Source: Streptomyces griseus (GTDB taxonomy: Bacteria; Actinomycetota; Actinomycetes; Nanopelagicales; Nanopelagicaceae). From it: a DNA stretch of 64,000 nucleotides. The stretch's first letter is position 1. Each line of letters opens with the position of its first letter. Shown piece after piece: positions 1 to 64,000 of the stretch. The stretch covers positions 1-64,000 of the forward strand of contig CAMBDL010000007.1 in NCBI GenBank assembly GCA_945865365.1, read 5' to 3'. The notes under the pieces were generated by a model that worked only from the letters and a program-made list of their open reading frames with translations, searched no databases and had not been told where the DNA came from. Made by a program: the position numbers and the translations under genes.

Positions 1-103
1 TGGCTTCTTGGGCATGACGCGAACCTTAATCCGATTGGGCAATAGTTACCACCTGCGCCACGGCCATTCTTTATCTCGTTATGGCCTAGACTCTAGTTAC
101 TGA

Positions 104-290
104 CATAAACAGAGCAATGACGGGGCCATCACCTCACGAGTTCGTTGGAAGAACTGAGCGATGAGCTCATCTAGAACCAACAGTTAGTACTTTAAGTGGC
201 GTACATCGTGCGCAAGGCGGGTGGTACCGCGAGATTTGCCCAACAGCAGAGCTCGTCCCTCCAGAGTTTTATTAACCTGGAGGTTTTTTC
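104..290 (+). promoter_or_regulatory. T-box riboswitch (Ile) leader of ileS
   Basis: The 5' leader carries the T-box core GGGTGGTACCGCG at 219-231. Its TGGT (222-225) can pair with the ACCA end of uncharged tRNA. The downstream TCGTCCC (253-259) is the usual antisequestor/antiterminator partner. A short stem I is plausible around 112-168, with inner helix 139-143/151-155 and a candidate Ile specifier ATC at 128-130. The strand 258-264 (CCTCCAG) pairs perfectly with 277-283 (CTGGAGG). That second arm contains the ileS Shine-Dalgarno GGAGG and is followed by six T (284-289). The hairpin could therefore both hide the ribosome site and resemble a terminator. Short stem-I T-boxes acting on translation are known for actinobacterial ileS. 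Bases 1-103 show no gene I can support. Confidence 0.92.
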
Positions 291-3200
291 ATGTCGTTTA
301 AAGCCATCTCCCCCGCAGTGAATCTGCCTGCTCTGGAGCATTCGATCTTAGAGTTTTGGCGCGACAATCAAATCTTTCACGCAAGTGTTAATGCCCGCGC
401 TGGCGCTACTGCGTGGACATTTTATGAGGGTCCGCCCACCGCAAATGGAATGCCAGGAACACACCATATTGAGGCACGAGTTTTTAAGGATGTTTTTCCG
501 CGCTTTCAAACGATGAAGGGTTTACATGTAACGCGAAAAGCTGGATGGGATTGTCATGGCCTTCCAGTTGAAATCGCCGTTGAGAAAGAGTTGGGATTTG
601 CTGGAAAAGGAGACATCGAAAAATTTGGAGTGGCCGCCTTTAACGATAAGTGTCGTGAATCAGTTCAACGACATGTGAGTGCCTTTACTGACATGACTGA
701 TCGAATGGGTTTCTGGGTGGATTTCGATGAGGCGTATTGGACGATGTCTCCTGAATATGTAGAAAGTGTGTGGTGGTCACTTAAAGAAATTTGGAAGAAA
801 GGTCTTCTCGTTCAAGATCACCGCGTAGCTCCCTATTGTCCACGGTGTGGAACAGGTTTATCAGATCACGAATTAGCACAAGGCTATGAAACCGTTGTTG
901 ATCCATCAGTCTACGTCCGCTTTCCAGTGACATCTGGAGAGCTGGCGCAATTACAGGCATCACTACTTGTCTGGACTACTACGCCTTGGACGCTTGTATC
1001 AAATACTGCAATCGCGGTGCATCCGGAAGTTGAATATGTGGTTGTGCAGGTAAGCGCTGAAGAGAAGAGCGAAGTTCTGATTGTTGCTAAAGCTTTGATT
1101 GAAAGTATTAAGGGCGAAAAAGTAATTCTTAAAACTGTGCTTGGTAAAGAATTGGAACGTGTTACTTATAAACGACCATTTGATTACGTTGAAATCCCTG
1201 ACGCACATTACGTCGTGCTTGCGACATATGTAACAACTGAAGATGGAACTGGGTTAGTTCACCAGTCCCCCGCTTTTGGTGCCGATGACCTTGCTGTCTG
1301 CCGTGGATATGGCTTGCCCGTTGTTAATCCAATTGCACCTGATGGAAAATTTCTCAGTGCAACCCCTGTTGTTGGTGGCATGTTCTTTAAAGATGCCGAT
1401 AAAACTCTTGTGAAAGAGCTCAAAGCAAGTGGCGCGCTCTATAAACATCAGCCATACGAACACTCCTATCCGCATTGCTGGCGCTGTCATACCGCGCTTA
1501 TGTATTACGCACAGCCGTCGTGGTATATCCGCACTACATCTATCAAAGATGCATTACTTCGTGAGAATGCTGCGACAGATTGGCATCCACAAACGATCAA
1601 GGAAGGTCGCTACGGCGATTGGCTCAATAACAACATTGACTGGGCGCTATCAAGAAATCGATATTGGGGTACCCCGTTACCAATCTGGCGCTGTGAAAAT
1701 AAGCATGAAATCTGTGTTGATTCTTTGAAGGAGCTTGGGGCACTGGCTGGGAAAGAACTTTCCACATTAGATCCACATCGTCCATTTGTAGATGACATTA
1801 CATTCGCCTGCGCAGAGTGCTCCCTCGTGATGACACGAGTTCCGGAAGTTATCGATTGTTGGTATGACTCCGGCGCAATGCCTTTTGCTCAATGGGGATA
1901 TCCACACAAAGAAGGTTCAGTTGATAAATTTAAAGAGTCCTACCCTGCAGATTTCATCTGCGAGGCAATCGACCAAACCCGTGGATGGTTCTATACATTA
2001 ATGACTATTGGAACTTTAGTCTTTGATAAATCCTCATACAAGACAGTTTTATGCCTCGGACATATTCTCGATAAAGATGGTCGCAAAATGAGCAAGCACG
2101 TTGGAAATGTTTTAGAACCAATGGAACTCATGGATCAACATGGTGCAGATGCCGTGCGATGGTACATGTTGGCTGCCGGTTCTCCATGGGCAGCTAGACG
2201 AGTTGGCCATGAGGTAATTAATGAAGTGATTAGAAAAACCTTATTGACTTATTGGAATACCGTTTCATTCCACGCTCTTTATGCCAATGCATCAAACTTT
2301 GATCTCGCGCAGTCTCCAGAACTAAAAGATCGAGCACTCATGGATCGATGGATTATCTCTGAACTAAACGTATTGATCGAGACTGTAGACAGCGCATTCG
2401 AAGGTTTTGATTCTCAAATTGCAGGAAAAGCATTGGCGGGCTTTATTGATGATTTATCTAATTGGTATGTACGTCGATCACGCCGACGTTTTTGGGATGG
2501 CGATCTAGCCGCGATGGCAACTTTGCATGAATGTCTTGTGACACTTACAAAACTTCTTGCCCCGATGGTTCCCTTCATTACCGAGCAAGTCTGGCAAGAG
2601 CTTGTTAGACCGACAGATTCAACATCTAAGGCATCGGTTCACTTGACTGATTTCCCTAGAGTAAATGCCGATGCTATTGATCTTGAGCTATCTCAACAAG
2701 TAGCCCTGACTCGGCGCATTGTTGAATTAGGAAGAGCATCTCGTGCAGAGTCCGGAATAAAAATTCGCCAGCCGCTTCAACGTGCTCTTATCGCAGCAAC
2801 GGGCTGGGCGGGATTGCCTGAAGCGATGCGCGAACAAATTGCCGACGAACTCAATGTGATAGAGCTCGAAGATATTGCTAGCGCCGATGGTGACTTGGTG
2901 GATATTTCCGTAAAGGCAAACTTTAAAAGTTTAGGTGCGAAATTCGGTGGCGTTGTTCAGGAGATAGCCAAAGCAATTGCGTCAACTGATGCAACAGTTC
3001 TTGTTAAAGAGTTACGAGCTAAGGGCACGTCGACTATAGGAGCCTGGGAAATCTCACTGGAGGATGTTGTAGTTACTGAGGTTCCAAAGAGCGGCTGGAT
3101 GGTCTCTTCCCACGATGGGGAAAGCGTTGCCTTAGACCTTGCGCTATCGCCCGCTTTGATTCTGGCAGGTAATGCGCGAGAGGTAATTCGCTTCATTCAA

Positions 3201-3404
3201 GAGCGTCGAAAGAGTGATGGTTTTGACATCTCAGATCGCATTAATGTCACATGGAATGCACGTGAGGAGATAGTCCAAGCTATTGAGGGCGATCGTGCAC
3301 ATATTCAAGATGAAACACTCGCACTTTCCATGGTTCGCGATACATCGCTGACGCTAGATCAAGGCGAACTTGGACTATCTGTACAGCTAGTTAAATCCCT
3401 TTAA
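291..3404 (+). CDS. ileS: Isoleucyl-tRNA synthetase, type 2-like
   Basis: Charges tRNA-Ile with isoleucine in the cytoplasm. At 1037 residues it has the length of the long IleS2/eukaryote-like form. The N-terminal class I signature follows PPTANG and reads G56-T57-H58-H59, i.e. GXHH instead of the usual HXGH. The KMSKH loop lies near residues 600-604. Cys-containing segments in the editing/catalytic region (CPRCG, CWRCH) and a long C-terminal anticodon-binding part are present. The ATG at 291 follows GGAGG at 279-283, which lies inside the T-box hairpin, so expression should respond to uncharged tRNA-Ile. In the family, type 2 enzymes are linked to natural mupirocin resistance and the swapped GXHH signature to very high resistance; here that is inference. 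The 3' end overlaps yggT by 14 bp, convergently. Confidence 0.97.
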   Translation: MSFKAISPAVNLPALEHSILEFWRDNQIFHASVNARAGATAWTFYEGPPTANGMPGTHHIEARVFKDVFPRFQTMKGLHVTRKAGWDCHGLPVEIAVEKELGFAGKGDIEKFGVAAFNDKCRESVQRHVSAFTDMTDRMGFWVDFDEAYWTMSPEYVESVWWSLKEIWKKGLLVQDHRVAPYCPRCGTGLSDHELAQGYETVVDPSVYVRFPVTSGELAQLQASLLVWTTTPWTLVSNTAIAVHPEVEYVVVQVSAEEKSEVLIVAKALIESIKGEKVILKTVLGKELERVTYKRPFDYVEIPDAHYVVLATYVTTEDGTGLVHQSPAFGADDLAVCRGYGLPVVNPIAPDGKFLSATPVVGGMFFKDADKTLVKELKASGALYKHQPYEHSYPHCWRCHTALMYYAQPSWYIRTTSIKDALLRENAATDWHPQTIKEGRYGDWLNNNIDWALSRNRYWGTPLPIWRCENKHEICVDSLKELGALAGKELSTLDPHRPFVDDITFACAECSLVMTRVPEVIDCWYDSGAMPFAQWGYPHKEGSVDKFKESYPADFICEAIDQTRGWFYTLMTIGTLVFDKSSYKTVLCLGHILDKDGRKMSKHVGNVLEPMELMDQHGADAVRWYMLAAGSPWAARRVGHEVINEVIRKTLLTYWNTVSFHALYANASNFDLAQSPELKDRALMDRWIISELNVLIETVDSAFEGFDSQIAGKALAGFIDDLSNWYVRRSRRRFWDGDLAAMATLHECLVTLTKLLAPMVPFITEQVWQELVRPTDSTSKASVHLTDFPRVNADAIDLELSQQVALTRRIVELGRASRAESGIKIRQPLQRALIAATGWAGLPEAMREQIADELNVIELEDIASADGDLVDISVKANFKSLGAKFGGVVQEIAKAIASTDATVLVKELRAKGTSTIGAWEISLEDVVVTEVPKSGWMVSSHDGESVALDLALSPALILAGNAREVIRFIQERRKSDGFDISDRINVTWNAREEIVQAIEGDRAHIQDETLALSMVRDTSLTLDQGELGLSVQLVKSL

Positions 3405-3672
3405 GAAGGCCCATAAGAAGTTGTACGGCGAAGAAGAGCACGATGAAACTTAAATCTAGGCTTACTGCACCCAGTCGAAGTGGTGGAATGTAGCGTCCAA
3501 CAAAGCGCATGGGTTGATCTGTAATTGCATAAATTGCTTCAACTACATATAAGGAGATTCCACTTGGTCGCCAATTTCGTGCAAACATTCGGACGTAATC
3601 AAGAATAAGGCGTCCAAAGAGGGCAAATAAGAATAGTTGAAGAACGCCCGCTAGTAGCGAACCGATTGCCAT
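3391..3672 (-). CDS. yggT: YggT/YlmG family membrane protein
   Basis: A small 93-residue integral membrane protein with two hydrophobic stretches (about residues 5-25 and 65-90). Between them lies the YggT-type segment with ARNWRPSG and the ITDQPMRFVGRYIPP region. YggT/YlmG proteins sit beside sepF in division clusters of Gram-positives and cyanobacteria; their exact role is unsettled. This is the last gene of the minus-strand dcw block, seven bases after sepF. Its 3' end overlaps the end of ileS by 14 bp. In many actinobacteria divIVA follows at this point, but none is present here. Confidence 0.88.
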   Translation of the reverse strand: MAIGSLLAGVLQLFLFALFGRLILDYVRMFARNWRPSGISLYVVEAIYAITDQPMRFVGRYIPPLRLGAVSLDLSFIVLFFAVQLLMGLLKGI

Positions 3673-3679
3673 GAAGTAA

Positions 3680-4153
3680 TCAGCTCTGATTGAAGAAACT
3701 TGCTTGAGCAGCAGCTGACTTATCTTCAGAACTAACTTGTAGGTTAGCTGGAGAGATTAGAAATACTTTCTTAGTAACGCGCTCAATGGTTCCATGGAGA
3801 CCAAATGCAAGGCCACTGGCAAAATCTACAAGGCGCTTGTGCTCTGACTCATCCATGTCAGTTAAATTGATTATTACAGGATTTCCTTGACGAAAATGCT
3901 CACCAATTGTTCGCGCCTCATTATAAAAACGTGGATGCAAAGTAATAATACGATCTAAAACTGGAAGATCAAGTTGAGGAACAATGTCAACCGAAGAAGT
4001 GTGAACAGATGAAACCGAGCGAGCTGCTCTAGGCTTGATCCGTACTTCGTTGGAACTTTGTACCGCTGGAACTGATGGTGATAGCGGAGTATCAAACTCG
4101 GGATCATCCATCAAACCTAAATAATTTGCGACGCGCTTAAGGGCATTAGTCAT
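3680..4153 (-). CDS. sepF: Cell division protein SepF
   Basis: SepF anchors FtsZ filaments to the membrane and is important in actinobacteria, which lack FtsA. The protein has 157 residues. The N-terminal stretch MTNALKRVANYLGL is an amphipathic-helix type membrane anchor. A variable linker rich in Ser, Pro and Val covers about residues 17-60. The conserved C-terminal core follows, with LHPRFYNEARTIGEHF and an NLTDMDESEHKRLVDF segment typical of the family, ending at about residue 145. It lies downstream of yggS and upstream of yggT, the usual order after ftsZ. No FtsA gene appears in the window, consistent with SepF being the tether. Confidence 0.95.
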   Translation of the reverse strand: MTNALKRVANYLGLMDDPEFDTPLSPSVPAVQSSNEVRIKPRAARSVSSVHTSSVDIVPQLDLPVLDRIITLHPRFYNEARTIGEHFRQGNPVIINLTDMDESEHKRLVDFASGLAFGLHGTIERVTKKVFLISPANLQVSSEDKSAAAQASFFNQS

Positions 4154-4174
4154 AGTTAAAATATACCTACCCCG

Positions 4175-4837
4175 CTACCTGGAACCTAGGATTGAACTGC
4201 CAATTCGTACATGTGTCGCTCCATGAATAATCGCCTCTTCATAATCCCCACTCATGCCCGCAGACAGCGAGGTTGCACCCGCAAATTCGGCGATGAAATT
4301 ACTGCGAATCTTCGCCAGCTGACTAAAAGACTCTGATGTGTTACTGGCTAAGGGGGCAACGGCCATAAGGCCTTTGAGCTGGTGCTTCTGGGAAGCCTGG
4401 ACTAATGCAGCTAGATGATAGAGCTTTTCAATGTCGGCACCACCGCGATTCTTTGCTCCATCTAAACTAACTTGTAGGAATATCTGCAATGGATGCAGTG
4501 CAGATTTCTCGATTATCTCGAAGTGGCGTGCCTCATCAAGTGAGTGAATAACGTGACTCCAACTACACAGTGACTTAATTTTGTTGCTCTGAATCTGGCC
4601 TTGAAAATGCCATTGCGCGGCTACAGAAGCGGCTTTGAACGCTCCATCGGCATCTCTATTTTCACCAAAATCATTCACACCCAGCTGCTTCAAAATTTCG
4701 ACGTCGCTGATTGGAAAAGTCTTTGTCACAACTATTAGAGTTATGTCTTTAGATTCTCTGCCAGAACGTGCCGCACTTTTTCCAATGCGCTCTTTAACAT
4801 CAGCTAAATTTGCAAAGATTTCATCAAATCTTGTCAT
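4175..4837 (-). CDS. yggS: PLP homeostasis protein, YggS family
   Basis: A member of the YggS/PROSC family of pyridoxal-phosphate-binding proteins, which have an alanine-racemase-like barrel fold and buffer PLP. I chose the ATG at 4837 (MTRFDEIFANL) because it overlaps the pgeF stop as ATGA and gives 220 residues, the normal length. A longer in-frame reading up to 4915 would run deep into pgeF. The PLP-binding Lys is in LIVVTKTFP. The conserved NDFGENR, WHFQGQIQSNK and GMSGDYEEAI segments are all present. It is the third gene after ftsZ, in the conserved ftsZ-pgeF-yggS-sepF-yggT order. Confidence 0.93.
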   Translation of the reverse strand: MTRFDEIFANLADVKERIGKSAARSGRESKDITLIVVTKTFPISDVEILKQLGVNDFGENRDADGAFKAASVAAQWHFQGQIQSNKIKSLCSWSHVIHSLDEARHFEIIEKSALHPLQIFLQVSLDGAKNRGGADIEKLYHLAALVQASQKHQLKGLMAVAPLASNTSESFSQLAKIRSNFIAEFAGATSLSAGMSGDYEEAIIHGATHVRIGSSILGSR

Positions 4838-5496
4838 AACCAGATGACTCCAGCATTTCTTCCAGTTATGTTGTGTCGCCGATATGAAAAATAAAGTGGA
4901 TCCTCTAGCGTGCATGTAGATGAAGCCTCGTAGGAAATTCCCATACTTACCAAAGCTGCCACCAATGCTCTAGGCAGATCAAGGGCAGGTGTGAGTTCAC
5001 GTGTCAGCGAGAAGGCATCCGGGTGAGTTGCACACACTTCATCCTGTATTGCCTGCGAAACTTCATAGCATCGACCACATATCGATGCCCCTAATGTTGC
5101 ATGAATATCCTTTGCACCTAAATCTTGCATCTGCGCAACGACTTTAGTTGTTATGTCATTGTGAAGACCTTTGCGCCCTACATGGACTGCTGCAACAACG
5201 CTCTTAGAAGCTAAAAGCAAAGGAATGCAATCGGCCACCATTACAGCAAGGGCGATACCCCGAGTTGTGGTTATTAATGCATCGCATGTTGGATCACTAT
5301 CGCTAAAATGTTCAACTACTGTGACTGCATCACCATGCACTTGGTTCATATATTGGATCGGGCCTACTTGCGAAGTGAGTACGGCACGATTAGCACGAAC
5401 GGATTCCTCATGATCACCGACGTGAAGAGCTAAGTTGAACGAGTCATATGGAGCCAGGCTGACGCCCTGACGCCGATCAGTGAAGAGCGCCGGCAC
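4834..5496 (-). CDS. pgeF: Purine nucleoside phosphorylase / laccase-domain protein PgeF (YfiH)
   Basis: A DUF152 'multicopper polyphenol oxidase' family protein of 220 residues. Family members have been shown to act on purine nucleosides and, in E. coli, to edit misincorporated L-Ser during muropeptide synthesis. Visible family motifs are NLALHVGD near the N-terminus, the MNQVHGDAV segment, MVADCIPLLL, the HVGRKG turn and the Cys-containing GASICGRCYEV region. It starts four bases after the ftsZ stop and its end overlaps yggS as ATGA. Position between ftsZ and yggS is conserved in actinobacteria. Substrate cannot be assigned from sequence alone. Confidence 0.9.
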   Translation of the reverse strand: MPALFTDRRQGVSLAPYDSFNLALHVGDHEESVRANRAVLTSQVGPIQYMNQVHGDAVTVVEHFSDSDPTCDALITTTRGIALAVMVADCIPLLLASKSVVAAVHVGRKGLHNDITTKVVAQMQDLGAKDIHATLGASICGRCYEVSQAIQDEVCATHPDAFSLTRELTPALDLPRALVAALVSMGISYEASSTCTLEDPLYFSYRRHNITGRNAGVIWL

Positions 5497-5500
5497 AGCC

Positions 5501-6643
5501 TTACTTCATAAAGTCGGGGACGTCGACATCATCACTATCATCCTCGGCGACAAGCTCTTCAAAAGTGACTCGTCGCTTAGGGGTTGGATTGTCATTGAGC
5601 TCTAAGGCAACTGAGATTGGATCATTGCTGGCGATGGGATCGGCCACTCCACTCAGGGCTGCGGCATCAATGACTGGTGTTGAAACTCTTTTTGGTTCGC
5701 CACCTTCAAAGCCAGCAGCTACCACTGTAATTCTCACTTCATCACCCAATGCATCATCAATTGTTGTACCAAATATAAACTTGGCATTTGGATGAACTGC
5801 CGACTGCACTAATTCGCACGCCTCATTAACTTCAAAGAGTCCAAGGTCTGAACCGCCAGAGACCGATAGAAGCACACCCATAGCGCCATCAATTGATGCC
5901 TCCAGTAACGGCGATGAGATTGCTAACTCAGCCGCACGAAGTGCACGATTCTCACCACGAGCTGAACCGATACCCATAAGCGCTGAACCTGCACCTGACA
6001 TCACTGCCTTAACGTCGGCAAAATCTAGATTGATTAAACCTGGTTGAGTAATGATCTCTGTGATTCCTTGAACACCAGATAGTAAAACTTGATCGGCGCT
6101 CTTGAATGCATCTGCCAACGTAATGGTTCGATCTGAGATTGCTAGAAGTCGATCATTTGGAATTACAATGAGAGTATCAACTTCAGCACGCAGTGCTTCG
6201 ATACCTACATCGGCTTGCGTTGAACGAAGTTTTGCCTCGAATGAAAATGGACGCGTAACAACACCGATTGTTAAAGCACCAATATCCCGTGCGATCTTTG
6301 CAACAATTGGAGCTGCACCTGTTCCTGTACCGCCACCTTCTCCGGCAGTTACAAAAACCATATCTGCACCGCGCAATATCTCTTCAATATCATCTGCGTG
6401 ATCAAGAGCAGCTTCGCGACCTTTTTCTGGATCCATACCAGCGCCAAGACCGCGCGTGGTCCTTCTTCCGATATCTAATTTCACATCGGCATCACTCATT
6501 AAAAGATGTTGTGCATCTGTATTAATTGCAATGAACTCAACGCCCTTAAGTCCGACATCAATCATGCGGTTAATTGCATTTACTCCACCGCCACCAATTC
6601 CAACAACTTTGATGACTGCTAAATAATTCTGCGGTGAAGCCAC
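5501..6643 (-). CDS. ftsZ: Cell division GTPase FtsZ
   Basis: The tubulin-like GTPase that forms the Z ring; 380 residues. The glycine-rich nucleotide loop [11 protein letters not shown] begins at residue 13 and the tubulin signature GGGTGTG is at 103-109. The T7-loop region [11 protein letters not shown] is present. A variable acidic linker ends in the conserved tail DVDVPDFMK, the docking site for SepF and similar partners. The start codon is GTG (6643), with a strong AAGGAGG about eight bases upstream. A 135-bp spacer separates it from ftsQ and holds a likely promoter, so ftsZ can be expressed apart from the upstream wall genes. Confidence 0.98.
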
Positions 6644-6710
6644 GTTTATCCTCCTTGTGAACTATAAACCTCAACTTGAGCCTTATAATTCAATCTTTAT
6701 TGATAAGGCG

Positions 6711-6739
6711 AACGTAAAGTGCCCGCCCTTCTTAATCAA
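6711..6739 (-). promoter_or_regulatory. Candidate ftsZ promoter with leader hairpin
   Basis: On the minus strand TTGATT (plus 6734-6739) and TACGTT (plus 6711-6716) are separated by exactly 17 bases and point towards ftsZ. Between this site and the ftsZ GTG the leader contains a 7-bp perfect inverted repeat, GCCTTAT (6680-6686) with ATAAGGC (6703-6709), and a small CTCAACTTGAG palindrome (6670-6680). The assignment rests on spacing and position only. Confidence 0.4.
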
Positions 6740-6778
6740 ATACCGACTCGAACTATTTACTGTGTCGTTGATTAATTG

Positions 6779-7420
6779 CTATTTCACAATTGGTGCATGT
6801 GGAGCAGAAACATCGACTCGCTTGAGACGAGAATTTTCAGGTTGGAGCAATAAAGCTTGATAAACCTTGGCTTTAAGGGCATTTTCTTCATTTCTTCCCC
6901 ACCGAAGTTCAAGGGAGGCTTTTTTTGATGTGATCTCCATGATGAATGTATCTCCACTGTGCACCTTCAGCAGCGTCACTTGTGAAGAAATCTCAACTGG
7001 AATTTCTCTAAAAAAGGCGGCGGCGATTATTGCCGAATCTACTGTTGGGGCCGCGATTTTCGGCAGATTCGCTACGTTCTGATCGCGTAGCAAGAAACTC
7101 TTTCCTTGTGCATCAATTGCAAGATTATTGTAGATAGCTATAGGTGTGCGTTCAGTTATTGTGATGCTCACTTTGCCATTTATCCAATTTCGAGAAACGT
7201 TTACACTCTTTACCCAATCGAATTTTTGATACCTAGTGGCGACTACTCTTGGCTCTACTCGCGCTAATTTCTCTCCCTTAATAATTTCTATTGGTAAATA
7301 ATTGTTAGTCCCCTTGATTTCAATCACACTAACAGTAAATAGCGATGACCAGCCCAAAGCGTAAGCTGCAGCAGATAGTATTAGCACTGCAAGGGGAAGA
7401 TAAATTCGACGTCTTTTCAT
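6779..7420 (-). CDS. ftsQ: Cell division protein FtsQ (POTRA domain)
   Basis: A bitopic division protein of the FtsQ-FtsL-FtsB complex, 213 residues. A short basic N-terminus (MKRRR) is followed by one membrane segment at about residues 6-25. Next comes a POTRA-like domain beginning FTVSVIEIKGTNNY and then the FtsQ beta-domain with VSITITERTPIA. It starts directly after the murC stop with no spacer, the arrangement usual in actinobacteria, and is followed by the 135-bp ftsZ leader. It is shorter than many actinobacterial FtsQ proteins because it has almost no cytoplasmic N-terminal extension. Confidence 0.9.
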   Translation of the reverse strand: MKRRRIYLPLAVLILSAAAYALGWSSLFTVSVIEIKGTNNYLPIEIIKGEKLARVEPRVVATRYQKFDWVKSVNVSRNWINGKVSITITERTPIAIYNNLAIDAQGKSFLLRDQNVANLPKIAAPTVDSAIIAAAFFREIPVEISSQVTLLKVHSGDTFIMEITSKKASLELRWGRNEENALKAKVYQALLLQPENSRLKRVDVSAPHAPIVK

Positions 7421-8809
7421 TTAATCAAAGCGCCGACTTAAGCCATCGATAATAATCGGAGCAAGAGAACTCACGTCACCTGCGCCAAGTGTGATGATGA
7501 CATCTCCCGGTTGGGCAGAATTGATAATCTGATCAGTTACTTCGATGAAATTTGGAATATATCTACCCTTAGTCATGGCGTCGGTAATTAACTGTGATGT
7601 CACTCCTTGAATGGGTTTCTCACTTGCGGCATAAATCTCCAAAACAATTACTTGGTCTGCAGCATCTAAAGTTTTAGCGAAACCCTCTGCAAATGCCTGC
7701 GTACGTGAGTATCTATGAGGTTGGAAAATAACCAACAATCGACCATCTCCGGCAAATCGCCGTGCGGCTGCAAGAGTTACTTGAATCTCCGTCGGGTGAT
7801 GGCCATAGTCATCTACAACCCTAATTCCGTGCACAGTGCCAACTAATTCAAAACGTCGCCCAGTTCCTCGAAAAGTCGCTAGTCCAGTTAAGAGATCGGC
7901 CGGCGCAAAACCTAATTCGATACCAGTGGCTAGGGCTGCTGCGGCATTAAGGAGGTTGTGATGACCTGGAACCATCAACTCAATGAATCCAATGGCTTTG
8001 CCATGCCACACCGCCCTAGCTTGAGAGCCTGACGCGCCTAACTCGATGTGATCAACTCTTAAATCTGCACTCTCTGCAACTCCGTAAGAGATGAGAGCTA
8101 GGTTCCTCATGTGCCCCGCTAGCGCGAATGCCCCTGGGTCATCTGCACAATAAGTAAGAAATCCTTGAGGATTTATGGTCGAAGCAAAATCTTTGAATGC
8201 ATTCTCTACATCAGCTGCAGTAGCAAAGAAATCCACATGGTCATGTTCAATATTTGTAACTATTGCCGCAAATGGATGGTATTCGACAAATGAACCATCT
8301 GATTCATCGGCTTCTGCGACAAATATATCTCCTGTACCGCGATGCGCATTAGAGCCTGATGCAGTGATAGTCCCCCCAATTGCAAATGAGGGATCCTCTG
8401 AACATGCTTGAAGTGCTACAGCAAGCATGGACGATGTAGTCGTCTTTCCATGAGTACCTGCAACTGCGATCGATTTAGATTCTGACATCAAGATTGCTAA
8501 AGCGCCAGCTCGCGTAAGTACGGGAAGTCCCAGTTCTCGCGCATAAACCAATTCAGGATTGTTGGCAGAAATCGCCGTGGAATAGACAACTAAATCTGCA
8601 CCTTCTAGATTTTCACTCGCATGCTTTGTTGAAATTATTGCACCCAACGCTTGAAGAGCTTTGACCACTGATGAATCTTTGGCATCTGAACCGCTCACTC
8701 GGATTGAATGCGATAACGCAATACGCGCTAATCCGCTCATTCCAGCGCCACCAATTCCAATAAAGTGAATCTGCTTGTCGGTAAGAGATTTCAAAGGCAT
8801 TCGACTCAT
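7421..8809 (-). CDS. murC: UDP-N-acetylmuramate--L-alanine ligase MurC
   Basis: Adds L-Ala to UDP-MurNAc, the first amino-acid step of the peptidoglycan stem peptide. The 462 residues show the Mur ligase order: an N-terminal Rossmann-like domain with FIGIGGAGMSG, an ATP-binding P-loop GTHGKTT at 118-124, the EADESDGSF segment, and the C-terminal domain with DDYGHHPTEI and FQPHRYSRT. The ATG overlaps the murG stop as ATGA, so translational coupling is likely. It is followed immediately by ftsQ. Confidence 0.97.
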   Translation of the reverse strand: MSRMPLKSLTDKQIHFIGIGGAGMSGLARIALSHSIRVSGSDAKDSSVVKALQALGAIISTKHASENLEGADLVVYSTAISANNPELVYARELGLPVLTRAGALAILMSESKSIAVAGTHGKTTTSSMLAVALQACSEDPSFAIGGTITASGSNAHRGTGDIFVAEADESDGSFVEYHPFAAIVTNIEHDHVDFFATAADVENAFKDFASTINPQGFLTYCADDPGAFALAGHMRNLALISYGVAESADLRVDHIELGASGSQARAVWHGKAIGFIELMVPGHHNLLNAAAALATGIELGFAPADLLTGLATFRGTGRRFELVGTVHGIRVVDDYGHHPTEIQVTLAAARRFAGDGRLLVIFQPHRYSRTQAFAEGFAKTLDAADQVIVLEIYAASEKPIQGVTSQLITDAMTKGRYIPNFIEVTDQIINSAQPGDVIITLGAGDVSSLAPIIIDGLSRRFD

Positions 8810-9885
8810 GATGCTCCTAAAGCAAACTCACCTAAGGCGACGATTTTGTGAGCTGCATTAAGGTCTTTTGTGTCTCCAGCCGAAGAAGCAGCGCGCGACT
8901 TACTTAATAAACTATCTATGGACGACAATAAATACTGCGAATTGAAATCAGATTGGGCTACAACTTCTGCTCGACCACTGTGAATTAATGCGCCCGCATT
9001 ATGGGCCTGCTCGCCATTTCCAACTGGTAGAGGCACGAAAAGAGCGTAGCGCCCAAGAGCGGCAAACTCACTGCACGTTACGGCTCCACTGCGTGCAATT
9101 AAAAGATCGCTAGCTAAGTAGGCAAGGGCCATATCCTGGACATAGGACACCGGCTTGTACCAAGGGTGCGCCTGAGGCAACGAGTTAAGTCGACCCACTG
9201 AATGCAAAATTGAAATATCTTTTAAATGTAATCCTTCTAGTGATTGCGCCACGATTGCATTTATTGCGACCGAACCTTGAGATCCGCCCATGATAAAAAT
9301 TAACGGCGTATTTTTATCAAAGCCCAAGGCAGTCTTGGCTTGAACTCTGGCAGCCATCCAGTCGACACTAGATTCACGACAGGCTTGTGCAACATCTGCG
9401 CGTAAGGGAAGACCGGTCAGCAGAGCCCCCCTGAACTCACGACTCTGCACTGGATGTGCAACCGCTAGATGCGGAGTCAAGAGCGCACCGAGCCTATTTG
9501 ACCATCCAGGTTGTCTATTAGCTTCATGAACAAGGGTTGGAACCTTTGCCAATCGTGCCGCCAGATAGGCAGGTGCACTTACATATCCACCAAAACCGAT
9601 CAACAAATCAGCGGATTGTAGAATTGCATAAGACGCTCTGATTGAATTGAGTAAGTCAAAGGGGATTTTTAGCCAGGTTACTGAAGGCTTTCTTGAGATA
9701 GCAACTTTAGGAATAAGAAGCAATCTAAATCCATTAGCTGGAACTAGAGTATTTTCAAGCCCTTTCTTTGTGCCAAGAAATAGGATCTCATCGTCTGGGT
9801 GAGAGATATTCCATTCACGCGCAACGGCAAGTGCTGGTTCAATATGACCTGCTGTGCCACCTCCTGCAAAAACTATCGTAGCCAT
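8806..9885 (-). CDS. murG: Lipid II synthase MurG (GlcNAc transferase)
   Basis: A GT28-family transferase that moves GlcNAc from UDP-GlcNAc onto lipid I at the inner face of the membrane, giving lipid II. The protein has 359 residues. The N-terminal FAGGGTAGHIEPALAVA glycine loop, the GFGGYVSAPAYLAA segment, VHEANRQPGWSNR and the donor-site motif IMGGSQGSVAIN are all visible, as is ARSGAVTCSEFAALG near the C-terminus. It overlaps ftsW by 13 bases at its start and murC by four at its end. Confidence 0.97.
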   Translation of the reverse strand: MATIVFAGGGTAGHIEPALAVAREWNISHPDDEILFLGTKKGLENTLVPANGFRLLLIPKVAISRKPSVTWLKIPFDLLNSIRASYAILQSADLLIGFGGYVSAPAYLAARLAKVPTLVHEANRQPGWSNRLGALLTPHLAVAHPVQSREFRGALLTGLPLRADVAQACRESSVDWMAARVQAKTALGFDKNTPLIFIMGGSQGSVAINAIVAQSLEGLHLKDISILHSVGRLNSLPQAHPWYKPVSYVQDMALAYLASDLLIARSGAVTCSEFAALGRYALFVPLPVGNGEQAHNAGALIHSGRAEVVAQSDFNSQYLLSSIDSLLSKSRAASSAGDTKDLNAAHKIVALGEFALGAS

Positions 9886-11039
9886 GTGAAACCATTTTCT
9901 TTCAACTCTTTATAGATTATTGGATCACGTCGGGCTGCACCAATTACAAAGGCGATTCCCATGTAAGTTGCAACTAATGCAGAGCCACCATATGAAACTA
10001 GCGGCAGGGTAACTCCAACAACTGGAAGAATACTTATTGCTGAGCCGATATTGAGAATGGATTGAATAGCAATCCAGCATCCTATTCCTGAGCAGACATA
10101 ACGAACCATGGGATCTGCAGCCCTCAAAGCAATCTTAAAAATTGTAAAAATTAAAACAGAGATGAATACCAGCGTTAAAAGTGTTCCGAATAATCCCAAC
10201 TCTTCACCGATGACCGAGAAAATAAAGTCGGTATGAGCTTCGGGTAGGTTTCCCCATTTTTGGCGACTTGCGCCAAGCCCGACACCGAATAAACCCCCGC
10301 TAGCTAAACCAAGCAAGCTATGTGCAGGCTGCCAACCGATATTTTTGTATTGATCATCTGCAAATGGATTCAAAAAGACTGAAAACCGAGCCATTCGATA
10401 CGGTGCTGAGATTATTAAGGCTCCTATGCCGGCAAAACCAACCCCCATGAATGCACTAAATACACTCATGCGTAGCCCAGAAACCCATAGCAGTCCGGCC
10501 AGTACAAAACCAAAGACCGAAGCCGTACCTAAATCATTGCCAACCATCACCAGTAAAATACAGATTAAGAATGCGGGTGCAATGAGCTTGAGGACATTGC
10601 CTTCAATCTCCCCCGACCGCTCTCGTTTTGCCAAGACATATCCGGCCCAGAGAATCATTAGGAACTTAGCAATTTCGCTAGGCTGAACATCGACGAATCC
10701 CACACTGATCCAGTTGTTATTTCCCTTCACACTTTTACCAATTACTTGCACAATGGCTAATAACCCAAATGAGACTATGACTCCCAAACGGGCAATTACT
10801 TTCCAATGCGACAATGAAAGTCTAGAAAGTACCCAAGCCATCGGTATCGAAATAGATAGAAAAATAAACTGTCTGAGCACAATTGCATACGTCGTGCCTT
10901 TTGTGTCGAGGGAGTGAATAGACGATGCTGAAAAAACCATAATGAGGCCAAGTAAACTCAGTCCAAGTGAACTAAAGATCAACATGTAATAGAGATTTAT
11001 AGGTTTGCTAAAAACATTCTGCCTTTGCTCAGCCTTCAT
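9873..11039 (-). CDS. ftsW: Septal peptidoglycan glycosyltransferase FtsW (SEDS)
   Basis: A polytopic SEDS-family protein that polymerises lipid II at the septum together with the class B PBP FtsI. The 388 residues contain about ten hydrophobic segments. The family motifs GNNNWISVG, VQPSEIAKF and VGNDLGTA are visible, as are EAHTDFIFSVIGEELG and the C-terminal PVVGVTLPLVSYGGSAL. Its ATG overlaps the murD stop by 11 bases. It sits between murD and murG as in most dcw clusters. RodA, the elongation paralogue, is less likely because of this context. Confidence 0.95.
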   Translation of the reverse strand: MKAEQRQNVFSKPINLYYMLIFSSLGLSLLGLIMVFSASSIHSLDTKGTTYAIVLRQFIFLSISIPMAWVLSRLSLSHWKVIARLGVIVSFGLLAIVQVIGKSVKGNNNWISVGFVDVQPSEIAKFLMILWAGYVLAKRERSGEIEGNVLKLIAPAFLICILLVMVGNDLGTASVFGFVLAGLLWVSGLRMSVFSAFMGVGFAGIGALIISAPYRMARFSVFLNPFADDQYKNIGWQPAHSLLGLASGGLFGVGLGASRQKWGNLPEAHTDFIFSVIGEELGLFGTLLTLVFISVLIFTIFKIALRAADPMVRYVCSGIGCWIAIQSILNIGSAISILPVVGVTLPLVSYGGSALVATYMGIAFVIGAARRDPIIYKELKENGFTWLR

Positions 11040-12423
11040 GATGCACCAGTTTCTTCACAGCTTCTGCGAATCTATCGCCGCGATCGGCATACGACACAAA
11101 TTGATCCATCGAAGCACATGCCGGGGCCATCAGTACGGTATCTCCAGCTTCTACATACGAAGCAGCAGTAGTGACTATCCTCTCCATCAAAGAATTAGAT
11201 AGGCCCCCTCTTGTGTAATCAGCATCAGCGTCAATCATCACTCGCGGTGTTTGAGGAGAAAATTTCAGAAAAGCCGACTCAATCAGATCTCGATCAGCAC
11301 CAATGAGAATCGCGAATTTAATGCGCTTGGCACACGTTCTGATTAAATCAGACATGTCAGCACCCTTGGCTAAGCCTCCAGCGATCCAAATGACACTCAG
11401 GTGAGACTTGATTGATGCAGAAGCGGCATGCGGGTTTGTCGCTTTGGAATCATCTATCCACATCGCTCCGTTGGCCTCCCGAATTAACTCGATGCGGTGG
11501 CGTCCTGGTCGGAAGTTACGAAGCGCACTTTGAATCATCTGGTGCGGTACTCCAACGCTTCTGGCTAACCCAGCTGCAGCTAAGGCATTTGAAATACTGT
11601 GAGGCAAAGTTGGCTGGATATCTGTGATGGCTGCAATCATTGCAGCCTCGCTTGAGTCGACCACGAAGGCTCGATCCACGAGTAAATCTTCAACAACGCC
11701 AAGTTCACCAGCAGTTGGAGTTTGAAGTGAGAAAAAAACTTTGCGCCCCGGCCATGCCTGCGCTCTTTTACAGATCTCTTGATCCTGCGCATTGAGGACC
11801 CCAATAGCTGCCCGATCTAAAATTGAGAACTTGTCTTTACAGTAATTATCAAAACTACCATGCCAATCAAGATGGTCTTCTGCAATATTTAATATCGCAG
11901 CGCTAACAAATTCAGCTTTCTTGAGCCAATGCAATTGAAAAGATGATAATTCTAGAATTAAATAATCGAAGGGCTCTTCTCGATCAACCGCATCGATGAC
12001 GGTGTCACCAACATTGCCACATGCAACAGCATTGAATCCAGCATTTTGTAAAATTGCAGCTGTCATTTCAACGGTCGTAGTTTTTCCATTTGTTCCGGTG
12101 AGAGCTAACCATTTTTGTAAGGGTGACTTCTGGCGCGAGATGTCCCATGCAATATCAATCTCATTTTCAATTTTAAGTCCAGCCTCAATGGCTGCAACTA
12201 AGATTACATTTTTTGGATTCCAACCAGGTGAGACTACAACTGTGTCGTAGTTGTTGATATCAACATCCTCTGGTTTTAGGAGCGGGAACTCTGATTGCAC
12301 TTCTGAGTTCTCATCAAGGAAACTTACTGAGGCCCCATACTTCACGAGGGTTCTGCCAATTGAATTGCCCGTTATCCCTGCCCCAAGTATTAAATAATTG
12401 CGACCAGCAAAAGATATGTCCAT
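11029..12423 (-). CDS. murD: UDP-N-acetylmuramoyl-L-alanine--D-glutamate ligase MurD
   Basis: Adds D-Glu to UDP-MurNAc-L-Ala. The 464 residues begin with a nucleotide-fold LILGAGITGNSIGR. The ATP-binding loop GTNGKTT lies at 110-116, followed by LELSSFQLHW and NIAEDHLDWHG, both typical of MurD. The C-terminal ligase domain contains WIDDSKATNPHAA and MAPACASMDQF. It lies five bases downstream of mraY and overlaps ftsW, completing the ordinary murE-murF-mraY-murD order. Confidence 0.97.
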   Translation of the reverse strand: MDISFAGRNYLILGAGITGNSIGRTLVKYGASVSFLDENSEVQSEFPLLKPEDVDINNYDTVVVSPGWNPKNVILVAAIEAGLKIENEIDIAWDISRQKSPLQKWLALTGTNGKTTTVEMTAAILQNAGFNAVACGNVGDTVIDAVDREEPFDYLILELSSFQLHWLKKAEFVSAAILNIAEDHLDWHGSFDNYCKDKFSILDRAAIGVLNAQDQEICKRAQAWPGRKVFFSLQTPTAGELGVVEDLLVDRAFVVDSSEAAMIAAITDIQPTLPHSISNALAAAGLARSVGVPHQMIQSALRNFRPGRHRIELIREANGAMWIDDSKATNPHAASASIKSHLSVIWIAGGLAKGADMSDLIRTCAKRIKFAILIGADRDLIESAFLKFSPQTPRVMIDADADYTRGGLSNSLMERIVTTAASYVEAGDTVLMAPACASMDQFVSYADRGDRFAEAVKKLVHHEG

Positions 12424-12428
12424 TGAAT

Positions 12429-13487
12429 TTACTTAACTACCCACTGAGCATAAAAAAGTCCAAGCCCGCCAGCAACACTCAAGCCAGCAATAATCCAAAA
12501 ACGTATGACTACAGTGATTTCAGCCCAACCCTTAAGTTCAAAATGGTGGTGAAGTGGCGCCATTCTAAATACACGTTTTCCACCGCTAATCTTAAAGTAC
12601 AGAGTTTGTATCACAACCGACATGGTAACGATGACAAATAAGCCTCCTAATGGGATCAGTAGAAGTTCAACGCGAAGTGTTGCAGCCAGGCCTGCAATTG
12701 CTGCGCCCAGCGCAAGCGAGCCTGTATCCCCCATAATAATCTTGGCAGGGGCTGTGTTCCACCAAAGAAAACCCGTACACCCTCCTGCAAATGCAGCGGC
12801 AAGCACAGCAAGATCAAGTGGGTCACGGACTAAGTAACATCCAGCGGCTGCATTAATCGAACAGCTTTGTCCAAACTCCCAGACTCCAATGAGTACAAAG
12901 GATAGGAATGTCATTATCGTTGCACCAGTTGCTAAACCATCTAGGCCATCAGTTAAATTCACTCCATTGCTTGCCGACATAACCATAATGATGATCCAGA
13001 TAATGACAAGGAATGAGCCTAAGTAAATACTGGTTTCACGTACACCAGATAGATACTGAGAAATAGGCGTCAATGAATCACTGTCTGCAAATCTTAATCC
13101 AAGATAACCAAAGATACCGGCCAGGATTGCTTGACCCATAAGTTTGTATCGACCTTTTAAGCCCCTTGAGTTTTGGCGTGAAACTTTTAACCAATCATCG
13201 ATGAAACCTATTGCACCTAAACTCACTACTAATCCAATAACTAAAACTGCTGAAACGGTAAATAAATTACCTGTAATAATGTGCGCAGCTGTGTAGCCAA
13301 TAATCGCAGCAAGAATGAAGATAATGCCGCCCATGGTTGGTGTACCGCGCTTGGTGTGGTGACTACTAGGTCCATCATCGCGAATAATTTGCCCATAGCC
13401 TTTTCTGGCTAATATTTTAATAAGAGATTTCGTGCCGAAGAGTGAAAAAGCTAGTGCGATTGCCGCCGCAATCAGAATCTGTCTCAT
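12429..13487 (-). CDS. mraY: Phospho-MurNAc-pentapeptide transferase MraY
   Basis: Transfers phospho-MurNAc-pentapeptide to undecaprenyl phosphate to make lipid I. I start it at the ATG at 13487 (MRQILIAAAIA) because this overlaps the murF stop as ATGA and gives 352 residues; an upstream in-frame start at 13514 would run into murF. A multi-pass protein with family motifs SHHTKRGTPTMGG, the catalytic region NLTDGLDGLATG, the metal-site GDTGSLALG and the C-terminal MAPLHHHFELKGW, all visible. Residue order matches active MraY. Confidence 0.97.
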   Translation of the reverse strand: MRQILIAAAIALAFSLFGTKSLIKILARKGYGQIIRDDGPSSHHTKRGTPTMGGIIFILAAIIGYTAAHIITGNLFTVSAVLVIGLVVSLGAIGFIDDWLKVSRQNSRGLKGRYKLMGQAILAGIFGYLGLRFADSDSLTPISQYLSGVRETSIYLGSFLVIIWIIIMVMSASNGVNLTDGLDGLATGATIMTFLSFVLIGVWEFGQSCSINAAAGCYLVRDPLDLAVLAAAFAGGCTGFLWWNTAPAKIIMGDTGSLALGAAIAGLAATLRVELLLIPLGGLFVIVTMSVVIQTLYFKISGGKRVFRMAPLHHHFELKGWAEITVVIRFWIIAGLSVAGGLGLFYAQWVVK

Positions 13488-14860
13488 TCGTTGACCCCAT
13501 TCATCTCTTTCCAAAAGTGTTCTAGTGCCTGCGCAAGCTTTTCAAAACCCTCTGAGCGCGATGCCTTTACGAGCACTACATCGCCTTGAGCCACATATCC
13601 GAAAAACTCCTGTGCGCCTTCAATGCTTAGAACATGGTGAACTGCAAGTTCTCCCATTCCATCTCCATATTCGGGAGCATTAACTACGACTAAGTGGTCA
13701 ATGCCAATCTCTTGGGCAAGAGTGCCAATAGCTGCGCTCAAGGATGGGCCTGACTCGCCGAGTTCATGCATTTTTCCTATAAAAGCCCATGACTGTCCAC
13801 CCCGCTCTTGAGCAAATAGGGCAAGTGAGCGCATAGCAGCTGCCATAGAAACTGGATTAGCGTTATAGGAATCGTTAATTATTAAGAGATCCTCAAGTTC
13901 GACAAGCTCCATACGCCACTTACTTGAGCTCTCAGCAGTCGATAAAGAGCTAGCAATAAGCTCTAGAGGAAGATTGAGCGCTGTTCCAACTGCTGCTGCG
14001 GCAAGTGCATTGCTGATCTGGTGGGCTCCGACAAAACGCATACCTACTGCATCACGCCCTGCAGAAGTGACTATGTCAAAGTGTGGTCGACCTTCTCGTA
14101 TTTCAATGTCAGCCGCGCGTACTTCTAAATCGGCTCGTTCACCAAACATAATAGTTCGACCCTCATGCAGTGTGGCCATGTGAGGCGTGAACTCATCGTA
14201 AGTGCCAAGTATTGCTATACCTGATTGGTCTAAAGATTGGATGAGCTCGGATTTTGTTTCTGCAATTGCTAAAGCCGAACCAAATTCACCTAAATGTGCA
14301 CTACCGACTGTAAGGACGACACCAATATTTGGTGTTGCAATTTCGCACAAACGAGCAATATCTCCTTTATGACGTGCACCCATCTCCAAAATGCAAAATC
14401 TAGTTTTCTCATCGCACTCTAATAAAGTAATAGGAAGACCTAAGTCATTATTAAATGAACCCAATGGCGCAACTGTTGGTCCTACGGCACTGAGCATATG
14501 CGCTAATAAATCCTTTGTGCTGGTTTTACCCTGCGATCCCGTGATGCCTATTACCGTCAAACTAGATAATTTCCTACGAACAAAGCCAGCTAGAATTGAA
14601 AGCGCTGCAATAACATCTTTTACGACGATGCATGGTCCATCTATGACACGAGTAGTTAAGGAAAAAACCGCTCCTAATCGATAGGCTTCGGCAACATACT
14701 CATGTCCATCTTGTTTTTCACCCTGCAGTGCTAGAAAAAAACTCCCGGGAGTTGATAACCGCGAATCAAAAATAGGTGCCTTGGAAACCAGCAAGTCTTT
14801 ATCGCAATGAAGTTCGCCACCCACTAATAGCGCGATCTCCCCTGCGGTCAATGTAATCAT
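13484..14860 (-). CDS. murF: UDP-MurNAc-tripeptide D-Ala-D-Ala ligase MurF
   Basis: Adds the D-Ala-D-Ala dipeptide, completing the UDP-MurNAc-pentapeptide. The 458 residues show an N-terminal substrate domain with SRLSTPGSFFLAL and the ATP-binding loop GSQGKTS at 108-114. LLECDEKTRFCILEMGARHKGDI and the C-terminal INDSYNANPVSM motif are characteristic of MurF. The ATG overlaps the murE stop as ATGA, and the end overlaps mraY in the same way, so the run murE-murF-mraY looks translationally coupled. No ddl gene lies in this window. Confidence 0.97.
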   Translation of the reverse strand: MITLTAGEIALLVGGELHCDKDLLVSKAPIFDSRLSTPGSFFLALQGEKQDGHEYVAEAYRLGAVFSLTTRVIDGPCIVVKDVIAALSILAGFVRRKLSSLTVIGITGSQGKTSTKDLLAHMLSAVGPTVAPLGSFNNDLGLPITLLECDEKTRFCILEMGARHKGDIARLCEIATPNIGVVLTVGSAHLGEFGSALAIAETKSELIQSLDQSGIAILGTYDEFTPHMATLHEGRTIMFGERADLEVRAADIEIREGRPHFDIVTSAGRDAVGMRFVGAHQISNALAAAAVGTALNLPLELIASSLSTAESSSKWRMELVELEDLLIINDSYNANPVSMAAAMRSLALFAQERGGQSWAFIGKMHELGESGPSLSAAIGTLAQEIGIDHLVVVNAPEYGDGMGELAVHHVLSIEGAQEFFGYVAQGDVVLVKASRSEGFEKLAQALEHFWKEMNGVNE

Positions 14861-16353
14861 TTCTTATCCTCGATAGCTTTGGCGAGCTCTATGCGGTCAT
14901 CGAAATCATGAATAACACCGGCTATTTCTTGACCTTTTTCATGACCCTTACCCAAAACAATAACAACATCACCATCGTGAGCTGAGTTAACTGCCAATCT
15001 AATTGCCGCAGCTCGATCTGGAATAATTTCATTCGGAAGAGTAATTTTAAGATCTAAAACCATTTGTACAAGAATGTCATCTGGATCTTCGCTTCGAGGA
15101 TTATCGCTAGTAAAAATTGCAATGTCTGCGCCTTCAAAAAGCGCCTTTCCCATTAACGCCCGCTTAGTTGTATCCCGATCACCACCGCAGCCAAGGACAG
15201 CTATGACATTTCCATCGGTAATTTCATGTGCAGTTTCTAAAACCCGAGCAACCGCATCTGGGGAATGTGCATAATCAACTAATGCAGTGAAGTTTTGTCC
15301 AAGTCGGACAGCTTCTAATCGTCCAGTTGCTCCTGTGAGCCGGGGAATGATTGCTGCGATATCAATCGGATCAATTCCACTTTCAACTGCTATGGCAACA
15401 GCCATGAGCAAATTATCGTAATTAAAGCCTCCATGAAGACAAGTCTTTGCCTCAATAAGAATTCCACCACTGCCACGAATAGCAATCGCTGCGCCAACAT
15501 AGTCAGAAATAATACTTGTGAAATGCCAATCTGACTGTGGGTTAAATCTAGAAAGCGTCACAACTGCGAGTTCAGTAGATTTGGATAGTCTTTCGCCGTA
15601 AATATCATCGATATTGATAACCGCTAAATCTGCATACTCAAAAGTAAATAGCTTAGATTTTGCTAAAAAATAATCTTCCATAGTCTTGTGGAAATCTAAG
15701 TGATCTTGCGAAAGATTTGTGAAGCCTACAACTGCAAAATGGCTTCCTCTTATTCGCTCGAGCATGATTGCATGGCTGGATACTTCCATTACTAGATTAC
15801 GAATATGTCGTTCACGCATGACTGCAGATAATGAAGCTAAATCAGTACTTTCAGGGGTAGTTCTTTTACTAGGCAGAGTTTCAGATCCAATGCGTGTTTC
15901 TACAGTTCCAATCAATCCACTTTCTCGGCCAGCTAAACTCATTATTTGATAGAGCAATGTCGTGACAGTTGTTTTTCCATTTGTACCAGTTACTCCCACG
16001 CTGTATAAATCACGCATAGGTTCGCTATAAAACCACGCGCTAATGATGCCTGCTGCTCGACGCGGATTCGTAGTAACGATTACCGGTAAATCGCTTATCA
16101 TCGCAGCGCCAGCAGTATCAGTTAACACTGCGACTGCGCCTTTAGCTTTTGCATCACTTGCAAACTGAGCGCCATGAAATTTTTCGCCTGGAAGGGCGAT
16201 AAATAGATCGCCCTCGTAGATTGATTCAGTAGATTGCGATATTCCAGATACCACTATTAAAGATAAATCGTTGTGATCTATTTTTGTGCTCGCATCAATG
16301 ACTTTACAGATGGCGGCTAGGCTTTTTGGGGAACTAGTGAGTGGTCTTAGCAT
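14857..16353 (-). CDS. murE: UDP-MurNAc-tripeptide ligase MurE (meso-DAP type)
   Basis: Adds the third stem-peptide residue. I start it at the ATG at 16353 (MLRPLTSS), which has AGAAGG seven bases upstream and gives 498 residues; in-frame codons up to 16395 lie deeper inside ftsI. The ATP loop GTNGKTT is at 123-129. The motif SDNPRSEDP (DNPR) in the C-terminal domain is the signature of meso-diaminopimelate-adding enzymes rather than lysine-adding ones. The start overlaps the end of ftsI by 20 bases. Confidence 0.96.
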   Translation of the reverse strand: MLRPLTSSPKSLAAICKVIDASTKIDHNDLSLIVVSGISQSTESIYEGDLFIALPGEKFHGAQFASDAKAKGAVAVLTDTAGAAMISDLPVIVTTNPRRAAGIISAWFYSEPMRDLYSVGVTGTNGKTTVTTLLYQIMSLAGRESGLIGTVETRIGSETLPSKRTTPESTDLASLSAVMRERHIRNLVMEVSSHAIMLERIRGSHFAVVGFTNLSQDHLDFHKTMEDYFLAKSKLFTFEYADLAVINIDDIYGERLSKSTELAVVTLSRFNPQSDWHFTSIISDYVGAAIAIRGSGGILIEAKTCLHGGFNYDNLLMAVAIAVESGIDPIDIAAIIPRLTGATGRLEAVRLGQNFTALVDYAHSPDAVARVLETAHEITDGNVIAVLGCGGDRDTTKRALMGKALFEGADIAIFTSDNPRSEDPDDILVQMVLDLKITLPNEIIPDRAAAIRLAVNSAHDGDVVIVLGKGHEKGQEIAGVIHDFDDRIELAKAIEDKK

Positions 16354-18133
16354 CTGCAGCCTTCTTGGCTCGTAACTCTTTTTCATTGAGTGCAACTGGA
16401 ATTATCTTGGTTCCAGTTGGTGGGATATGTCGGCTTTGAAGTACAAAAGACATAACCTTCTTAAAAACCGGACCACCGAGTGCGCCACCCCAGTGCACCC
16501 CTTTAGGATCTTGAATCGTGATGCTAATAACGTATGCAGGCTTATCGGCGGGTGCAAAACCAATGAACGAGGCTGTATATCCGCGGTAGCAACCGCAGGT
16601 GTCATCGATACGCATCGCGGTACCGGTTTTACCTGCTACTCGATAACCTGGAATTGCCGCGGTTGGCGCAGTTCCTGAGGTTGAAACAACGCTCTCCATC
16701 ATGATGCGCATTTTTTGAGCGGTTGCAACACTAATTACTCGCTGGCTTGAGCGACCAGCGGCCGGAGTGTAATTTCCACTTGAATCTCTAGTACCTGCAA
16801 TAACAGTTGGTGATACACGTACTCCATTATTAGCAATCGTCGCAAAGATACTTGTAGCCTGCATCGCAGTTAATGAGTACCCCTGGCCAAATGCAACTGT
16901 AGGTGCTGTGGTGCCCGACCAATCTGCCACCTTTGGCAAGATGCCATTTGACTCTCCCGGCAAGCCCGAACCGGTCTTTGTCCCAACTCCAAACTTTGAG
17001 AGATAGTTATATAAAGTTTCATGCGATAAAAGTTCGCCAATCTTGATTGAACCTGTGTTTGAAGATTCTGCGAGAATGCCTGAAGCAGTTAAATACTTAG
17101 TTGCATGACGTTCGTGGTCATGGAAAACCTTTGTAGAGCGCTTCAGTGCATAAGGAACCGTGAAAACTGAATCAGGAGTAATTTTCTTCTCTTCTAATGC
17201 CGCTGCCATAGTCATGACTTTTCCAGTGGACCCTGGCTCATATACATCTTGGACTGAAGGATTGCGCATAGCCACTAGTGAGACTTTGGATGTGTGATTT
17301 GGGTCAAATGTTGGAGCAGTTGCGTGTGCCAATATCTCTCCAGTTTTAGGATCCATCACAATTACTGTTCCACTAATTGCTCGTGAGGTTTTAACCGCAT
17401 CTGAAATCGCCTTTGATGCAACCCATTGAATATCTCGGTCTACAGTTAAACGAACGGTAGTTCCAGCTTGAGCGGGAATAATCTCTGACTGTGAGCCTGG
17501 AATTTCTGCGCCATACCCATTGGCATATGAATATTTACCGTCGACTCCCGAGATTACTGAGTTCATACTCGATTCCAAGCCAGTTGCGCCTTTACCGTCG
17601 TGATTAACAAAACCAACTAATGATGCAATCAAAGAACCCGATGGATATTCACGAACATAACTGCGCTCAGGGAAAAAGCCAATGATTCGATCAGGGCTCA
17701 TTGGAGGAAATTGCGTGTTGTATTGAGCAATCGCGGCATTGAGCTTCTGCCACTGTGCAGGCTTAGCATTTTGAAAAACCATACTCCACTTTCTAACTCC
17801 TGTGATGCTGGTTTGCACCTCGGAGACGGTTAAACCGAGGATTGGGGCTACAAAATTGGCAACTCGTGATGGATGAGAGATTTGAGTTTGGTCGACCACA
17901 ATGCTTGTCGCAGCAACACTTCTGGCAAAGGCGACTCCATTGGCATCGGTGATTTCTCCCCGTGGTGCCAGGAGTGAACGTGTATTTTCCATCTCGGTCG
18001 CAGCCCGAGCTCGATAATCTCCTGCCTGTACCGCTTGAACTTGCACAAGACGCAGGCCGAAAACAAACATTGCAACAGCAACTAATAAAATCAATAATCT
18101 GATTCGATTGTGCGCTAGTGCAAAATTACCCAT
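16334..18133 (-). CDS. ftsI: Septal transpeptidase FtsI (PBP3, class B PBP)
   Basis: Cross-links septal peptidoglycan; works with FtsW. One membrane anchor lies at about residues 11-30, then the class B dimerisation domain with RGEITDANG, then the transpeptidase domain. The active-site motifs are S302-T-G-K305 (after YEPG), SSN at 357-359 and KTGT at 502-505, all intact. The ATG at 18133 gives 599 residues; a TTG seven codons upstream (18154) is also possible. Both overlap the ftsL end. A basic tail rich in Lys and Ala ends the protein. Confidence 0.96.
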   Translation of the reverse strand: MGNFALAHNRIRLLILLVAVAMFVFGLRLVQVQAVQAGDYRARAATEMENTRSLLAPRGEITDANGVAFARSVAATSIVVDQTQISHPSRVANFVAPILGLTVSEVQTSITGVRKWSMVFQNAKPAQWQKLNAAIAQYNTQFPPMSPDRIIGFFPERSYVREYPSGSLIASLVGFVNHDGKGATGLESSMNSVISGVDGKYSYANGYGAEIPGSQSEIIPAQAGTTVRLTVDRDIQWVASKAISDAVKTSRAISGTVIVMDPKTGEILAHATAPTFDPNHTSKVSLVAMRNPSVQDVYEPGSTGKVMTMAAALEEKKITPDSVFTVPYALKRSTKVFHDHERHATKYLTASGILAESSNTGSIKIGELLSHETLYNYLSKFGVGTKTGSGLPGESNGILPKVADWSGTTAPTVAFGQGYSLTAMQATSIFATIANNGVRVSPTVIAGTRDSSGNYTPAAGRSSQRVISVATAQKMRIMMESVVSTSGTAPTAAIPGYRVAGKTGTAMRIDDTCGCYRGYTASFIGFAPADKPAYVISITIQDPKGVHWGGALGGPVFKKVMSFVLQSRHIPPTGTKIIPVALNEKELRAKKAADAKTTH

Positions 18134-18533
18134 TACCGATACCCACTTGCGCAATGCTCACTTGATCAAGATTAAGGAAAGTTGGGGTCTCAGAGGGTTT
18201 CATTCCAAGTCGTACCGCCGCTTTTGATAGCGCTTCAGGTGAAGACTGCTTATCAATCTGCCGAGCGATTGCTTCACGTTCATCACTGACCATTTTTGCT
18301 TGAAGTTTGAGATGTGTGAGCGTAAAAGCATCCTGCGCCAAAAGCGTATTTATGAAAAGCAAAAAGAGTAGTCCGCAAACCCCAGCACAAGTGACGAAGG
18401 TTGCAAAGAACTTACGGCTGGCCTGCTTGTCATCTGAAATATTTGGAACGAGCTTAAGAGCGACCTGTGATGATTTTTCAGTAAGAATTTCTCGTGAGCG
18501 AGTAATGGCTGGGGCGAATACGGTCATAGCCAT
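18126..18533 (-). CDS. ftsL: FtsL-like septum protein
   Basis: A 135-residue protein between rsmH and ftsI, the standard place of ftsL. A cytoplasmic N-terminus of about 45 residues precedes one strong membrane segment (about 46-66, ending LLFLLFINTLLA). A predicted alpha-helical stretch with heptad-like spacing follows (HLKLQAKMVSDEREAIARQI), then AVRLGMKPSETPTF, a motif seen at the end of FtsL-type division proteins. The sequence family diverges strongly, so the name rests on topology and position. The start codon shares a base with the rsmH stop. Confidence 0.8.
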   Translation of the reverse strand: MAMTVFAPAITRSREILTEKSSQVALKLVPNISDDKQASRKFFATFVTCAGVCGLLFLLFINTLLAQDAFTLTHLKLQAKMVSDEREAIARQIDKQSSPEALSKAAVRLGMKPSETPTFLNLDQVSIAQVGIGNG

Positions 18534-19480
18534 TATGCGGCCACTCTTTCGATTGCACGTAGTCGAACTGAGGCGGATCTGGAGTTTTCTTCTAACTCTT
18601 TTTCTGAAGGAGTTTCACTGCCCCGTATAACCAATGAAAACTTGGCAGCCAACTCTGGAAGTTCGAATGGAAGATTGCGAGGCGTACCTGACGTTGTCGA
18701 TGCCACAAAAAGCTCTTTCACAATTCGATCTTCAAGTGACTGGAATGACATAACGACTAATCGCCCGCCCACAGAGAGGAGTTTGAGTGCAGTGGGTAAA
18801 GCACGGGTAATCGCACCTAGTTCATCATTAGTTTCAATGCGCAGGGCTTGAAAGGTGCGCTTAGCAGGGTTTCCACCAGTTCGACGTGTTGCTGCAGGGA
18901 TCGCGGCCTTAACCAGGTTTGCTAAAGCGCTAGTGGAGTTCAGAGGCGCAATTGCACGCGCCTTCACAATCGATTCGACTACGCGAGTAGCGAATTTTTC
19001 TTCGCCATAGGTCCGTAAAATACGAACTAACTGACCAGGTTCATATGTATTTACAATTTCAGCGGCAGTGAGGGATTGCGTGCGATCCATGCGCATATCT
19101 AGTGGGGCGTCTTGCGAATAAGAAAAACCGCGGTTTGCTTCATCAAGCTGCATAGAAGAAACACCGAGATCAAAAAGTGCTCCAACAATTGAGCTGTAGC
19201 CAAAGGAGTTAATAACTTCCTCTATCGAATCAAATGTTGCATGAGCCATATGAAGGCGATCTGAGAATGGAGCTAACCGAAGAGTTGCACTATCAAGTGC
19301 ATCGCGGTCTCGATCAATTCCAATGACGGTGAGCTGAGGGAATTCTTGAAGTAACGCCTCTGTGTGTCCTCCTAAGCCAAGAGTTGCATCGACCACAACT
19401 GGGTTAGCGCAAGAATGTATTGCAGGAGTAAGAAGTTCGATACATCGATCACGCATTACTGAAATATGCTCACTCGTCAT
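18533..19480 (-). CDS. rsmH: 16S rRNA m4C1402 methyltransferase RsmH (MraW)
   Basis: A SAM-dependent enzyme that methylates N4 of C1402 of 16S rRNA. The ATG at 19480 (MTSEHISVM) has GGGGGAG just upstream and gives 315 residues; another ATG lies five codons earlier. Family motifs include HISVMRDRCIELL, DATLGLGGHTEALL (SAM loop), GIDRDRDAL, LFDLGVSSMQLD and the C-terminal FQSLEDRIVK. It is separated from mraZ by a 164-bp spacer that holds a large folded RNA element. Confidence 0.96.
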   Translation of the reverse strand: MTSEHISVMRDRCIELLTPAIHSCANPVVVDATLGLGGHTEALLQEFPQLTVIGIDRDRDALDSATLRLAPFSDRLHMAHATFDSIEEVINSFGYSSIVGALFDLGVSSMQLDEANRGFSYSQDAPLDMRMDRTQSLTAAEIVNTYEPGQLVRILRTYGEEKFATRVVESIVKARAIAPLNSTSALANLVKAAIPAATRRTGGNPAKRTFQALRIETNDELGAITRALPTALKLLSVGGRLVVMSFQSLEDRIVKELFVASTTSGTPRNLPFELPELAAKFSLVIRGSETPSEKELEENSRSASVRLRAIERVAA

Positions 19481-19536
19481 TACTCCCCCTTTCATTGAAC
19501 GATCACTAACTAACTTTTACTACGTACTTTCATTTC

Positions 19537-19641
19537 AACTCTCATCTCTGGTCACCGCCGGCCGACGGATCTGTTTAGTAGCGGCACCGGGGAAGGGGCG
19601 CCGCTACGTTCGAAGGGTCGGCGGTGGCCACAGATGAGAGT
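19537..19641 (-). ncRNA. Structured RNA upstream of rsmH (mraW-motif-like)
   Basis: The mraZ-rsmH spacer contains a long imperfect hairpin. ACTCTCATCT (19538-19547) pairs with AGATGAGAGT (19632-19641). After one mismatch the helix continues with TGG/CCA, a G-U pair and a GC-rich CACCGCC/GGCGGTG block (19553-19559 with 19620-19626). A nested perfect stem GTAGCGGC/GCCGCTAC (about 19578-19606) lies inside, joined by a CTTCGAACG strand on the minus side. Weinberg and colleagues described an 'mraW RNA motif' in front of mraW operons of some actinobacteria; position fits it well. A covariance-model search would settle identity. It should act as a cis leader for rsmH and downstream wall genes. Confidence 0.75.
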
Positions 19642-19644
19642 CAT

Positions 19645-20076
19645 TTAGAAAAGTCCTGGGAAAACCTCCTCTGATACATCGGCAAAACTCTTTTCGCGAT
19701 CTGCTAAATATTCATTCCATGAAGTTGCATCCCAAATTTCAACGCGAGTATTTGCACCGATAACAACACAATCTTTTTCTAATCCGGCATATGTGCGAAG
19801 TCCTTGTGGAATTGTTATGCGTCCTTGACGATCTGGAATTTCATCATGTGCACCTGCAAACATCACACGGCTGTAATCGCGTGCTGATTTTGCAGTGACT
19901 GGCGCTTGTTTTAGCGTCTCTGTAATAACAGTGAATTCATTTGTTGGAAAAACATAAAGGCAACGCTCTTGTCCTTTAGTAATTACTAAACCTGATGCAA
20001 GTTCTTCGCGAAATTTCGCAGGAAGAATCAGACGGCCTTTTTCATCAAGGCGCGGTTCGTGGGTGCCAAGAAACAT
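19645..20076 (-). CDS. mraZ: Transcriptional regulator MraZ
   Basis: A 143-residue protein made of two SpoVT/AbrB-like half domains. The first is [24 protein letters not shown]-like (about residues 1-50) and the second contains [18 protein letters not shown] (about 78-120). MraZ forms rings that bind direct repeats upstream of its own gene and represses the dcw operon in bacteria where it has been tested. The first gene of the dcw cluster; eight 10-bp-spaced repeats lie just upstream, which strongly suggests autoregulation. The ATG at 20076 follows a GGGGGC-type ribosome site. Confidence 0.96.
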
Positions 20077-20130
20077 TTTCAGCGCCCCCTTCCCCAGGTT
20101 CGCCAGCCGTGTGGATCCTCGGCTTAGTTC

Positions 20131-20210
20131 CCCACTTTACTCCACTTTGCTCCTTTTTCAACCACCTTTCGCCACTTTTTGCCCTTTTCCACCCACTCTC
20201 CCCCACCCGT
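20131..20210 (-). promoter_or_regulatory. MraZ operator: eight 10-bp repeats
   Basis: Upstream of mraZ the plus strand has CCACTTT or close variants in exact 10-bp register at 20132, 20142, 20152 (CCTTTTT), 20162 (CCACCTT), 20172, 20182 (CCCTTTT), 20192 (CCCACTC) and 20202 (CCCACCC). On the mraZ strand this reads AAAGTGG plus three variable bases. Known MraZ boxes are GTGG/TGGG-core direct repeats with the same period. Four copies are near-perfect and four degenerate. The array begins about 55 bp upstream of the mraZ ATG. Confidence 0.85.
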
Positions 20211-20217
20211 ATGGCAT

Positions 20218-20243
20218 AAAAAAAGACCCTCCAGAGGAGGGCC
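20218..20243 (-). terminator. Rho-independent terminator after the DUF3040 gene
   Basis: On the minus strand, CCCTCC and GGAGGG (plus 20227-20232 and 20236-20241) form a 6-bp GC-rich stem with a 3-base loop. Seven U follow (plus A-run 20218-20224). It separates the DUF3040 gene from the MraZ-controlled dcw operon, so mraZ needs its own promoter. Confidence 0.85.
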
Positions 20244-20259
20244 TAGAACGCATGGGGAG

Positions 20260-20613
20260 CTACTGGTTATTGCGCTCATCCCAGCGAGATTGCAGTTTGG
20301 TGTTTAAGCCTGCGCTCTTGCGAGCGCTTTTCTGCTTACGCGAGCCTGCACTGCTCCCAAAGGAGGAGAGAAGAAGGATGATTCCCGATAATGCGATAAC
20401 GAAGCCGAGAACCCCGACGGGAGTTACCTTGGCGATGAGTCCAGTAAATAAAACGGCGATCCCCACCAGAACTAAGCCAAGTGCCGAGAGAGTTCTGGTG
20501 CGCTTGGGTGAAGGCCCGGTACCAGAGAGGGCTGAAAATAGGCGAGGATCCTCAGTTAATAGCGCAGCCTCCATCTCCTGGAGCATCTGCTTCTCATGAT
20601 CTGATAAAGGCAT
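20260..20613 (-). CDS. DUF3040 family membrane protein
   Basis: A 117-residue protein starting MPLSDHEKQMLQEMEAAL, the diagnostic opening of the actinobacterial DUF3040 family. Two membrane segments are predicted at about residues 45-62 and 68-84, followed by a basic tail with SAGSRKQKSARKSAG. Function is unknown; in many actinobacteria it is encoded next to mraZ and dinB, as here. It lies between dinB and the mraZ operator and has its own terminator. Confidence 0.88.
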   Translation of the reverse strand: MPLSDHEKQMLQEMEAALLTEDPRLFSALSGTGPSPKRTRTLSALGLVLVGIAVLFTGLIAKVTPVGVLGFVIALSGIILLLSSFGSSAGSRKQKSARKSAGLNTKLQSRWDERNNQ

Positions 20614-20645
20614 GGGTGAACAATAGAAGGTTTTTTGCCGCCCCG

Positions 20646-21815
20646 CTACTCGTCCTCATGTGGCTTTATGAGTCGGGCCGGACGCACACTGCCCGCGCCA
20701 AATCGCGCTCTAGCTCTATCAATTGCGCCATCGGCCTGTCTCCACCCGCTCTCACGCGCGCCCAAGACCATCTGTTCTGGTGCCCCACTGCTTAAGTTCT
20801 CAAGTGATACACCCACCAAACGAAGGCGCGCTCTTTCAATTTTGAGTGCCCTATAGAGAAGCTTCACGACCTCATATATTTCATGAGTTCCATCTAAGGG
20901 CAGTGCAAGTGTCTTGGATCTATTGATAGTAGTGAAGTCTGCAAAACGAACTTTAATTGAGACCGTCTTTGCAAATAGCTCTTTATCGCGCAGTCTGGCC
21001 GATGCGCGTTCGGTTAATCGAAGGAACTCAGTAAGAATCTGAGTTGGATCATCTAAATCTTGTGGGAAAGTTTCGGCGGCGCTAATACTCTTTTCAGCAT
21101 CCTGGGGTGATACATCTCTATAGTCACGGCCCCACGCCAGTTCATATAAGGATGCACCGCTAGCTTCACCTAATGCGCGGATGAGCGTTGTTCGTGGCAA
21201 GGTGGCAATGTCTTCAATTGTGCGAAGACCTAAGCGCTCTAATGTTTCGGCAGTCTTTGGCCCCACTCCCCACATTGCATTAATTGGTAGCGGATGCAGA
21301 AAAGTAAGAATGCGATCGGCGGTAATCTCTAACACTCCATTTGGTTTGCAGTGTTGGGATGCAAGCTTTGCAATGAACTTGGATGGTGCGATTCCAACCG
21401 AACAGGTTATTCCCTCTTGCGATTCAACCTTAGCGCGTATTGCCGCAGCGATTTCCCGTGGAGTACCTAATAGACGTTGTGCTCCACTGACATCTAAGAA
21501 GGCTTCATCGAGTGAGATGGGTTCGACCCATGGCGTAAAACTTTCAAAGATCTCCATAATGTGGCCTGATACTTCTTGATATCTAGGCATATCGACGGGC
21601 AGAAAAATTGCATGCGGCGCTAATCGCCGTGCGCGCCCTACTGGCATTGCTGAGTGAATTCCAAATTTGCGTGCTTCATAATTTGCAGCCGATACGACTC
21701 CGCGAACACCCATTCCTATAACAACCGCCTTGCCTTTGAGCTCAGGATTATCGCGCTCGGCCACAGATGCAAAGAATGCATCCATATCCACATGCAGGAT
21801 TGAGGCCGTTGTCAT
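20646..21815 (-). CDS. dinB: Y-family DNA polymerase IV (DinB)
   Basis: A translesion polymerase of 389 residues. The metal-binding active site is intact: VDMD with D10, and SLDEAFLD with D103 and E104. A helix-hairpin-helix region (MWGVGPKTAETLERLGL) and the little-finger domain follow. It is therefore a real polymerase, not a degenerate ImuB. Its ATG overlaps the dnaE2-like stop as ATGA, making it the third gene of an operon behind a LexA box. The tail QMVLGARESGWRQ resembles actinobacterial DinB2-type proteins. Confidence 0.95.
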   Translation of the reverse strand: MTTASILHVDMDAFFASVAERDNPELKGKAVVIGMGVRGVVSAANYEARKFGIHSAMPVGRARRLAPHAIFLPVDMPRYQEVSGHIMEIFESFTPWVEPISLDEAFLDVSGAQRLLGTPREIAAAIRAKVESQEGITCSVGIAPSKFIAKLASQHCKPNGVLEITADRILTFLHPLPINAMWGVGPKTAETLERLGLRTIEDIATLPRTTLIRALGEASGASLYELAWGRDYRDVSPQDAEKSISAAETFPQDLDDPTQILTEFLRLTERASARLRDKELFAKTVSIKVRFADFTTINRSKTLALPLDGTHEIYEVVKLLYRALKIERARLRLVGVSLENLSSGAPEQMVLGARESGWRQADGAIDRARARFGAGSVRPARLIKPHEDE

Positions 21816-24800
21816 ATTGCCAGCGTACTTTCTTTAGCTCTCCAACTTTCATATGCCGCGCGTAAATCCCACGCGCCTGTTCCACGGATTGAAATCCCAC
21901 GCGCACCCGTACGGCGAGTCTGTCCTCTCACCAGTAGCAGGGATGTCGAATACAGGGTGCTGGCATAATCACTCTGTACATCGGTGAAAAATGCCGAGTC
22001 ACTGCAGCCATATCCATCATCGAGAGTTAAAAAGATAACGCGCTTTCCCGAACGCACTGGCGGAGTCTGCAGTGCAACCTTAATGCCAGCTACGAGAACA
22101 CTAGAACCAGAGCGTTGGGCTAATAACTGTGACGATCTCACTGCGCCAATAGCGTTAAGGAACTCGCTATAGAACTCAATTAAATGCGCCGACATATCGA
22201 TACCTAAGCGCTCTATTTCATGGCGCACGATTTCAGATGGCTTCATATCGGGTAGACCGCTACTGATGAGAGCTGGAGCTGCAAAAGCTAAGTTCATCTG
22301 CGCACCAGAAATCGCTTTACTAGGAGAGCGCTGTAGATCAGAGAAATGTAATAAGAGATCGCGGCGATTGACATCGGTGTGCAGGCGATCAAATGCGCCG
22401 GTTAAAATTGCGCTCTCTGTAACCGGTGCACTGCTTCCCGAGCGATGAACAAAATCACCAAGGTCGGTATAAGGGCGACCTGCAATAATAGATCTGATTT
22501 CACCATCGCTAATCTTTTCAATAGTCGATAACGCTATGCGAATAGCAGCGCCTTGATCTTCAACCCGATATACCGAATCAGATTCATTAACATCTAAAGG
22601 GGCAATGGCGATTCCCATCTGGCGCACTTCATCAACGATTAAGCGTTTGGGGTACATGCCCGGATCGTGCGTAAGAACTCCAGCTAAAAAAGCTGCTGGA
22701 TAATGTGTTTTGAGCCAGGCCGATTGATATGTAGGTAGTGCAAAGGCTGCAGCATGTGCTTTACAAAAACCAAAGGATGCAAAGGCGCGCAGCAGATCCC
22801 AAATCTGGGTAATAACTGCAAGCTCATAGCCTTGTGCAGTCGCTGTCGGAAAAAACCAATCGCACACTTCTTGTTGACCAATCTTGTCCCCTAAGGCGCG
22901 GCGTTTTTCATCGGCGCTAGCTAGGGATGCACCAGTCATCCTGGCAATGATTTCAATGACCTGTTCGTGAAAGACAACAACACCTTCTGTATCCCGCAAA
23001 ATCTCATAGAGATCAGGGTGAATGACCTGAGGCTGACTCCACCCGTGACGGGCCTTTAAAAAAGGCGTAATCATGTCACCTTTAACTGGACCTGGTCTAA
23101 AAAGTGAGATGTCGATAATTAAATCGGTAAATGTTTTAGGCTCTAACTTTCCCACTAACTCGCGCTGGCCTGGACTCTCTATCTGAAACATACCTAGAGT
23201 GCGCGTTGATTGGATTAAATCAAATGTTGCCGGGTCATCTATTGGCACAGCATCGATATCAACTTTTTCATTCTGTGCACGTTCGATTTCAGTGAGTGCA
23301 TATGAAATTGCCGACTGCATGCGTACACCTAAGACATCTAGTTTTAATAGCCCAGTGGCCTCGACGTCATCTTTATCAAAGACCACCATAGGGTAACCGC
23401 TTGCGCTAGCCATGAGTGGAGTGCGATCGAGTAGACCACCATCAGATAAAACAATGGCGCATGGATGCATGGCCAAATGTCGTGGCAGACCATCAAGGCG
23501 TTCGGCAAGAGCGATAGTCATTGCAGTGAGCGGTGCAGAAATATTAAGAGACTTAAGTTCGGGCAGGTTTGCTAAAACGCTAGAAATATTGCGTGCACGT
23601 ACATGTGGCATTGATTTAGCGAGTAAATCAATCTCCATTGCTGGTAAGCCAAGGGCTGCTCCTGCATCTCGAATTGCATGCCTAGCACGATAAGTATCAA
23701 CCATCGCAACCGTGGCACATCGGGATTGATTATTAGGCGTATTCCAGTTGGTATCACCGTAACGCTTAAAGACCATGTCATATATCTCAAGGCGACGATG
23801 CGATTCAACATCAATATCTATATCGGGCAACGCTCGACGCAGCGGTGAACAAAATCGCTCCATCAATAGACCGTGCTGCATCGGTTCAACACCAGAGATT
23901 CCAAGTAAATGGCAGATCAGTGAGCCCGCACCGCTGCCGCGTGCAGCAACACGAATACCAGCACTTCGTGCCATGTCACAAATATCGGCAACGGTTAAAA
24001 AATAGGATTCAAAACCAAGTGTTGCAACCGTTGCTAACTCATCATCTAAGCGTGTACGTGCCTGCTTAATACTCTTAGCATCGCTGTAGCGCCAGTTGAT
24101 ACCTGCTTCACTGCGTGTACGCAAAAGTGTGCGCATCTGATGTGCTGATTCGGCGCCAACAACATGGGGTTCGGGCAAGTGTGCCCCACCTAATCCAATA
24201 TCGCGGGCAGGCGATAACAGAGCGCGCTCAGCCCATGCTCGAGTTGTTGCCAGTAGTTGTCGTGGTGTGCGCTCCCCTGCTGCGCGTGCGATTTCGCCAG
24301 CTAAAGCGATCATCTCATCCCCCGATTTTAAAAAGCCTTCGGCATTGCTGCGTTCAACATGGCGTGGATGCAGCGGTACTAATTGACGAGCGCAATCTAA
24401 AACATCGGCTACTGGCCCATCGGTGCGATCTCGCATACGAACCGCATTGGTAATAACTGCATCGATGTCATGATCACGTGCAAAAATTAACGATTTAGCA
24501 GCTTGTGATGTAGAACGTGCGCCACGGCCTGCAGCTAAATGTGAAATACATTCAATGGCATTACCAGCAAATAGATCACGCGTGATATTAAATGTCGTAA
24601 AAGCTGCATCGATATGGTTACCGGTTAATAATCTGCCGACAGGTGATTCAGGGCCGTGCAGTGCATAGAGATTTGAACTGTAATGACTAAAGCGCTGTAA
24701 GAATTCAAGCGTCAGAATAGGGTTACGGTTATCGGCAACCATAGTGAGCGATGTCAGCAGACGACAGAGTGCACGCCATCCCCCATCGCTGTGTGCCAAT

Positions 24801-25039
24801 AAAGTAATACGGCTTTTATCGCCTCCTATATCAATGCCCAGATTGACTCCGATAATCGGTGCGATGCCAAAGTGAACACAGCTCTGTGCAAAACGAACGG
24901 CCCCTGCTAAACCATCGCGATCAGTTAATGCCAGCGCAGGCATTTCAAACTCTGCGGCACGAGCTACTAGATCATCTGGTTGCGTTGTTCCGTATTTGAG
25001 TGAGTATGCACTTGCAACATTCAGGTGTATGAAGCTCAT
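21812..25039 (-). CDS. dnaE2: Error-prone C-family DNA polymerase, DnaE2-like
   Basis: An alpha subunit of C-family polymerase, 1075 residues, close to the length of DnaE2/ImuC. The ATG at 25039 (MSFIHLNVASAYS) overlaps the preceding gene's stop as ATGA. The polymerase catalytic Asp pair lies in LPDIDIDVES (about residues 403-407), with the third acidic residue likely in LLKLDVLGVRM. The N-terminal PHP domain begins HLNVASAYS, so the usual second His of HXH is replaced by Asn and metal binding there is probably lost. Position between a DUF6504 gene and dinB, after a LexA box, points to damage-induced mutagenesis, not replication. The housekeeping DnaE1 should lie elsewhere. Confidence 0.9.
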   Translation of the reverse strand: MSFIHLNVASAYSLKYGTTQPDDLVARAAEFEMPALALTDRDGLAGAVRFAQSCVHFGIAPIIGVNLGIDIGGDKSRITLLAHSDGGWRALCRLLTSLTMVADNRNPILTLEFLQRFSHYSSNLYALHGPESPVGRLLTGNHIDAAFTTFNITRDLFAGNAIECISHLAAGRGARSTSQAAKSLIFARDHDIDAVITNAVRMRDRTDGPVADVLDCARQLVPLHPRHVERSNAEGFLKSGDEMIALAGEIARAAGERTPRQLLATTRAWAERALLSPARDIGLGGAHLPEPHVVGAESAHQMRTLLRTRSEAGINWRYSDAKSIKQARTRLDDELATVATLGFESYFLTVADICDMARSAGIRVAARGSGAGSLICHLLGISGVEPMQHGLLMERFCSPLRRALPDIDIDVESHRRLEIYDMVFKRYGDTNWNTPNNQSRCATVAMVDTYRARHAIRDAGAALGLPAMEIDLLAKSMPHVRARNISSVLANLPELKSLNISAPLTAMTIALAERLDGLPRHLAMHPCAIVLSDGGLLDRTPLMASASGYPMVVFDKDDVEATGLLKLDVLGVRMQSAISYALTEIERAQNEKVDIDAVPIDDPATFDLIQSTRTLGMFQIESPGQRELVGKLEPKTFTDLIIDISLFRPGPVKGDMITPFLKARHGWSQPQVIHPDLYEILRDTEGVVVFHEQVIEIIARMTGASLASADEKRRALGDKIGQQEVCDWFFPTATAQGYELAVITQIWDLLRAFASFGFCKAHAAAFALPTYQSAWLKTHYPAAFLAGVLTHDPGMYPKRLIVDEVRQMGIAIAPLDVNESDSVYRVEDQGAAIRIALSTIEKISDGEIRSIIAGRPYTDLGDFVHRSGSSAPVTESAILTGAFDRLHTDVNRRDLLLHFSDLQRSPSKAISGAQMNLAFAAPALISSGLPDMKPSEIVRHEIERLGIDMSAHLIEFYSEFLNAIGAVRSSQLLAQRSGSSVLVAGIKVALQTPPVRSGKRVIFLTLDDGYGCSDSAFFTDVQSDYASTLYSTSLLLVRGQTRRTGARGISIRGTGAWDLRAAYESWRAKESTLAI

Positions 25040-25317
25040 ACCGATCGAATAATCCACTGACCGCTAAGTTCGTCGCGTTCGAGTTCAAATGTTGTCAGCG
25101 ATCCAATCGGTGCCGCCTCTACGCGCCACACTGCACGTGCTTGATCATCGGGGCGATACGTGCCATCGCTGATTCGATTCCACCATCCCCCGGCTTCACA
25201 CCACCTGGATAAAACTGCATGGATACGAAAGCGCCTGCCTTTAAAAGTAAATTCAATCGGTGTTGTAGCACCATCGATGGTGACATCGTGGGCAGGATTA
25301 ATCTGAGGGACTGACAT
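25036..25317 (-). CDS. DUF6504-like protein, first gene of the mutagenesis operon
   Basis: A 93-residue protein starting MSVPQINPAHDV at the ATG at 25317. I reject a longer reading up to 25437 because it would include the LexA site inside the coding region. AAGGAG lies 12 bases upstream; an in-frame TTG three codons earlier has closer spacing and is an alternative start. Trp-rich segments SRWCEAGGWWNR and ARAVWRVEA with a C-terminal FELERDELSGQWIIR match the small DUF6504 proteins seen beside dnaE2-type genes in actinobacteria. Biochemical role is unknown; context implies an accessory to translesion synthesis. Confidence 0.75.
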   Translation of the reverse strand: MSVPQINPAHDVTIDGATTPIEFTFKGRRFRIHAVLSRWCEAGGWWNRISDGTYRPDDQARAVWRVEAAPIGSLTTFELERDELSGQWIIRSV

Positions 25318-25349
25318 CGCTGGCAAAGACTCCTTTTGGGCTGTGGATA

Positions 25350-25367
25350 TTCGAACAGATGTTCGAA
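25350..25367 (-). promoter_or_regulatory. LexA (SOS) box
   Basis: TTCGAACAGATGTTCGAA matches the Gram-positive/actinobacterial SOS box CGAAC-N4-GTTCG with perfect dyad arms. It lies 33 bp upstream of the ATG of the DUF6504 gene, where it would cover the promoter of the DUF6504-dnaE2-dinB operon. Confidence 0.9.
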
Positions 25368-25420
25368 AAATAGCCCCTAGGGCTGACAAAAGGCAAGTGA
25401 GCGAGCGTGTCGAGTCGGTA

Positions 25421-25442
25421 AGTAGTTGAAATTTCAACTACT
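25421..25442. promoter_or_regulatory. 22-bp perfect palindrome upstream of doxX
   Basis: AGTAGTTGAAA and TTTCAACTACT abut without a gap, a perfect 22-bp inverted repeat 38 bp before the doxX ATG. Inside it TTGAAA (25426-25431) could be a -35 box, with CATAGA (25449-25454) 17 bases later. Palindromes with a TTGAAATTTCAA core are typical targets of MarR-type repressors that control redox or quinone-responsive genes. No MarR gene lies in this window. Confidence 0.75.
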
Positions 25443-25480
25443 ATGCTCCATAGAACGTATTCACCAACCTAAGGAGTTCC

Positions 25481-25894
25481 ATGGACGCAGTACTCGTAAT
25501 CGGTCGCATCTTGTTTGCGCTGATCTTCATCAATTCAGGCATCAGCCACCTCACCAAGCTTGAGGCAATGACCGGCTATGCCACATACAAGAAGGTTCCA
25601 GCTGCCAAGCTCAGTGTCATCGTTTCAGGTCTGATGATCCTCATTGGTGGCCTCTATATTGCCTTCGGTGTCTATGCAGATCTCGGCGCGCTACTTATCG
25701 CGCTGTTCTTAGTTCCAGCAGCGTTCATGATGCATGCATTCTGGAAAGAGAGCGATGCAACTGCTAAGCAAAATGAAACTATTGGTTTCTTTAAAGACCT
25801 ATCTCTTGCTGGCGCTGCACTCATCATCTTCGCACTCGTCGGCGCAGGCGCTGACTTTGGCCCAAGCATTACGGGTGCATTCTTTAGCTTCTAG
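25481..25894 (+). CDS. DoxX family membrane protein
   Basis: A 137-residue protein with four predicted membrane segments (about 4-20, 46-64, 69-87, 110-130). The DoxX signature RILFALIFINSGISHLTKL is at the N-terminus. Such proteins are often linked to thiol/oxidative-stress responses or quinone metabolism; the specific role here is unknown. AAGGAG precedes the ATG. It is a single-gene transcription unit, bounded by the palindromic operator upstream and a strong terminator directly downstream. Confidence 0.88.
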   Translation: MDAVLVIGRILFALIFINSGISHLTKLEAMTGYATYKKVPAAKLSVIVSGLMILIGGLYIAFGVYADLGALLIALFLVPAAFMMHAFWKESDATAKQNETIGFFKDLSLAGAALIIFALVGAGADFGPSITGAFFSF

Positions 25895-25907
25895 TAATTA
25901 CTCAATC

Positions 25908-25949
25908 GAGCCCCTGCAGATGAGAATCTGTGGGGGCTCTATTTTTTTA
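25908..25949 (+). terminator. Strong terminator after doxX
   Basis: Outer stem GAGCCCC (25908-25914) with GGGGCTC (25933-25939), inner stem CAGAT (25917-25921) with ATCTG (25926-25930), and a GAGA tetraloop, followed by seven T at 25942-25948. The stop codon of the convergent MFS gene (25939-25941) lies in the 3' flank of this hairpin. Confidence 0.93.
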
Positions 25950-27135
25950 TACTATGAGATTGATAGCCAGCAAGTAACAACATAAGAACTGGATAGGTCA
26001 TAGCAATTGGAAGTGATGTTACTTGTGCAAGTGCGCCAGTTACCGATGGCCCTATAAAAAAACCAGCTAAACCAATAACACCAACGCGTGCAATTGCAAC
26101 TGAAGAGGCGATGCCTGGAAGTTGAGATGCCGCCAAAATATAGGCAGGGAACATGGGGCCGATTCCAAGGCCAGCACATGCAAAGCCTGCATTGACAATT
26201 ATGAGGGCCGGCAGGGGATGCGAATGCGCAAGCGGAATTCCTACCGCAAGCCCTAATGCCCAGCCCAGCCCACCTAAATAACCGCCAAGAAGTACTGTCT
26301 TTCTAGGCCCAAAATGATCAAGTGCTCTATCTCCTAAGAAACGTGCAGTTATCATCGCTAATGAAAAAGTTGCAAAGGCCGTTGCATTCACACCTTTACC
26401 AAAGCCCATGTCATCGCGCAGCAATATGGCTCCCCAATCACTTGCTGCACCTTCTGCGATCAATCCACCCAGAAGTCCAATACCCATTCCCCACAGTGGT
26501 AAAACACTTTTGCCAATAAAAGGGATCTTGGCCTGTGTCTCTTCTTCTCCGCCAGCATGATCATCTAGGTGTGGCGGCAATAACACCATGACCGATGGAA
26601 TAAAAAACAGGCAGCCGGCGATGCCGATTCCAACTAAGTTATCGCGTGGTGAAACATGTTGAGAGATTGCTCCGCCAATAACAGTTGTAACAAATGCTCC
26701 CGTACTCCATAGGGCATGAAATGAAGACATGTATCTGCGGCCTAAATGTTTTTCAATAACTACAGCTTGAGTATTGGAAGAGATGTCCACCGATGAATAT
26801 CCAAGCCCCATTACAAATAGACCAATAATGAGCGTGATCGGCGAGGTAGAAAGCCCCATCAGAATAAGACCAGCGGGCATGATCACAACTGCGCAAGCGA
26901 TAACTGGTTTAGTTCCATAAGCGTGGACTAATCGACCCGCAGATTGAGCGCCTACAACGGCGCCGACAGTGCTGGCAATCAAAATAAGTCCAAGTTGACC
27001 ATTGTTGAGACCATTGGCATCGCGAATTTCTGGAATTCGAGCGACCCAAGCCATTGAAACGACACCCATAAAGAAAAAACTCGCCCATAAACCATTACGG
27101 GCACGAGTGGCTATGCGAACTACATCAACGGTCAT
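25939..27135 (-). CDS. MFS transporter (sugar/FucP- or DHA-like)
   Basis: A 398-residue protein with about twelve hydrophobic segments and the loop between helices 2 and 3 reading GRLVHAYGTKPV, an MFS-type motif. SIDISSNTQAV-like and GLGIGPMFPAYILAASQLPG segments recall the sugar/fucose-permease-like branch that includes many actinobacterial MFS proteins. Substrate cannot be told. The leader just upstream (27136-27178) can form alternative hairpins, one of which covers the AAGG ribosome site. Confidence 0.85.
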   Translation of the reverse strand: MTVDVVRIATRARNGLWASFFFMGVVSMAWVARIPEIRDANGLNNGQLGLILIASTVGAVVGAQSAGRLVHAYGTKPVIACAVVIMPAGLILMGLSTSPITLIIGLFVMGLGYSSVDISSNTQAVVIEKHLGRRYMSSFHALWSTGAFVTTVIGGAISQHVSPRDNLVGIGIAGCLFFIPSVMVLLPPHLDDHAGGEEETQAKIPFIGKSVLPLWGMGIGLLGGLIAEGAASDWGAILLRDDMGFGKGVNATAFATFSLAMITARFLGDRALDHFGPRKTVLLGGYLGGLGWALGLAVGIPLAHSHPLPALIIVNAGFACAGLGIGPMFPAYILAASQLPGIASSVAIARVGVIGLAGFFIGPSVTGALAQVTSLPIAMTYPVLMLLLAGYQSHSIKK

Positions 27136-27178
27136 AGTGGCATTACCTTAACTGAGTAAGGCGATGTTGGGGCCTTAC
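27136..27178 (-). promoter_or_regulatory. MFS leader with two mutually exclusive hairpins
   Basis: Read on the minus strand, GTAAGGC (plus 27172-27178) can pair with GCCTTAC (plus 27156-27162), a 7-bp stem with a 9-base loop. The same CCTTA can instead pair with TAAGG at plus 27146-27150, which contains the AAGG ribosome site ten bases before the MFS ATG. The geometry is that of a small translational switch, but no known riboswitch class is recognised. Confidence 0.4.
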
Positions 27179-27323
27179 AATCAACTATGTTCTTAAATTC
27201 TGCTCTTTATAGCCTTCATCGCTACACCCTTGGTAAAGCCCTTCATGTGAATCTTGTCCGCTACTCTAAAAACCCTTCATCACTATAGAATCAAACCAAT
27301 ATTACTTAAATCAGGGAGCTACC

Positions 27324-28502
27324 GTGGACAACATCACTGCCTTTAACAATCACCTTCCAGTAAAGGTTCGCTTTGGTGAAGGTGTGGCGCATACTCTGCC
27401 GTCAGTAGTTGCTGAACTTGGCACAAGTAAAGTCTTCCTGATGGTTGATAAAGATATTGAGAAATTTAATCCAGCGGCAAAAGAATTAATTGACTTAATG
27501 CATGCCGCATCAGGTATCTCTGTAACCCTCTTTGAAAAGCCAGCTGGCGAACCAACAATTCACATGGTTGACGACGCAATCGCTGCCTTAAAAGCTGCAG
27601 GCTCTGACGTTGTAGTAGCCCTCGGTGGAGGATCGGTCATCGATACCGCTAAAGCTGCTCGACTATGCGCACAACTCAACTGCACTTTCGGCGAATTCCA
27701 ATCAAAGCCACCTGTATATCCAGCACCGACTCTCGCGCTAATCGCACTTCCTACTTCGGCCGGAACTGGCTCTGAGGTATCGGGTGGTTCTGTAATCTCT
27801 GATCCAGAAGCTGGTCGAAAAGCTGGCATTGCCAATGGAAACCTGCGCGCACAAGTTGCACTCGTTGACCCAGTTCTTACATATTCAATGCCACCGTCAA
27901 TGACCGCTAACACTGGAATCGATGCACTTGCTCAAGCAATCGCCGGAATCATTGCTAAGTGCTCAACTCCTATCGGAGATGCAATTGGTTATGAAGCAGT
28001 TCGCATCATGACCCCAGCACTTGTTGCGGCATTTAAAGATGGTAGTAATAAAGCGGCGCGTGCGGGTATGGCATCAGGCAGCATGATGGCTGGACTCACC
28101 ATGAATATTTCAGATTGCACTGCCGAGCACTCATTAGGACAAGCCATCGGTGGCCTCAAGCATGTTCCGCATGGTTTAACTATCGGTTTAGTGTTAGTTG
28201 AAACTCTGACCCGCGAAGCAAAAATCGTTCCAGAAAAGATGGAGCGTGTTGCCGACGCAATGGGTGTGCCACAAGATGGCACCAAGGATGGATCTCGATG
28301 CGTCAATGCAGTTCGTAAAATCCTGGCAGAGCTGCAGTTCCCAGTTCTTTCATCTCTGGGCTTTGTCGAAGCCGACATCGATGAGCTTGCTGAGATCGCA
28401 TTGAATGACTTCTTTATTACTCAGGCTCCAAAGCCGTGGAGTAAACAGGAAGTCATCGATGCATTTATGTCAGCGCTCAAGCTAGAAAGCCGCGTTGCTT
28501 AA
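27324..28502 (+). CDS. Iron-type (group III) alcohol dehydrogenase family protein
   Basis: An NAD(P)-dependent dehydrogenase of the Fe-ADH superfamily, 392 residues, cytoplasmic. The start is GTG with GGGAGC nearby. The nucleotide-binding loop ALGGGSVIDTAKA (about residues 95-107) and PTSAGTGSEVSG are present. Metal-site segments are TGIDALAQAI, in which the common His of DALTHAIE is Gln, and LGQAIGGLKHVPHG with two His. The Gln variant occurs in some subfamilies. Substrate is unknown; aldehydes, 1,3-propanediol or 4-hydroxybutyrate-type alcohols are possible. It is followed after three bases by the YbaK-like gene and may start the operon that continues into the carotenoid genes. Confidence 0.9.
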   Translation: MDNITAFNNHLPVKVRFGEGVAHTLPSVVAELGTSKVFLMVDKDIEKFNPAAKELIDLMHAASGISVTLFEKPAGEPTIHMVDDAIAALKAAGSDVVVALGGGSVIDTAKAARLCAQLNCTFGEFQSKPPVYPAPTLALIALPTSAGTGSEVSGGSVISDPEAGRKAGIANGNLRAQVALVDPVLTYSMPPSMTANTGIDALAQAIAGIIAKCSTPIGDAIGYEAVRIMTPALVAAFKDGSNKAARAGMASGSMMAGLTMNISDCTAEHSLGQAIGGLKHVPHGLTIGLVLVETLTREAKIVPEKMERVADAMGVPQDGTKDGSRCVNAVRKILAELQFPVLSSLGFVEADIDELAEIALNDFFITQAPKPWSKQEVIDAFMSALKLESRVA

Positions 28503-28505
28503 ATA

Positions 28506-28994
28506 GTGGAGCAAGTTCTTACTAATCCATCGGTTATTCGGGTAACTGCCCTGCTTAAAGAGTTGGGGTGTACAGGTGAAGTCACCGTTCTATCAGAGTC
28601 TGCACGCACGGCACTTGATGCAGCCAATGCCTTAGGAATTCAAGTCGGCCAAGTGGCTTCCTCTATTGTTTTTAAACTCCCCAGTGGCAATCCCTTACTA
28701 GTGATTACCAGCGGACGTCATCGCGTTGATACAGAATTAGTTGCTAGAGATTTAGGAGTTGAGAAACTACATCGCGCCGATGCCGATTTTGTTAAGAATG
28801 CATCGGGCTTTTCAATCGGCGGCGTCTCCCCAGTTGGCTGGGTTAATCAACCAGAGATTACTTTGATAGATGTCGCACTTGATGAGCATGAGGTCGCTTG
28901 GGCCGCTGCAGGTCACCCGCATTCGGTTTATTCAACTTCTTTTGCTGAACTGATGCGAGTAACTGCTGCTACGCCTATGGTCGTTGGAGATTAA
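28506..28994 (+). CDS. YbaK/ProX-type aminoacyl-tRNA deacylase
   Basis: A 162-residue YbaK/EbsC domain protein. Family members hydrolyse misacylated tRNAs such as Cys- or Ala-tRNA-Pro. Visible family segments are VASSIVFKLPSGNPLLVITSGRHRVD, with the conserved Lys in the first strand, and SGFSIGGVSPVGW. The start codon is GTG at 28506, only three bases after the upstream dehydrogenase stop, so the two are probably co-transcribed. Actual tRNA specificity cannot be read from the sequence. Confidence 0.87.
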   Translation: MEQVLTNPSVIRVTALLKELGCTGEVTVLSESARTALDAANALGIQVGQVASSIVFKLPSGNPLLVITSGRHRVDTELVARDLGVEKLHRADADFVKNASGFSIGGVSPVGWVNQPEITLIDVALDEHEVAWAAAGHPHSVYSTSFAELMRVTAATPMVVGD

Positions 28995-28998
28995 GGCG

Positions 28999-29220
28999 AT
29001 GAAATCAAGGATTTTTGAATGGCTCGGCGTTGTAACTGCGATCGTCTATTCGCTGCTTGTTGCGGCTAATATCGGCGCAGAGTTTATTGGTTTCTGCCTC
29101 TTGCTCACTTCTTCTGCTCTCATTGGAATTTGGGCATTCCTGGGAAAACATAAGGGAATTCTCTTCCTTCAGTTCTTTTATGCTGCCGCTGGAATCATCG
29201 GCATGATTCGCTGGTTCTAA
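28999..29220 (+). CDS. Small membrane protein, unknown function
   Basis: A 73-residue protein with three hydrophobic stretches (about residues 6-24, 26-47 and 52-72). The ATG at 28999 follows AAGG by a few bases and is preferred to a TTG five codons earlier. Its stop abuts the start of the CrtA-like gene (TAA-ATG), so it probably belongs to the carotenoid operon. I do not recognise the family; it faintly resembles small PnuC/YgjV-like membrane proteins. A role in carotenoid membrane placement is only a guess from position. Confidence 0.7.
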   Translation: MKSRIFEWLGVVTAIVYSLLVAANIGAEFIGFCLLLTSSALIGIWAFLGKHKGILFLQFFYAAAGIIGMIRWF

Positions 29221-29877
29221 ATGATAGTTGCCTACTTTTGGAGAGTGAAGCCGAGTGCAGTTCCATTTGCACTTGTTGCTATGGCCTTGGATAGATTTGT
29301 TTTACGTTCCTCTTCCAACGTTGGTTTCTTTAAATCTCTTGGTACCGGGAAAGGTGAAACTTTTACGCCCTCCGATGCCGATGCATTGCGTTGGGGATTA
29401 ATCGCTCACGTGCATGATATTGAAGCTTTCGATACCTCTTTCGTTATTAAACAGTGGCGCAAGAATAGTGTCAGTGAATTTCGCGCAGTGATTGAACCGA
29501 TTTCATCACATGGTAAATGGTCTCAGCAAGAACCCTTCATCCCAACGGTTAAAGACTGGGATGGACAAGTCGTTGCCATTACACGTGCACGAATTGCTTG
29601 GCAACAAAACTTTAGATTTTGGCGTGCAGTTCCGCCCGTGACTGCATCTCTCAGGTCGGCATCGGGTTTAGTAGCTGCAATCGGAATAGGTGAGGCTCCT
29701 ATTGGCCTGCAGGGAACATTCTCGATTTGGGAGTCTCCTGCTGCACTGCGTGATTTTGCCTATCGCGGTGATGCTCATTCTCAGGCTATCGCTGCGACCG
29801 CTAAGTACAAGTGGTATTCAGAGGAGCTATTTGCGCGTTTTGCGCTGCGAGATATGCGTGGCTCAATTAAGGACTAA
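29221..29877 (+). CDS. crtA: CrtA-like (spheroidene monooxygenase family) carotenoid ketolase
   Basis: A 218-residue protein resembling CrtA, a haem-dependent monooxygenase that adds keto groups at C-2 of acyclic carotenoids in purple bacteria. Family-like segments are NVGFFKSLGTGKGETFTP, FIPTVKDWDGQVVAITRARI, LRFWR-type FRFWRAVPPV, GIGEAPIGLQGTFSIW and YSEELFARFALRD near the end. It begins directly at the stop of the preceding small membrane gene and is followed by a CruF-like gene. The match is by remembered family pattern, so the reaction and substrate in this organism are inference. It could act on the psi-end that CruF and CrtD modify. Confidence 0.75.
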   Translation: MIVAYFWRVKPSAVPFALVAMALDRFVLRSSSNVGFFKSLGTGKGETFTPSDADALRWGLIAHVHDIEAFDTSFVIKQWRKNSVSEFRAVIEPISSHGKWSQQEPFIPTVKDWDGQVVAITRARIAWQQNFRFWRAVPPVTASLRSASGLVAAIGIGEAPIGLQGTFSIWESPAALRDFAYRGDAHSQAIAATAKYKWYSEELFARFALRDMRGSIKD

Positions 29878-29904
29878 GCCCTGAGATAGGGCAGACTTAC
29901 ATCT

Positions 29905-30708
29905 ATGTCGATCCGCCATTACACACCACGCCGGAATCGCCGCGGAGAAATTTCTCCACGAATGAACGCTTTACTCACGACTGTAATGGCCATTGCGATT
30001 TCACTTCAAATTGCATATCCATTGCTAGATGGCGAAGCTTTACGGGTAGTAACCATTGCAGTGGTGTACTGGGGTGCAGGCGCAATGGTCTTGCATGCAG
30101 CCTTGGCTTATGGAACGCGATATGCCTTCACGTATATAAGTTTCACTTTTTTTTATGCGCTCTTTATTGAAAGTATTGGAGTAGCAACATCATGGCCATT
30201 TGGTGAGTATTCATACTCTTCAGGCCTAGGCTTTAAAATATTATCCGTGCCGCTTGTAGTGCCTTTTGCCTGGATCATGATTTCTCATCCAGTTCTAGTA
30301 ATTGCGCGCCGCATCGCAGGTAACTGGGTCTTTTTATACGGTGGTGTTGCATTGGCGGCGTGGGATCTTTTTCTGGATCCCCTTATGGTGGCATCAGGGC
30401 GCTGGACATGGAAAGTAAATGGTGCGCATGTTCCATTTCAACCAGAGATTCCCTTATCCAATACCTTTGGTTGGCTCTTAACAGGTATGGGTTTGATTGC
30501 TTTACTGCATCTGATGTTGCCACGTGATAGACGTAAGATTAGTGCAACTTTCTCTGCAGTAGATATTTTTGTAGCGTGGAGTTTATTTTCTGGAATTATT
30601 GGAAATCTCTTCTTTTTTCATCGACCAGGAATTGCCTTCTTTGCTGGAGCAATCTTTGCTGCAGTTACGATGCCTTACTTTTTCGCCAGATGGTTGGGGC
30701 GGCCTTAA
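29905..30708 (+). CDS. cruF: Carotenoid 1,2-hydratase, CruF/DUF422 family
   Basis: A polytopic membrane protein of 267 residues with about seven hydrophobic segments. It belongs to DUF422, the family of CruF (gamma-carotene 1',2'-hydratase) and bisanhydrobacterioruberin hydratase, which add water to psi-ends. Typical segments are ESIGVATSWPFGEYSYSSGLG, VPFAWIMI, AWDLFLDPLMVASGRWTW and IPLSNTFGWLL. It is followed six bases later by a glycosyltransferase and then a CrtD-like desaturase, the usual companions for making glycosylated 1'-hydroxy carotenoids. Confidence 0.86.
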   Translation: MSIRHYTPRRNRRGEISPRMNALLTTVMAIAISLQIAYPLLDGEALRVVTIAVVYWGAGAMVLHAALAYGTRYAFTYISFTFFYALFIESIGVATSWPFGEYSYSSGLGFKILSVPLVVPFAWIMISHPVLVIARRIAGNWVFLYGGVALAAWDLFLDPLMVASGRWTWKVNGAHVPFQPEIPLSNTFGWLLTGMGLIALLHLMLPRDRRKISATFSAVDIFVAWSLFSGIIGNLFFFHRPGIAFFAGAIFAAVTMPYFFARWLGRP

Positions 30709-30714
30709 TACTTT

Positions 30715-31788
30715 ATGTATCTCTTAATTTCTCTACCCGTACTGCTTATAACTCTTATTTCGATTATTAACTTCCTGACGATTATTGAGCCAAAAACCAG
30801 CTTTCCTATCGAGGAGTTTGTGAGTGTCCTACTTCCAGTTCGCAATGAGGCGGCAAATATTCATGAATTAGTCGCTAGTCTGAAATCTCAGACTGCGTTA
30901 AAAAAAGTTGAATATATATTTCTCGATGATAATTCAGATGATAAAACATTGAGCTTGCTAGAAACTGAGCTCACTAGTTTAGAGAATTTCATGGTTATAA
31001 AAGGCTCCCCACTGCCTCAAGGCTGGATAGGTAAAACATGGGCACTTCACCAACTCATGGAGGCATCTCATGGTGAAATCGTAGTTTCTATCGATGCTGA
31101 TGTTCGTATTACCCCTGATGCAATAAGCCGTTCTATTACTTCGATGAAGAGCCTGGATCTAGATTTTGTCTCCCCTTATCCTCGTCAATTAACTACGTCT
31201 CTTGCCGAACGCTTGATTCAACCACTCTTGCAATGGTCATGGATGTCGACGCTTTTGCTTTCGATTGCCAAGAACTCTTCACATCCGTCGATGGCTGTTG
31301 CAAATGGACAGTTTTTTATTGTTCGCAGAAGCGCACTCATAGCTGCAGGTGGGTACGAATCAGTTAAGTCCGATGTCTTAGATGATGTGTTCTTAGCGCG
31401 TAAGCTCATAAAATCTAAAGCCCATGGCATCGTACTGAATGGATCTTCAGTTGCTACGTGTCGCATGTACTCATCGTGGAGTCAGATTGAGAGTGGGTAT
31501 GGAAAATCTCTCAACCGTGCCTTTGGTTCTTTTGCTGGATCCATGGCTGCAATTGCCTTTCTCTTTGCTACAGGTGTAGCTCCCATTGTTGTGGCGTTGA
31601 CAGGTGCATCATGGGGATTCATTGCATACGCATTGGTTGTTCTAACGCGCATATTGAGCGCCATACGTAGTAAGGGGCGGATGAGTGATTCGCTCTTGCA
31701 TCCAATCTCATCTATCGTTCTAATTTATCTCATTGTGTATTCATGGTTAATGCGTGGAACTATTGAATGGAAAGGCCGCACCGTATGA
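30715..31788 (+). CDS. Family 2 glycosyltransferase, CruG/CrtQ-like
   Basis: A membrane-associated GT2 enzyme of 357 residues. An N-terminal membrane segment (residues 1-22) precedes the GT-A domain with VLLPVRNEAANIHEL, FLDDNSDD and the DXD-type SIDADVRITPDA. GWIGKTWALHQL and a Q/R-rich acceptor region follow. Two or three hydrophobic segments are found near the C-terminus. Similar enzymes (CruG, CrtQ) glycosylate the 1'- or 2'-hydroxyl of carotenoids; position between CruF- and CrtD-like genes supports that. The stop overlaps the next ATG as ATGA. Confidence 0.82.
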   Translation: MYLLISLPVLLITLISIINFLTIIEPKTSFPIEEFVSVLLPVRNEAANIHELVASLKSQTALKKVEYIFLDDNSDDKTLSLLETELTSLENFMVIKGSPLPQGWIGKTWALHQLMEASHGEIVVSIDADVRITPDAISRSITSMKSLDLDFVSPYPRQLTTSLAERLIQPLLQWSWMSTLLLSIAKNSSHPSMAVANGQFFIVRRSALIAAGGYESVKSDVLDDVFLARKLIKSKAHGIVLNGSSVATCRMYSSWSQIESGYGKSLNRAFGSFAGSMAAIAFLFATGVAPIVVALTGASWGFIAYALVVLTRILSAIRSKGRMSDSLLHPISSIVLIYLIVYSWLMRGTIEWKGRTV

Positions 31789-33287
31789 AAATTATCGTCA
31801 TTGGTGCAGGTATGGGTGGCATGACGGCTGCAGGTCGCCTGGCCCGAAGCGGCCATGATGTAAGCCTGTATGAGGCAAGTGATACATATGGTGGAAAGCT
31901 TCGTACTGAATGGATTGGAAAGTTGGCATTTGATACTGGGCCTTCTTTATTGACTCTACCTGCCGTCTATAAAGACTTCTTTATCCGAACTGGAAAACCT
32001 CTGGGGCTTCTCTGTGACATTCTTCCCGTTGATCCCTCTTTTGATTATCGTTTTAGCGATGGAACTAGCGTAAAGTTTGCTAACTTGTCGCGTTTTCACA
32101 CATTGAATGCGATTCGCAGCTCTTACGGTGACCATATAGCTGATCAGTGGGATGGCTTAATGCGTCGATCTGAGAAAATGTGGGACGTTTCGCGTGAGCC
32201 ATTTGTCGAATCAGAGCTCGGCTCTGCGCTCTCACTTCTTAAAAGAACAAGTATTGTGAAAGATATATTTACTATCGCCCCATGGAAATCACTGCGAAAG
32301 CTTGCCGATGAGTTTTTACCCGACCAGCACCTGCGTTTTATCCTCGATCGCTATGCAACCTATAGTGGCTCAGATCCCCGCAGAGCGCCTGCAGTATTAG
32401 CAACTATCGCATTCGTAGAAGAGAGCTTTGGGGCGTGGCACATAAAGGGTGGGCTTGGAACGCTTTCAACTTTGGTTCATCAACGCTGTATCGATGTTGG
32501 CGTTAATTTTCATTTTGATTCGCACGTAGTTGAAATTACAACTAACAAGGGGCGCGCGACAGGGATCATGCTTGCAGATGGCAGCGTTGTTCAAGCCGAT
32601 ATAGTTGTTACAAATGCCGATGCTTCAATAACCTACAACAAACTTATCAAAGGCAACAAAAGTAAGTTGAAGAAAGCACGTAGAAATATAAGTAAGGCTG
32701 ATCCATCTATCGCCGGCTTTACACTCTTACTGGGACTTCGCAAAGATGGCAGTGAAGGGCTATCGCATCACACAGTTCTTTTCCCTAAGGATTATGATGC
32801 TGAATTCAACGCAATCTTTTCTAGCAAGACTCCCGTTGAGAAGCCAACGATTTATATCTGTGCCCCGCATGACCAGGCTATGACGAAAGATGCAAGCCTT
32901 GAAGGTTGGTCAATATTAGTTAACGCACCCCACCATGGAGAAGGTGGGTTCGATTGGAGCGATCAAGAGTTCAACCGTGCCTATGCCAATTCAATTATCG
33001 ATCAGATTGAGGAATACGGTATTCCAATTCGTAGTCGTCTGGAATCTTTCTCATTTAGGACACCAGCTGATTTAGAGAGTTCAGTGGGAGCTCCAGGTGG
33101 TTCGATCTATGGCACTTCTAGCAATGGAGCACGTGCAGCTTTCATGCGCGCTAAGAACCGATCGCCAATTAAGAATCTTTACTGTGTTGGCGGTTCGGCG
33201 CATCCTGGTGGTGGATTACCGCTTGTTGGAATGAGTGGAGAAATCGTGGCTAATGCAATTGGCGGCGCGCGTAAAGCACAACCATAA
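31785..33287 (+). CDS. crtD: CrtI-family carotenoid desaturase, CrtD-like
   Basis: An FAD-dependent carotenoid desaturase of 500 residues. The dinucleotide loop is VIGAGMGGMTAAGRLARSG at the N-terminus, FDTGPSLLTLP is the family's substrate-loop motif, and the C-terminal FAD segment GGSAHPGGGLPLVGMSGE is present. The ATG at 31785 overlaps the glycosyltransferase stop as ATGA. A second, distinct CrtI paralogue is encoded at 35154, so this copy probably does a later step such as 3,4-desaturation of a 1-hydroxycarotenoid (CrtD). Exact step is inferred. The 3' end overlaps a convergent gene by 38 bp. Confidence 0.83.
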   Translation: MKIIVIGAGMGGMTAAGRLARSGHDVSLYEASDTYGGKLRTEWIGKLAFDTGPSLLTLPAVYKDFFIRTGKPLGLLCDILPVDPSFDYRFSDGTSVKFANLSRFHTLNAIRSSYGDHIADQWDGLMRRSEKMWDVSREPFVESELGSALSLLKRTSIVKDIFTIAPWKSLRKLADEFLPDQHLRFILDRYATYSGSDPRRAPAVLATIAFVEESFGAWHIKGGLGTLSTLVHQRCIDVGVNFHFDSHVVEITTNKGRATGIMLADGSVVQADIVVTNADASITYNKLIKGNKSKLKKARRNISKADPSIAGFTLLLGLRKDGSEGLSHHTVLFPKDYDAEFNAIFSSKTPVEKPTIYICAPHDQAMTKDASLEGWSILVNAPHHGEGGFDWSDQEFNRAYANSIIDQIEEYGIPIRSRLESFSFRTPADLESSVGAPGGSIYGTSSNGARAAFMRAKNRSPIKNLYCVGGSAHPGGGLPLVGMSGEIVANAIGGARKAQP

Positions 33288-33870
33288 AGAAACTGATTAC
33301 CTGCACTGTCAGAAATATAGATGCTACAAGAACCACACCGGGAAGATTGAGTAAGGCAAGAATCAAGATGATAAAAATAAAACTCGCTCGCATGGGTCGC
33401 TCGGCTGGAGTGACTATGCCTATGTCTGAGACTCCGAGTGAAACTAGCTTGGCTCGTGCATACTCCTGAAAGGCCGAGATACTCCACAATGTTATGGAAA
33501 TCCAAGCAGGAACTCCGGCTGCATAGAGCGCATAGAGCCAAAAAGCTTCACTGATCCGATCAACAACTGAGTCAAGAGTTGCACCCCATGCACTGTCGCG
33601 CTTTTGAAAAATTGCAACACTGCCATCAATACCATCACAGAAAAGTGAAAATACTAAGAAGAAAACCGCCCACCACGTTGTAGCTGTGAGGGCAGTCATG
33701 CCGGCACTCAATAGACCAAGAATGGTCAAAACGTTTGGTGACACTCGAAGCAATGTTGCGAGCAAACCGAAGCGATAAGAGATCTTTAACCACCCTGCAA
33801 CGACACCAGTGATTGCAGCGTCGCCATGTAGCGAGCTCCACTTTGCATAAAACTCTTCTTTAGTCAGCAC
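33250..33870 (-). CDS. CDP-alcohol phosphatidyltransferase family protein
   Basis: A 206-residue membrane protein with about five hydrophobic segments. The catalytic region reads DGSVAIFQKRDSAWGATLDS followed by VVD. This aligns with the family motif DG-x2-AR-x8-G-x3-D-x3-D, with the Arg of AR replaced by Ile. The three Asp and the Gly are kept. Enzymes of this family make phosphatidylinositol phosphate, phosphatidylglycerol phosphate or cardiolipin by displacing CMP. The start is GTG at 33870. Substrate is unknown. It converges with the crtD-like gene and diverges from crtE across a 170-bp spacer in which I see no sure element. Confidence 0.82.
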   Translation of the reverse strand: MLTKEEFYAKWSSLHGDAAITGVVAGWLKISYRFGLLATLLRVSPNVLTILGLLSAGMTALTATTWWAVFFLVFSLFCDGIDGSVAIFQKRDSAWGATLDSVVDRISEAFWLYALYAAGVPAWISITLWSISAFQEYARAKLVSLGVSDIGIVTPAERPMRASFIFIILILALLNLPGVVLVASIFLTVQVISFFMVVLYARRQLH

Positions 33871-34040
33871 TGTTTAGGTTTCCATCAATCTCTAGTGTGG
33901 CTGTTGGACTATTCATAGTATAGAAGTGAAAGGTTGATACGCCAGCGAAATATTGCTTGAGTGTATGCCTAACAGGTTTTTTAAGCCTACCGACCAGTGA
34001 GTTTGACCATCTTTTTGCCTAAAACGCCAGTACATTCGAA

Positions 34041-35153
34041 GTGCGAACTGCTACCGACGCAGGGTACCTTTATCTGGTGAGTTCATTAGCCAAGAGCGAG
34101 TTACAAGAGATTCGCGATGCTGTTGATATCGAATTGGCCACATTTTTAACAAACCAAGTTCACTATCTTGATTCAATCTCGAGTGATTTAAGACCAGTTT
34201 CCCAAGCCCTCTCTTCATTTGTCCTCGATAGCGGAAAACGTCTTCGCCCATTATTTGCATATAGCGGTTTTATCAGTGCTGGTGCAGATGTCTCTGCGCA
34301 AGTGATCAGTGCTATTGCAAGCCTGGAACTTCTTCAGGCATGCGCCTTAATTCATGATGACTTAATGGATGGCTCAGATACGCGCCGTGGAAAACCTTCT
34401 ATTCACCGCCACTTTGAATCTATCCACGTTCAAGAGGAGCTAGAGGGCTTTGCTCCTGCTTACGGCTTAGCTGCGGCAGTGCTGCTGGGTGATTTAGCTT
34501 TGGTATGGTCAAATCAAATGCTTAATTCATCTGGAATTACGCAATCCCAACTTGGTGACGTCCTGCCGATTCATGATGAGATGCGTGTTGAATTAATGGC
34601 TGGTCAGTTTTTAGATATTCATGAACAGACTCAAAAAAACACAGATCTGCAACGCTCGATGAAAATAGCGCGCTATAAATCAGGTAAGTACACGATAGAG
34701 CGGCCATTACATATTGGTGCAGCGCTTTCTCAAAAAAACTCCCCTTCGCTGATGGAAACTCTTTCGGCATATGGCTTACCACTGGGCGAAGCTTTTCAAT
34801 ATCGAGATGACCTTCTTGGAGTCTTTGGTGACCCAGATTTAACAGGAAAGCCAGTAGGAGACGACTTAAGAGAGGGAAAGCGAACCGTACTTATCGCCCT
34901 TGCAGATGCGCGATCTACTCCAGAGATGCGAGCAACTAGCCGACAATACTTTGGCGATCCGCAGTTAAGCGATGCCGGAGTGCGCATTTTGCAAGAGATA
35001 ATTCTTACTTCAGGCGCTAAAGATAGCCTTGAAGTGATGATTGAAAATTTGGCTGATGAGTCATTGAGTAACTTAGATAGTCAAGATATAAGTCAACAAG
35101 GTAAAGACATATTAACTGAGCTAGCACATATTGCAATTAAACGGAGTATTTAA
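34041..35153 (+). CDS. crtE: Polyprenyl (geranylgeranyl) diphosphate synthase CrtE
   Basis: A trans-isoprenyl diphosphate synthase that makes the C20 precursor GGPP. With the GTG at 34041 it has 370 residues. The first Asp-rich motif is at D106-D107-x2-D110 (HDDLMDGSDTRRG) and the second is QYRDDLLGVFGD followed by GKPVGDDLREGKRT. GKRLRP is near residue 65. The start is unsure because no clear ribosome site is visible; a GTG at 34077 is an alternative. It abuts crtI, giving a tight crtE-crtI-crtB operon. Homologues (IdsA2 type) lie near pknL in mycobacteria. Confidence 0.92.
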   Translation: MRTATDAGYLYLVSSLAKSELQEIRDAVDIELATFLTNQVHYLDSISSDLRPVSQALSSFVLDSGKRLRPLFAYSGFISAGADVSAQVISAIASLELLQACALIHDDLMDGSDTRRGKPSIHRHFESIHVQEELEGFAPAYGLAAAVLLGDLALVWSNQMLNSSGITQSQLGDVLPIHDEMRVELMAGQFLDIHEQTQKNTDLQRSMKIARYKSGKYTIERPLHIGAALSQKNSPSLMETLSAYGLPLGEAFQYRDDLLGVFGDPDLTGKPVGDDLREGKRTVLIALADARSTPEMRATSRQYFGDPQLSDAGVRILQEIILTSGAKDSLEVMIENLADESLSNLDSQDISQQGKDILTELAHIAIKRSI

Positions 35154-36638
35154 ATGGTTGCACGCGTTAAAGGTCCTACAGATCATGTTGTCATTGTTGG
35201 TGCTGGCCTTGCTGGTTTAAGTGCCGCACTACGCTTAGCTGGAGCAGGTCGAAAAGTTACCGTTGTAGAACGTGAATCTGTACCAGGCGGACGTAATGGT
35301 TTACTCAATCATAAAGGTTATGCATTTGATACCGGTCCCTCTGTTTTAACAATGCCTTCACTTATTCAAGATGCTTTTAACTGCGTGGGTGAAGATATGA
35401 ATGACTGGTTGGAACTTATGCCGGTATCCCCTTTGTATCGGGCGTTTTACGACGATGGTTCACAAATCAATGTACATGCAAACACTGATGAGATGGAAGC
35501 TGAAATTGCGACCAAAGTGAGCTCAGCTGAAGCCGCTGGATATCGTAGATATGTAGATTTTGTAACCAAGCTATATAAGTACGAGATGAATGATTTTATT
35601 GATCGAAATATCGATAGCCCACTTAATTTACTGACCCCCAACCTTGCCCGCTTAATCGCCATAGGTGGTTTTCGTCGGCTATCACCAAAAGTAAATCAAT
35701 TTATGAAGGACCCTCGTCTTCAAAAGGTTTACTCTTTCCAAGCGATGTACGCAGGAGTTAGCCCACAACAAGCACTAGCAATTTATGCAGTTATCGCCTA
35801 TATGGACTCAGTCAATGGTGTGTTCTTCCCTAAAGGTGGCATGCATGCGGTTCCACGTGCCTTAGCTGGGGCGGCACAAAAGCATGGCGTTGAGTTTAAG
35901 TACAGCACTACGGTGACGAAAATTGAAGTGAAAAATAGCCGCGCTCAAGCAGTTCTAACTGATGATGGTCAGCGAATAGAGTGTGACGCCGTCATATTAA
36001 ATCCCGATCTTCCAGTTGCTTGGCGAGATTTACTAGGTAAGGTTCCACTTTCAGTCAAGCGCCTCAATTACTCACCTTCGTGCGTAACCTTGCTGGTTGG
36101 CTCATCAAAGCAATACGATTTTGCCGCACACCACAATATTCACTTTGGTAAGTCGTGGGATGGCGTCTTTGACGAACTGATTAAGCAAAAGAAGCTCATG
36201 AGTGACCCAAGTGTGTTGGTTACTGTTCCCAGTCACGATGATCCAACTCTGGCTCCGCCAGGAAAACACTCGTATTACATTCTCTTTCCAACTCCCAACT
36301 TAGCCGCAGATATAGATTGGACTAAGCAGGCACAGCCTTACCGAGATCACATGATCGAAACCTTGGAAAAGCGTGGCTATACCGGCTTTGGTGATGCAAT
36401 TGAGACCGAAGTTTTAACTACTCCCCTGGATTGGCAGGCACAGGGAATGGAACGTGGTGCACCTTTTGCTAGTGCGCATACTTTTTTCCAGACCGGCCCA
36501 TTTAGACCACGCAACATGGCAGCTGGAATTGAAAATGTGGTCTTTGCTGGCTCTGGAACTCAACCCGGCGTTGGCGTACCGATGGTTTTAATCTCTGGTC
36601 GACTTGCCGCAGAGCGCATTGTTGGTCCAGTGAAATAA
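35154..36638 (+). CDS. crtI: Phytoene desaturase CrtI
   Basis: An FAD-dependent desaturase converting phytoene to lycopene; 494 residues. N-terminal VIVGAGLAGLSAALRLAGAG binds FAD, with the acidic VVERESVPGGRNG next. FDTGPSVLTMP and the C-terminal GSGTQPGVGVPMVLISGRLAAERI are characteristic. The ATG directly follows the crtE stop. Being sandwiched between crtE and crtB it is the best candidate for the primary desaturase, with the copy at 31785 doing a later step. Confidence 0.94.
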   Translation: MVARVKGPTDHVVIVGAGLAGLSAALRLAGAGRKVTVVERESVPGGRNGLLNHKGYAFDTGPSVLTMPSLIQDAFNCVGEDMNDWLELMPVSPLYRAFYDDGSQINVHANTDEMEAEIATKVSSAEAAGYRRYVDFVTKLYKYEMNDFIDRNIDSPLNLLTPNLARLIAIGGFRRLSPKVNQFMKDPRLQKVYSFQAMYAGVSPQQALAIYAVIAYMDSVNGVFFPKGGMHAVPRALAGAAQKHGVEFKYSTTVTKIEVKNSRAQAVLTDDGQRIECDAVILNPDLPVAWRDLLGKVPLSVKRLNYSPSCVTLLVGSSKQYDFAAHHNIHFGKSWDGVFDELIKQKKLMSDPSVLVTVPSHDDPTLAPPGKHSYYILFPTPNLAADIDWTKQAQPYRDHMIETLEKRGYTGFGDAIETEVLTTPLDWQAQGMERGAPFASAHTFFQTGPFRPRNMAAGIENVVFAGSGTQPGVGVPMVLISGRLAAERIVGPVK

Positions 36639-37511
36639 ATGGCTGAACTCGATGCATCCTATGCGGAGTGTAAAAGATTAAACTCATTGCACGGGAAGAC
36701 TTATTACTTAGCAACGCTGCTTTTGCCAAAAGCCAAACGTAAATATGTTCACGCTCTGTATGGTTTTGCGCGATATGCCGATGAAATTGTCGATGATCTT
36801 CAATCTACTTTAAGCGTTGAAGAAAAGGCTCATGCCTTGAATACTTGGGGCGCAAAAATTGTGAGCGATTTGAAAACTGGTAAGAGTGATGATGCTATAG
36901 GGCGAGCACTAATTGATACTGTACAAAGATTTGCAATTCCACATGAGCATTTTGAGGCTTTTTTGCACTCAATGACCATGGATTTAACGGTGCAGGAGTA
37001 CCAAACATATGAAGATTTATTGGAATATGTCTATGGTTCGGCGGCAGTTATTGGCTTAGAGATGGTGCCGGTGCTTGGTGCGCTCGATGATGCGGCTTAT
37101 GAAGCTGCAGAGAAGCTAGGCATAGCCTTCCAATTAGCCAACTTTATTCGTGACGTGAGTGAAGATCTAGACCGCGGACGTATTTATCTGCCAATTGCAG
37201 AACTTGCTGAACATGGCGTTACTCGCGAGATGTTGGAAGAGCGAGTATTAACACCCCAGATTGTGAGTGCATTAAAATTTCAAATTGCACGTGTACGACA
37301 ATTACAAAGCGAAGCGACTCCCGGAATTGCGATGTTGGCAGCACGTAGCCGACCATGCATCGAAGCTGCAAGTGAGCTGTACTGTGGAATCGTTGATGAA
37401 GTAGAAAAGATTGGTTACGATATCTTCAATTCGCGCGCAAAGACTTCAACTGCTCGCAGACTGAAGGTATTTATCTCCGCTTATGTGAAGCGTCTAACCG
37501 TATCCAATTAG
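36639..37511 (+). CDS. crtB: Phytoene synthase CrtB
   Basis: Condenses two GGPP to phytoene; 290 residues. The first metal-binding motif is D48-E-I-V-D52 in ARYADEIVDD and the second lies in NFIRDVSEDLDRGRIYLP (near residue 168). YVYGSAAVIGLEM is another conserved squalene/phytoene synthase block. The ATG directly abuts the crtI stop. The last 41 bp overlap the convergent crtYd gene, so the final codons of both share DNA. Confidence 0.95.
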   Translation: MAELDASYAECKRLNSLHGKTYYLATLLLPKAKRKYVHALYGFARYADEIVDDLQSTLSVEEKAHALNTWGAKIVSDLKTGKSDDAIGRALIDTVQRFAIPHEHFEAFLHSMTMDLTVQEYQTYEDLLEYVYGSAAVIGLEMVPVLGALDDAAYEAAEKLGIAFQLANFIRDVSEDLDRGRIYLPIAELAEHGVTREMLEERVLTPQIVSALKFQIARVRQLQSEATPGIAMLAARSRPCIEAASELYCGIVDEVEKIGYDIFNSRAKTSTARRLKVFISAYVKRLTVSN

Positions 37512-37773
37512 ACAGAACTCCAAGAACAAGGGCAAAGCCAAAGAGGAGATCTTCAAATGGCGCTGATGCGATGCGAAATCCAATAATGGCATCTGGGCTA
37601 TACATAACTATGTTGCGTGAAGTTAGCCACCAATTCGTCAACAACTGAAAGCCAAGAATAATGGCGTAAGACGTCCAAAAGACTCTGCGCTTGAGCAGAC
37701 GAGTATTAAAGAGATAAAGATCAAAGGTCGCAGCGATTACTACTGCCGATATCGCTAACTGCGTATAGCTCAT
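37471..37773 (-). CDS. crtYd: Lycopene cyclase subunit CrtYd
   Basis: One half of the heterodimeric, membrane-bound lycopene cyclase of actinobacteria. It has 100 residues and three hydrophobic segments. The conserved motif PFEDLLFGFALVL lies at about residues 72-84, matching the PxE(E/D) motif of the family. Its ATG overlaps the crtYc stop as ATGA, so the two subunits are translationally coupled. Whether the pair makes beta or epsilon rings, one or two, cannot be decided. The gene faces crtB and overlaps it by 41 bp. Confidence 0.9.
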   Translation of the reverse strand: MSYTQLAISAVVIAATFDLYLFNTRLLKRRVFWTSYAIILGFQLLTNWWLTSRNIVMYSPDAIIGFRIASAPFEDLLFGFALVLGVLSNWIRLDASHKRR

Positions 37774-38090
37774 ACGTGCCAGTGTTTCTTAGTTTTGCGG
37801 ACTGCTTCAATAGTCATCAGGGCTGCAATGGGAACAATTATGAAAAATAAATACTCTTCTATGGGAATACGCCACGGACCATAAACTCCAAGAATCTGAT
37901 CCCGGTCAAAAAACCAATGTCCGTGTGCGATCGCATATTTATCCCAAGCGATAAAGAGAAAGGCGATCGGGGCGATAGTCTGCACCATTCGCTTCACTTG
38001 CTTGAGTACGCCAACCTTTAAGAAAACTTCCAGCCAAAACGAGCCAATGAGGGTGAAGACAATCATCACCAGATATCCATACTTTTGCAC
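37770..38090 (-). CDS. crtYc: Lycopene cyclase subunit CrtYc
   Basis: The first half of the split lycopene cyclase, 106 residues with three hydrophobic segments. The key motif RIPIEEYLFFIIVP lies at about residues 75-88, preceded by FDRDQILGVYGPW, a typical family stretch. It forms a two-gene unit with crtYd, transcribed towards crtB. Its start lies only about a dozen bases from the 5' edge of the TPP riboswitch of the divergent pnuT gene, so the two promoters must overlap or lie inside coding DNA. Confidence 0.91.
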   Translation of the reverse strand: MQKYGYLVMIVFTLIGSFWLEVFLKVGVLKQVKRMVQTIAPIAFLFIAWDKYAIAHGHWFFDRDQILGVYGPWRIPIEEYLFFIIVPIAALMTIEAVRKTKKHWHV

Positions 38091-38102
38091 GAGATAACGC
38101 TA

Positions 38103-38193
38103 CTCTAGGAAGTACGGGAGCCGTAAATGGCTGAGAGGGTTTGAGATTCAAACCGACCGATTGACCCGTCCGGTAATGCGGACGTGGAAAGGA
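38103..38193 (+). promoter_or_regulatory. TPP riboswitch
   Basis: The thi-box core GGCTGAGA is at 38129-38136, after GGGAGCCGTAAAT. The second arm has ACCCGTCCGGTAATGCGGACG with GGTAATGC at 38172-38179. The terminal GTGGAAAGGA strand contains the ribosome site AAAGGA (38188-38193) of the downstream gene, so ligand binding probably blocks translation. No U-run terminator follows. Confidence 0.95.
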
Positions 38194-38199
38194 ATATCT

Positions 38200-38775
38200 A
38201 TGTCATCGATTGCTTTTACAGCCTGGGGCTATGAAGTCTCATATCTGGAGTTAACTGCGGCAGTTACATCCTTCATTGGTGTGTGGCTAGGCACGACAGG
38301 TAAGCGAATTACCTGGCCTTGGTGGGCCTTGAGTAGCGCCTTATACATGGTTTTCTTTTATCAGGTTGATCTATTTGCAAGTGCAGCGTTGCAAATTATT
38401 TTTATTCTCGCCGCAGTATGGGGTTGGCGCGGTTGGGCACCAACGGGCGCTGTTCCTGGAGCGCTCTCGCTTCGAGTTCAAATCTATTGCGCAGTTGCGA
38501 TTGTTCTATCGGTTCTAGCCCTTACGCCTGTGTTGTCCGAGATTGGTGCGGCGGCAACGTGGTCAGATGCATTTCTATTAATCGGAAGTCTCGTTGCTCA
38601 AATATTGATGGTCTATGAAAAAGTTGATTCGTGGATTCTCTGGCTCATTGTTGATGCTGTAGGAACTATTCAATATGCGAAACTGGGATATTGGTTCACT
38701 GCTGTGCTCTATGCCGCCTTCACCGTAATTGCGCTCATTGGTTGGAAGCGCTGGCATGACAGTTATAGCCATTGA
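38200..38775 (+). CDS. pnuT: PnuC-family transporter, probable thiamine carrier PnuT
   Basis: A polytopic membrane protein of 191 residues from the ATG at 38200, which has AAAGGA seven bases upstream. An in-frame ATG at 38161 lies inside the riboswitch and is rejected. About seven hydrophobic segments are visible, with the Trp-rich AAVWGWRGWAP and the WILWLIVDAVGTIQYAKLGYWFTAVLY block of the PnuC family. PnuC proteins carry vitamin precursors such as nicotinamide riboside; those behind TPP riboswitches (PnuT) are assigned to thiamine. This suggests dependence on external thiamine or precursors. Confidence 0.88.
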   Translation: MSSIAFTAWGYEVSYLELTAAVTSFIGVWLGTTGKRITWPWWALSSALYMVFFYQVDLFASAALQIIFILAAVWGWRGWAPTGAVPGALSLRVQIYCAVAIVLSVLALTPVLSEIGAAATWSDAFLLIGSLVAQILMVYEKVDSWILWLIVDAVGTIQYAKLGYWFTAVLYAAFTVIALIGWKRWHDSYSH

Positions 38776-39247
38776 TGGTCCAGCCGGGGCTGGAAAAACC
38801 ACCTTGGCTGCTCAATTTTTTCAGAGTTATTCTGTGAGTCAGAGTGCAACCGTGATCCATATGGATGATCTCTATAGCGGTTGGGAAAATGCTCTGAACC
38901 TAGATTTAACGAGGAGACTGCGCGAAATTCTACGGAGATATAGCCTAGGTGAGGTTTTTGATATTGAGATATTTAACTGGACTACCATGACATTTGATGG
39001 GGTTCAGAGAATCCAACCTAGCGATGTATTAATTATCGAAGGAGTAGGGGCAGCGCAAAAAATTGTGCGCGACTCTGGTGCCACAACATATTGGCTTGAT
39101 ATCGAGCCTGCCGTTGGACTTCAACGTGTTTTGGAGCGCGATGGCCTGGAAATTGAAGTATTTATGCGCCAGTGGCAACTCGATCAGGAACTCCATTTTC
39201 TGTCAGATAAGACACGCGAAAACGCACAACACATTCAAAGTTCGTGA
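38756..39247 (+). CDS. Uridine-kinase-like P-loop protein
   Basis: A 163-residue nucleotide kinase-like protein. Walker A is GPAGAGKTT at the N-terminus (MTVIAIDGPAGAGKTT), followed by VIHMDDLYSGWEN, the substrate-side acidic loop found in uridine kinase and pantothenate-kinase-like families, and LIIEGVGAAQ. The ATG at 38756 overlaps the end of pnuT by 20 bases, so the two are likely co-expressed under TPP control. Substrate is unknown. Co-regulation with a thiamine transporter makes a vitamin or nucleoside substrate possible, but this is a guess. Confidence 0.75.
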   Translation: MTVIAIDGPAGAGKTTLAAQFFQSYSVSQSATVIHMDDLYSGWENALNLDLTRRLREILRRYSLGEVFDIEIFNWTTMTFDGVQRIQPSDVLIIEGVGAAQKIVRDSGATTYWLDIEPAVGLQRVLERDGLEIEVFMRQWQLDQELHFLSDKTRENAQHIQSS

Positions 39248-39272
39248 GGCGATAAGCCCTAAAATTCATGAT

Positions 39273-41174
39273 ATGTCTGACCTTTCGGGAGAAATCATTG
39301 ATAACCGCTATCAATTGATTCGTCAGATTGCTAATGGTGGGATGGCCTCCATCTATGAAGCCATAGATACACGACTCGACCGCAAAGTGGCGGTAAAGAT
39401 AATGCATCCTCATTTAGCACAAGACGATGCATTCGTTAGTCGCTTCATACGAGAAGCTAAAGCCGCTGCGGCGCTTTCGCACCCAAATATTGTTGCCGTG
39501 CAAGATCAAGGGTGGAACCAAAATGGTGTGCCTGCAGTTTTTTTAGTGATGGAGCTAATTGAAGGTCATACGCTTCGAGAGTACTTGAACGAGCGAGGAC
39601 GCTTTGAAATAATTGATGCGATTAATTACTTAACACCGATTCTGAGCGCACTTGCAGCTGCTCACGCCTTGGGCATTGTTCATCGCGACATCAAACCTGA
39701 AAATATCCTCATATCAAAAGAGGGGCGCATTAAAATTGCCGACTTTGGCCTAGCGCGTGGAGAGCTTATTGGTTCAACGATGACGGCTGAATCAAGTGTC
39801 ATTTTAGGATCGGTCTCTTATTTATCGCCCGAGCAAGTTCAACGCGGAATAGCCGATGCCCGAAGTGATGTCTATGCGGTGGGCATAGTTGCCTTTGAAA
39901 TGCTTATCGGTGAAAAACCATTCATTGGCGACTCCCCCATTCAAATCGCATACATGCATGTCAATCAAGAGACTCCCGCCCTTCGCACAAAGCGAAAAGA
40001 GATTCCAGAAGCCCTTGAAACCTTGATTGCGCGCGCCACAGATCGAGATCCTGACAAACGACCACGCAATGCAGGTGAATTTTTGGTCGCACTTGAAGCA
40101 ATATCAATCGTATTAGACCCGAAAAAGAATCAGTTAAAGCTCGACTTAGATCTACCAGTAGAACCGATACGTGAAAAACCCCGTGGCAAGGTGAAGAAAG
40201 TTGTTGAAGAGGTTATTGAAAAAACCGTTGAAGTCGTTGAAGATGCCAAATCCCTAAAGCACTCGGAAGAAAAGAAATTTAAATCTAGCAAACGAGTGCG
40301 GCGCAATAGAAAAGTTGCTTTAGTGCTAGCTATCGCCCTTGGAATTGGTGGATGGTACACGCTCATTGGTCCTGGATCGAGAATTGTTGTGCCTTCAACT
40401 ATTGGTGGAAGTTATAACGAAGCAGTTTCGGCATTTAATCCGCTCGGAATAACGAGCATCATTGTTGAAAAACGCTTTGATGAGGAGATTTCCAAAGGAG
40501 CAATTATCGAATCTATTCCTCCTGGGGGCGGACGAATAGAAAATGGTGCAAGCGTTACCTTAATTATTTCAAAAGGCCCAGAGCGCTACATTGTTCCAAC
40601 TCTAAAAGGCCTGACCCCAGAAGCGGCTAAGCGTGCAATTCTTAAGTATCCCTTGGTAGTAGGAAAAGTTAGCGTTGTCTTTAATAGCGAAATACCTCAA
40701 GGATTCGTAATCACATCCACACCTGTTTCTGGCGTCCAAGTCAAGCGTGATTCACTCGTAAACTTAGTAGTCAGTAAAGGCGTTGAGACTATTGCCGTAG
40801 TCTCCTTCGTTGGCAAGAGCGCTGAACAAGCACTCAATGAACTAACAGATGCAGGCTTTAATGTTGAAAGCGTTTTTGCATTTGATGAGAAGATTCTTGC
40901 TGGGGCAGTGATTTCACAAACTCCTAAGGGAGACGCATCTATCGCAAAGGGAGCAAGGATTACCCTTGTAGTTTCAAAAGGCTCTCAATATGTCTACATA
41001 CCAAATATCTTTTCTATAGAAGAAGCTAAGGCGGTCAGGGTGCTCAAGGATTTAGAGCTCAAAGTAGTAGTGAAGAAATTGGGATCGAAAAAGATCAAAA
41101 AAGTAACAAATATTTCGCCAAAGATTGGAAGTAAAGTTAAACGTGGCAGTACGGTCACAATTACCGTAGGGTAG
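39273..41174 (+). CDS. pknL: Ser/Thr protein kinase with PASTA repeats (PknL/PknB type)
   Basis: A transmembrane eukaryotic-type kinase of 633 residues from the ATG at 39273 (MSDLSGEIIDNRYQL). Kinase motifs: glycine loop IANGGMASIYEA (19-30), K42 in VAVKIM, HRDIKPEN (H137-R138-D139) and DFG at 157-159. A charged, Lys/Glu-rich juxtamembrane segment (about 300-345) precedes a single membrane helix (about 348-367). Four PASTA-like repeats follow outside, with recurring VPSTIGGSY / VPTLKGLTPEAA / VVSFVGKSAEQA / IPNIFSIEEA starts. PASTA kinases sense muropeptides or lipid II and tune division and wall synthesis. Nearby crtE/idsA-like and aroG genes echo the mycobacterial pknL neighbourhood. Confidence 0.93.
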   Translation: MSDLSGEIIDNRYQLIRQIANGGMASIYEAIDTRLDRKVAVKIMHPHLAQDDAFVSRFIREAKAAAALSHPNIVAVQDQGWNQNGVPAVFLVMELIEGHTLREYLNERGRFEIIDAINYLTPILSALAAAHALGIVHRDIKPENILISKEGRIKIADFGLARGELIGSTMTAESSVILGSVSYLSPEQVQRGIADARSDVYAVGIVAFEMLIGEKPFIGDSPIQIAYMHVNQETPALRTKRKEIPEALETLIARATDRDPDKRPRNAGEFLVALEAISIVLDPKKNQLKLDLDLPVEPIREKPRGKVKKVVEEVIEKTVEVVEDAKSLKHSEEKKFKSSKRVRRNRKVALVLAIALGIGGWYTLIGPGSRIVVPSTIGGSYNEAVSAFNPLGITSIIVEKRFDEEISKGAIIESIPPGGGRIENGASVTLIISKGPERYIVPTLKGLTPEAAKRAILKYPLVVGKVSVVFNSEIPQGFVITSTPVSGVQVKRDSLVNLVVSKGVETIAVVSFVGKSAEQALNELTDAGFNVESVFAFDEKILAGAVISQTPKGDASIAKGARITLVVSKGSQYVYIPNIFSIEEAKAVRVLKDLELKVVVKKLGSKKIKKVTNISPKIGSKVKRGSTVTITVG

Positions 41175-41178
41175 GTCA

Positions 41179-42042
41179 ATGCCTAAAGCCAAACCACGAA
41201 TCGGTGCACATACTCCCACCACCGGTGGTATGGCTAAGCGTTCTATCGACTATGCCGTGACAACTGGCGCAGAAGTTATTCAAGTCTTTGCATCGAGCCC
41301 ACGCATGTGGGCGATGCCTGCAGCTAAACCAGAGCTAGATGAAGCATTTAAAATTAAGGCGGCAGAGTTAGATATTGAAACCTACGTTCACGCCCCTTTC
41401 CTTATCAACTTAGGCTCACCAACAGAGGCTACGTACGTGAATTCGCTTGCATCAACTTCTTATTCATTAGGACGAGCAGTTGATATCGGTGCCCTTGGCG
41501 TAGTTATTCATACCGGTTCGGCGGTGGATGCAACTTATGTCGATCAAGCGTGGAAGCAGATTCATGAGGGCATGATGCCGATCCTCAACGCGCTAGATGA
41601 TGACGCGCCCTTCTTATTATTGGAGCCGACTGCGGGTCAAGGTCAATCACTGGTTAAGAAGCTCGATGATTTAGAGAACTATTTAAAAGCCCTTGAATAT
41701 CATCCAAAAGTGGGAATCTGTTTAGATACCTGCCATGTATTTGCCGCAGGCCACGATATTGCCGTTAAAGGTGGGATGACCAAGACTCTTGATTTACTCA
41801 TCCAAATTGCAGGTGTTGAACGTTTCAAACTGATACACGCCAATGACTCCATGGATGTATGTGGTGCGCTAAAAGATCGCCATCAAAATATTGGAGATGG
41901 TCACATCGGTGTCGACGCCTTTGCCGAGTTATTGGCACACCCAGTAGTAGCCAATGTGCCTTTAGTTTTAGAGACACCTGGCTTGGAGGAGAAACATACT
42001 GTTGAAGTCGCGCTTTTGAAAAAACTCCGCGATAAGAAATGA
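41179..42042 (+). CDS. nfo: Endonuclease IV (AP endonuclease Nfo)
   Basis: Cleaves DNA at abasic sites in base-excision repair; 287 residues in a TIM-barrel of the AP endonuclease 2 family. Zinc-site segments visible are YVHAPFLINL, VIHTGSAV, LLLEPTAGQG, GICLDTCHVFAAG, LIHANDS, the RHQNIGDGHIG loop and LVLETPG at the end. A GTAGGT-type ribosome site precedes the ATG. It starts four bases after the PASTA kinase stop and ends in an ATGA overlap with the following transporter gene. Confidence 0.95.
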   Translation: MPKAKPRIGAHTPTTGGMAKRSIDYAVTTGAEVIQVFASSPRMWAMPAAKPELDEAFKIKAAELDIETYVHAPFLINLGSPTEATYVNSLASTSYSLGRAVDIGALGVVIHTGSAVDATYVDQAWKQIHEGMMPILNALDDDAPFLLLEPTAGQGQSLVKKLDDLENYLKALEYHPKVGICLDTCHVFAAGHDIAVKGGMTKTLDLLIQIAGVERFKLIHANDSMDVCGALKDRHQNIGDGHIGVDAFAELLAHPVVANVPLVLETPGLEEKHTVEVALLKKLRDKK

Positions 42043-42905
42043 GCACAGCAAAGCATCAGTGGAAGTTGCAGATGGCCCCTTGGGCTCTGCTAACAGTCTC
42101 AATGGCATGGGGCCTAGCTTTTGTGGTTATGAAAGATGCGATTGAGCGACAAAGCGTCAACAATTTTCTCTTTACACGATTTGTACTAGCGATAGTAGTA
42201 ATGGTTCTGATTCGTCCACGTGTTATTAAATTATTCACTAAAGACCTGGTTCTTAGAGCTTTAGCCGCCGGGGTATTTCTGGGTTTTGGCTATATTTTTC
42301 AAACTTTAGGCTTAGCCCGTACTGGGGCTGCTATCACTGGATTTGTTACTGGGCTCTATATTGTTTTGACACCGCTTTTTGCATCGATAATTTTGCGACA
42401 ACGGGTAAGTAGATTTACGTGGATATGTGTTGTAATCGCCACTGTAGGGCTAGGACTTCTCTCGATTCATGGCTGGTCCGTCGGTTTAGGTGAGTTATTA
42501 ACTTTTATTAGCGCTATTTTCTATGCCCTTCACATTATTGCGCTCAGTAAATGGAGTTCGGGCCGAGATGCATATGCCATGACTGTCATTCAGTTATCAA
42601 TGTGTGCCCTTCTCTCTGGTTTAGCTTCGATTCCCGGTGGCTACTCCCCTCCACCTGATTTTGGCGTCTGGTCAGTTGTTATCTTCACTGCAGTCTTTGC
42701 TACTGCAATTGCATTTATTGTTCAGACCTGGTCGCAAGCACATATGAGCGCCACTAAGGTCGCAGTAATTTTGACGATGGAAGTTGTCTTTGCCGCAATC
42801 TTTGCAATCATCTTCGGCGGAGAAAGCCTGACATTCCAGAGCTCCATTGGTGGGGTAATGGTTGTCACTGCGATGTATTTGATTGTCATGAAAGAAGAGA
42901 AGTAG
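42039..42905 (+). CDS. EamA/DMT family transporter
   Basis: A 288-residue membrane protein with about ten hydrophobic segments in two EamA repeats. The first begins ALLTVSMAWGLAFVVMKDAI and the second lies around LGELLTFISAIFYALHIIALSK. Such proteins export or import amino acids, nucleotide sugars or small metabolites; the substrate is unknown. The start overlaps the nfo stop as ATGA. A second, diverged EamA protein is encoded at 49389. Confidence 0.85.
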   Translation: MSTAKHQWKLQMAPWALLTVSMAWGLAFVVMKDAIERQSVNNFLFTRFVLAIVVMVLIRPRVIKLFTKDLVLRALAAGVFLGFGYIFQTLGLARTGAAITGFVTGLYIVLTPLFASIILRQRVSRFTWICVVIATVGLGLLSIHGWSVGLGELLTFISAIFYALHIIALSKWSSGRDAYAMTVIQLSMCALLSGLASIPGGYSPPPDFGVWSVVIFTAVFATAIAFIVQTWSQAHMSATKVAVILTMEVVFAAIFAIIFGGESLTFQSSIGGVMVVTAMYLIVMKEEK

Positions 42906-42914
42906 GCTTGCACA

Positions 42915-43952
42915 ATGGCAATTGACCTGAGATCCGATACCGTCACGCAACCATCTCTTGCGATGCGTGAAGCAATTGCTCACGCACCAGTTGGTGATGA
43001 TGTGTATGGCGACGACCCTACCGTTAACTCACTTGAAGAACGCGTGGCGGCGATGTTTGGCAAAGAGGCTGGTGTATTTACACCTACCGGCTCGTTAGCA
43101 AATCAGCTTGCAATTCGCATGTTAGTTGCGCCCGGGGAAGAGTTGATTGCTGAGACTAATTCACACATTGTGCGTGCTGAACTTGGTGCCGCCGCAGTTT
43201 TTAGTGGAATTACAACACGAACATGGCCTGCACCCTTCGGATTATTAAAGGCAGCGGATGCCCTGGACATTGCCCGGCCAGATTCAGGTCCTTACTTAGT
43301 ATCAACCACAGCTATCGCCGTTGAAAATACCCATAATTTTGGCGGCGGAACCGTACAACCTATGACCGAAATTGCAGCACTTCGTAAAGGCGCCGATGCA
43401 ATGGGTTTAGCTCTGCATTTAGATGGCGCCCGAATTTGGAACGCCCATGTTGCCAGTGGCGTTTCATTTTTAGAGTATGGACAACACTTTGACACCATAA
43501 GTGTCTGTCTCTCTAAAGGTCTCGGCGCGCCCGTGGGTTCCATCATGCTCTCAACCAAAGAACGCGTCTCAAAGGCGCGCATTTGGCGCAAACGTTACGG
43601 CGCAGGAATGCGCCAAGTTGGAATCTTGGCAGCGGCAGCGCACTATGCCCTCGATAATAATATTGAACGACTTGCCGATGATCATCGCCGCGCTAAAGAT
43701 TTAGCGACCGCAATCGCCGCTATAGATAGTGCACTTATCGATCCATCTACCGTCATGACAAATATTGTGGGTTTAGACCTTGCGCATCTACCAATTTCTG
43801 CTGCAGAGTTTGCAACTCGATGCCGCGAAAAAGGTTTATGGATAAGTGCTCTTGGGCCAAAGTATGCCCGCCTAGTCACGCACATGGATTTTGATGATGC
43901 TCAGTGCACCGAAGCGATTGAGATTTTAAAGAAAGCCTTCGTGGCGCAATAG
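42915..43952 (+). CDS. ltaE: Low-specificity L-threonine aldolase
   Basis: A PLP enzyme (fold type I) that splits L-threonine or allo-threonine to glycine and acetaldehyde; 345 residues. N-terminal IDLRSDTVTQPS, DDVYGDDPTVNSLE, VENTHNFGGGTVQP, LHLDGARIWNA and the PLP-Lys segment VCLSKGLGAPVGS are the family landmarks. The ATG lies ten bases after the EamA gene. The 3' end overlaps ogt by 27 bp in convergent orientation. Confidence 0.94.
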   Translation: MAIDLRSDTVTQPSLAMREAIAHAPVGDDVYGDDPTVNSLEERVAAMFGKEAGVFTPTGSLANQLAIRMLVAPGEELIAETNSHIVRAELGAAAVFSGITTRTWPAPFGLLKAADALDIARPDSGPYLVSTTAIAVENTHNFGGGTVQPMTEIAALRKGADAMGLALHLDGARIWNAHVASGVSFLEYGQHFDTISVCLSKGLGAPVGSIMLSTKERVSKARIWRKRYGAGMRQVGILAAAAHYALDNNIERLADDHRRAKDLATAIAAIDSALIDPSTVMTNIVGLDLAHLPISAAEFATRCREKGLWISALGPKYARLVTHMDFDDAQCTEAIEILKKAFVAQ

Positions 43953-44399
43953 CCACTCTTTCTTATCAACACCATAAGCGTAGTTACCAAGTGCTCCTCC
44001 GGTTTTAACAATGCGGTGACAAGGCACAACTAACATAATCGCATTATTTGCACATGCACTTCCGGCGGCACGCACCGCAGCAGGTGAGCCTGCTTTATCG
44101 GCTAAATCTGAGTATGAAATCACTTTTCCGGCGTTAACTTTTCGCATAGCCTTCCAGGCTGTCTGTGAAAATGCTGCACCAGGTTGTCGAACTTTGATTG
44201 CATTAATTGCACTTAAATCTCCATCAAAATAATCATTAATCAAATCAGAAATCACCGGAATTGCCTTTACGCTTTTCATGTCGCCAATAACATTGAACGC
44301 CGTAATTGTTGAAAGATTTGCGCCAATGAGAATCTGATCGTCAGCTAATAAATTGAGGGTGCCAACTGGGGTCTTCAGTGAAGCTACAAGTAGAGGCAC
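43926..44399 (-). CDS. ogt: Methylated-DNA--protein-cysteine methyltransferase
   Basis: Removes alkyl groups from O6-guanine by transfer to its own cysteine. The protein has 157 residues; the acceptor motif PCHRIV places the active Cys at 127. The DNA-binding helix-turn-helix region AFSQTAWKAMRKVNAGKVISYSDLA precedes it, and GALGNYAYGVDKKEWLLRHEG closes the domain. No fused Ada-type N-terminus. It lies ten bases downstream of aroG on the same strand and overlaps the end of ltaE. Confidence 0.95.
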   Translation of the reverse strand: MPLLVASLKTPVGTLNLLADDQILIGANLSTITAFNVIGDMKSVKAIPVISDLINDYFDGDLSAINAIKVRQPGAAFSQTAWKAMRKVNAGKVISYSDLADKAGSPAAVRAAGSACANNAIMLVVPCHRIVKTGGALGNYAYGVDKKEWLLRHEGFL

Positions 44400-44408
44400 T
44401 GACCTAAA

Positions 44409-45755
44409 TTAGCGGTCGCGTAACATCTCGGCAACTAAAAATGCCAGCTCAAGTGACTGGGCATGATTGAGTCGCGGATCGCAGGCACTTTCATAGCGAG
44501 TAGCTAGATCCTCATGAGAAATCTTTTCGCCTCCACCAACGCACTCAGTGACATCATCGCCAGTGAGTTCAATATGTACTCCTCCAGGGTGGGTTCCTAG
44601 GGCCTTATGTACTTCGAAGAAGCCCTTTACTTCATCCATGACATCATCAAAGCTTCGTGTTTTATAACCACTGGGTGCTTCATATGTGTTGCCATGCATA
44701 GGATCGCAGACCCACAAAACCTTGGCACCAGATTTAGTAACACCATCGATAAGTGCAGGTAGTACTTCACGAATCTTTCCCGCACCCATACGAGTAATAA
44801 AAGTTAATCGACCCGGCTCGCGTTCTGGATCTAACTTATCAATCAAGGCCAGTGCATCTTCGACCGTTGACTTAGGTCCAAGCTTTACGCCAATAGGATT
44901 ACGAACCTTTGCTGCGAAGTCAATATGAGCACCATCTAATTGCCGTGTGCGTTCACCGATCCAAATGAAGTGTCCAGATACATCGTAAGGCGTGCCGGTT
45001 CGAGAATCTATTCGAGTCAGCGCCTTCTCGTATTCCAAGATTAAAGCTTCATGGCTTGAAAAGAAATCAACTGATTTAAATGACTCTGGATCAACTCCGG
45101 CAGATTTCATAAAAGCAAGAGCTCGACCAATTTCATTTGCCATTTGCTCATAGCGAACTCCAACCGATGAGTCACGAATAAATCCCTTGTTCCACTCGTG
45201 AACTTGGCGAAGATCGGCGAAGCCACCTTGGGTAAATGCGCGCACTAAGTTCAACGTTGCCGCCGACGTGTTATAGACACGAACTAAACGATGAGGATCT
45301 GGAGTTCTTGAGCTTTCAGTGAATTCAAGGTCATTGACTGCATCACCACGATAAGCCGGAAGGGTTACATCCCCGCGAGTCTCCATGTCATTAGAGCGTG
45401 GCTTAGCAAACTGCCCAGCCATACGCCCAACTTTTACAACTGGAAGCGATGAGTAGTACTGTAAAACTGCAGCCATCTGTAAAATAGTTTTGATTCGATT
45501 GCGAATTGAATCAGCAGTTGCCGCGGCAAAAGTCTCTGCGCAGTCTCCGCCTTGCAACCAAAAAGCCTTTCCATCTGCAGCTAGCGCAATACGTTTTTTA
45601 AGATCATCACACTCACCTGCAAAGACAAGTGGCGGGAATGATTTCAACTCGGCAACTGCAGCCTTTATTGGCGCACCTTCTGCACCCCCTGGCCAGTTTG
45701 GCTGTTGTGCAGCAACTAGTCCGGGAGTGAAGAGGGAATCAAGTGATGAATTCAT
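44409..45755 (-). CDS. aroG: Class II DAHP synthase (shikimate pathway)
   Basis: Condenses phosphoenolpyruvate and erythrose-4-phosphate, the first step of aromatic amino-acid synthesis. At 448 residues it is a class II (plant/mycobacterial AroG) enzyme. Key segments are WLQGGDCAETF, VGRMAGQFAKPRS, YRGDAVN, GERTRQLDGAH, RMGAGKIREVLP, WVCDPMHGNTY, PGGVHIELTGDDVTECVGG and the terminal CDPRLNHAQSLELAF. In mycobacteria the homologue lies close to pknL, as it does here. It is followed by ogt. Confidence 0.96.
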   Translation of the reverse strand: MNSSLDSLFTPGLVAAQQPNWPGGAEGAPIKAAVAELKSFPPLVFAGECDDLKKRIALAADGKAFWLQGGDCAETFAAATADSIRNRIKTILQMAAVLQYYSSLPVVKVGRMAGQFAKPRSNDMETRGDVTLPAYRGDAVNDLEFTESSRTPDPHRLVRVYNTSAATLNLVRAFTQGGFADLRQVHEWNKGFIRDSSVGVRYEQMANEIGRALAFMKSAGVDPESFKSVDFFSSHEALILEYEKALTRIDSRTGTPYDVSGHFIWIGERTRQLDGAHIDFAAKVRNPIGVKLGPKSTVEDALALIDKLDPEREPGRLTFITRMGAGKIREVLPALIDGVTKSGAKVLWVCDPMHGNTYEAPSGYKTRSFDDVMDEVKGFFEVHKALGTHPGGVHIELTGDDVTECVGGGEKISHEDLATRYESACDPRLNHAQSLELAFLVAEMLRDR

Positions 45756-45797
45756 AGGTATAAGAGTAGAGAGTTTGATGGAGGGCGCGAAGTGCGA

Positions 45798-46823
45798 TTA
45801 ACCAAAGAAAATCTCGGCCTCCTTGTATCGCTCTAGTGGAACTAGCTTGAGCTTTTCGGTAGCCGATGCAAGCGGTACACGGAGAATATCGGTGCCATGG
45901 AGGGCGACCATCTTTCCCCAATCACCTTCATGAGCTGCAGTAATTGCATGCAAACCAAAACGGGTAGCGAGAACTCGATCAAAAGCTGTTGGTGTGCCAC
46001 CACGTTGAATGTGGCCGAGAACCGATGTGCGTGCCTCTTTGCCAGTCTTGGCTTCAATCTGTCCGGCGAGCCAGTCACCGATTCCGGCGAGCTTAACGTG
46101 ACCAAAGGCATCAACTGTTTGATCCTTTACGGCCATATCGCCATCTTGAGGAATCGCACCTTCGGCAATAACGATGATAGGAGAGTAATGGGATTGGAAA
46201 CGAGACTCAACCCATTCACATACCTTGTCAAGAGAAAACTTCTGCTCAGGAATTAAAATACACGCTGCACCTCCAGCAAGTCCGGCGTGCAGAGCAATCC
46301 AGCCAGCGTGACGTCCCATGACTTCAACGATTAATGCCCTGTGATGCGATTCAGCTGTTGTGTGCAGACGGTCAATGGCCTCTACTGCAATATTGACTGC
46401 GGTATCAAAGCCAAATGTGTAATCAGTATTGTTAAGGTCATTATCAATTGTCTTTGGAACCCCAATAACTTTCACACCTAGTGAATCTAATTTGGTAGCT
46501 ACACCTAACGTATCTTCGCCACCGATAGCGATGAGTGCATCAATTCCAGCTTTCGCTAAATTCTCTTTAATTTTTTCAACGCCACCATCGATTTTAAATG
46601 GATTAGTGCGAGAGGATCCGAGAATCGTTCCACCCCGAGGCAAGATTCCTCGAGTTGTTTCAATGGTCAATGGCATAGTTAAGCCTTCGAGTGGGCCTTT
46701 CCAGCCATCGCGAAAACCAACAAACTCATGACCAAACTCTTTTACGCCTTTTCGGACTACCGCACGAATAACAGCATTAAGTCCCGGGCAATCTCCGCCG
46801 CCAGTTAGTACACCAATACGCAT
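45798..46823 (-). CDS. pfp: Phosphofructokinase, predicted PPi-dependent
   Basis: Phosphorylates fructose 6-phosphate in glycolysis. The ATG at 46823 (MRIGVLTGGGDCPG) has GGAG seven bases upstream and gives 341 residues; an ATG four codons earlier is an alternative. GGGDCPGLNAVIR is the nucleotide-side loop. The residues that discriminate the phosphoryl donor in this family are D104 (in GGEDT) and K124 (in PKTIDND). ATP enzymes have Gly at both places, PPi enzymes Asp and Lys. A reversible PPi-dependent enzyme is therefore predicted. MGRHAGWIAL is the substrate segment. The leader (46824-46958) is rich in inverted repeats. Confidence 0.92.
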   Translation of the reverse strand: MRIGVLTGGGDCPGLNAVIRAVVRKGVKEFGHEFVGFRDGWKGPLEGLTMPLTIETTRGILPRGGTILGSSRTNPFKIDGGVEKIKENLAKAGIDALIAIGGEDTLGVATKLDSLGVKVIGVPKTIDNDLNNTDYTFGFDTAVNIAVEAIDRLHTTAESHHRALIVEVMGRHAGWIALHAGLAGGAACILIPEQKFSLDKVCEWVESRFQSHYSPIIVIAEGAIPQDGDMAVKDQTVDAFGHVKLAGIGDWLAGQIEAKTGKEARTSVLGHIQRGGTPTAFDRVLATRFGLHAITAAHEGDWGKMVALHGTDILRVPLASATEKLKLVPLERYKEAEIFFG

Positions 46824-46888
46824 TTTCAACTCCATTGAGAAAAGTTTTGTAAAGAAGGGCTTGAACTAACAAAACGCCCCACTTATGG

Positions 46889-46944
46889 TCAACGCTGACC
46901 TGCACAGTCTAGCGTTGAGTTCTGGTTAATCAACAACTCAACGC
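46889..46944 (-). repeat. Three-copy inverted repeat between glgC and phosphofructokinase
   Basis: TCAACGCT (46889-46896), AGCGTTGAGTT (46911-46921) and AACTCAACGC (46935-46944) share one 8-10-bp unit. The middle copy can pair with either neighbour: 8 bp with the first, 10 bp with the third. The folds exclude each other. A further GTTTTGT/ACAAAAC repeat (46844-46850/46869-46875) lies nearer the gene. No U-run follows, so a simple terminator of glgC is unlikely. Confidence 0.6.
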
Positions 46945-46958
46945 AGGCGTGGGCAAAG

Positions 46959-48182
46959 TTATGCAGTAACCCGCACGCCTTTACCAACGACGATAATGCC
47001 GCCAGGACTGATGGTGAAACGATCGCGATCTCGTTCTAAATCAACGCCGATGTGTGCGCCTGGCTCGACAAAAACATTCTTATCGAGAATTGCATTTCGA
47101 ATTACTGCTTTATCACCAATATGGACTGAGGGCATTAATACCGAACCCTCAATGAGCGAACCACTACCTACCGAAACATCATAGGAGACAACTGAATTGT
47201 GCAGAATTCCTCCCGAAATAATCGTTCCCGCGCCAACGATTGAATCATGAGCAGCCCCGCCTTCACTAAATTTTGCAGGTGGAAGAGATGGCGGATTAGT
47301 AAGTAGTGGCCATTCCCGGTTATACAAATTAAAAATCGGATGCACCGATACCAAATCCATATGTGCCTCGTAATAAGCATCCACAGAGCCCACGTCTCGC
47401 CAATAACCTTTATCGCGCTCGGTCTCACCTGGAACAACATTATGTTCAAAATCGTAGACTTTTGCGGCACCGGCTTTAGTTAAAAATGGAATTATATTTG
47501 CACCTAAATCATGACGTGACTCTAAATCTTCAGAGTCAATAATTAACGCCTCCTCCATTACATCGCGCTTAAAGATGTAGTTACCCATTGAGACTAAACA
47601 TAAATCAGGGTGACCGGGCATCGCCGGAGGATCTGTCGGTTTTTCATGAAAGGCCTTGATGGTAATGCCATCATCGGCTAATTCAATGACGCCAAACTCA
47701 TGTGCCTCAGAGCGTGGCATGCGAATCGCAGCGACCGTAACTCCAGCCCCTGATTCGACGTGCTGTTCAAACATTTGGCCTGGATCCATGCGATATACGT
47801 GGTCAGCGCCAAAGACCAGCACATGATTAGGGTTTTCATCATGAATCAAATTAAAGTTTTGGAGAATTGCATCGGCACTACCGGTGTACCAGCGTGGGCC
47901 TAAGCGCTGTTGAGCGGGAACTGGAGTGATGTAATTACCCAATAAAGCTGACATACGCCACGTTGTGGTGATGTGTCTATCTAGAGAGTGCGACTTGTAT
48001 TGCGTTAAAACGGCGACCTTTAACATATTCGCATTAACGAGGTTTGATAAAACGAAATCAATCAAACGATATGAACCGCCAAATGGAACGGCCGGCTTGG
48101 CTCTATCGGCCGTGAGGGGCATCAATCGCTTTCCTTCGCCGCCGGCAAGGACTATGCCAAGGGGAAGTTTAAGTTTTGCCAT
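46959..48182 (-). CDS. glgC: Glucose-1-phosphate adenylyltransferase GlgC
   Basis: Makes ADP-glucose for alpha-glucan (glycogen) synthesis; 407 residues. The pyrophosphorylase signature [25 protein letters not shown] is at the N-terminus. [32 protein letters not shown] and [20 protein letters not shown] are typical GlgC blocks, followed by a left-handed beta-helix C-terminal domain. It is transcribed divergently from glgM with 45 bp between the starts, the arrangement seen for Rv1213/Rv1212c in mycobacteria. Confidence 0.96.
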
Positions 48183-48227
48183 GCGCTAACGATAGCCTGT
48201 ACCTCTTGGCCGGGGTAGGGGGAATTA

Positions 48228-49388
48228 GTGAGCGAACTAAAAGTTGGCATCGTAACAAAGGAGTGGCCCCCTGCCGTCTATGGTGGCGCCGGTGTACATG
48301 TTGTGCAATTAACGCAAGCACTTCGCAGCATTAGTGGAATCTCTGTGGATGTCCATTGCTTTGGTGGGAAACGTGATGACGCTTTTGGATACTCCACTCC
48401 TGCCGAATTGACTAACGCTAATCCCGCAGTTCAAGCGTTAGCTACTGATCTTGAGATTGCTTCTCATCTGTCTACTGTTGATGTAGTCCATTCGCACACG
48501 TGGTATGCAAATATGGCGGGCCATATCGCTGCCCTTCATTATTCAATTCCTCATATTGTCAGCGCGCACTCTCTTGAACCCCTTCGCCCCTGGAAAGCTG
48601 AACAATTAGGCTCAGGATATGCAATTTCTTCATGGGCTGAAAAGACTGCGTATGAATCTGCAGCAGCGATCATCGCAGTCAGCGATGCTATGCGCTCAGA
48701 TGTATTAACGGCATATCCAAGCCTTGAACCAGGAAAAGTTATAACTATCCGAAATGGTGTTGATACAGATAAGTTTGCACCAAACTATGACGCTTCAGTT
48801 GCCGAAAAGTTTGCGATCAATGGACAGTACGCTATTTTTGTTGGACGTATCACTCGACAAAAAGGTTTAGCTCACCTCTTGCGCGCTTGGAAAGATGTTC
48901 CATCTGAATATGGCTTAGTTTTAGCTGCTGGCAATCCCGATGAAGAAGGAATTGGCAATGAAGTTGCCGAATTAATAACCGAGCTACAAAAGACACGCGA
49001 AAATATATACTGGATAAAAGGCATGCTGCCACATCACGAATTAACTGCCCTTCTGACTGGGGCCAGCCTATTTATCTGTCCATCGATTTATGAGCCACTC
49101 GGAATCGTGAACTTAGAAGCTATGGGCTGTGAAACTGCGGTACTTGCATCACGTGTGGGTGGAATTCCAGAAGTTGTAACCCATGGCGAAACTGGCGAGT
49201 TAGTTGATTACATAGGAGATGCCATCACTTTCGAAAGCGCATTAACACAATCAATCATGCGTTTGATGTCACAACCCGAACTCCTTGCGCAGTACGGAGT
49301 TGCTGGACGAATTAGAGCGACGAAAGATTTTGGATGGGAAGCCGTTGCTCAAGCGACAGTTGATCTTTATCGCAGCGTGATTGCTTAA
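48228..49388 (+). CDS. glgM: Actinobacterial glycogen synthase / maltose-1-phosphate synthase (GT4)
   Basis: A GT4-family enzyme of 386 residues starting at GTG 48228. N-terminal GIVTKEWPPAVYGGAGVHV is the ADP-glucose-side glycine loop, with HSHTWYANMAGH next. In the second domain FVGRITRQKGLAHLL, FICPSIYEPLGIVNLEAMGCETAVLAS and GGIPEVV are characteristic. The actinobacterial relatives (GlgM) use ADP-glucose and glucose-1-phosphate to make maltose-1-phosphate for the GlgE route; older annotation calls them GlgA. No GlgE is in this window, so which reaction dominates is not known. Confidence 0.9.
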   Translation: MSELKVGIVTKEWPPAVYGGAGVHVVQLTQALRSISGISVDVHCFGGKRDDAFGYSTPAELTNANPAVQALATDLEIASHLSTVDVVHSHTWYANMAGHIAALHYSIPHIVSAHSLEPLRPWKAEQLGSGYAISSWAEKTAYESAAAIIAVSDAMRSDVLTAYPSLEPGKVITIRNGVDTDKFAPNYDASVAEKFAINGQYAIFVGRITRQKGLAHLLRAWKDVPSEYGLVLAAGNPDEEGIGNEVAELITELQKTRENIYWIKGMLPHHELTALLTGASLFICPSIYEPLGIVNLEAMGCETAVLASRVGGIPEVVTHGETGELVDYIGDAITFESALTQSIMRLMSQPELLAQYGVAGRIRATKDFGWEAVAQATVDLYRSVIA

Positions 49389-50270
49389 ATGACACGTAAA
49401 TCCTGGATTCAATTTGCCATTGTCGGCTTCCTGTGGGGAATCCCCTATTTGTTAATGAAAGTTGCAGTTGCCGATATTCCACCACCTCTTATTGTTGCTG
49501 GACGAACCATAATCGGTGCTGCAATCTTAATTCCTATAGCTATCCACCAAAAGTCTTTGATGGATGCCATCAGGGGTATTAAATATGTACTTCCTTACGC
49601 ATTTCTTGAAATGGTCGGCCCGTGGATTTTGATCACTAATGCTGAAAAGGAAATCTCATCTGGTTTAGCTGGTCTACTCGTTGCTACCGTTCCGATTTTT
49701 GCGACAATATTTACATCACTGCGCGGGGATCATTCAGTCTGGCAACCAAAACGAATCTTTGGATTAGTAGTTGGATTTATTGGAATTGTTGCACTAGTTG
49801 GAATCGAATCAATCACCGGTAGCAGTAATCCCAAGGCCATAGCCATGTGTATTCTCGCGGCTATCCTTTACTCCTATGCGGTATTGATGGTGACATCAAA
49901 TTTGCCAGGGGTCGAAGGTGTTGCAATTAATGGTGTTGCAATGGCAATTACTGCAATCTTCTACACCCCAATCGCTATCGCCATGTGGCCCTCGAATCCC
50001 GTCTCCTTGAACGCTGTAGCAGCTTTAGTCGCCCTTGGCGTTTTTTCTACAGCTATAGCCTTCATGCTCTTCTTTATCGTTATTAAAGAGATTGGCCCAG
50101 CTCGTGGCTCTTTGACTACTTACGTCAATACGGCTGTAGCAGTAGTTCTTGGAATTATTATCTTGAACGAGCCGATTACGCTGGGAATTATTGTTGGTCT
50201 GCCTTTAGTGCTTCTAGGCTCTTACTTAGCTAGCCGCAATAGTAAATTAGTTGTTATCGCCGAATCCTAA
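49389..50270 (+). CDS. EamA/DMT family transporter
   Basis: A 293-residue protein with about ten hydrophobic segments in two EamA halves, beginning IQFAIVGFLWGIPYLLMKVAV. The motif GPARGSLTTYVNTAVAVVLGIIILNEP in the second half is common in the family. The ATG starts directly after the glgM stop. Substrate unknown. The 3' end overlaps era by 24 bp, convergently. Confidence 0.85.
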   Translation: MTRKSWIQFAIVGFLWGIPYLLMKVAVADIPPPLIVAGRTIIGAAILIPIAIHQKSLMDAIRGIKYVLPYAFLEMVGPWILITNAEKEISSGLAGLLVATVPIFATIFTSLRGDHSVWQPKRIFGLVVGFIGIVALVGIESITGSSNPKAIAMCILAAILYSYAVLMVTSNLPGVEGVAINGVAMAITAIFYTPIAIAMWPSNPVSLNAVAALVALGVFSTAIAFMLFFIVIKEIGPARGSLTTYVNTAVAVVLGIIILNEPITLGIIVGLPLVLLGSYLASRNSKLVVIAES

Positions 50271-51167
50271 ACGCTCCAATAATTTAGGATCTCGCTGCCA
50301 CTCTTTTGATACTTTGATATGTAATCCTAAGAAAATCTTGGCAACAAGTGCGCGCTCAATATCGGTGCGGGCGCGGATGCCAATCTCTTTCAATCGAATG
50401 CCTTGGTGGCCCAATAAAATCGCACGCTGTGTATCGCGCTCAACGTGAATCGTTGCATGGACATCGTAAAATGGACGTGAACCCTTTTCTTCGCGCTCAC
50501 CAAACTCATCGATTGTCACCATAATTGAATGCGGAAGCTCCTCGCGTACATCTTGTAAAGCCGCTTCACGAATAAACTCACAGATTAACTGCTCAATCCC
50601 TTGATCACTGGTCGTACCTGCTGGGTAATACTCTGGCCCACTAGGTAAGTTCTTACCGATAAGTTCATTGAGTAAATCGATTTGATTGTGGATTGCTGCC
50701 GATACAGGAATGATTTCATCCCATTCAAATCCTTGAGCCAACGCCATAATTCCGGCAAGGCGTAGGGCTAACTTTTCTTTTGAAATCAAATCTGTTTTAG
50801 TGATAACTGCAAACTTTTTAGCCCGCGGATGCTTCGCTATTTCCGCTGCAATGAAAATATCTCCAGCACCTGATGTTTCATCGGCAGGAATACACATGAT
50901 GACTACATCAACTGAATCCATGCTTTGGTCAACTACCGCATTAAGACGATGCCCCAACAGGGTCTTAGGTTTGTGCACACCTGGTGTATCTACAAGTACA
51001 GCTTGAAAATCTGATCCATGGACTATTCCTCGGATTGCACTGCGAGTGGTGTTTGGGTGGTGGGATGTAATTGCAATCTTGCTGCCAACAAGTGCGTTAA
51101 TTAATGTAGATTTTCCAACGTTAGGGCGGCCAACAATGGCAACAAAGCCCGAACGGAAATCACTCAT
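50247..51167 (-). CDS. era: GTPase Era
   Basis: A ribosome-assembly GTPase that binds 16S rRNA near its 3' end; 306 residues. G1 is GRPNVGKSTLIN (residues about 12-23), G2 lies in TRSAIRG, G3 in DTPGVHKP, G4 is TKTD and G5 contains PVSAA. The C-terminal KH-type RNA-binding domain begins after REELPHSI and includes LLGHQGIRLKEIG, its GxxG-type loop. It is the last gene of the rplS-lepB-rnhB-yraN-comM-dprA-era run and overlaps the converging EamA gene by 24 bp. Confidence 0.96.
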   Translation of the reverse strand: MSDFRSGFVAIVGRPNVGKSTLINALVGSKIAITSHHPNTTRSAIRGIVHGSDFQAVLVDTPGVHKPKTLLGHRLNAVVDQSMDSVDVVIMCIPADETSGAGDIFIAAEIAKHPRAKKFAVITKTDLISKEKLALRLAGIMALAQGFEWDEIIPVSAAIHNQIDLLNELIGKNLPSGPEYYPAGTTSDQGIEQLICEFIREAALQDVREELPHSIMVTIDEFGEREEKGSRPFYDVHATIHVERDTQRAILLGHQGIRLKEIGIRARTDIERALVAKIFLGLHIKVSKEWQRDPKLLERLGFGDNN

Positions 51168-51179
51168 AGGGCGATTCTC

Positions 51180-52040
51180 TCATTGATTTAAGCCTATGAA
51201 CTCCACTGCATCGGCTACCGATGTCACAATTTCAGCAGCCCTCTCCCCGATTAAGCGATGACAACCTTCGCTAGTTGGTGAATTAATTGCTCCCGGAATT
51301 GCCATAACTGGACGCAATAATTCAGCGGCATCGCGTGCAGTACGCAGTGATCCACTGCGGAAAGCAGCTTCTACTACCAGTGTGGCTAGAGACATTGAAG
51401 CAATTAATCGATTGCGTGTTAAGAATCGATGTGGCATTGCCTTTACCCCAGGCATCACTTCAGTAATGAGTGCTCCTGATTCGCAGATTTCCTCAAATAA
51501 TCGAGCATTTCCAGCGGGATAGTTAATATCTATCCCAGATGCGATAACGGCCACTGTACTTCCCTCGGCGATTAATGCACCTTTATGTGCATAGGTATCG
51601 ATGCCATATGCGCCTCCACTAATAATCGCCCAATCTCGATCAACAAAGCCTGCGGCAAAGTCTCCAGCTATTCGTGCACCGTACTGTGTGGGATTTCGAG
51701 TACCAACGATTGCAAGTGAGTCAGTGGTTAATGCCTGCAGATTTCCCTTGGCGATGAGTGCAATTGGAGGTGCCACGAGATCCTCAACACGCGATGGCCA
51801 ATGGAGATCACCCGGAATGAGAAATGTCGATCCAGTAGCATCGATAGAAGTAAAGAGCGCATCGGATGAGGTAAGTGATACAAGAGAGATGAGAGCACTA
51901 TATTTAATTCGATCATATCCACCATGAACTAATTTATTTACTACCTCTAAGGCGCTTGAGCCGCAAATTTCAGCGGCCCAGAATGTATGTCCACCTTCGA
52001 TTGCGCTAAAGAGAATCGCGCGCGCCTCTCGCTCGTTCAC
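51180..52040 (-). CDS. dprA: DNA-processing protein DprA
   Basis: A Rossmann-fold single-strand DNA-binding protein that loads RecA in natural transformation; 286 residues. Conserved blocks are IVGTRNPTQYGAR, ISGGAYGIDTYAHKGAL, VIASGIDINYPAGN, LITEVMPGVKAMPHRFLTRNR and PGAINSPTSEGCHRLI. The start is GTG overlapping the comM stop. It lacks a long C-terminal extension. DprA and ComM occur together in most actinobacteria whether or not transformation is known, so competence should not be assumed. Confidence 0.95.
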   Translation of the reverse strand: MNEREARAILFSAIEGGHTFWAAEICGSSALEVVNKLVHGGYDRIKYSALISLVSLTSSDALFTSIDATGSTFLIPGDLHWPSRVEDLVAPPIALIAKGNLQALTTDSLAIVGTRNPTQYGARIAGDFAAGFVDRDWAIISGGAYGIDTYAHKGALIAEGSTVAVIASGIDINYPAGNARLFEEICESGALITEVMPGVKAMPHRFLTRNRLIASMSLATLVVEAAFRSGSLRTARDAAELLRPVMAIPGAINSPTSEGCHRLIGERAAEIVTSVADAVEFIGLNQ

Positions 52041-53557
52041 TGTTCGATTCCAGATCGAAGGCTATGGGCCAATTTAATGTCGGCCAATGTTGGAGCTTCA
52101 TGTCCATGTAAATCTGCCAATGTCCACCCTACTCGTGCAATTTTATGTAACCCCCGTGCCGTAATGTGCTCGCTTTCAAGTTCATCATGCAAAAAACTCA
52201 TAGCTGCTCGCTCGGGTTTAAAAGTAGTTCGTAATGCACGTGAAGGAATCTGGGAGTTCACGCTCCAACCAGCTCCATTAAATCGTGCAGCTGCAATGGC
52301 GCGAGCTGCAACAACTCGTTGGCGAATCTCGGCGCTACTTTCTCCAAGCTCGGTTCGGGCCATATCTAAACGACCCACAGGATCTAAGTGCACCCTCATA
52401 TCTATCCGATCCATCAAAGGGCCAGAGAGTTTTCCCAAATAGCGGCGAACTTGTTGAGATGAACATGTGCAGTTGCGACCGCGACCAGAAAACTTTCCGC
52501 AGGGACATGGATTAGCCGCCAGCACAAGTAAAAACTGGGCGGGGAAAGTTACATTTCCAATGCTGCGCGCGATGGTGATTGTGCCTGCCTCTAAAGGTTG
52601 ACGCAGTGAATCGAGAACGCCCGAAGGACACTCTGGTGCCTCATCGATAAAGAGAACTCCATTATGAGCCAATGAACACGCTCCTGGCTTAATGGAATGC
52701 GCTCCCCCGCCAACCATAGCTACTCGGGTTGTTGTGTGATGTGGAGAAACTATCGGTGCGATCAATGATGTAGGTGACCTGGTAGCAAATGTTCCAGCAA
52801 GAGAGTGCACAGCCGTTACTTCCAGCGCCTGTGCAATATCTAAGGCAGGCATGATTGTAGGAATTCGCTCGGCAATCATCGTCTTTCCCGTTCCGGGTGG
52901 ACCAATTAATAAGATGTGATGACCTCCAGTTGCCGCAATCTCTGCAGCTAAACGGGCCTGCATTTGTCCGGCTACATCGGCAAAATCCAAACGATCATCG
53001 GTGGGTTGCCATGCTAAGTCAATCTCTTGGACACACTCACGTACCCCTGTTCGTAGCCATGTAAGAATCTTCGTGAGATGCTCCATTGGAATAATCTCCA
53101 TGTTGTGCATCAGAGATGCCTCTTTGAAATTTGCAGCTGGAACGACTGCGGTACGAACTCCAGATTTATAAGCCACCATTAACGATGGCAATACCCCTCG
53201 TACTGAACGAATTCGACCATCGAGTGCTAATTCGCCAATAAAAACAATGTCACGAATTTTCTCAGGTGCAATACTCTCGTGGGCAGATAATAGGGCGATA
53301 CAAATTGCTACATCAAAACTAGAGCCACTCTTAGGTAACCACGCAGGAGATAATGACACGGTTACTTTGCGATTGGGCCAACTTTCTCCGCAGTTAACCA
53401 TCGCAGCGCGGACACGATCACGTGACTCTGAGAGTGCAGCATCGGGTAAACCTAAGAGTGAATACATGGGAACTCCGTCGGCAATATCTACTTCCACGGT
53501 TATTACATGACCATCTAAGCCAAGGAGTGCAACGCAGAGAGTTTGAGCCAGAGTCAT
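52037..53557 (-). CDS. comM: ComM / YifB family AAA+ protein
   Basis: A Mg-chelatase-like AAA+ protein of 506 residues; ComM in Vibrio is a hexameric helicase that aids branch migration during recombination. The N-terminal Lon-like domain includes PAWLPKSGSSFDVAI and FIGELALDGRIR. The AAA+ core has Walker A GPPGTGKT and Walker B LFIDEAPE. A zinc-binding ANPCPCGKFSG...CTCS cluster follows and then the C-terminal Mg-chelatase domain with SRALRTTFKPER. Overlaps yraN at its start and dprA at its end. Confidence 0.94.
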   Translation of the reverse strand: MTLAQTLCVALLGLDGHVITVEVDIADGVPMYSLLGLPDAALSESRDRVRAAMVNCGESWPNRKVTVSLSPAWLPKSGSSFDVAICIALLSAHESIAPEKIRDIVFIGELALDGRIRSVRGVLPSLMVAYKSGVRTAVVPAANFKEASLMHNMEIIPMEHLTKILTWLRTGVRECVQEIDLAWQPTDDRLDFADVAGQMQARLAAEIAATGGHHILLIGPPGTGKTMIAERIPTIMPALDIAQALEVTAVHSLAGTFATRSPTSLIAPIVSPHHTTTRVAMVGGGAHSIKPGACSLAHNGVLFIDEAPECPSGVLDSLRQPLEAGTITIARSIGNVTFPAQFLLVLAANPCPCGKFSGRGRNCTCSSQQVRRYLGKLSGPLMDRIDMRVHLDPVGRLDMARTELGESSAEIRQRVVAARAIAAARFNGAGWSVNSQIPSRALRTTFKPERAAMSFLHDELESEHITARGLHKIARVGWTLADLHGHEAPTLADIKLAHSLRSGIEQ

Positions 53558-53919
53558 AGGATATGAGCTCGGTATTCAATGCTGTGTGAACCATCTGGTG
53601 CAATCAAGACAGCGGCTGCATCGATTTGATAGTCGCAGCCCAGGCAGCCATGAGTTGCTAGCCAACCTAAAGCTAATCGCTGCATGCGCCGGGCTTTATG
53701 CTCATTGATCGCTTCGAAAGGGTGACCAAAGGCCATCGAAGAGCGCGTTTTGACCTCCACGAAGGCGAAGACTCCACTTCGGTGTAGCGCAACAATATCG
53801 ATTTCACCTTCACGGATTCGCCAATTGCGCTCGATGATTTCTGCGTGCTGGGTGATTAAGTACTGTGTCACTATCTCTTCACCACATGCACCTATACGTT
53901 GATTACTAATTTTTCGCAT
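53554..53919 (-). CDS. yraN: UPF0102 (YraN) nuclease-like protein
   Basis: A 121-residue protein with the YraN opening RIGACGEEIVTQYL and the nuclease-fold block IREGEIDIVALHRSGVFAFVEVKTRSS. The E/D/ExK pattern (E in REGEID, D in EIDIV, EVK) matches a PD-(D/E)XK core. Function is not established. It lies between rnhB and comM, the usual actinobacterial order, and its stop overlaps the comM ATG. Confidence 0.92.
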   Translation of the reverse strand: MRKISNQRIGACGEEIVTQYLITQHAEIIERNWRIREGEIDIVALHRSGVFAFVEVKTRSSMAFGHPFEAINEHKARRMQRLALGWLATHGCLGCDYQIDAAAVLIAPDGSHSIEYRAHIL

Positions 53920-53965
53920 GGTGGGACCATAAATTTCAACCCTGACAATTAGAGGATTGAGCTCT

Positions 53966-54574
53966 TTACTTGTGGATGAGCGCAGCGATATTTGAAAATG
54001 AACGCCGATGTTCTATACACGGGCCATGCTCATTAAGCGCACGCGTATGAGAAGCAGTGATATAGCCCTTATGCCCAGCAAAACCAAACTGCGGATACTG
54101 CTCATCCATGGCTCGCATAATTCGATCACGAGTTACTTTGGCAATTATCGATGCGGCGCTGATACTAACAACGACTTGATCGCCTTTCCACACCGCTAAA
54201 TTTGGTAAACCTAAACCTTCAATCGCATAGCCATCAGTTAAAACATAGGCAGGTACCTGATCAAGTCCGTGAACTGCGCGGCGCATACCATCTAGATTTG
54301 CTGCATGCACTCCGCGTGCATCAACTTCTAGTGCTGGCACTATTACTACGTTAATTGACGTTGCACATCTTTGAATTAAATCGAAAATCTCTTCTCTCTT
54401 TTTTTCAGAGATCTCTTTTGAATCACGTACAACCGATAACTCAGGAGCAAAGGGATCTTTAAGAATGACGCTTGCTATAACTAGAGGTCCAGCACATGCA
54501 CCTCGTCCGGCTTCATCAACCCCAGCAATAGGTGAAATTCCGGCGTTGATGAGCAGCTGCTCAATCACCTTCAT
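53966..54574 (-). CDS. rnhB: Ribonuclease HII
   Basis: Cuts RNA of RNA-DNA hybrids and removes misincorporated ribonucleotides; 202 residues. The catalytic signature AGVDEAGRGACAGPLV puts D20 and E21 in the first strand, and later acidic residues lie in VLTDGYAI and ISAASIIAKVTRDR. GFAGHKGYITASHTRAL closes the core. It is seven bases downstream of lepB, on the same strand. Confidence 0.96.
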   Translation of the reverse strand: MKVIEQLLINAGISPIAGVDEAGRGACAGPLVIASVILKDPFAPELSVVRDSKEISEKKREEIFDLIQRCATSINVVIVPALEVDARGVHAANLDGMRRAVHGLDQVPAYVLTDGYAIEGLGLPNLAVWKGDQVVVSISAASIIAKVTRDRIMRAMDEQYPQFGFAGHKGYITASHTRALNEHGPCIEHRRSFSNIAALIHK

Positions 54575-54580
54575 TAAAGG

Positions 54581-55234
54581 CTACTTAACTAAGTCGATCT
54601 GTGGGAGATATGTAAGATTTTTAAATGGCCAAATCACTGCAAAGACGCGACCAGTGACTCGCGAAAGCGGAACCATTCCCTTGTTAATATCTTCTTGGTG
54701 ATAACGTGAATCAGCACTCGCACTGCGGTGATCACCCATGACCCACAACTTTCCCTTTGCAACGGTGATGTCAAACTTCATGTCACTTGGCGCATTGCCC
54801 TTAAAAATATATGGCTCAGTGATTGCAGTTCCATTGACCTCAATTAAGCCGGCCTTAGTACAGCAAACTACGCGATCTCCAGCTATGCCAATGACTCGCT
54901 TTACTAAATACTGCTTGGCAGGGTTAGGCAAAACACCAACTGCTACTAAAACACTCTTAGCTTCAGCAATAATCTTATTGCCAGATGTATCACCATAGAA
55001 TGGAAGCCACTTTGCTGGATCGCGGAAGACAACAACATCACCGCGGGAGATCTGCTTAGATAAAAATGGCAGCTTATTGACAGCTACTCGATCTTGTATC
55101 TGCAAAGTATTTTCCATTGATCCTGATGGAATATAGAAAAACTGCACAAGAAAGGTCTTGATGAAGAGTGAAACAACCAAAGCGACAAGTACAAGAATTG
55201 GGAACTCCTGTAGGAGAGAGCCCTTACGGCGCAT
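54581..55234 (-). CDS. lepB: Signal peptidase I
   Basis: Cleaves signal peptides at the outer face of the membrane; 217 residues. One membrane segment at about residues 10-30 precedes box B, where IPSGSMENTL puts the nucleophile at S39. The general base is K112 in YLVKRVIGIAGD, and box E is MGDHRSASADSR. A single N-terminal anchor is normal for Gram-positives. It lies nine bases after rplS and seven before rnhB, in a housekeeping operon. Confidence 0.95.
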   Translation of the reverse strand: MRRKGSLLQEFPILVLVALVVSLFIKTFLVQFFYIPSGSMENTLQIQDRVAVNKLPFLSKQISRGDVVVFRDPAKWLPFYGDTSGNKIIAEAKSVLVAVGVLPNPAKQYLVKRVIGIAGDRVVCCTKAGLIEVNGTAITEPYIFKGNAPSDMKFDITVAKGKLWVMGDHRSASADSRYHQEDINKGMVPLSRVTGRVFAVIWPFKNLTYLPQIDLVK

Positions 55235-55243
55235 TGACGCTAG

Positions 55244-55774
55244 TTATTCAGCAGGTGCTTCGGGCACGACATCTGTAGTCGCATCTGTAGCTGGAGCCTC
55301 GGACACAGCTTCGATAACTACTGGTGCTTCAACAACAGCTTCTACAACTGGTGCCTCAACAACTGCCTCTGGAACTACAACCGCGACTGGCTCTGGAGTA
55401 GAAAGAATTCCATCGCCGTAACCCTCAACGCCATCGCGCTTTTCACGAATCTTTGCAGCCTTACCGCGAAGATCGCGTAGGTAGTAGAGCTTGGCGCGAC
55501 GTACATCGCCCTTCTTTACTAACTCAATCTTTTCAATAACCGGTGTATGAACTGGGAATGTACGCTCTACGCCAACGCCGTAAGAGACCTTACGAACGGT
55601 GAAAGTTTCACGAACTCCATCGCCTTGGCGACGCATAACAATTCCCTGGAAGACCTGAAGGCGACTCTTGCTGCCTTCGATAACACGTACGTGAATCTTG
55701 AGCTCATCGCCAGCGCGGAACTGTGGGATGTCTTTACGCAGGGATACTGCATCTACGGCGTCAAGGATGTTCAT
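55244..55774 (-). CDS. rplS: Ribosomal protein bL19 with a long acidic tail
   Basis: The first 115 or so residues are an ordinary bL19, with [27 protein letters not shown] and [13 protein letters not shown]. About 60 further residues follow, rich in Val, Glu, Ala and Pro, giving 176 in all. The DNA of the tail carries a 27-bp tandem repeat (near-identical blocks at 55320-55343 and 55347-55370). Low-complexity acidic tails occur in some actinobacterial ribosomal proteins; no function is known. The usual rpsP/rimM/trmD neighbours are not in this window. Confidence 0.95.
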
Positions 55775-55870
55775 CTACGTACCTTTTTCTGTTTCTCTAC
55801 AAGCACTCACTTTGGCGGTGCAGACGTCATATCTTGCCATAGATAGGCCCTCAAGCCTAAATCGGCCAGA

Positions 55871-56635
55871 TTAGCTAGGAATCTGCGAGCGCAGTTTCGC
55901 ATGCAGCGACGGGCCAGCGGCCACAGTGAGCTCTAATCCCCGCCATGTGTGGGTGGTCACCACTGCCCCAGCCTCTGTTGCTATCAAAGCCCCGGCAGCT
56001 AGATCCCACTCCTGCAAGCCCGATTCAATGTAACCATCCACCATTCCAGTGGCCACACAACATAGATCTGTGGCAGCGGCACCCATTCGCCTCAAATCTC
56101 TAATCTGTGGCACTAGGTGATCGATAATCTCTAATTGATGAGCACGATCCTTCACATCATAGGCAAAACCAGTTGATAGCAAAGCACGATTTAATTCAAC
56201 GGGGTTATTGCACTCAATCTTTACTCCATTCAAATAAGCACCACCCCTGCGAGTTGCATGCCATGTCGAAGCGATGCTGGGAGCGTGAACAACGCCGACA
56301 AGTGTGCCCGATGAATCCTTTGCCGCAATACTGATATTCCAACCAGGGAGGCCATAAAAGTAATTAACTGTTCCATCGACTGGATCAATAACCCATGTGA
56401 TTCCACTTGTGCCCGAACGGGAAGCGCCCTCTTCTCCAATGATTGCATCATCGGGGCGGTCTCTAAGAACTGCATCGACAATAAGTTTTTCACTAGCACT
56501 ATCCATCTGAGTCGCAATATCGATCGCAGTAGATTTAACCGTGAGATCCCACGATGCTGGTCGATTGACAAGTAAATCTCCTGCTGCTCGCGCAATAGTT
56601 AATGCAAGCTGCAGAAGTTCATTTTCTAGACTCAT
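55871..56635 (-). CDS. Inositol monophosphatase family protein
   Basis: A Mg-dependent phosphatase of 254 residues in the IMPase/SuhB family. The metal motifs are GEEG (in IIGEEGASRSG), WVIDPVDGTVNYFYGLP and, near the C-terminus, LQEWDLAAGALIATEAG with WD. Possible substrates are inositol-1-phosphate, histidinol-phosphate or nucleotide phosphates such as PAP; the sequence does not decide. It lies about 96 bp upstream of rplS on the same strand and diverges from an MFS gene, with 34 bp between the starts. Confidence 0.9.
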   Translation of the reverse strand: MSLENELLQLALTIARAAGDLLVNRPASWDLTVKSTAIDIATQMDSASEKLIVDAVLRDRPDDAIIGEEGASRSGTSGITWVIDPVDGTVNYFYGLPGWNISIAAKDSSGTLVGVVHAPSIASTWHATRRGGAYLNGVKIECNNPVELNRALLSTGFAYDVKDRAHQLEIIDHLVPQIRDLRRMGAAATDLCCVATGMVDGYIESGLQEWDLAAGALIATEAGAVVTTHTWRGLELTVAAGPSLHAKLRSQIPS

Positions 56636-56669
56636 ATGCCTAGTCTAACCCTGCAATAGACTCACCACT

Positions 56670-57911
56670 ATGTTTTCGGCATACTCCATACTTTTTCGTA
56701 CCCCAGGGGCGATGAAGTTCTCACTTGCCGGAATCATTGCTCGCATGCCGGTTTCAATGGACTCATTAGCGCTGATTTTTATCGTAGTTGCCGCTAGTGA
56801 TTCCTATGCCTTAGCGGGTGCGCTGAGTGCCACCGCCTCAATTGTTGTATCTATCGCTATGCCTTATTGGGCGCGAGTATCTGATCGAATTGGTCAGCGC
56901 GCAGTTCTGATGCGGGTATTACCTATCAAACTTATTGGCTTAACTATTTTTCTCGCTTTAGTTCTCAATCATGCACCAACATGGACATGGTTTATTTCTA
57001 TTATCATCGCCGAGTCAACTTCGGTAAACCTTGGTGGGCTAGTACGCCGCCGTTGGCTACACATTTTGAACCCAGATAAAACTTTAACTTTACAAGATAG
57101 TAGTAATCGCCATTTAGTAAACACGGCGTACTCCTTAGAGGCACTCAACGACGAGTTTGTTTTCATAGCTGGGCCGATTATCGCCACGGCTTGTGCAACC
57201 TCAATTCACCCAGCAGCTGGTCTTATCGCGGGAATGTTATTCCTGATAATCGGCGTTCCATTATTTGCACTTCAAAGCGCAACGCAACCTCCAGCATCTC
57301 CAAAGCGCACAATCGATCCCCATCCGCATGTAATACAGCGCAAGTCGCTTCAAGCGATTGTGCTTCCAACACTATTTATTGGTGCATTCTTTGGCGCAGT
57401 TGCCATTGTGACAGTGAGTTTTACTGATGAACTAGGCCATAAGAGTCAATCTGGTCTACTGCTTGCTCTCTGGGCTTGTGGCAGCGCGATTGCAGCTATT
57501 TTAAACGGCCTCATTAAATGGAGAATCTCTCATGCCGCCCGCTTCATTATATTTTTGATCTCTTTAACCTTGCTCTCAGTTCCATTTCTTATCGTGGACA
57601 GTATTTTCTGGTTAGCGGTCGCGTTATTTTTCAATGGCTTTGCAATCGCACCACTTATAGTCGGTGCATATGGAGTTGCTGAAACAGCAGTTCCATCCGA
57701 ACAGATTACCGAGGCGCTCAGTTGGGTTATCGCCGGCATGCCTTTGGGTGGGGCTATTTCAAGTGCCACCGCTGGCTGGGTTATAGATAACTACGGTGCG
57801 CAAACTGCTTATTGGCTTCCATTGGGATTTATGACTGCCGCACTTGTAGCCACGCTGCCCTACTTCACCACTTATAAGCAGCTCATCGGTTATTCTTCCC
57901 ATCATGACTGA
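56670..57911 (+). CDS. MFS transporter
   Basis: A 413-residue protein with about twelve hydrophobic segments. The loop after helix 2 reads YWARVSDRIGQRAVLMR, the MFS motif A variant (G/S-x3-D-R-x-G-R). SSNRHLVNTAYSLEALNDEFVFIAGP is a helix-5-like stretch also seen in sugar or drug efflux relatives. Substrate is unknown. The stop overlaps the sepH start by eight bases, so the two are probably co-transcribed. Confidence 0.86.
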   Translation: MFSAYSILFRTPGAMKFSLAGIIARMPVSMDSLALIFIVVAASDSYALAGALSATASIVVSIAMPYWARVSDRIGQRAVLMRVLPIKLIGLTIFLALVLNHAPTWTWFISIIIAESTSVNLGGLVRRRWLHILNPDKTLTLQDSSNRHLVNTAYSLEALNDEFVFIAGPIIATACATSIHPAAGLIAGMLFLIIGVPLFALQSATQPPASPKRTIDPHPHVIQRKSLQAIVLPTLFIGAFFGAVAIVTVSFTDELGHKSQSGLLLALWACGSAIAAILNGLIKWRISHAARFIIFLISLTLLSVPFLIVDSIFWLAVALFFNGFAIAPLIVGAYGVAETAVPSEQITEALSWVIAGMPLGGAISSATAGWVIDNYGAQTAYWLPLGFMTAALVATLPYFTTYKQLIGYSSHHD

Positions 57912-58683
57912 ACTTCGATTCATCGGAAAGAGTGATGAGGGCACCCATATAAGCCTTCACGATAACGATGGACATGAATTCACCGTGCGCATTAGCGATG
58001 CTTTAAAGAGCTCGGTCAATCAACCGTACCTTTCTTCAGTTCCTGAACAAGACGTTGAGACAATCTCAGTTAAAGAGATTCAACGTCGCTTGCGTGCTGG
58101 TGAATTACCGGAAGAGTTAGCGCGTGAAAACAATGTCTCCCTTGAAAAAATTGACCGCTTCTCTGGCCCAATTGTGCAGGAGCGTATTTACATCATCGAT
58201 CAGGCACAACAAATAGCTATTCGTAAAGAAGGCGGTCGTGATCCAGTCTCACTATTAGGAGTGGTGCTCTCTCGTCTCTCACCACGCAATGTGGATTTAG
58301 CCGATCTTTCGTGGGATACCTGGCGTTTAGAAGATAGTACCTGGACAGTTGAGCTTCATTATCCAAATGCTAACGGCCATGGCGTTGCGCAGTGGAACTT
58401 TGATACAACACGCAGAGTTGTTATTTCAATAGATGAAAATGCTAGATGGATGATGGGTGATGAGCCTGCGCCCCGTCCCATTGTTGCACCAGGTCTTGTG
58501 TATTCAGACTCACCCCATCCAACTACTCGACATGCGGAAAACTTAGAGCCAGAAGTACCGCGCCTGGCAGTTATCCGTGAAGCACCCGATAATGATGCTG
58601 CGCGCGATGGCGTTGTCGCTCGCGCAAAAGTTCCAAGCTGGGATGAAATTATGTTTGGCATTAAACCAACCGAAGATCAGTAA
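57904..58683 (+). CDS. sepH: Division regulator SepH (DUF3071)
   Basis: SepH is an actinobacterial protein that binds FtsZ and stimulates its assembly. The 259 residues begin MTELRFIGKSDEGTHISL. The conserved N-terminal domain has SVKEIQRRLRAGELPEELARE with the helix-turn-helix ENNVSLEKIDRFSGPI. A second conserved segment WDTWRLEDSTWTVELHYP follows, then a variable acidic linker and a short conserved end SWDEIMFG. It is encoded away from ftsZ, after an MFS gene and before corA. Confidence 0.92.
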   Translation: MTELRFIGKSDEGTHISLHDNDGHEFTVRISDALKSSVNQPYLSSVPEQDVETISVKEIQRRLRAGELPEELARENNVSLEKIDRFSGPIVQERIYIIDQAQQIAIRKEGGRDPVSLLGVVLSRLSPRNVDLADLSWDTWRLEDSTWTVELHYPNANGHGVAQWNFDTTRRVVISIDENARWMMGDEPAPRPIVAPGLVYSDSPHPTTRHAENLEPEVPRLAVIREAPDNDAARDGVVARAKVPSWDEIMFGIKPTEDQ

Positions 58684-58692
58684 CAGAGAGAA

Positions 58693-59664
58693 ATGATTGT
58701 AGATTCCGCGCTCTACCAAAATGGTAAACGCGTTAGTGGCCCTGCTGACATATCCGACGTCGTAGATATTGCTCGTACATCAGGTGGCTTTGTTTGGCTT
58801 GGGCTAGCAGAGCCCACCCACACTGAGTTCGAACATGTTGTAGGTGAGCTTAACTTTCATCCTTTGGCCGTTGAAGATGCTGTACATGCCCAACAAAGAC
58901 CCAAGATTGAAGAGTACGGGGGCTTAACTTTTTTTACATTTAAGAGTGTTTTTTACGATGAATCTAATAGCGCTATCTCTACGGGAGAGTTGATCTGCTT
59001 TGTAGAAAAAGAGTTTATTGTGATTGTCCGCCATGGTGAAGGTACTCCCCTAGTCACAGTTCGCCAAGAGATTGAAGCTAAACCTGAATTCTTAAAATTA
59101 GGCCCCTTTGCGGTTTTGCATGCCGTCGTTGATCGAGTAATTGATGAATACATATCGATTGCAACTGAACTTGAAAATGATGTCATCAACTTAGAGACCA
59201 AAGTATTTAGTGGCAAGCGCCAAACTTTTTCACAAGAAATCTATTTTCTTAAGCGCGAATTGATTGAGTACCGACACGCCATTGAGCCGCTTGTAATTCC
59301 ATTACAAAAGTTAGTTTCTGAGACTTATACTCAAACACCAGATGCCCTCAAGCCATTTTTTCGTGACACCCTAGATCACCTGTTGCGTACGTGCGAACAT
59401 GCATCAGGTATGGATTCACTTTTAACCACTGCCTTGCAAGCCGATCTAGCACATGTACAAGTACGCCAAAATGAAGATGTCCGAAAGATTTCAGCATGGG
59501 TTGCACTTGCGGCCGCTCCAACAATGATCGCCGGAATCTATGGCATGAACTTTAAGTTCATGCCAGAACTCAGTTGGAAATACGGCTATCCATTAGTCCT
59601 TGGAGTTGTTACCTCATTAAGCGCACTCTTGCTTTACAAGTTCAGAAAAGCAAAATGGTTATAG
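58693..59664 (+). CDS. corA: CorA family Mg2+/Co2+ transporter
   Basis: A 323-residue metal-ion channel. A soluble N-terminal domain (about residues 1-265) is followed by two membrane helices, with the family signature G284-M-N286 in IYGMNFKFMPEL at the end of the first. Segments FVWLGLAEPT, HPLAVEDAVHAQQRPKIEEY and FLKRELIEYRHAIEPL are typical of CorA. It lies nine bases after sepH on the same strand and faces the phosphodiesterase-like gene. Confidence 0.94.
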   Translation: MIVDSALYQNGKRVSGPADISDVVDIARTSGGFVWLGLAEPTHTEFEHVVGELNFHPLAVEDAVHAQQRPKIEEYGGLTFFTFKSVFYDESNSAISTGELICFVEKEFIVIVRHGEGTPLVTVRQEIEAKPEFLKLGPFAVLHAVVDRVIDEYISIATELENDVINLETKVFSGKRQTFSQEIYFLKRELIEYRHAIEPLVIPLQKLVSETYTQTPDALKPFFRDTLDHLLRTCEHASGMDSLLTTALQADLAHVQVRQNEDVRKISAWVALAAAPTMIAGIYGMNFKFMPELSWKYGYPLVLGVVTSLSALLLYKFRKAKWL

Positions 59665-59674
59665 GCAGGTGGCT

Positions 59675-60775
59675 CTAACTTAAGGTTGTTGTTAGTAATC
59701 CCACCTGCGTTTCAATCTCACTCTGGCCACCATGATGGCCAACCATTGAGCCCTCTTTATCTGCGCGCTCGGGATCAATAAGCACAACGTCGGAATTAGC
59801 GATAGCAATAACTTCACCCATGCGATCGAGTGCATCAGCACTGACTTCGTGGCCAAAAAGATCACTCTCAATCGCCTGCTCCCGAGTAAGCACTGTGGCA
59901 CGCTGGCCTAAAAATTCTTGCCACACAGCAGCGACTTCACTTCGTGCAGACGGACTATCAGAGTTTAAGTACAGATGCCGCGCTCTTGGCTCACCGGCTA
60001 TAACAGAGATATTTTTCTGCAAGGGGTTATCTAGACCGATAACAATTTTCTCCCCAACGTTGACCATTCCATGATCTGACGTTAACCAAATTCGTGTTCC
60101 AGCTGGCATCTCTTTCATTAATCCAGCCAGCATCTGATCGATCATCGTCAGTGCCGCTAACCATTGTGGACTTCCAACTCCATCACTATGTCCGGCAACA
60201 TCTAAATCATTCATGTATAGATAGACAAAAGATGGAGTCTTCTGTAGCGCAGCTTTAGTTTCGGCGATTAAATCTGGGACAACATTTGCTCCACGATACT
60301 CTGCACCGCGAAACACTGCGCGCGTGAATCCAGAGTTTTCAAAACGCTTTGCTGCAACATGTGAAACACGAATACCTTCGCCGCTTGCTCTTTCAAAAAG
60401 TGTGGGCACTGGTTGCCAATGATTTGGGTCAACGCGTTCATCCCATTTCAATGCATTTAGAATTCGTCCGCCACTGCGCGGAACTTGTACGGTGTAACCC
60501 AACATTCCATGTGTACCTGGAAGAGTTCCAGTAGTTAACGTGGCAAGACTTGTCGCAGTTGTTGATGGAAACGCGGTCTGAATAATTCCATGCTGAGTAA
60601 GCCTTGCAATGGTTGGCATGGCATCGGCAAATATTTCAAGAGTGTTAGCGCCAAAGCCATCGATAAGGAAAAGAACTTCTCGACCCATTGGACTTGGGCC
60701 ACAACCCAGCGTGTCCAAAGCAGTAGTTAGCCCTAGCGAGGAAAAGATCGATGGCGTTATCTGCGATAAATGCAT
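59675..60775 (-). CDS. Alkaline-phosphatase-superfamily phosphodiesterase
   Basis: A 366-residue protein of the nucleotide pyrophosphatase/phosphodiesterase type. Metal-site motifs of the superfamily are visible: FLIDGFGANTLE near the N-terminus, FPSTTATSLATLTTG with the Thr nucleophile, YMNDLDVAGHSDG, LTSDHGMVN and MVGHHGG near the end. No signal peptide is evident. Actinobacteria often carry this protein beside wall or division genes; the substrate is unknown. It diverges from psuG with about 38 bp between the starts. Confidence 0.87.
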   Translation of the reverse strand: MHLSQITPSIFSSLGLTTALDTLGCGPSPMGREVLFLIDGFGANTLEIFADAMPTIARLTQHGIIQTAFPSTTATSLATLTTGTLPGTHGMLGYTVQVPRSGGRILNALKWDERVDPNHWQPVPTLFERASGEGIRVSHVAAKRFENSGFTRAVFRGAEYRGANVVPDLIAETKAALQKTPSFVYLYMNDLDVAGHSDGVGSPQWLAALTMIDQMLAGLMKEMPAGTRIWLTSDHGMVNVGEKIVIGLDNPLQKNISVIAGEPRARHLYLNSDSPSARSEVAAVWQEFLGQRATVLTREQAIESDLFGHEVSADALDRMGEVIAIANSDVVLIDPERADKEGSMVGHHGGQSEIETQVGLLTTTLS

Positions 60776-60813
60776 TTGCGTATCTTCTCATTACATCCGC
60801 TAAGGTTGTGCAT

Positions 60814-61716
60814 ATGAAGAGCGCAATTAAATATTCAGCTGAAGTTTCAGCTGCTATGGCCGCTAACGCGCCAATTGTCGCCCTCGAATCAACGATTATT
60901 AGTCATGGATTACCACGGCCCTCTAACTTGGCCGTTGCAATTGAGTGCGAACGAATTATTCGAGATCGTGGCGCCGTACCTGCAACAATTGCACTGTTAG
61001 ATGGCATTGTGCATGTGGGCCTTGAAATTAATGAACTAGAAGCGATTGCTCAGCGTGATGATATTTCTAAAGCTTCAATCCGTGATTTAGCGATCGTCGT
61101 GGCTCAGGCAAAGAGTGCGGCAACAACGGTTGCAGCAACCGCTCATATTGCTGCACTAGCTGGTATTAAGGTTTTTGCAACAGGTGGCTTAGGTGGAGTA
61201 CATCGCGGCGCTAATGAATCATTTGATGAATCTGCCGATCTCACTGCGCTATCCCAGTTAGATATCACCGTCATTTGTGCAGGAGTTAAATCAATCTTGG
61301 ATGTTCATGCAACGCTGGAGCGCCTAGAAACTTTGGCAATCGGCTTAGTCGGTTATAAAACCAATCGCTTCCCTGGTTTCTACTTAACTGACTCAGGCTT
61401 TGAGCTAGAGCATCGAGTAGATAGCCCCGCAGAAATTGCCGCCATTATTAAGGCCCGCAGTGCAATTGGCACACAGTTTAAAGCGTTAGTCGTTGCAAAT
61501 CCTGTTGCAAAAGAGATGGAAAAAAACCGACACGACCAATTTCTTGCAACCGGTTTAGCTAAAGCAGCTCATGATGGCATCGACGGTAAAGCCGTTACTC
61601 CATACTTGCTCGAGCATTTTCACACTGCTTCAAAGGGCGAGTCACTCGCTATCAATACTGAAATTATTAAATCAAACTGCGCATTAGCTGCAGATATTGC
61701 GGTAGCACTTCAATGA
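60814..61716 (+). CDS. psuG: Pseudouridine-5'-phosphate glycosidase PsuG
   Basis: Splits pseudouridine 5'-phosphate reversibly to uracil and ribose 5-phosphate; 300 residues from the ATG at 60814 (MKSAIKYSAEV), which has AAGG eight bases upstream. In-frame codons up to 60751 would overlap the divergent gene. Family landmarks are VALESTIISHGLPRPSN, GAVPATIALLDG, FATGGLGGVHRGA, VICAGVKSILDV and the C-terminal VTPYLLEHFH. The end overlaps psuK as ATGA, forming a two-gene pseudouridine salvage operon. Confidence 0.95.
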   Translation: MKSAIKYSAEVSAAMAANAPIVALESTIISHGLPRPSNLAVAIECERIIRDRGAVPATIALLDGIVHVGLEINELEAIAQRDDISKASIRDLAIVVAQAKSAATTVAATAHIAALAGIKVFATGGLGGVHRGANESFDESADLTALSQLDITVICAGVKSILDVHATLERLETLAIGLVGYKTNRFPGFYLTDSGFELEHRVDSPAEIAAIIKARSAIGTQFKALVVANPVAKEMEKNRHDQFLATGLAKAAHDGIDGKAVTPYLLEHFHTASKGESLAINTEIIKSNCALAADIAVALQ

Positions 61717-62594
61717 AAAAAATTCTATGCATCGGCGACTTAGCTCTCGATGTCATTGCCCAGCTCAAAGAGAGCATTAACTACGGCAATGACACCGCAA
61801 GTCGAATCTCTACTCACCCAGGTGGACAAGCTGCAAATGTTTCTACCTGGATAACGCGCACTAATACCAGAGCCCAGTTAGTGGCCCGTGTTGGAAACGA
61901 TCCAGTGGGTTTTGCGCTTATCTCTGACTTAGATAAATACGGCGTAGAACACTTAAATTTAATGCGCTCTGGTCGGCCAACGGGTGTAGTTGTCATTTTG
62001 GTTGATTCCAATGGCGAACGCACGATGTTCCCAGATAATGGAGCTAACGCCGATCTAGAAGTCGCCGACCTGCCACCTCTCAATGATTTCGATGGTGCAT
62101 ATCTGAGCGGATATGCACTTCTGGATTTTCGCAGTCGCGATGCGGTTTTAGCCATGGTGAAAAAAATTAAGGCCGCTGGGGTTCCAATTTTCTTTGACCC
62201 AACAACAACTGGCGCCATGAAAATTGTGCCGCTAGAAGAAGTTCTCTCATGGGTCTGCTTGATGGACGGAATCCTTTTAAACGCTGAAGAGGCGCTGTAC
62301 CTGGGCAACTCAACAGATCTTGAAGAGGCCGAAGAGAGTTTGAAGAAGTTCACACCACTTGTAGTGATCAAACTGGGCTCTCGAGGTGCAATGGCGATGC
62401 ATAAGGATGAATCAGTCCGAGTTGCTGCAGTGACCACCAATGTTGTTGATACGACCGGTGCAGGTGATTCATTTGCCGCTGGATTTATTCCGAAGTGGCT
62501 AGAAACACGTGATTTGGAAGCGGCTCTCACCGCGGGAACAACGCTAGCCGCAAAGTGTGTTGCAACAGTTGGGGCGCGTCCTCCCTTAAATTAA
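61713..62594 (+). CDS. psuK: PfkB-family kinase, probable pseudouridine kinase
   Basis: A ribokinase-fold sugar kinase of 293 residues. GDLALDVIAQLKES and HPGGQAANVSTWI are the N-terminal PfkB pattern. The C-terminal signature DTTGAGDSFAAGFI holds the anion hole and catalytic Asp. The ATGA overlap with psuG strongly suggests pseudouridine as substrate, since PsuK makes the PsuG substrate; ribokinase- or adenosine-kinase-like specificity remains possible from sequence alone. Confidence 0.85.
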   Translation: MKKILCIGDLALDVIAQLKESINYGNDTASRISTHPGGQAANVSTWITRTNTRAQLVARVGNDPVGFALISDLDKYGVEHLNLMRSGRPTGVVVILVDSNGERTMFPDNGANADLEVADLPPLNDFDGAYLSGYALLDFRSRDAVLAMVKKIKAAGVPIFFDPTTTGAMKIVPLEEVLSWVCLMDGILLNAEEALYLGNSTDLEEAEESLKKFTPLVVIKLGSRGAMAMHKDESVRVAAVTTNVVDTTGAGDSFAAGFIPKWLETRDLEAALTAGTTLAAKCVATVGARPPLN

Positions 62595-62620
62595 CCCATG
62601 TAGTTGGCACAATCTCCCCC

Positions 62621-64000
62621 ATGGCAAAGACACCTAGTACAACTAAAGCGAAGAAACCTGTCGGCCCAAAGCCTGGAGAGTTTCCAGGAAAGATCGTTGA
62701 TATCGATGTTTCTAAAGAAGTATCTGAATCCTTTCTTGAGTATGCATACTCAGTCATTTATTCACGCGCGCTGCCCGATGCACGCGATGGTTTAAAACCT
62801 GTACATCGTCGCATCTTGCATCAGATGGCAGATATGGGTCTGCGTCCAGAGCGCGGACATGTAAAGAGTGCGCGTGTAGTTGGTGAAGTTATGGGTAAGT
62901 TGCACCCACACGGTGATGGTGCAATCTATGACGCACTCGTACGTATGGCCCAGTCTTTCTCAATGCGACTTCCTTTAATCGATGGCCATGGAAACTTTGG
63001 TTCACTCGATGCCGGTCCAGCAGCCATGCGCTACACCGAGGCCCGTCTTGCAACTGCTGCAATGGCGATGGTTGCAGAAGCCGATGAAGATACCGTTGAT
63101 TATGGTCCAAACTACGATGGTCAACTCTCTGAACCGTTGGTTCTGCCTGCGGCATATCCCAACTTATTAGTTAACGGTGGTTCAGGAATCGCCGTGGGTA
63201 TGGCCACAAATATGGCGCCCCATAACTTAGGCGAAGTAATTGCTGCCACTAAGTTTTTGATTGATAATCCAACGGCAACCGTTAAGCAGTTAATGAAACA
63301 TATTCCTGGACCAGATTTTCCAACTGGTGGCGAACTCGTTGGCCTTGATGGTGTGCGTGAGGCATATGCAACCGGTAAGGGATCATTTAAAGTCCGTGCA
63401 ACCGTTGAGATTGAAAAAGTATCCTCCCGCAAAATGGGTCTTGTAATTAAGGAGCTTCCATTTACCATCGGGCCAGAAAAAGTTGTAGAACGTATCGCTG
63501 CCCTTGTTAAATCTAAGAAGATCCAAGGCATCAGCGACATCATCGACTTAACCGATGGACAAACTGGAACTAACGTTGTCATTGAACTAAAAAATGGTTT
63601 TGAGCCCGAGGCTGTGCTTGAGCAGCTCTATGCGCTAACCCCTATGGAAGATGCCTTCTCTATAAACGCCGTAGCTCTGGTAAAGGGTCGCCCACAGACT
63701 TTGGGCTTAAAAGAGCTACTGAAAGTCTTCATCGAACACCGTATTGAAGTTGTGCGCAGGCGCAGTGAGTTTCGTAAAGCTAAAGCTGAGGGTCGTTTGA
63801 CCTTAGTAGATGGCTTACTCAAGGCGATTATCGATATCGATAAGGTCATTAAAGTTATTCGAGCAAGTGATGATGCATCAACTGCCAAAGATAAATTAAT
63901 GAAGGATTTCAAGTTAAATGAGGAGCAGGCAACCTATATCTTGGATATGCCGCTGCGCCGCTTAACAAAGATGAGCAAATTAGAACTTGAAACTGAACAA
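62621..64000 (+). CDS. parC: Topoisomerase IV subunit A / gyrase A family (partial, 5' part)
   Basis: The reading frame opens at ATG 62621 and stays open for 460 codons to the window edge, so the C-terminal part is missing. A Lys/Pro-rich N-terminus precedes the domain SFLEYAYSVIYSRALPDARD then GLKPVHRR, a wording closer to actinobacterial ParC than to GyrA (which has SYLDYAMSVI). The breakage-reunion Tyr is Y138 in AMRYTEAR. At the quinolone-contact site the sequence is HPHGDGAIYD, with Gly100 where E. coli GyrA has Ser83. A parE gene is not seen in this window. Confidence 0.9.
   Translation, partial: MAKTPSTTKAKKPVGPKPGEFPGKIVDIDVSKEVSESFLEYAYSVIYSRALPDARDGLKPVHRRILHQMADMGLRPERGHVKSARVVGEVMGKLHPHGDGAIYDALVRMAQSFSMRLPLIDGHGNFGSLDAGPAAMRYTEARLATAAMAMVAEADEDTVDYGPNYDGQLSEPLVLPAAYPNLLVNGGSGIAVGMATNMAPHNLGEVIAATKFLIDNPTATVKQLMKHIPGPDFPTGGELVGLDGVREAYATGKGSFKVRATVEIEKVSSRKMGLVIKELPFTIGPEKVVERIAALVKSKKIQGISDIIDLTDGQTGTNVVIELKNGFEPEAVLEQLYALTPMEDAFSINAVALVKGRPQTLGLKELLKVFIEHRIEVVRRRSEFRKAKAEGRLTLVDGLLKAIIDIDKVIKVIRASDDASTAKDKLMKDFKLNEEQATYILDMPLRRLTKMSKLELETEQ

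Follow-up and report, generated by a model that had tools for sequence, protein, structure and literature searches.

Small RNAs of Actinobacteria such as 6C RNA carry C-rich hairpin loops that are directed at ribosome-binding sites rich in G. In Staphylococcus aureus, a UCCCCUG sequence in the 3'-UTR of icaR pairs with the Shine-Dalgarno sequence UAGGGGG of its own message, and this pairing is reported to block the ribosome and to create a substrate for RNase III (PMC3868564). The mraW RNA motif (RF01746), introduced by Weinberg et al. in 2010 (PMC2864571), has been listed since then as a putative cis-regulator of peptidoglycan synthesis; a paper on mycobacterial RNAs names it a putative regulator of this pathway (PMC9569102), and a 2017 paper states that its function "remains unknown" (PMC5640933). 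The open literature consulted that names the motif or RF01746 assigns it no function, and a search of open papers found none that describes pairing between the mraW loop and a start site.

The window, that is, the whole stretch of 64,000 nucleotides analysed here, contains an element of this type between mraZ and rsmH, on the rsmH strand, and the same gene order is seen in its relatives. The features discussed below are the following:

18533-19480, minus strand: rsmH (mraW) (PF01795, 351.6 bits for the 315-aa reading)
19529-19646, minus strand: mraW-type RNA element (cmscan with RF01746, 33.8 bits, model positions 1-107 of 107, untruncated)
19537-19547, minus strand: 3' arm of the outer helix (from the fold; 11 bp, 19642-19632 with 19547-19537)
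19578-19607, minus strand: apical hairpin (from the fold; 11-bp stem, 19607-19597 with 19588-19578)
19589-19596, minus strand: apical loop CCUUCCCC, the proposed pairing site (8 nucleotides; order consensus NCUUCCCC)
19632-19642, minus strand: 5' arm of the outer helix (from the fold; compensatory changes in the helix 1 columns)
19645-20076, minus strand: mraZ, 143 aa (PF02381, 139 bits)
20086-20095, minus strand: GGGGAAGGGG, including the mraZ Shine-Dalgarno region, the proposed partner of the loop (core GGGGAAGG at 20088-20095)
20126-20175, minus strand: five GTGG-type units of 10 bp, presumably MraZ boxes, upstream of mraZ (read from the sequence)

A first-pass annotation of this DNA had placed a large folded RNA at 19537-19641, with a long outer helix and a nested stem, and had related it to the mraW motif. 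Its borders proved right to within one base. The minus-strand fold of 19644-19496 has a predicted energy of -66.4 kcal/mol, compared to a mean of -38.5 for 200 dinucleotide shuffles (z = -7.2, 0/200 as good), and it comprises both the 11-bp outer helix and the 11-bp apical stem. Inward of the outer helix, helices of 3, 8 and 2 bp are separated by single mismatches and lead to an internal loop; the apical loop CCUUCCCC is closed by a C-G pair and is predicted to be unpaired (P 0.95-1.0) in all 11 loci tested. Since the genes lie on the minus strand, we place the RNA on that strand as well; the plus strand also folds because the element is nearly palindromic. We took a plus-strand ORF crossing the element (19362-19637) as a chance ORF. 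On reading the sequence, we saw no U-run after the long helix that would signal an intrinsic terminator.

The link to the mraW motif was also borne out: RF01746 matches the element over its full length with an E-value of 4.7e-5 in a scan of 901 bases, and this match is the only one genome-wide (E = 1.8e-5). Its 33.8 bits lie below the Rfam gathering score of 50 bits, which is the curators' reporting cut-off rather than a biological feature, so that a scan of the window at gathering thresholds lists nothing at this locus; for this reason we term the element a diverged homologue and not a curated member of the family. Weak matches to other Rfam families (H19_3, MIR5635, FourU, CcsR1, anti-hemB and others) were at chance level and were rejected.

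The element is found throughout the order formed by Ca. Planktophila and its relatives. RF01746 matches were obtained in 46 of 60 relatives and, at E<=1, in 133 of 201 genomes of the order, with 0/201 reaching the gathering cut-off; under strict filters (E<=0.001), 40 of 396 genomes of the phylum have a match. We built an order-level model, R1, from 49 order sequences, after removing near-duplicates and capping the number of loci per genus. R1 detects the element in all 112 order genomes with at least 90% completeness, some of which contributed to its training, and matches the window at 19522-19660 on the minus strand with 124.7 bits (E = 3.7e-33), this element being itself among the training sequences. 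In the 49 sequences, standard pairs occupy 97.3% of pair cells and 20 of 30 pairs show compensatory change on both sides, which runs against the refuting outcome named in the first-pass annotation, a lack of covariance support or of conserved stems. The covariation score (0.331 versus 0.127 in shuffled alignments, with 0/500 shuffles reaching any of five measures; RNAalifold was also used) refers to a structure derived from the same 49-sequence alignment; a control in which pairing partners were slid gives only 0.05-0.09 versus 0.33 for the real partners, which leans toward the structure despite the shared alignment. Helix 2, the apical stem, is paired in 99.2% of cells, with double changes in 4 of its 8 pairs. 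Given its presence across the order and its covarying pairs, the element is a real RNA and a diverged homologue of the mraW motif.

Within the long helix, a C-A mismatch and its adjoining pairs (GGC.CAC with GUG.A.CC, 19626-19630 and 19549-19553) hardly vary at all, which hints at a tertiary or protein contact at this place.

The CUUCCCC core of the apical loop is invariant in 49/49 aligned order sequences and was seen in 58 of 59 loci, the exception being L027, where a second analysis did find the loop. The full loop CCUUCCCC (19596-19589) is the exact complement, over 8/8 bases, of the mraZ Shine-Dalgarno region GGGGAAGG (20095-20088). The sequence upstream of mraZ reads CCTGGGGAAGGGGGCGCTGAAAATG, with GGGGAAGGGG lying 11 nucleotides before the ATG. 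As the 3' end of 16S rRNA in relatives is CCTCCTTTCT, AAGG(G)GG can serve as a Shine-Dalgarno word, and it overlaps the 3' half of the loop target. This candidate partner of the mraW loop, the mraZ Shine-Dalgarno region, is the new point suggested by our sequence analysis.

The match recurs in relatives. Among GTDB loci, 79 of 80 have a readable mraZ leader (it is missing in the one left out); this set, which overlaps with the earlier genomes, has GGGGAAG in 76 leaders and GGGGAAGG in 72, and the loop is present in 78/78 loci with enough downstream DNA. In the five genera with A-type sites, GGGGAAGG occurs in 72 of 74 mraZ leaders. Past position 8 of the mraZ word, bases vary even within a genus, so the strictest word is as long as the loop. 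The CUUCCCC core being invariant in the aligned set, the loop/Shine-Dalgarno pairing has no demonstrable compensatory change. The first base of the loop, N, was considered as a covarying position (A-T, T-A and C-G matches are seen in some genera) and rejected, as there are mismatches elsewhere: several loci (L029, L078, L093) have A against G. A hairpin at the mraZ Shine-Dalgarno sequence with GGGGAAG exposed in its loop was likewise rejected as suggestive only: its mean z is -1.0 in 60 distinct leaders, and some leaders lack it. In predicted transcript folds, the mraZ Shine-Dalgarno sequence is partly paired (P unpaired 0.03-0.78).

At the DNA level, the 10-mer GGGGAAGGGG has just two copies in 1,411,459 bases (1.41 Mb), on opposite strands: one at 19589-19598 (plus), complementing the loop, the other at 20086-20095 (minus), at the mraZ start site. 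By hand count, there are 84 copies in 36 relatives from five genera; an inverted pair about 500 bp apart is found in 30 of the 36, of which 21 have no further copy, and one member alone is found in the other 6. Such inverted spacing would also be expected if GGGGAAGG and its inverted copy were two DNA sites for one protein, for example MraZ, bridged by a DNA loop. MraZ boxes are G-rich, and the GTGG-type repeats just upstream of mraZ are presumably of the kind bound by MraZ. However, the TGGG core expected of such boxes is not kept, since the base preceding GGGGAAGG is T, C or A. The two copies coincide precisely with two RNA features, the unpaired loop of a hairpin that covaries and the position of ribosome binding at mraZ; the strictest word has the length of the RNA loop; and the leader site of other genera is a hairpin whose arms show compensatory changes. 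We thus hold the DNA-loop explanation to be very improbable. A pairing between RNAs accounts for these observations better. We considered the other genome copies of GGGGAAGG as targets in trans and rejected them: of 17 copies in all, 2 lie at a plausible start, that of mraZ and that of a phosphoribosyltransferase ORF, about the number expected by chance. In another instance (L340), a GTG 2 nucleotides past GGGGAAGG was judged too near for a start.

The sole plausible start with GGGGAAGG other than mraZ (L342, G000:C1:137354-137361) belongs to a 176-aa ORF with a phosphoribosyltransferase fold, which we take to be PyrR-like by its N-terminus.

Is the match specific to mraZ? We compared it with 357 background ORFs taken from the window and from twenty 20-kb stretches, a set with a size limit that mraZ itself does not reach. 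GGGGAAG occurs within 30 nucleotides before any candidate start in 1 of these 357 ORFs, compared to 75 of 123 order loci at mraZ. When we scanned from 130 nucleotides before mraZ into rsmH for the best duplex partner of the loop, at those loci with a readable mraZ (104 in the order and 49 in other families), the mraZ leader came first in 86 of the 104 order loci and the rsmH leader in 18, with coding sequence in 0. The 49 other-family loci were more dispersed: mraZ leader in 23, mraZ coding sequence in 10, rsmH leader in 9, the motif itself in 5 and rsmH coding sequence in 2. In genus g1, the duplex between loop and mraZ Shine-Dalgarno sequence reaches -15.8 kcal/mol, a value equalled by 0 of 118 background genes of that genus, and it beats the duplex of the same Shine-Dalgarno sequence with the 16S anti-Shine-Dalgarno oligonucleotide (median -11.4).

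When the loop sequence is permuted, the real loop ranks near the top in genera g1, g267, g270 and g278 (median rank 0.04-0.05). Scrambled loops perform worse than the real one in these four genera and in g276; they are not worse in g271, g272 and g268. At 34 other-family loci, the real loop is no better than scrambled versions (median rank 0.54). A general actinobacterial rule pairing the loop with the mraZ Shine-Dalgarno sequence was therefore rejected: in 17 other-family loci the mraZ Shine-Dalgarno sequence does beat most background genes (KS p 5e-8), but scrambled loops do equally well, so that what is matched there is simply a G-rich Shine-Dalgarno sequence. The exact match thus characterizes certain genera of the order; it is not general among mraW RNAs. 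By the same token, the conserved loop either had another, earlier role outside the order or has a role not seen here.

These results bear on the most ordinary explanation, namely that the loop is kept for an older cause, such as protein binding, and that the mraZ site is a G-rich ribosome-binding site matching it through chance and descent. The reduction of the match to G-richness outside the order would agree with this, as would the fact that relatives are not independent: on a tree of 125 rows, A-type sites form two clades plus single cases. Yet chance fits poorly with a 7-mer seen upstream of just 1 of 357 other genes and a 10-mer otherwise missing from the genome, and a second, different match between the mraZ leader and the mraW element arose in other genera. 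We consider this explanation as improbable as that of a DNA loop.

The second match involves another part of each RNA. Among 49 non-A loci, 36 have in the mraZ leader, about 40 nucleotides before the start, a hairpin with a C-GGGG-G tip, which is found in 5 of 9466 background tiles and in 0 of the 49 other-family loci. It has a perfect stem whose arms differ by genus (for example L087, L104, L119 and L127), with at least 13 different arms, or 11 without two look-alikes from the A clades, and it occurs in genera g269, g271, g272, g275, g276 and g279. Genomes with this hairpin have a C-run in the mraW internal loop, on its 3' side. Over 123 loci, hairpin and CCCC run are both present in 36, the run alone in 5, the hairpin alone in 0, and neither in 82. 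This link was found by exploration, and its independent test lies in the hold-out loci only, 19 in number (20 further loci, less one whose leader was missing). With the prediction fixed before these loci were fetched, 17 of 19 were right: a hairpin is present in 6 of the 8 loci with at least five C (L358 and L361 lack it) and in 0 of the 11 with fewer, an outcome with a chance probability of 28/27132, or about 0.001, without tree correction. With tree correction, the association has a phi of 0.86, which 0/1500 simulations reach, and the hairpin and GGGGAAGG are mutually exclusive (phi = -0.66, 7/1500 simulations). The simulations assume independent evolution with symmetric rates on 137 rows, identical ones having been removed, and the underlying tree, built from about 240 residues, is weakly supported in its backbone.

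Two leaders carry GGGGAAG outside the ribosome-binding site: that of L251 (g273) has a hairpin with loop TGGGGAAG, and that of L250 (g277) contains GGGGAAGT. From their sequences, a third form of contact between mraZ leader and mraW element is possible. Neither of the two contacts is found in strict form in g268 (0/8 loci), g273, g280 and most of g274.

Does the loop act on rsmH instead? It could form a pseudoknot with the rsmH Shine-Dalgarno sequence, making the element an ordinary leader of the wall operon, perhaps with a protein or a small molecule as its signal. The rsmH leaders do carry GGGGAAG, which complements the loop, at 27 of 123 order loci versus 1 of 357 background genes, and often where mraZ lacks GGGGAAGG. 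It forms the rsmH ribosome-binding site in g269, half of g272, g274, g276, g277 and g279 (for example L115, L126, L095 and L121), and permutation ranks are good (0.01-0.09) for the rsmH site in six genera, g269, g270, g274, g276, g277 and g279. In the window, however, the rsmH start, which we picked from its ribosome-binding site and from relatives, is the ATG at 19480 (the longest ORF would begin at 19495), and it is preceded by GGGGGAG at 19489-19483. This is the form seen in the window's genus, where the fit of the loop to the rsmH site is unspecific (median permutation rank 0.52 over 51 loci). A toggle between the mraZ and rsmH Shine-Dalgarno sequences was accordingly rejected for this genus and retained for other genera only.

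Transcript data from Corynebacterium also speak against control of rsmH alone. The motif lies above the mraW start site in C. diphtheriae, and in C. glutamicum the start site at 2,266,932 is inside the motif, at 2,267,021-2,266,916 (PMC5784534, PMC3890552). With start sites inside or below it, the element there belongs with the mraZ message and not with a short rsmH leader, which argues against a plain rsmH riboswitch in these species. The first-pass annotation had envisaged probing the element with peptidoglycan precursors; nothing in our analysis of the sequence points to such a ligand or to any other small molecule, and no part of the RNA near the loop appears to resemble a ligand pocket. 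We regard this explanation, in which the loop controls rsmH, as quite unlikely.

A combined reading is that, across the order, the mraW RNA serves as a contact hub linking the dcw message with the leader of its regulator gene through two nearly exclusive pairs of sites, with several lineages also matching the loop to the rsmH start. Judging from the site pairs, we see this as a serious possibility, slightly more doubtful than not. Such a hub would mean that a structured intercistronic RNA determines, through long-range pairing, how much repressor is made relative to wall enzymes; the orphan mraW motif would thereby gain a first mechanism.

RNA cleavage could intervene in yet another way. The element may be mainly a processing site, in which RNase III would cut the helix of about 35 bp, part mraZ from the rsmH/dcw message and set their ratio, the complementarity being secondary. 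The hairpin is indeed long and mostly double-stranded. In C. glutamicum, RNase III cleavage of the mraZ mRNA is needed for division according to Maeda et al. 2016, as cited in PMC8247434 and PMC6705760. A mapped 5' end of mraW in this species lies within the motif. The reported cleavage is located, as far as these accounts tell, in the mraZ coding region, outside the motif. Moreover, a hairpin serving for cleavage alone has no need of an invariant loop; the word at the start of mraZ that matches it and the leader hairpin tracking a C-run would be superfluous as well. Processing as the main function is thus unlikely in our opinion, if somewhat less so than the other alternatives.

The explanation that we find best as a whole, and moderately probable, is that a long-range RNA contact of the mraW element with its own message masks the mraZ start site. 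The mraW RNA would be made within the mraZ transcript, assuming that this transcript spans both, and would fold back onto that transcript. Loop CCUUCCCC would, in Planktophila and its sister genera, pair with GGGGAAGG at the mraZ Shine-Dalgarno sequence, about 500 nucleotides upstream, either in cis or between two transcripts; in the remaining genera of the order, contact would be made by the GGGG-tipped leader hairpin and the C-run in the mraW internal loop. Pairing would bar ribosomes from mraZ, and the resulting double strand may be cut by RNase III. Presence of the downstream part of the message would then lower the synthesis of MraZ, the presumed repressor of dcw. Such a brake would matter, given that extra MraZ in Dietzia causes delayed growth and misshapen, multiseptate cells (PMC9602371).

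The first-pass annotation had inferred two layers of control on the dcw genes, one at the DNA and one at the RNA level. The DNA layer is plausible in view of the five GTGG-type units at 20126-20175. As for the RNA layer, our results suggest a form not foreseen there, that is, pairing of the loop with the mraZ Shine-Dalgarno sequence, acting on the upstream mraZ gene rather than on the downstream wall operon, or besides it. If true, this would explain how MraZ, the division regulator, stays coordinated with the wall genes under its control, and bacteria that rank among the most abundant in fresh water would have an RNA-level feedback within their dcw cluster.

How does this locus compare with described systems? 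With the mraW motif it shares its position between mraZ and rsmH/mraW, its strand, a long mismatched helix and an apical hairpin with an invariant CUUCCCC loop. It differs in scoring below the curated threshold and in having an AT-richer outer helix, and the order differs from the 49 other-family loci, which lack the specific form, in that its mraZ or rsmH leaders contain words that match the element exactly. With 6C-type small RNAs it has in common a C-rich hairpin loop facing a G-rich ribosome-binding site; those RNAs, however, act in trans on many messages, whereas GGGGAAGG lies at 2 plausible starts among 17 copies here. The icaR case is similar in that a C-rich word downstream of a repressor gene complements the G-rich Shine-Dalgarno sequence of the same message. 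The pairing was measured for icaR and is inferred from sequence here, and the icaR word lies in the 3'-UTR of a single gene, whereas that of the present locus forms the loop of a conserved structured RNA placed within an operon, between the gene of a repressor and the genes it targets.
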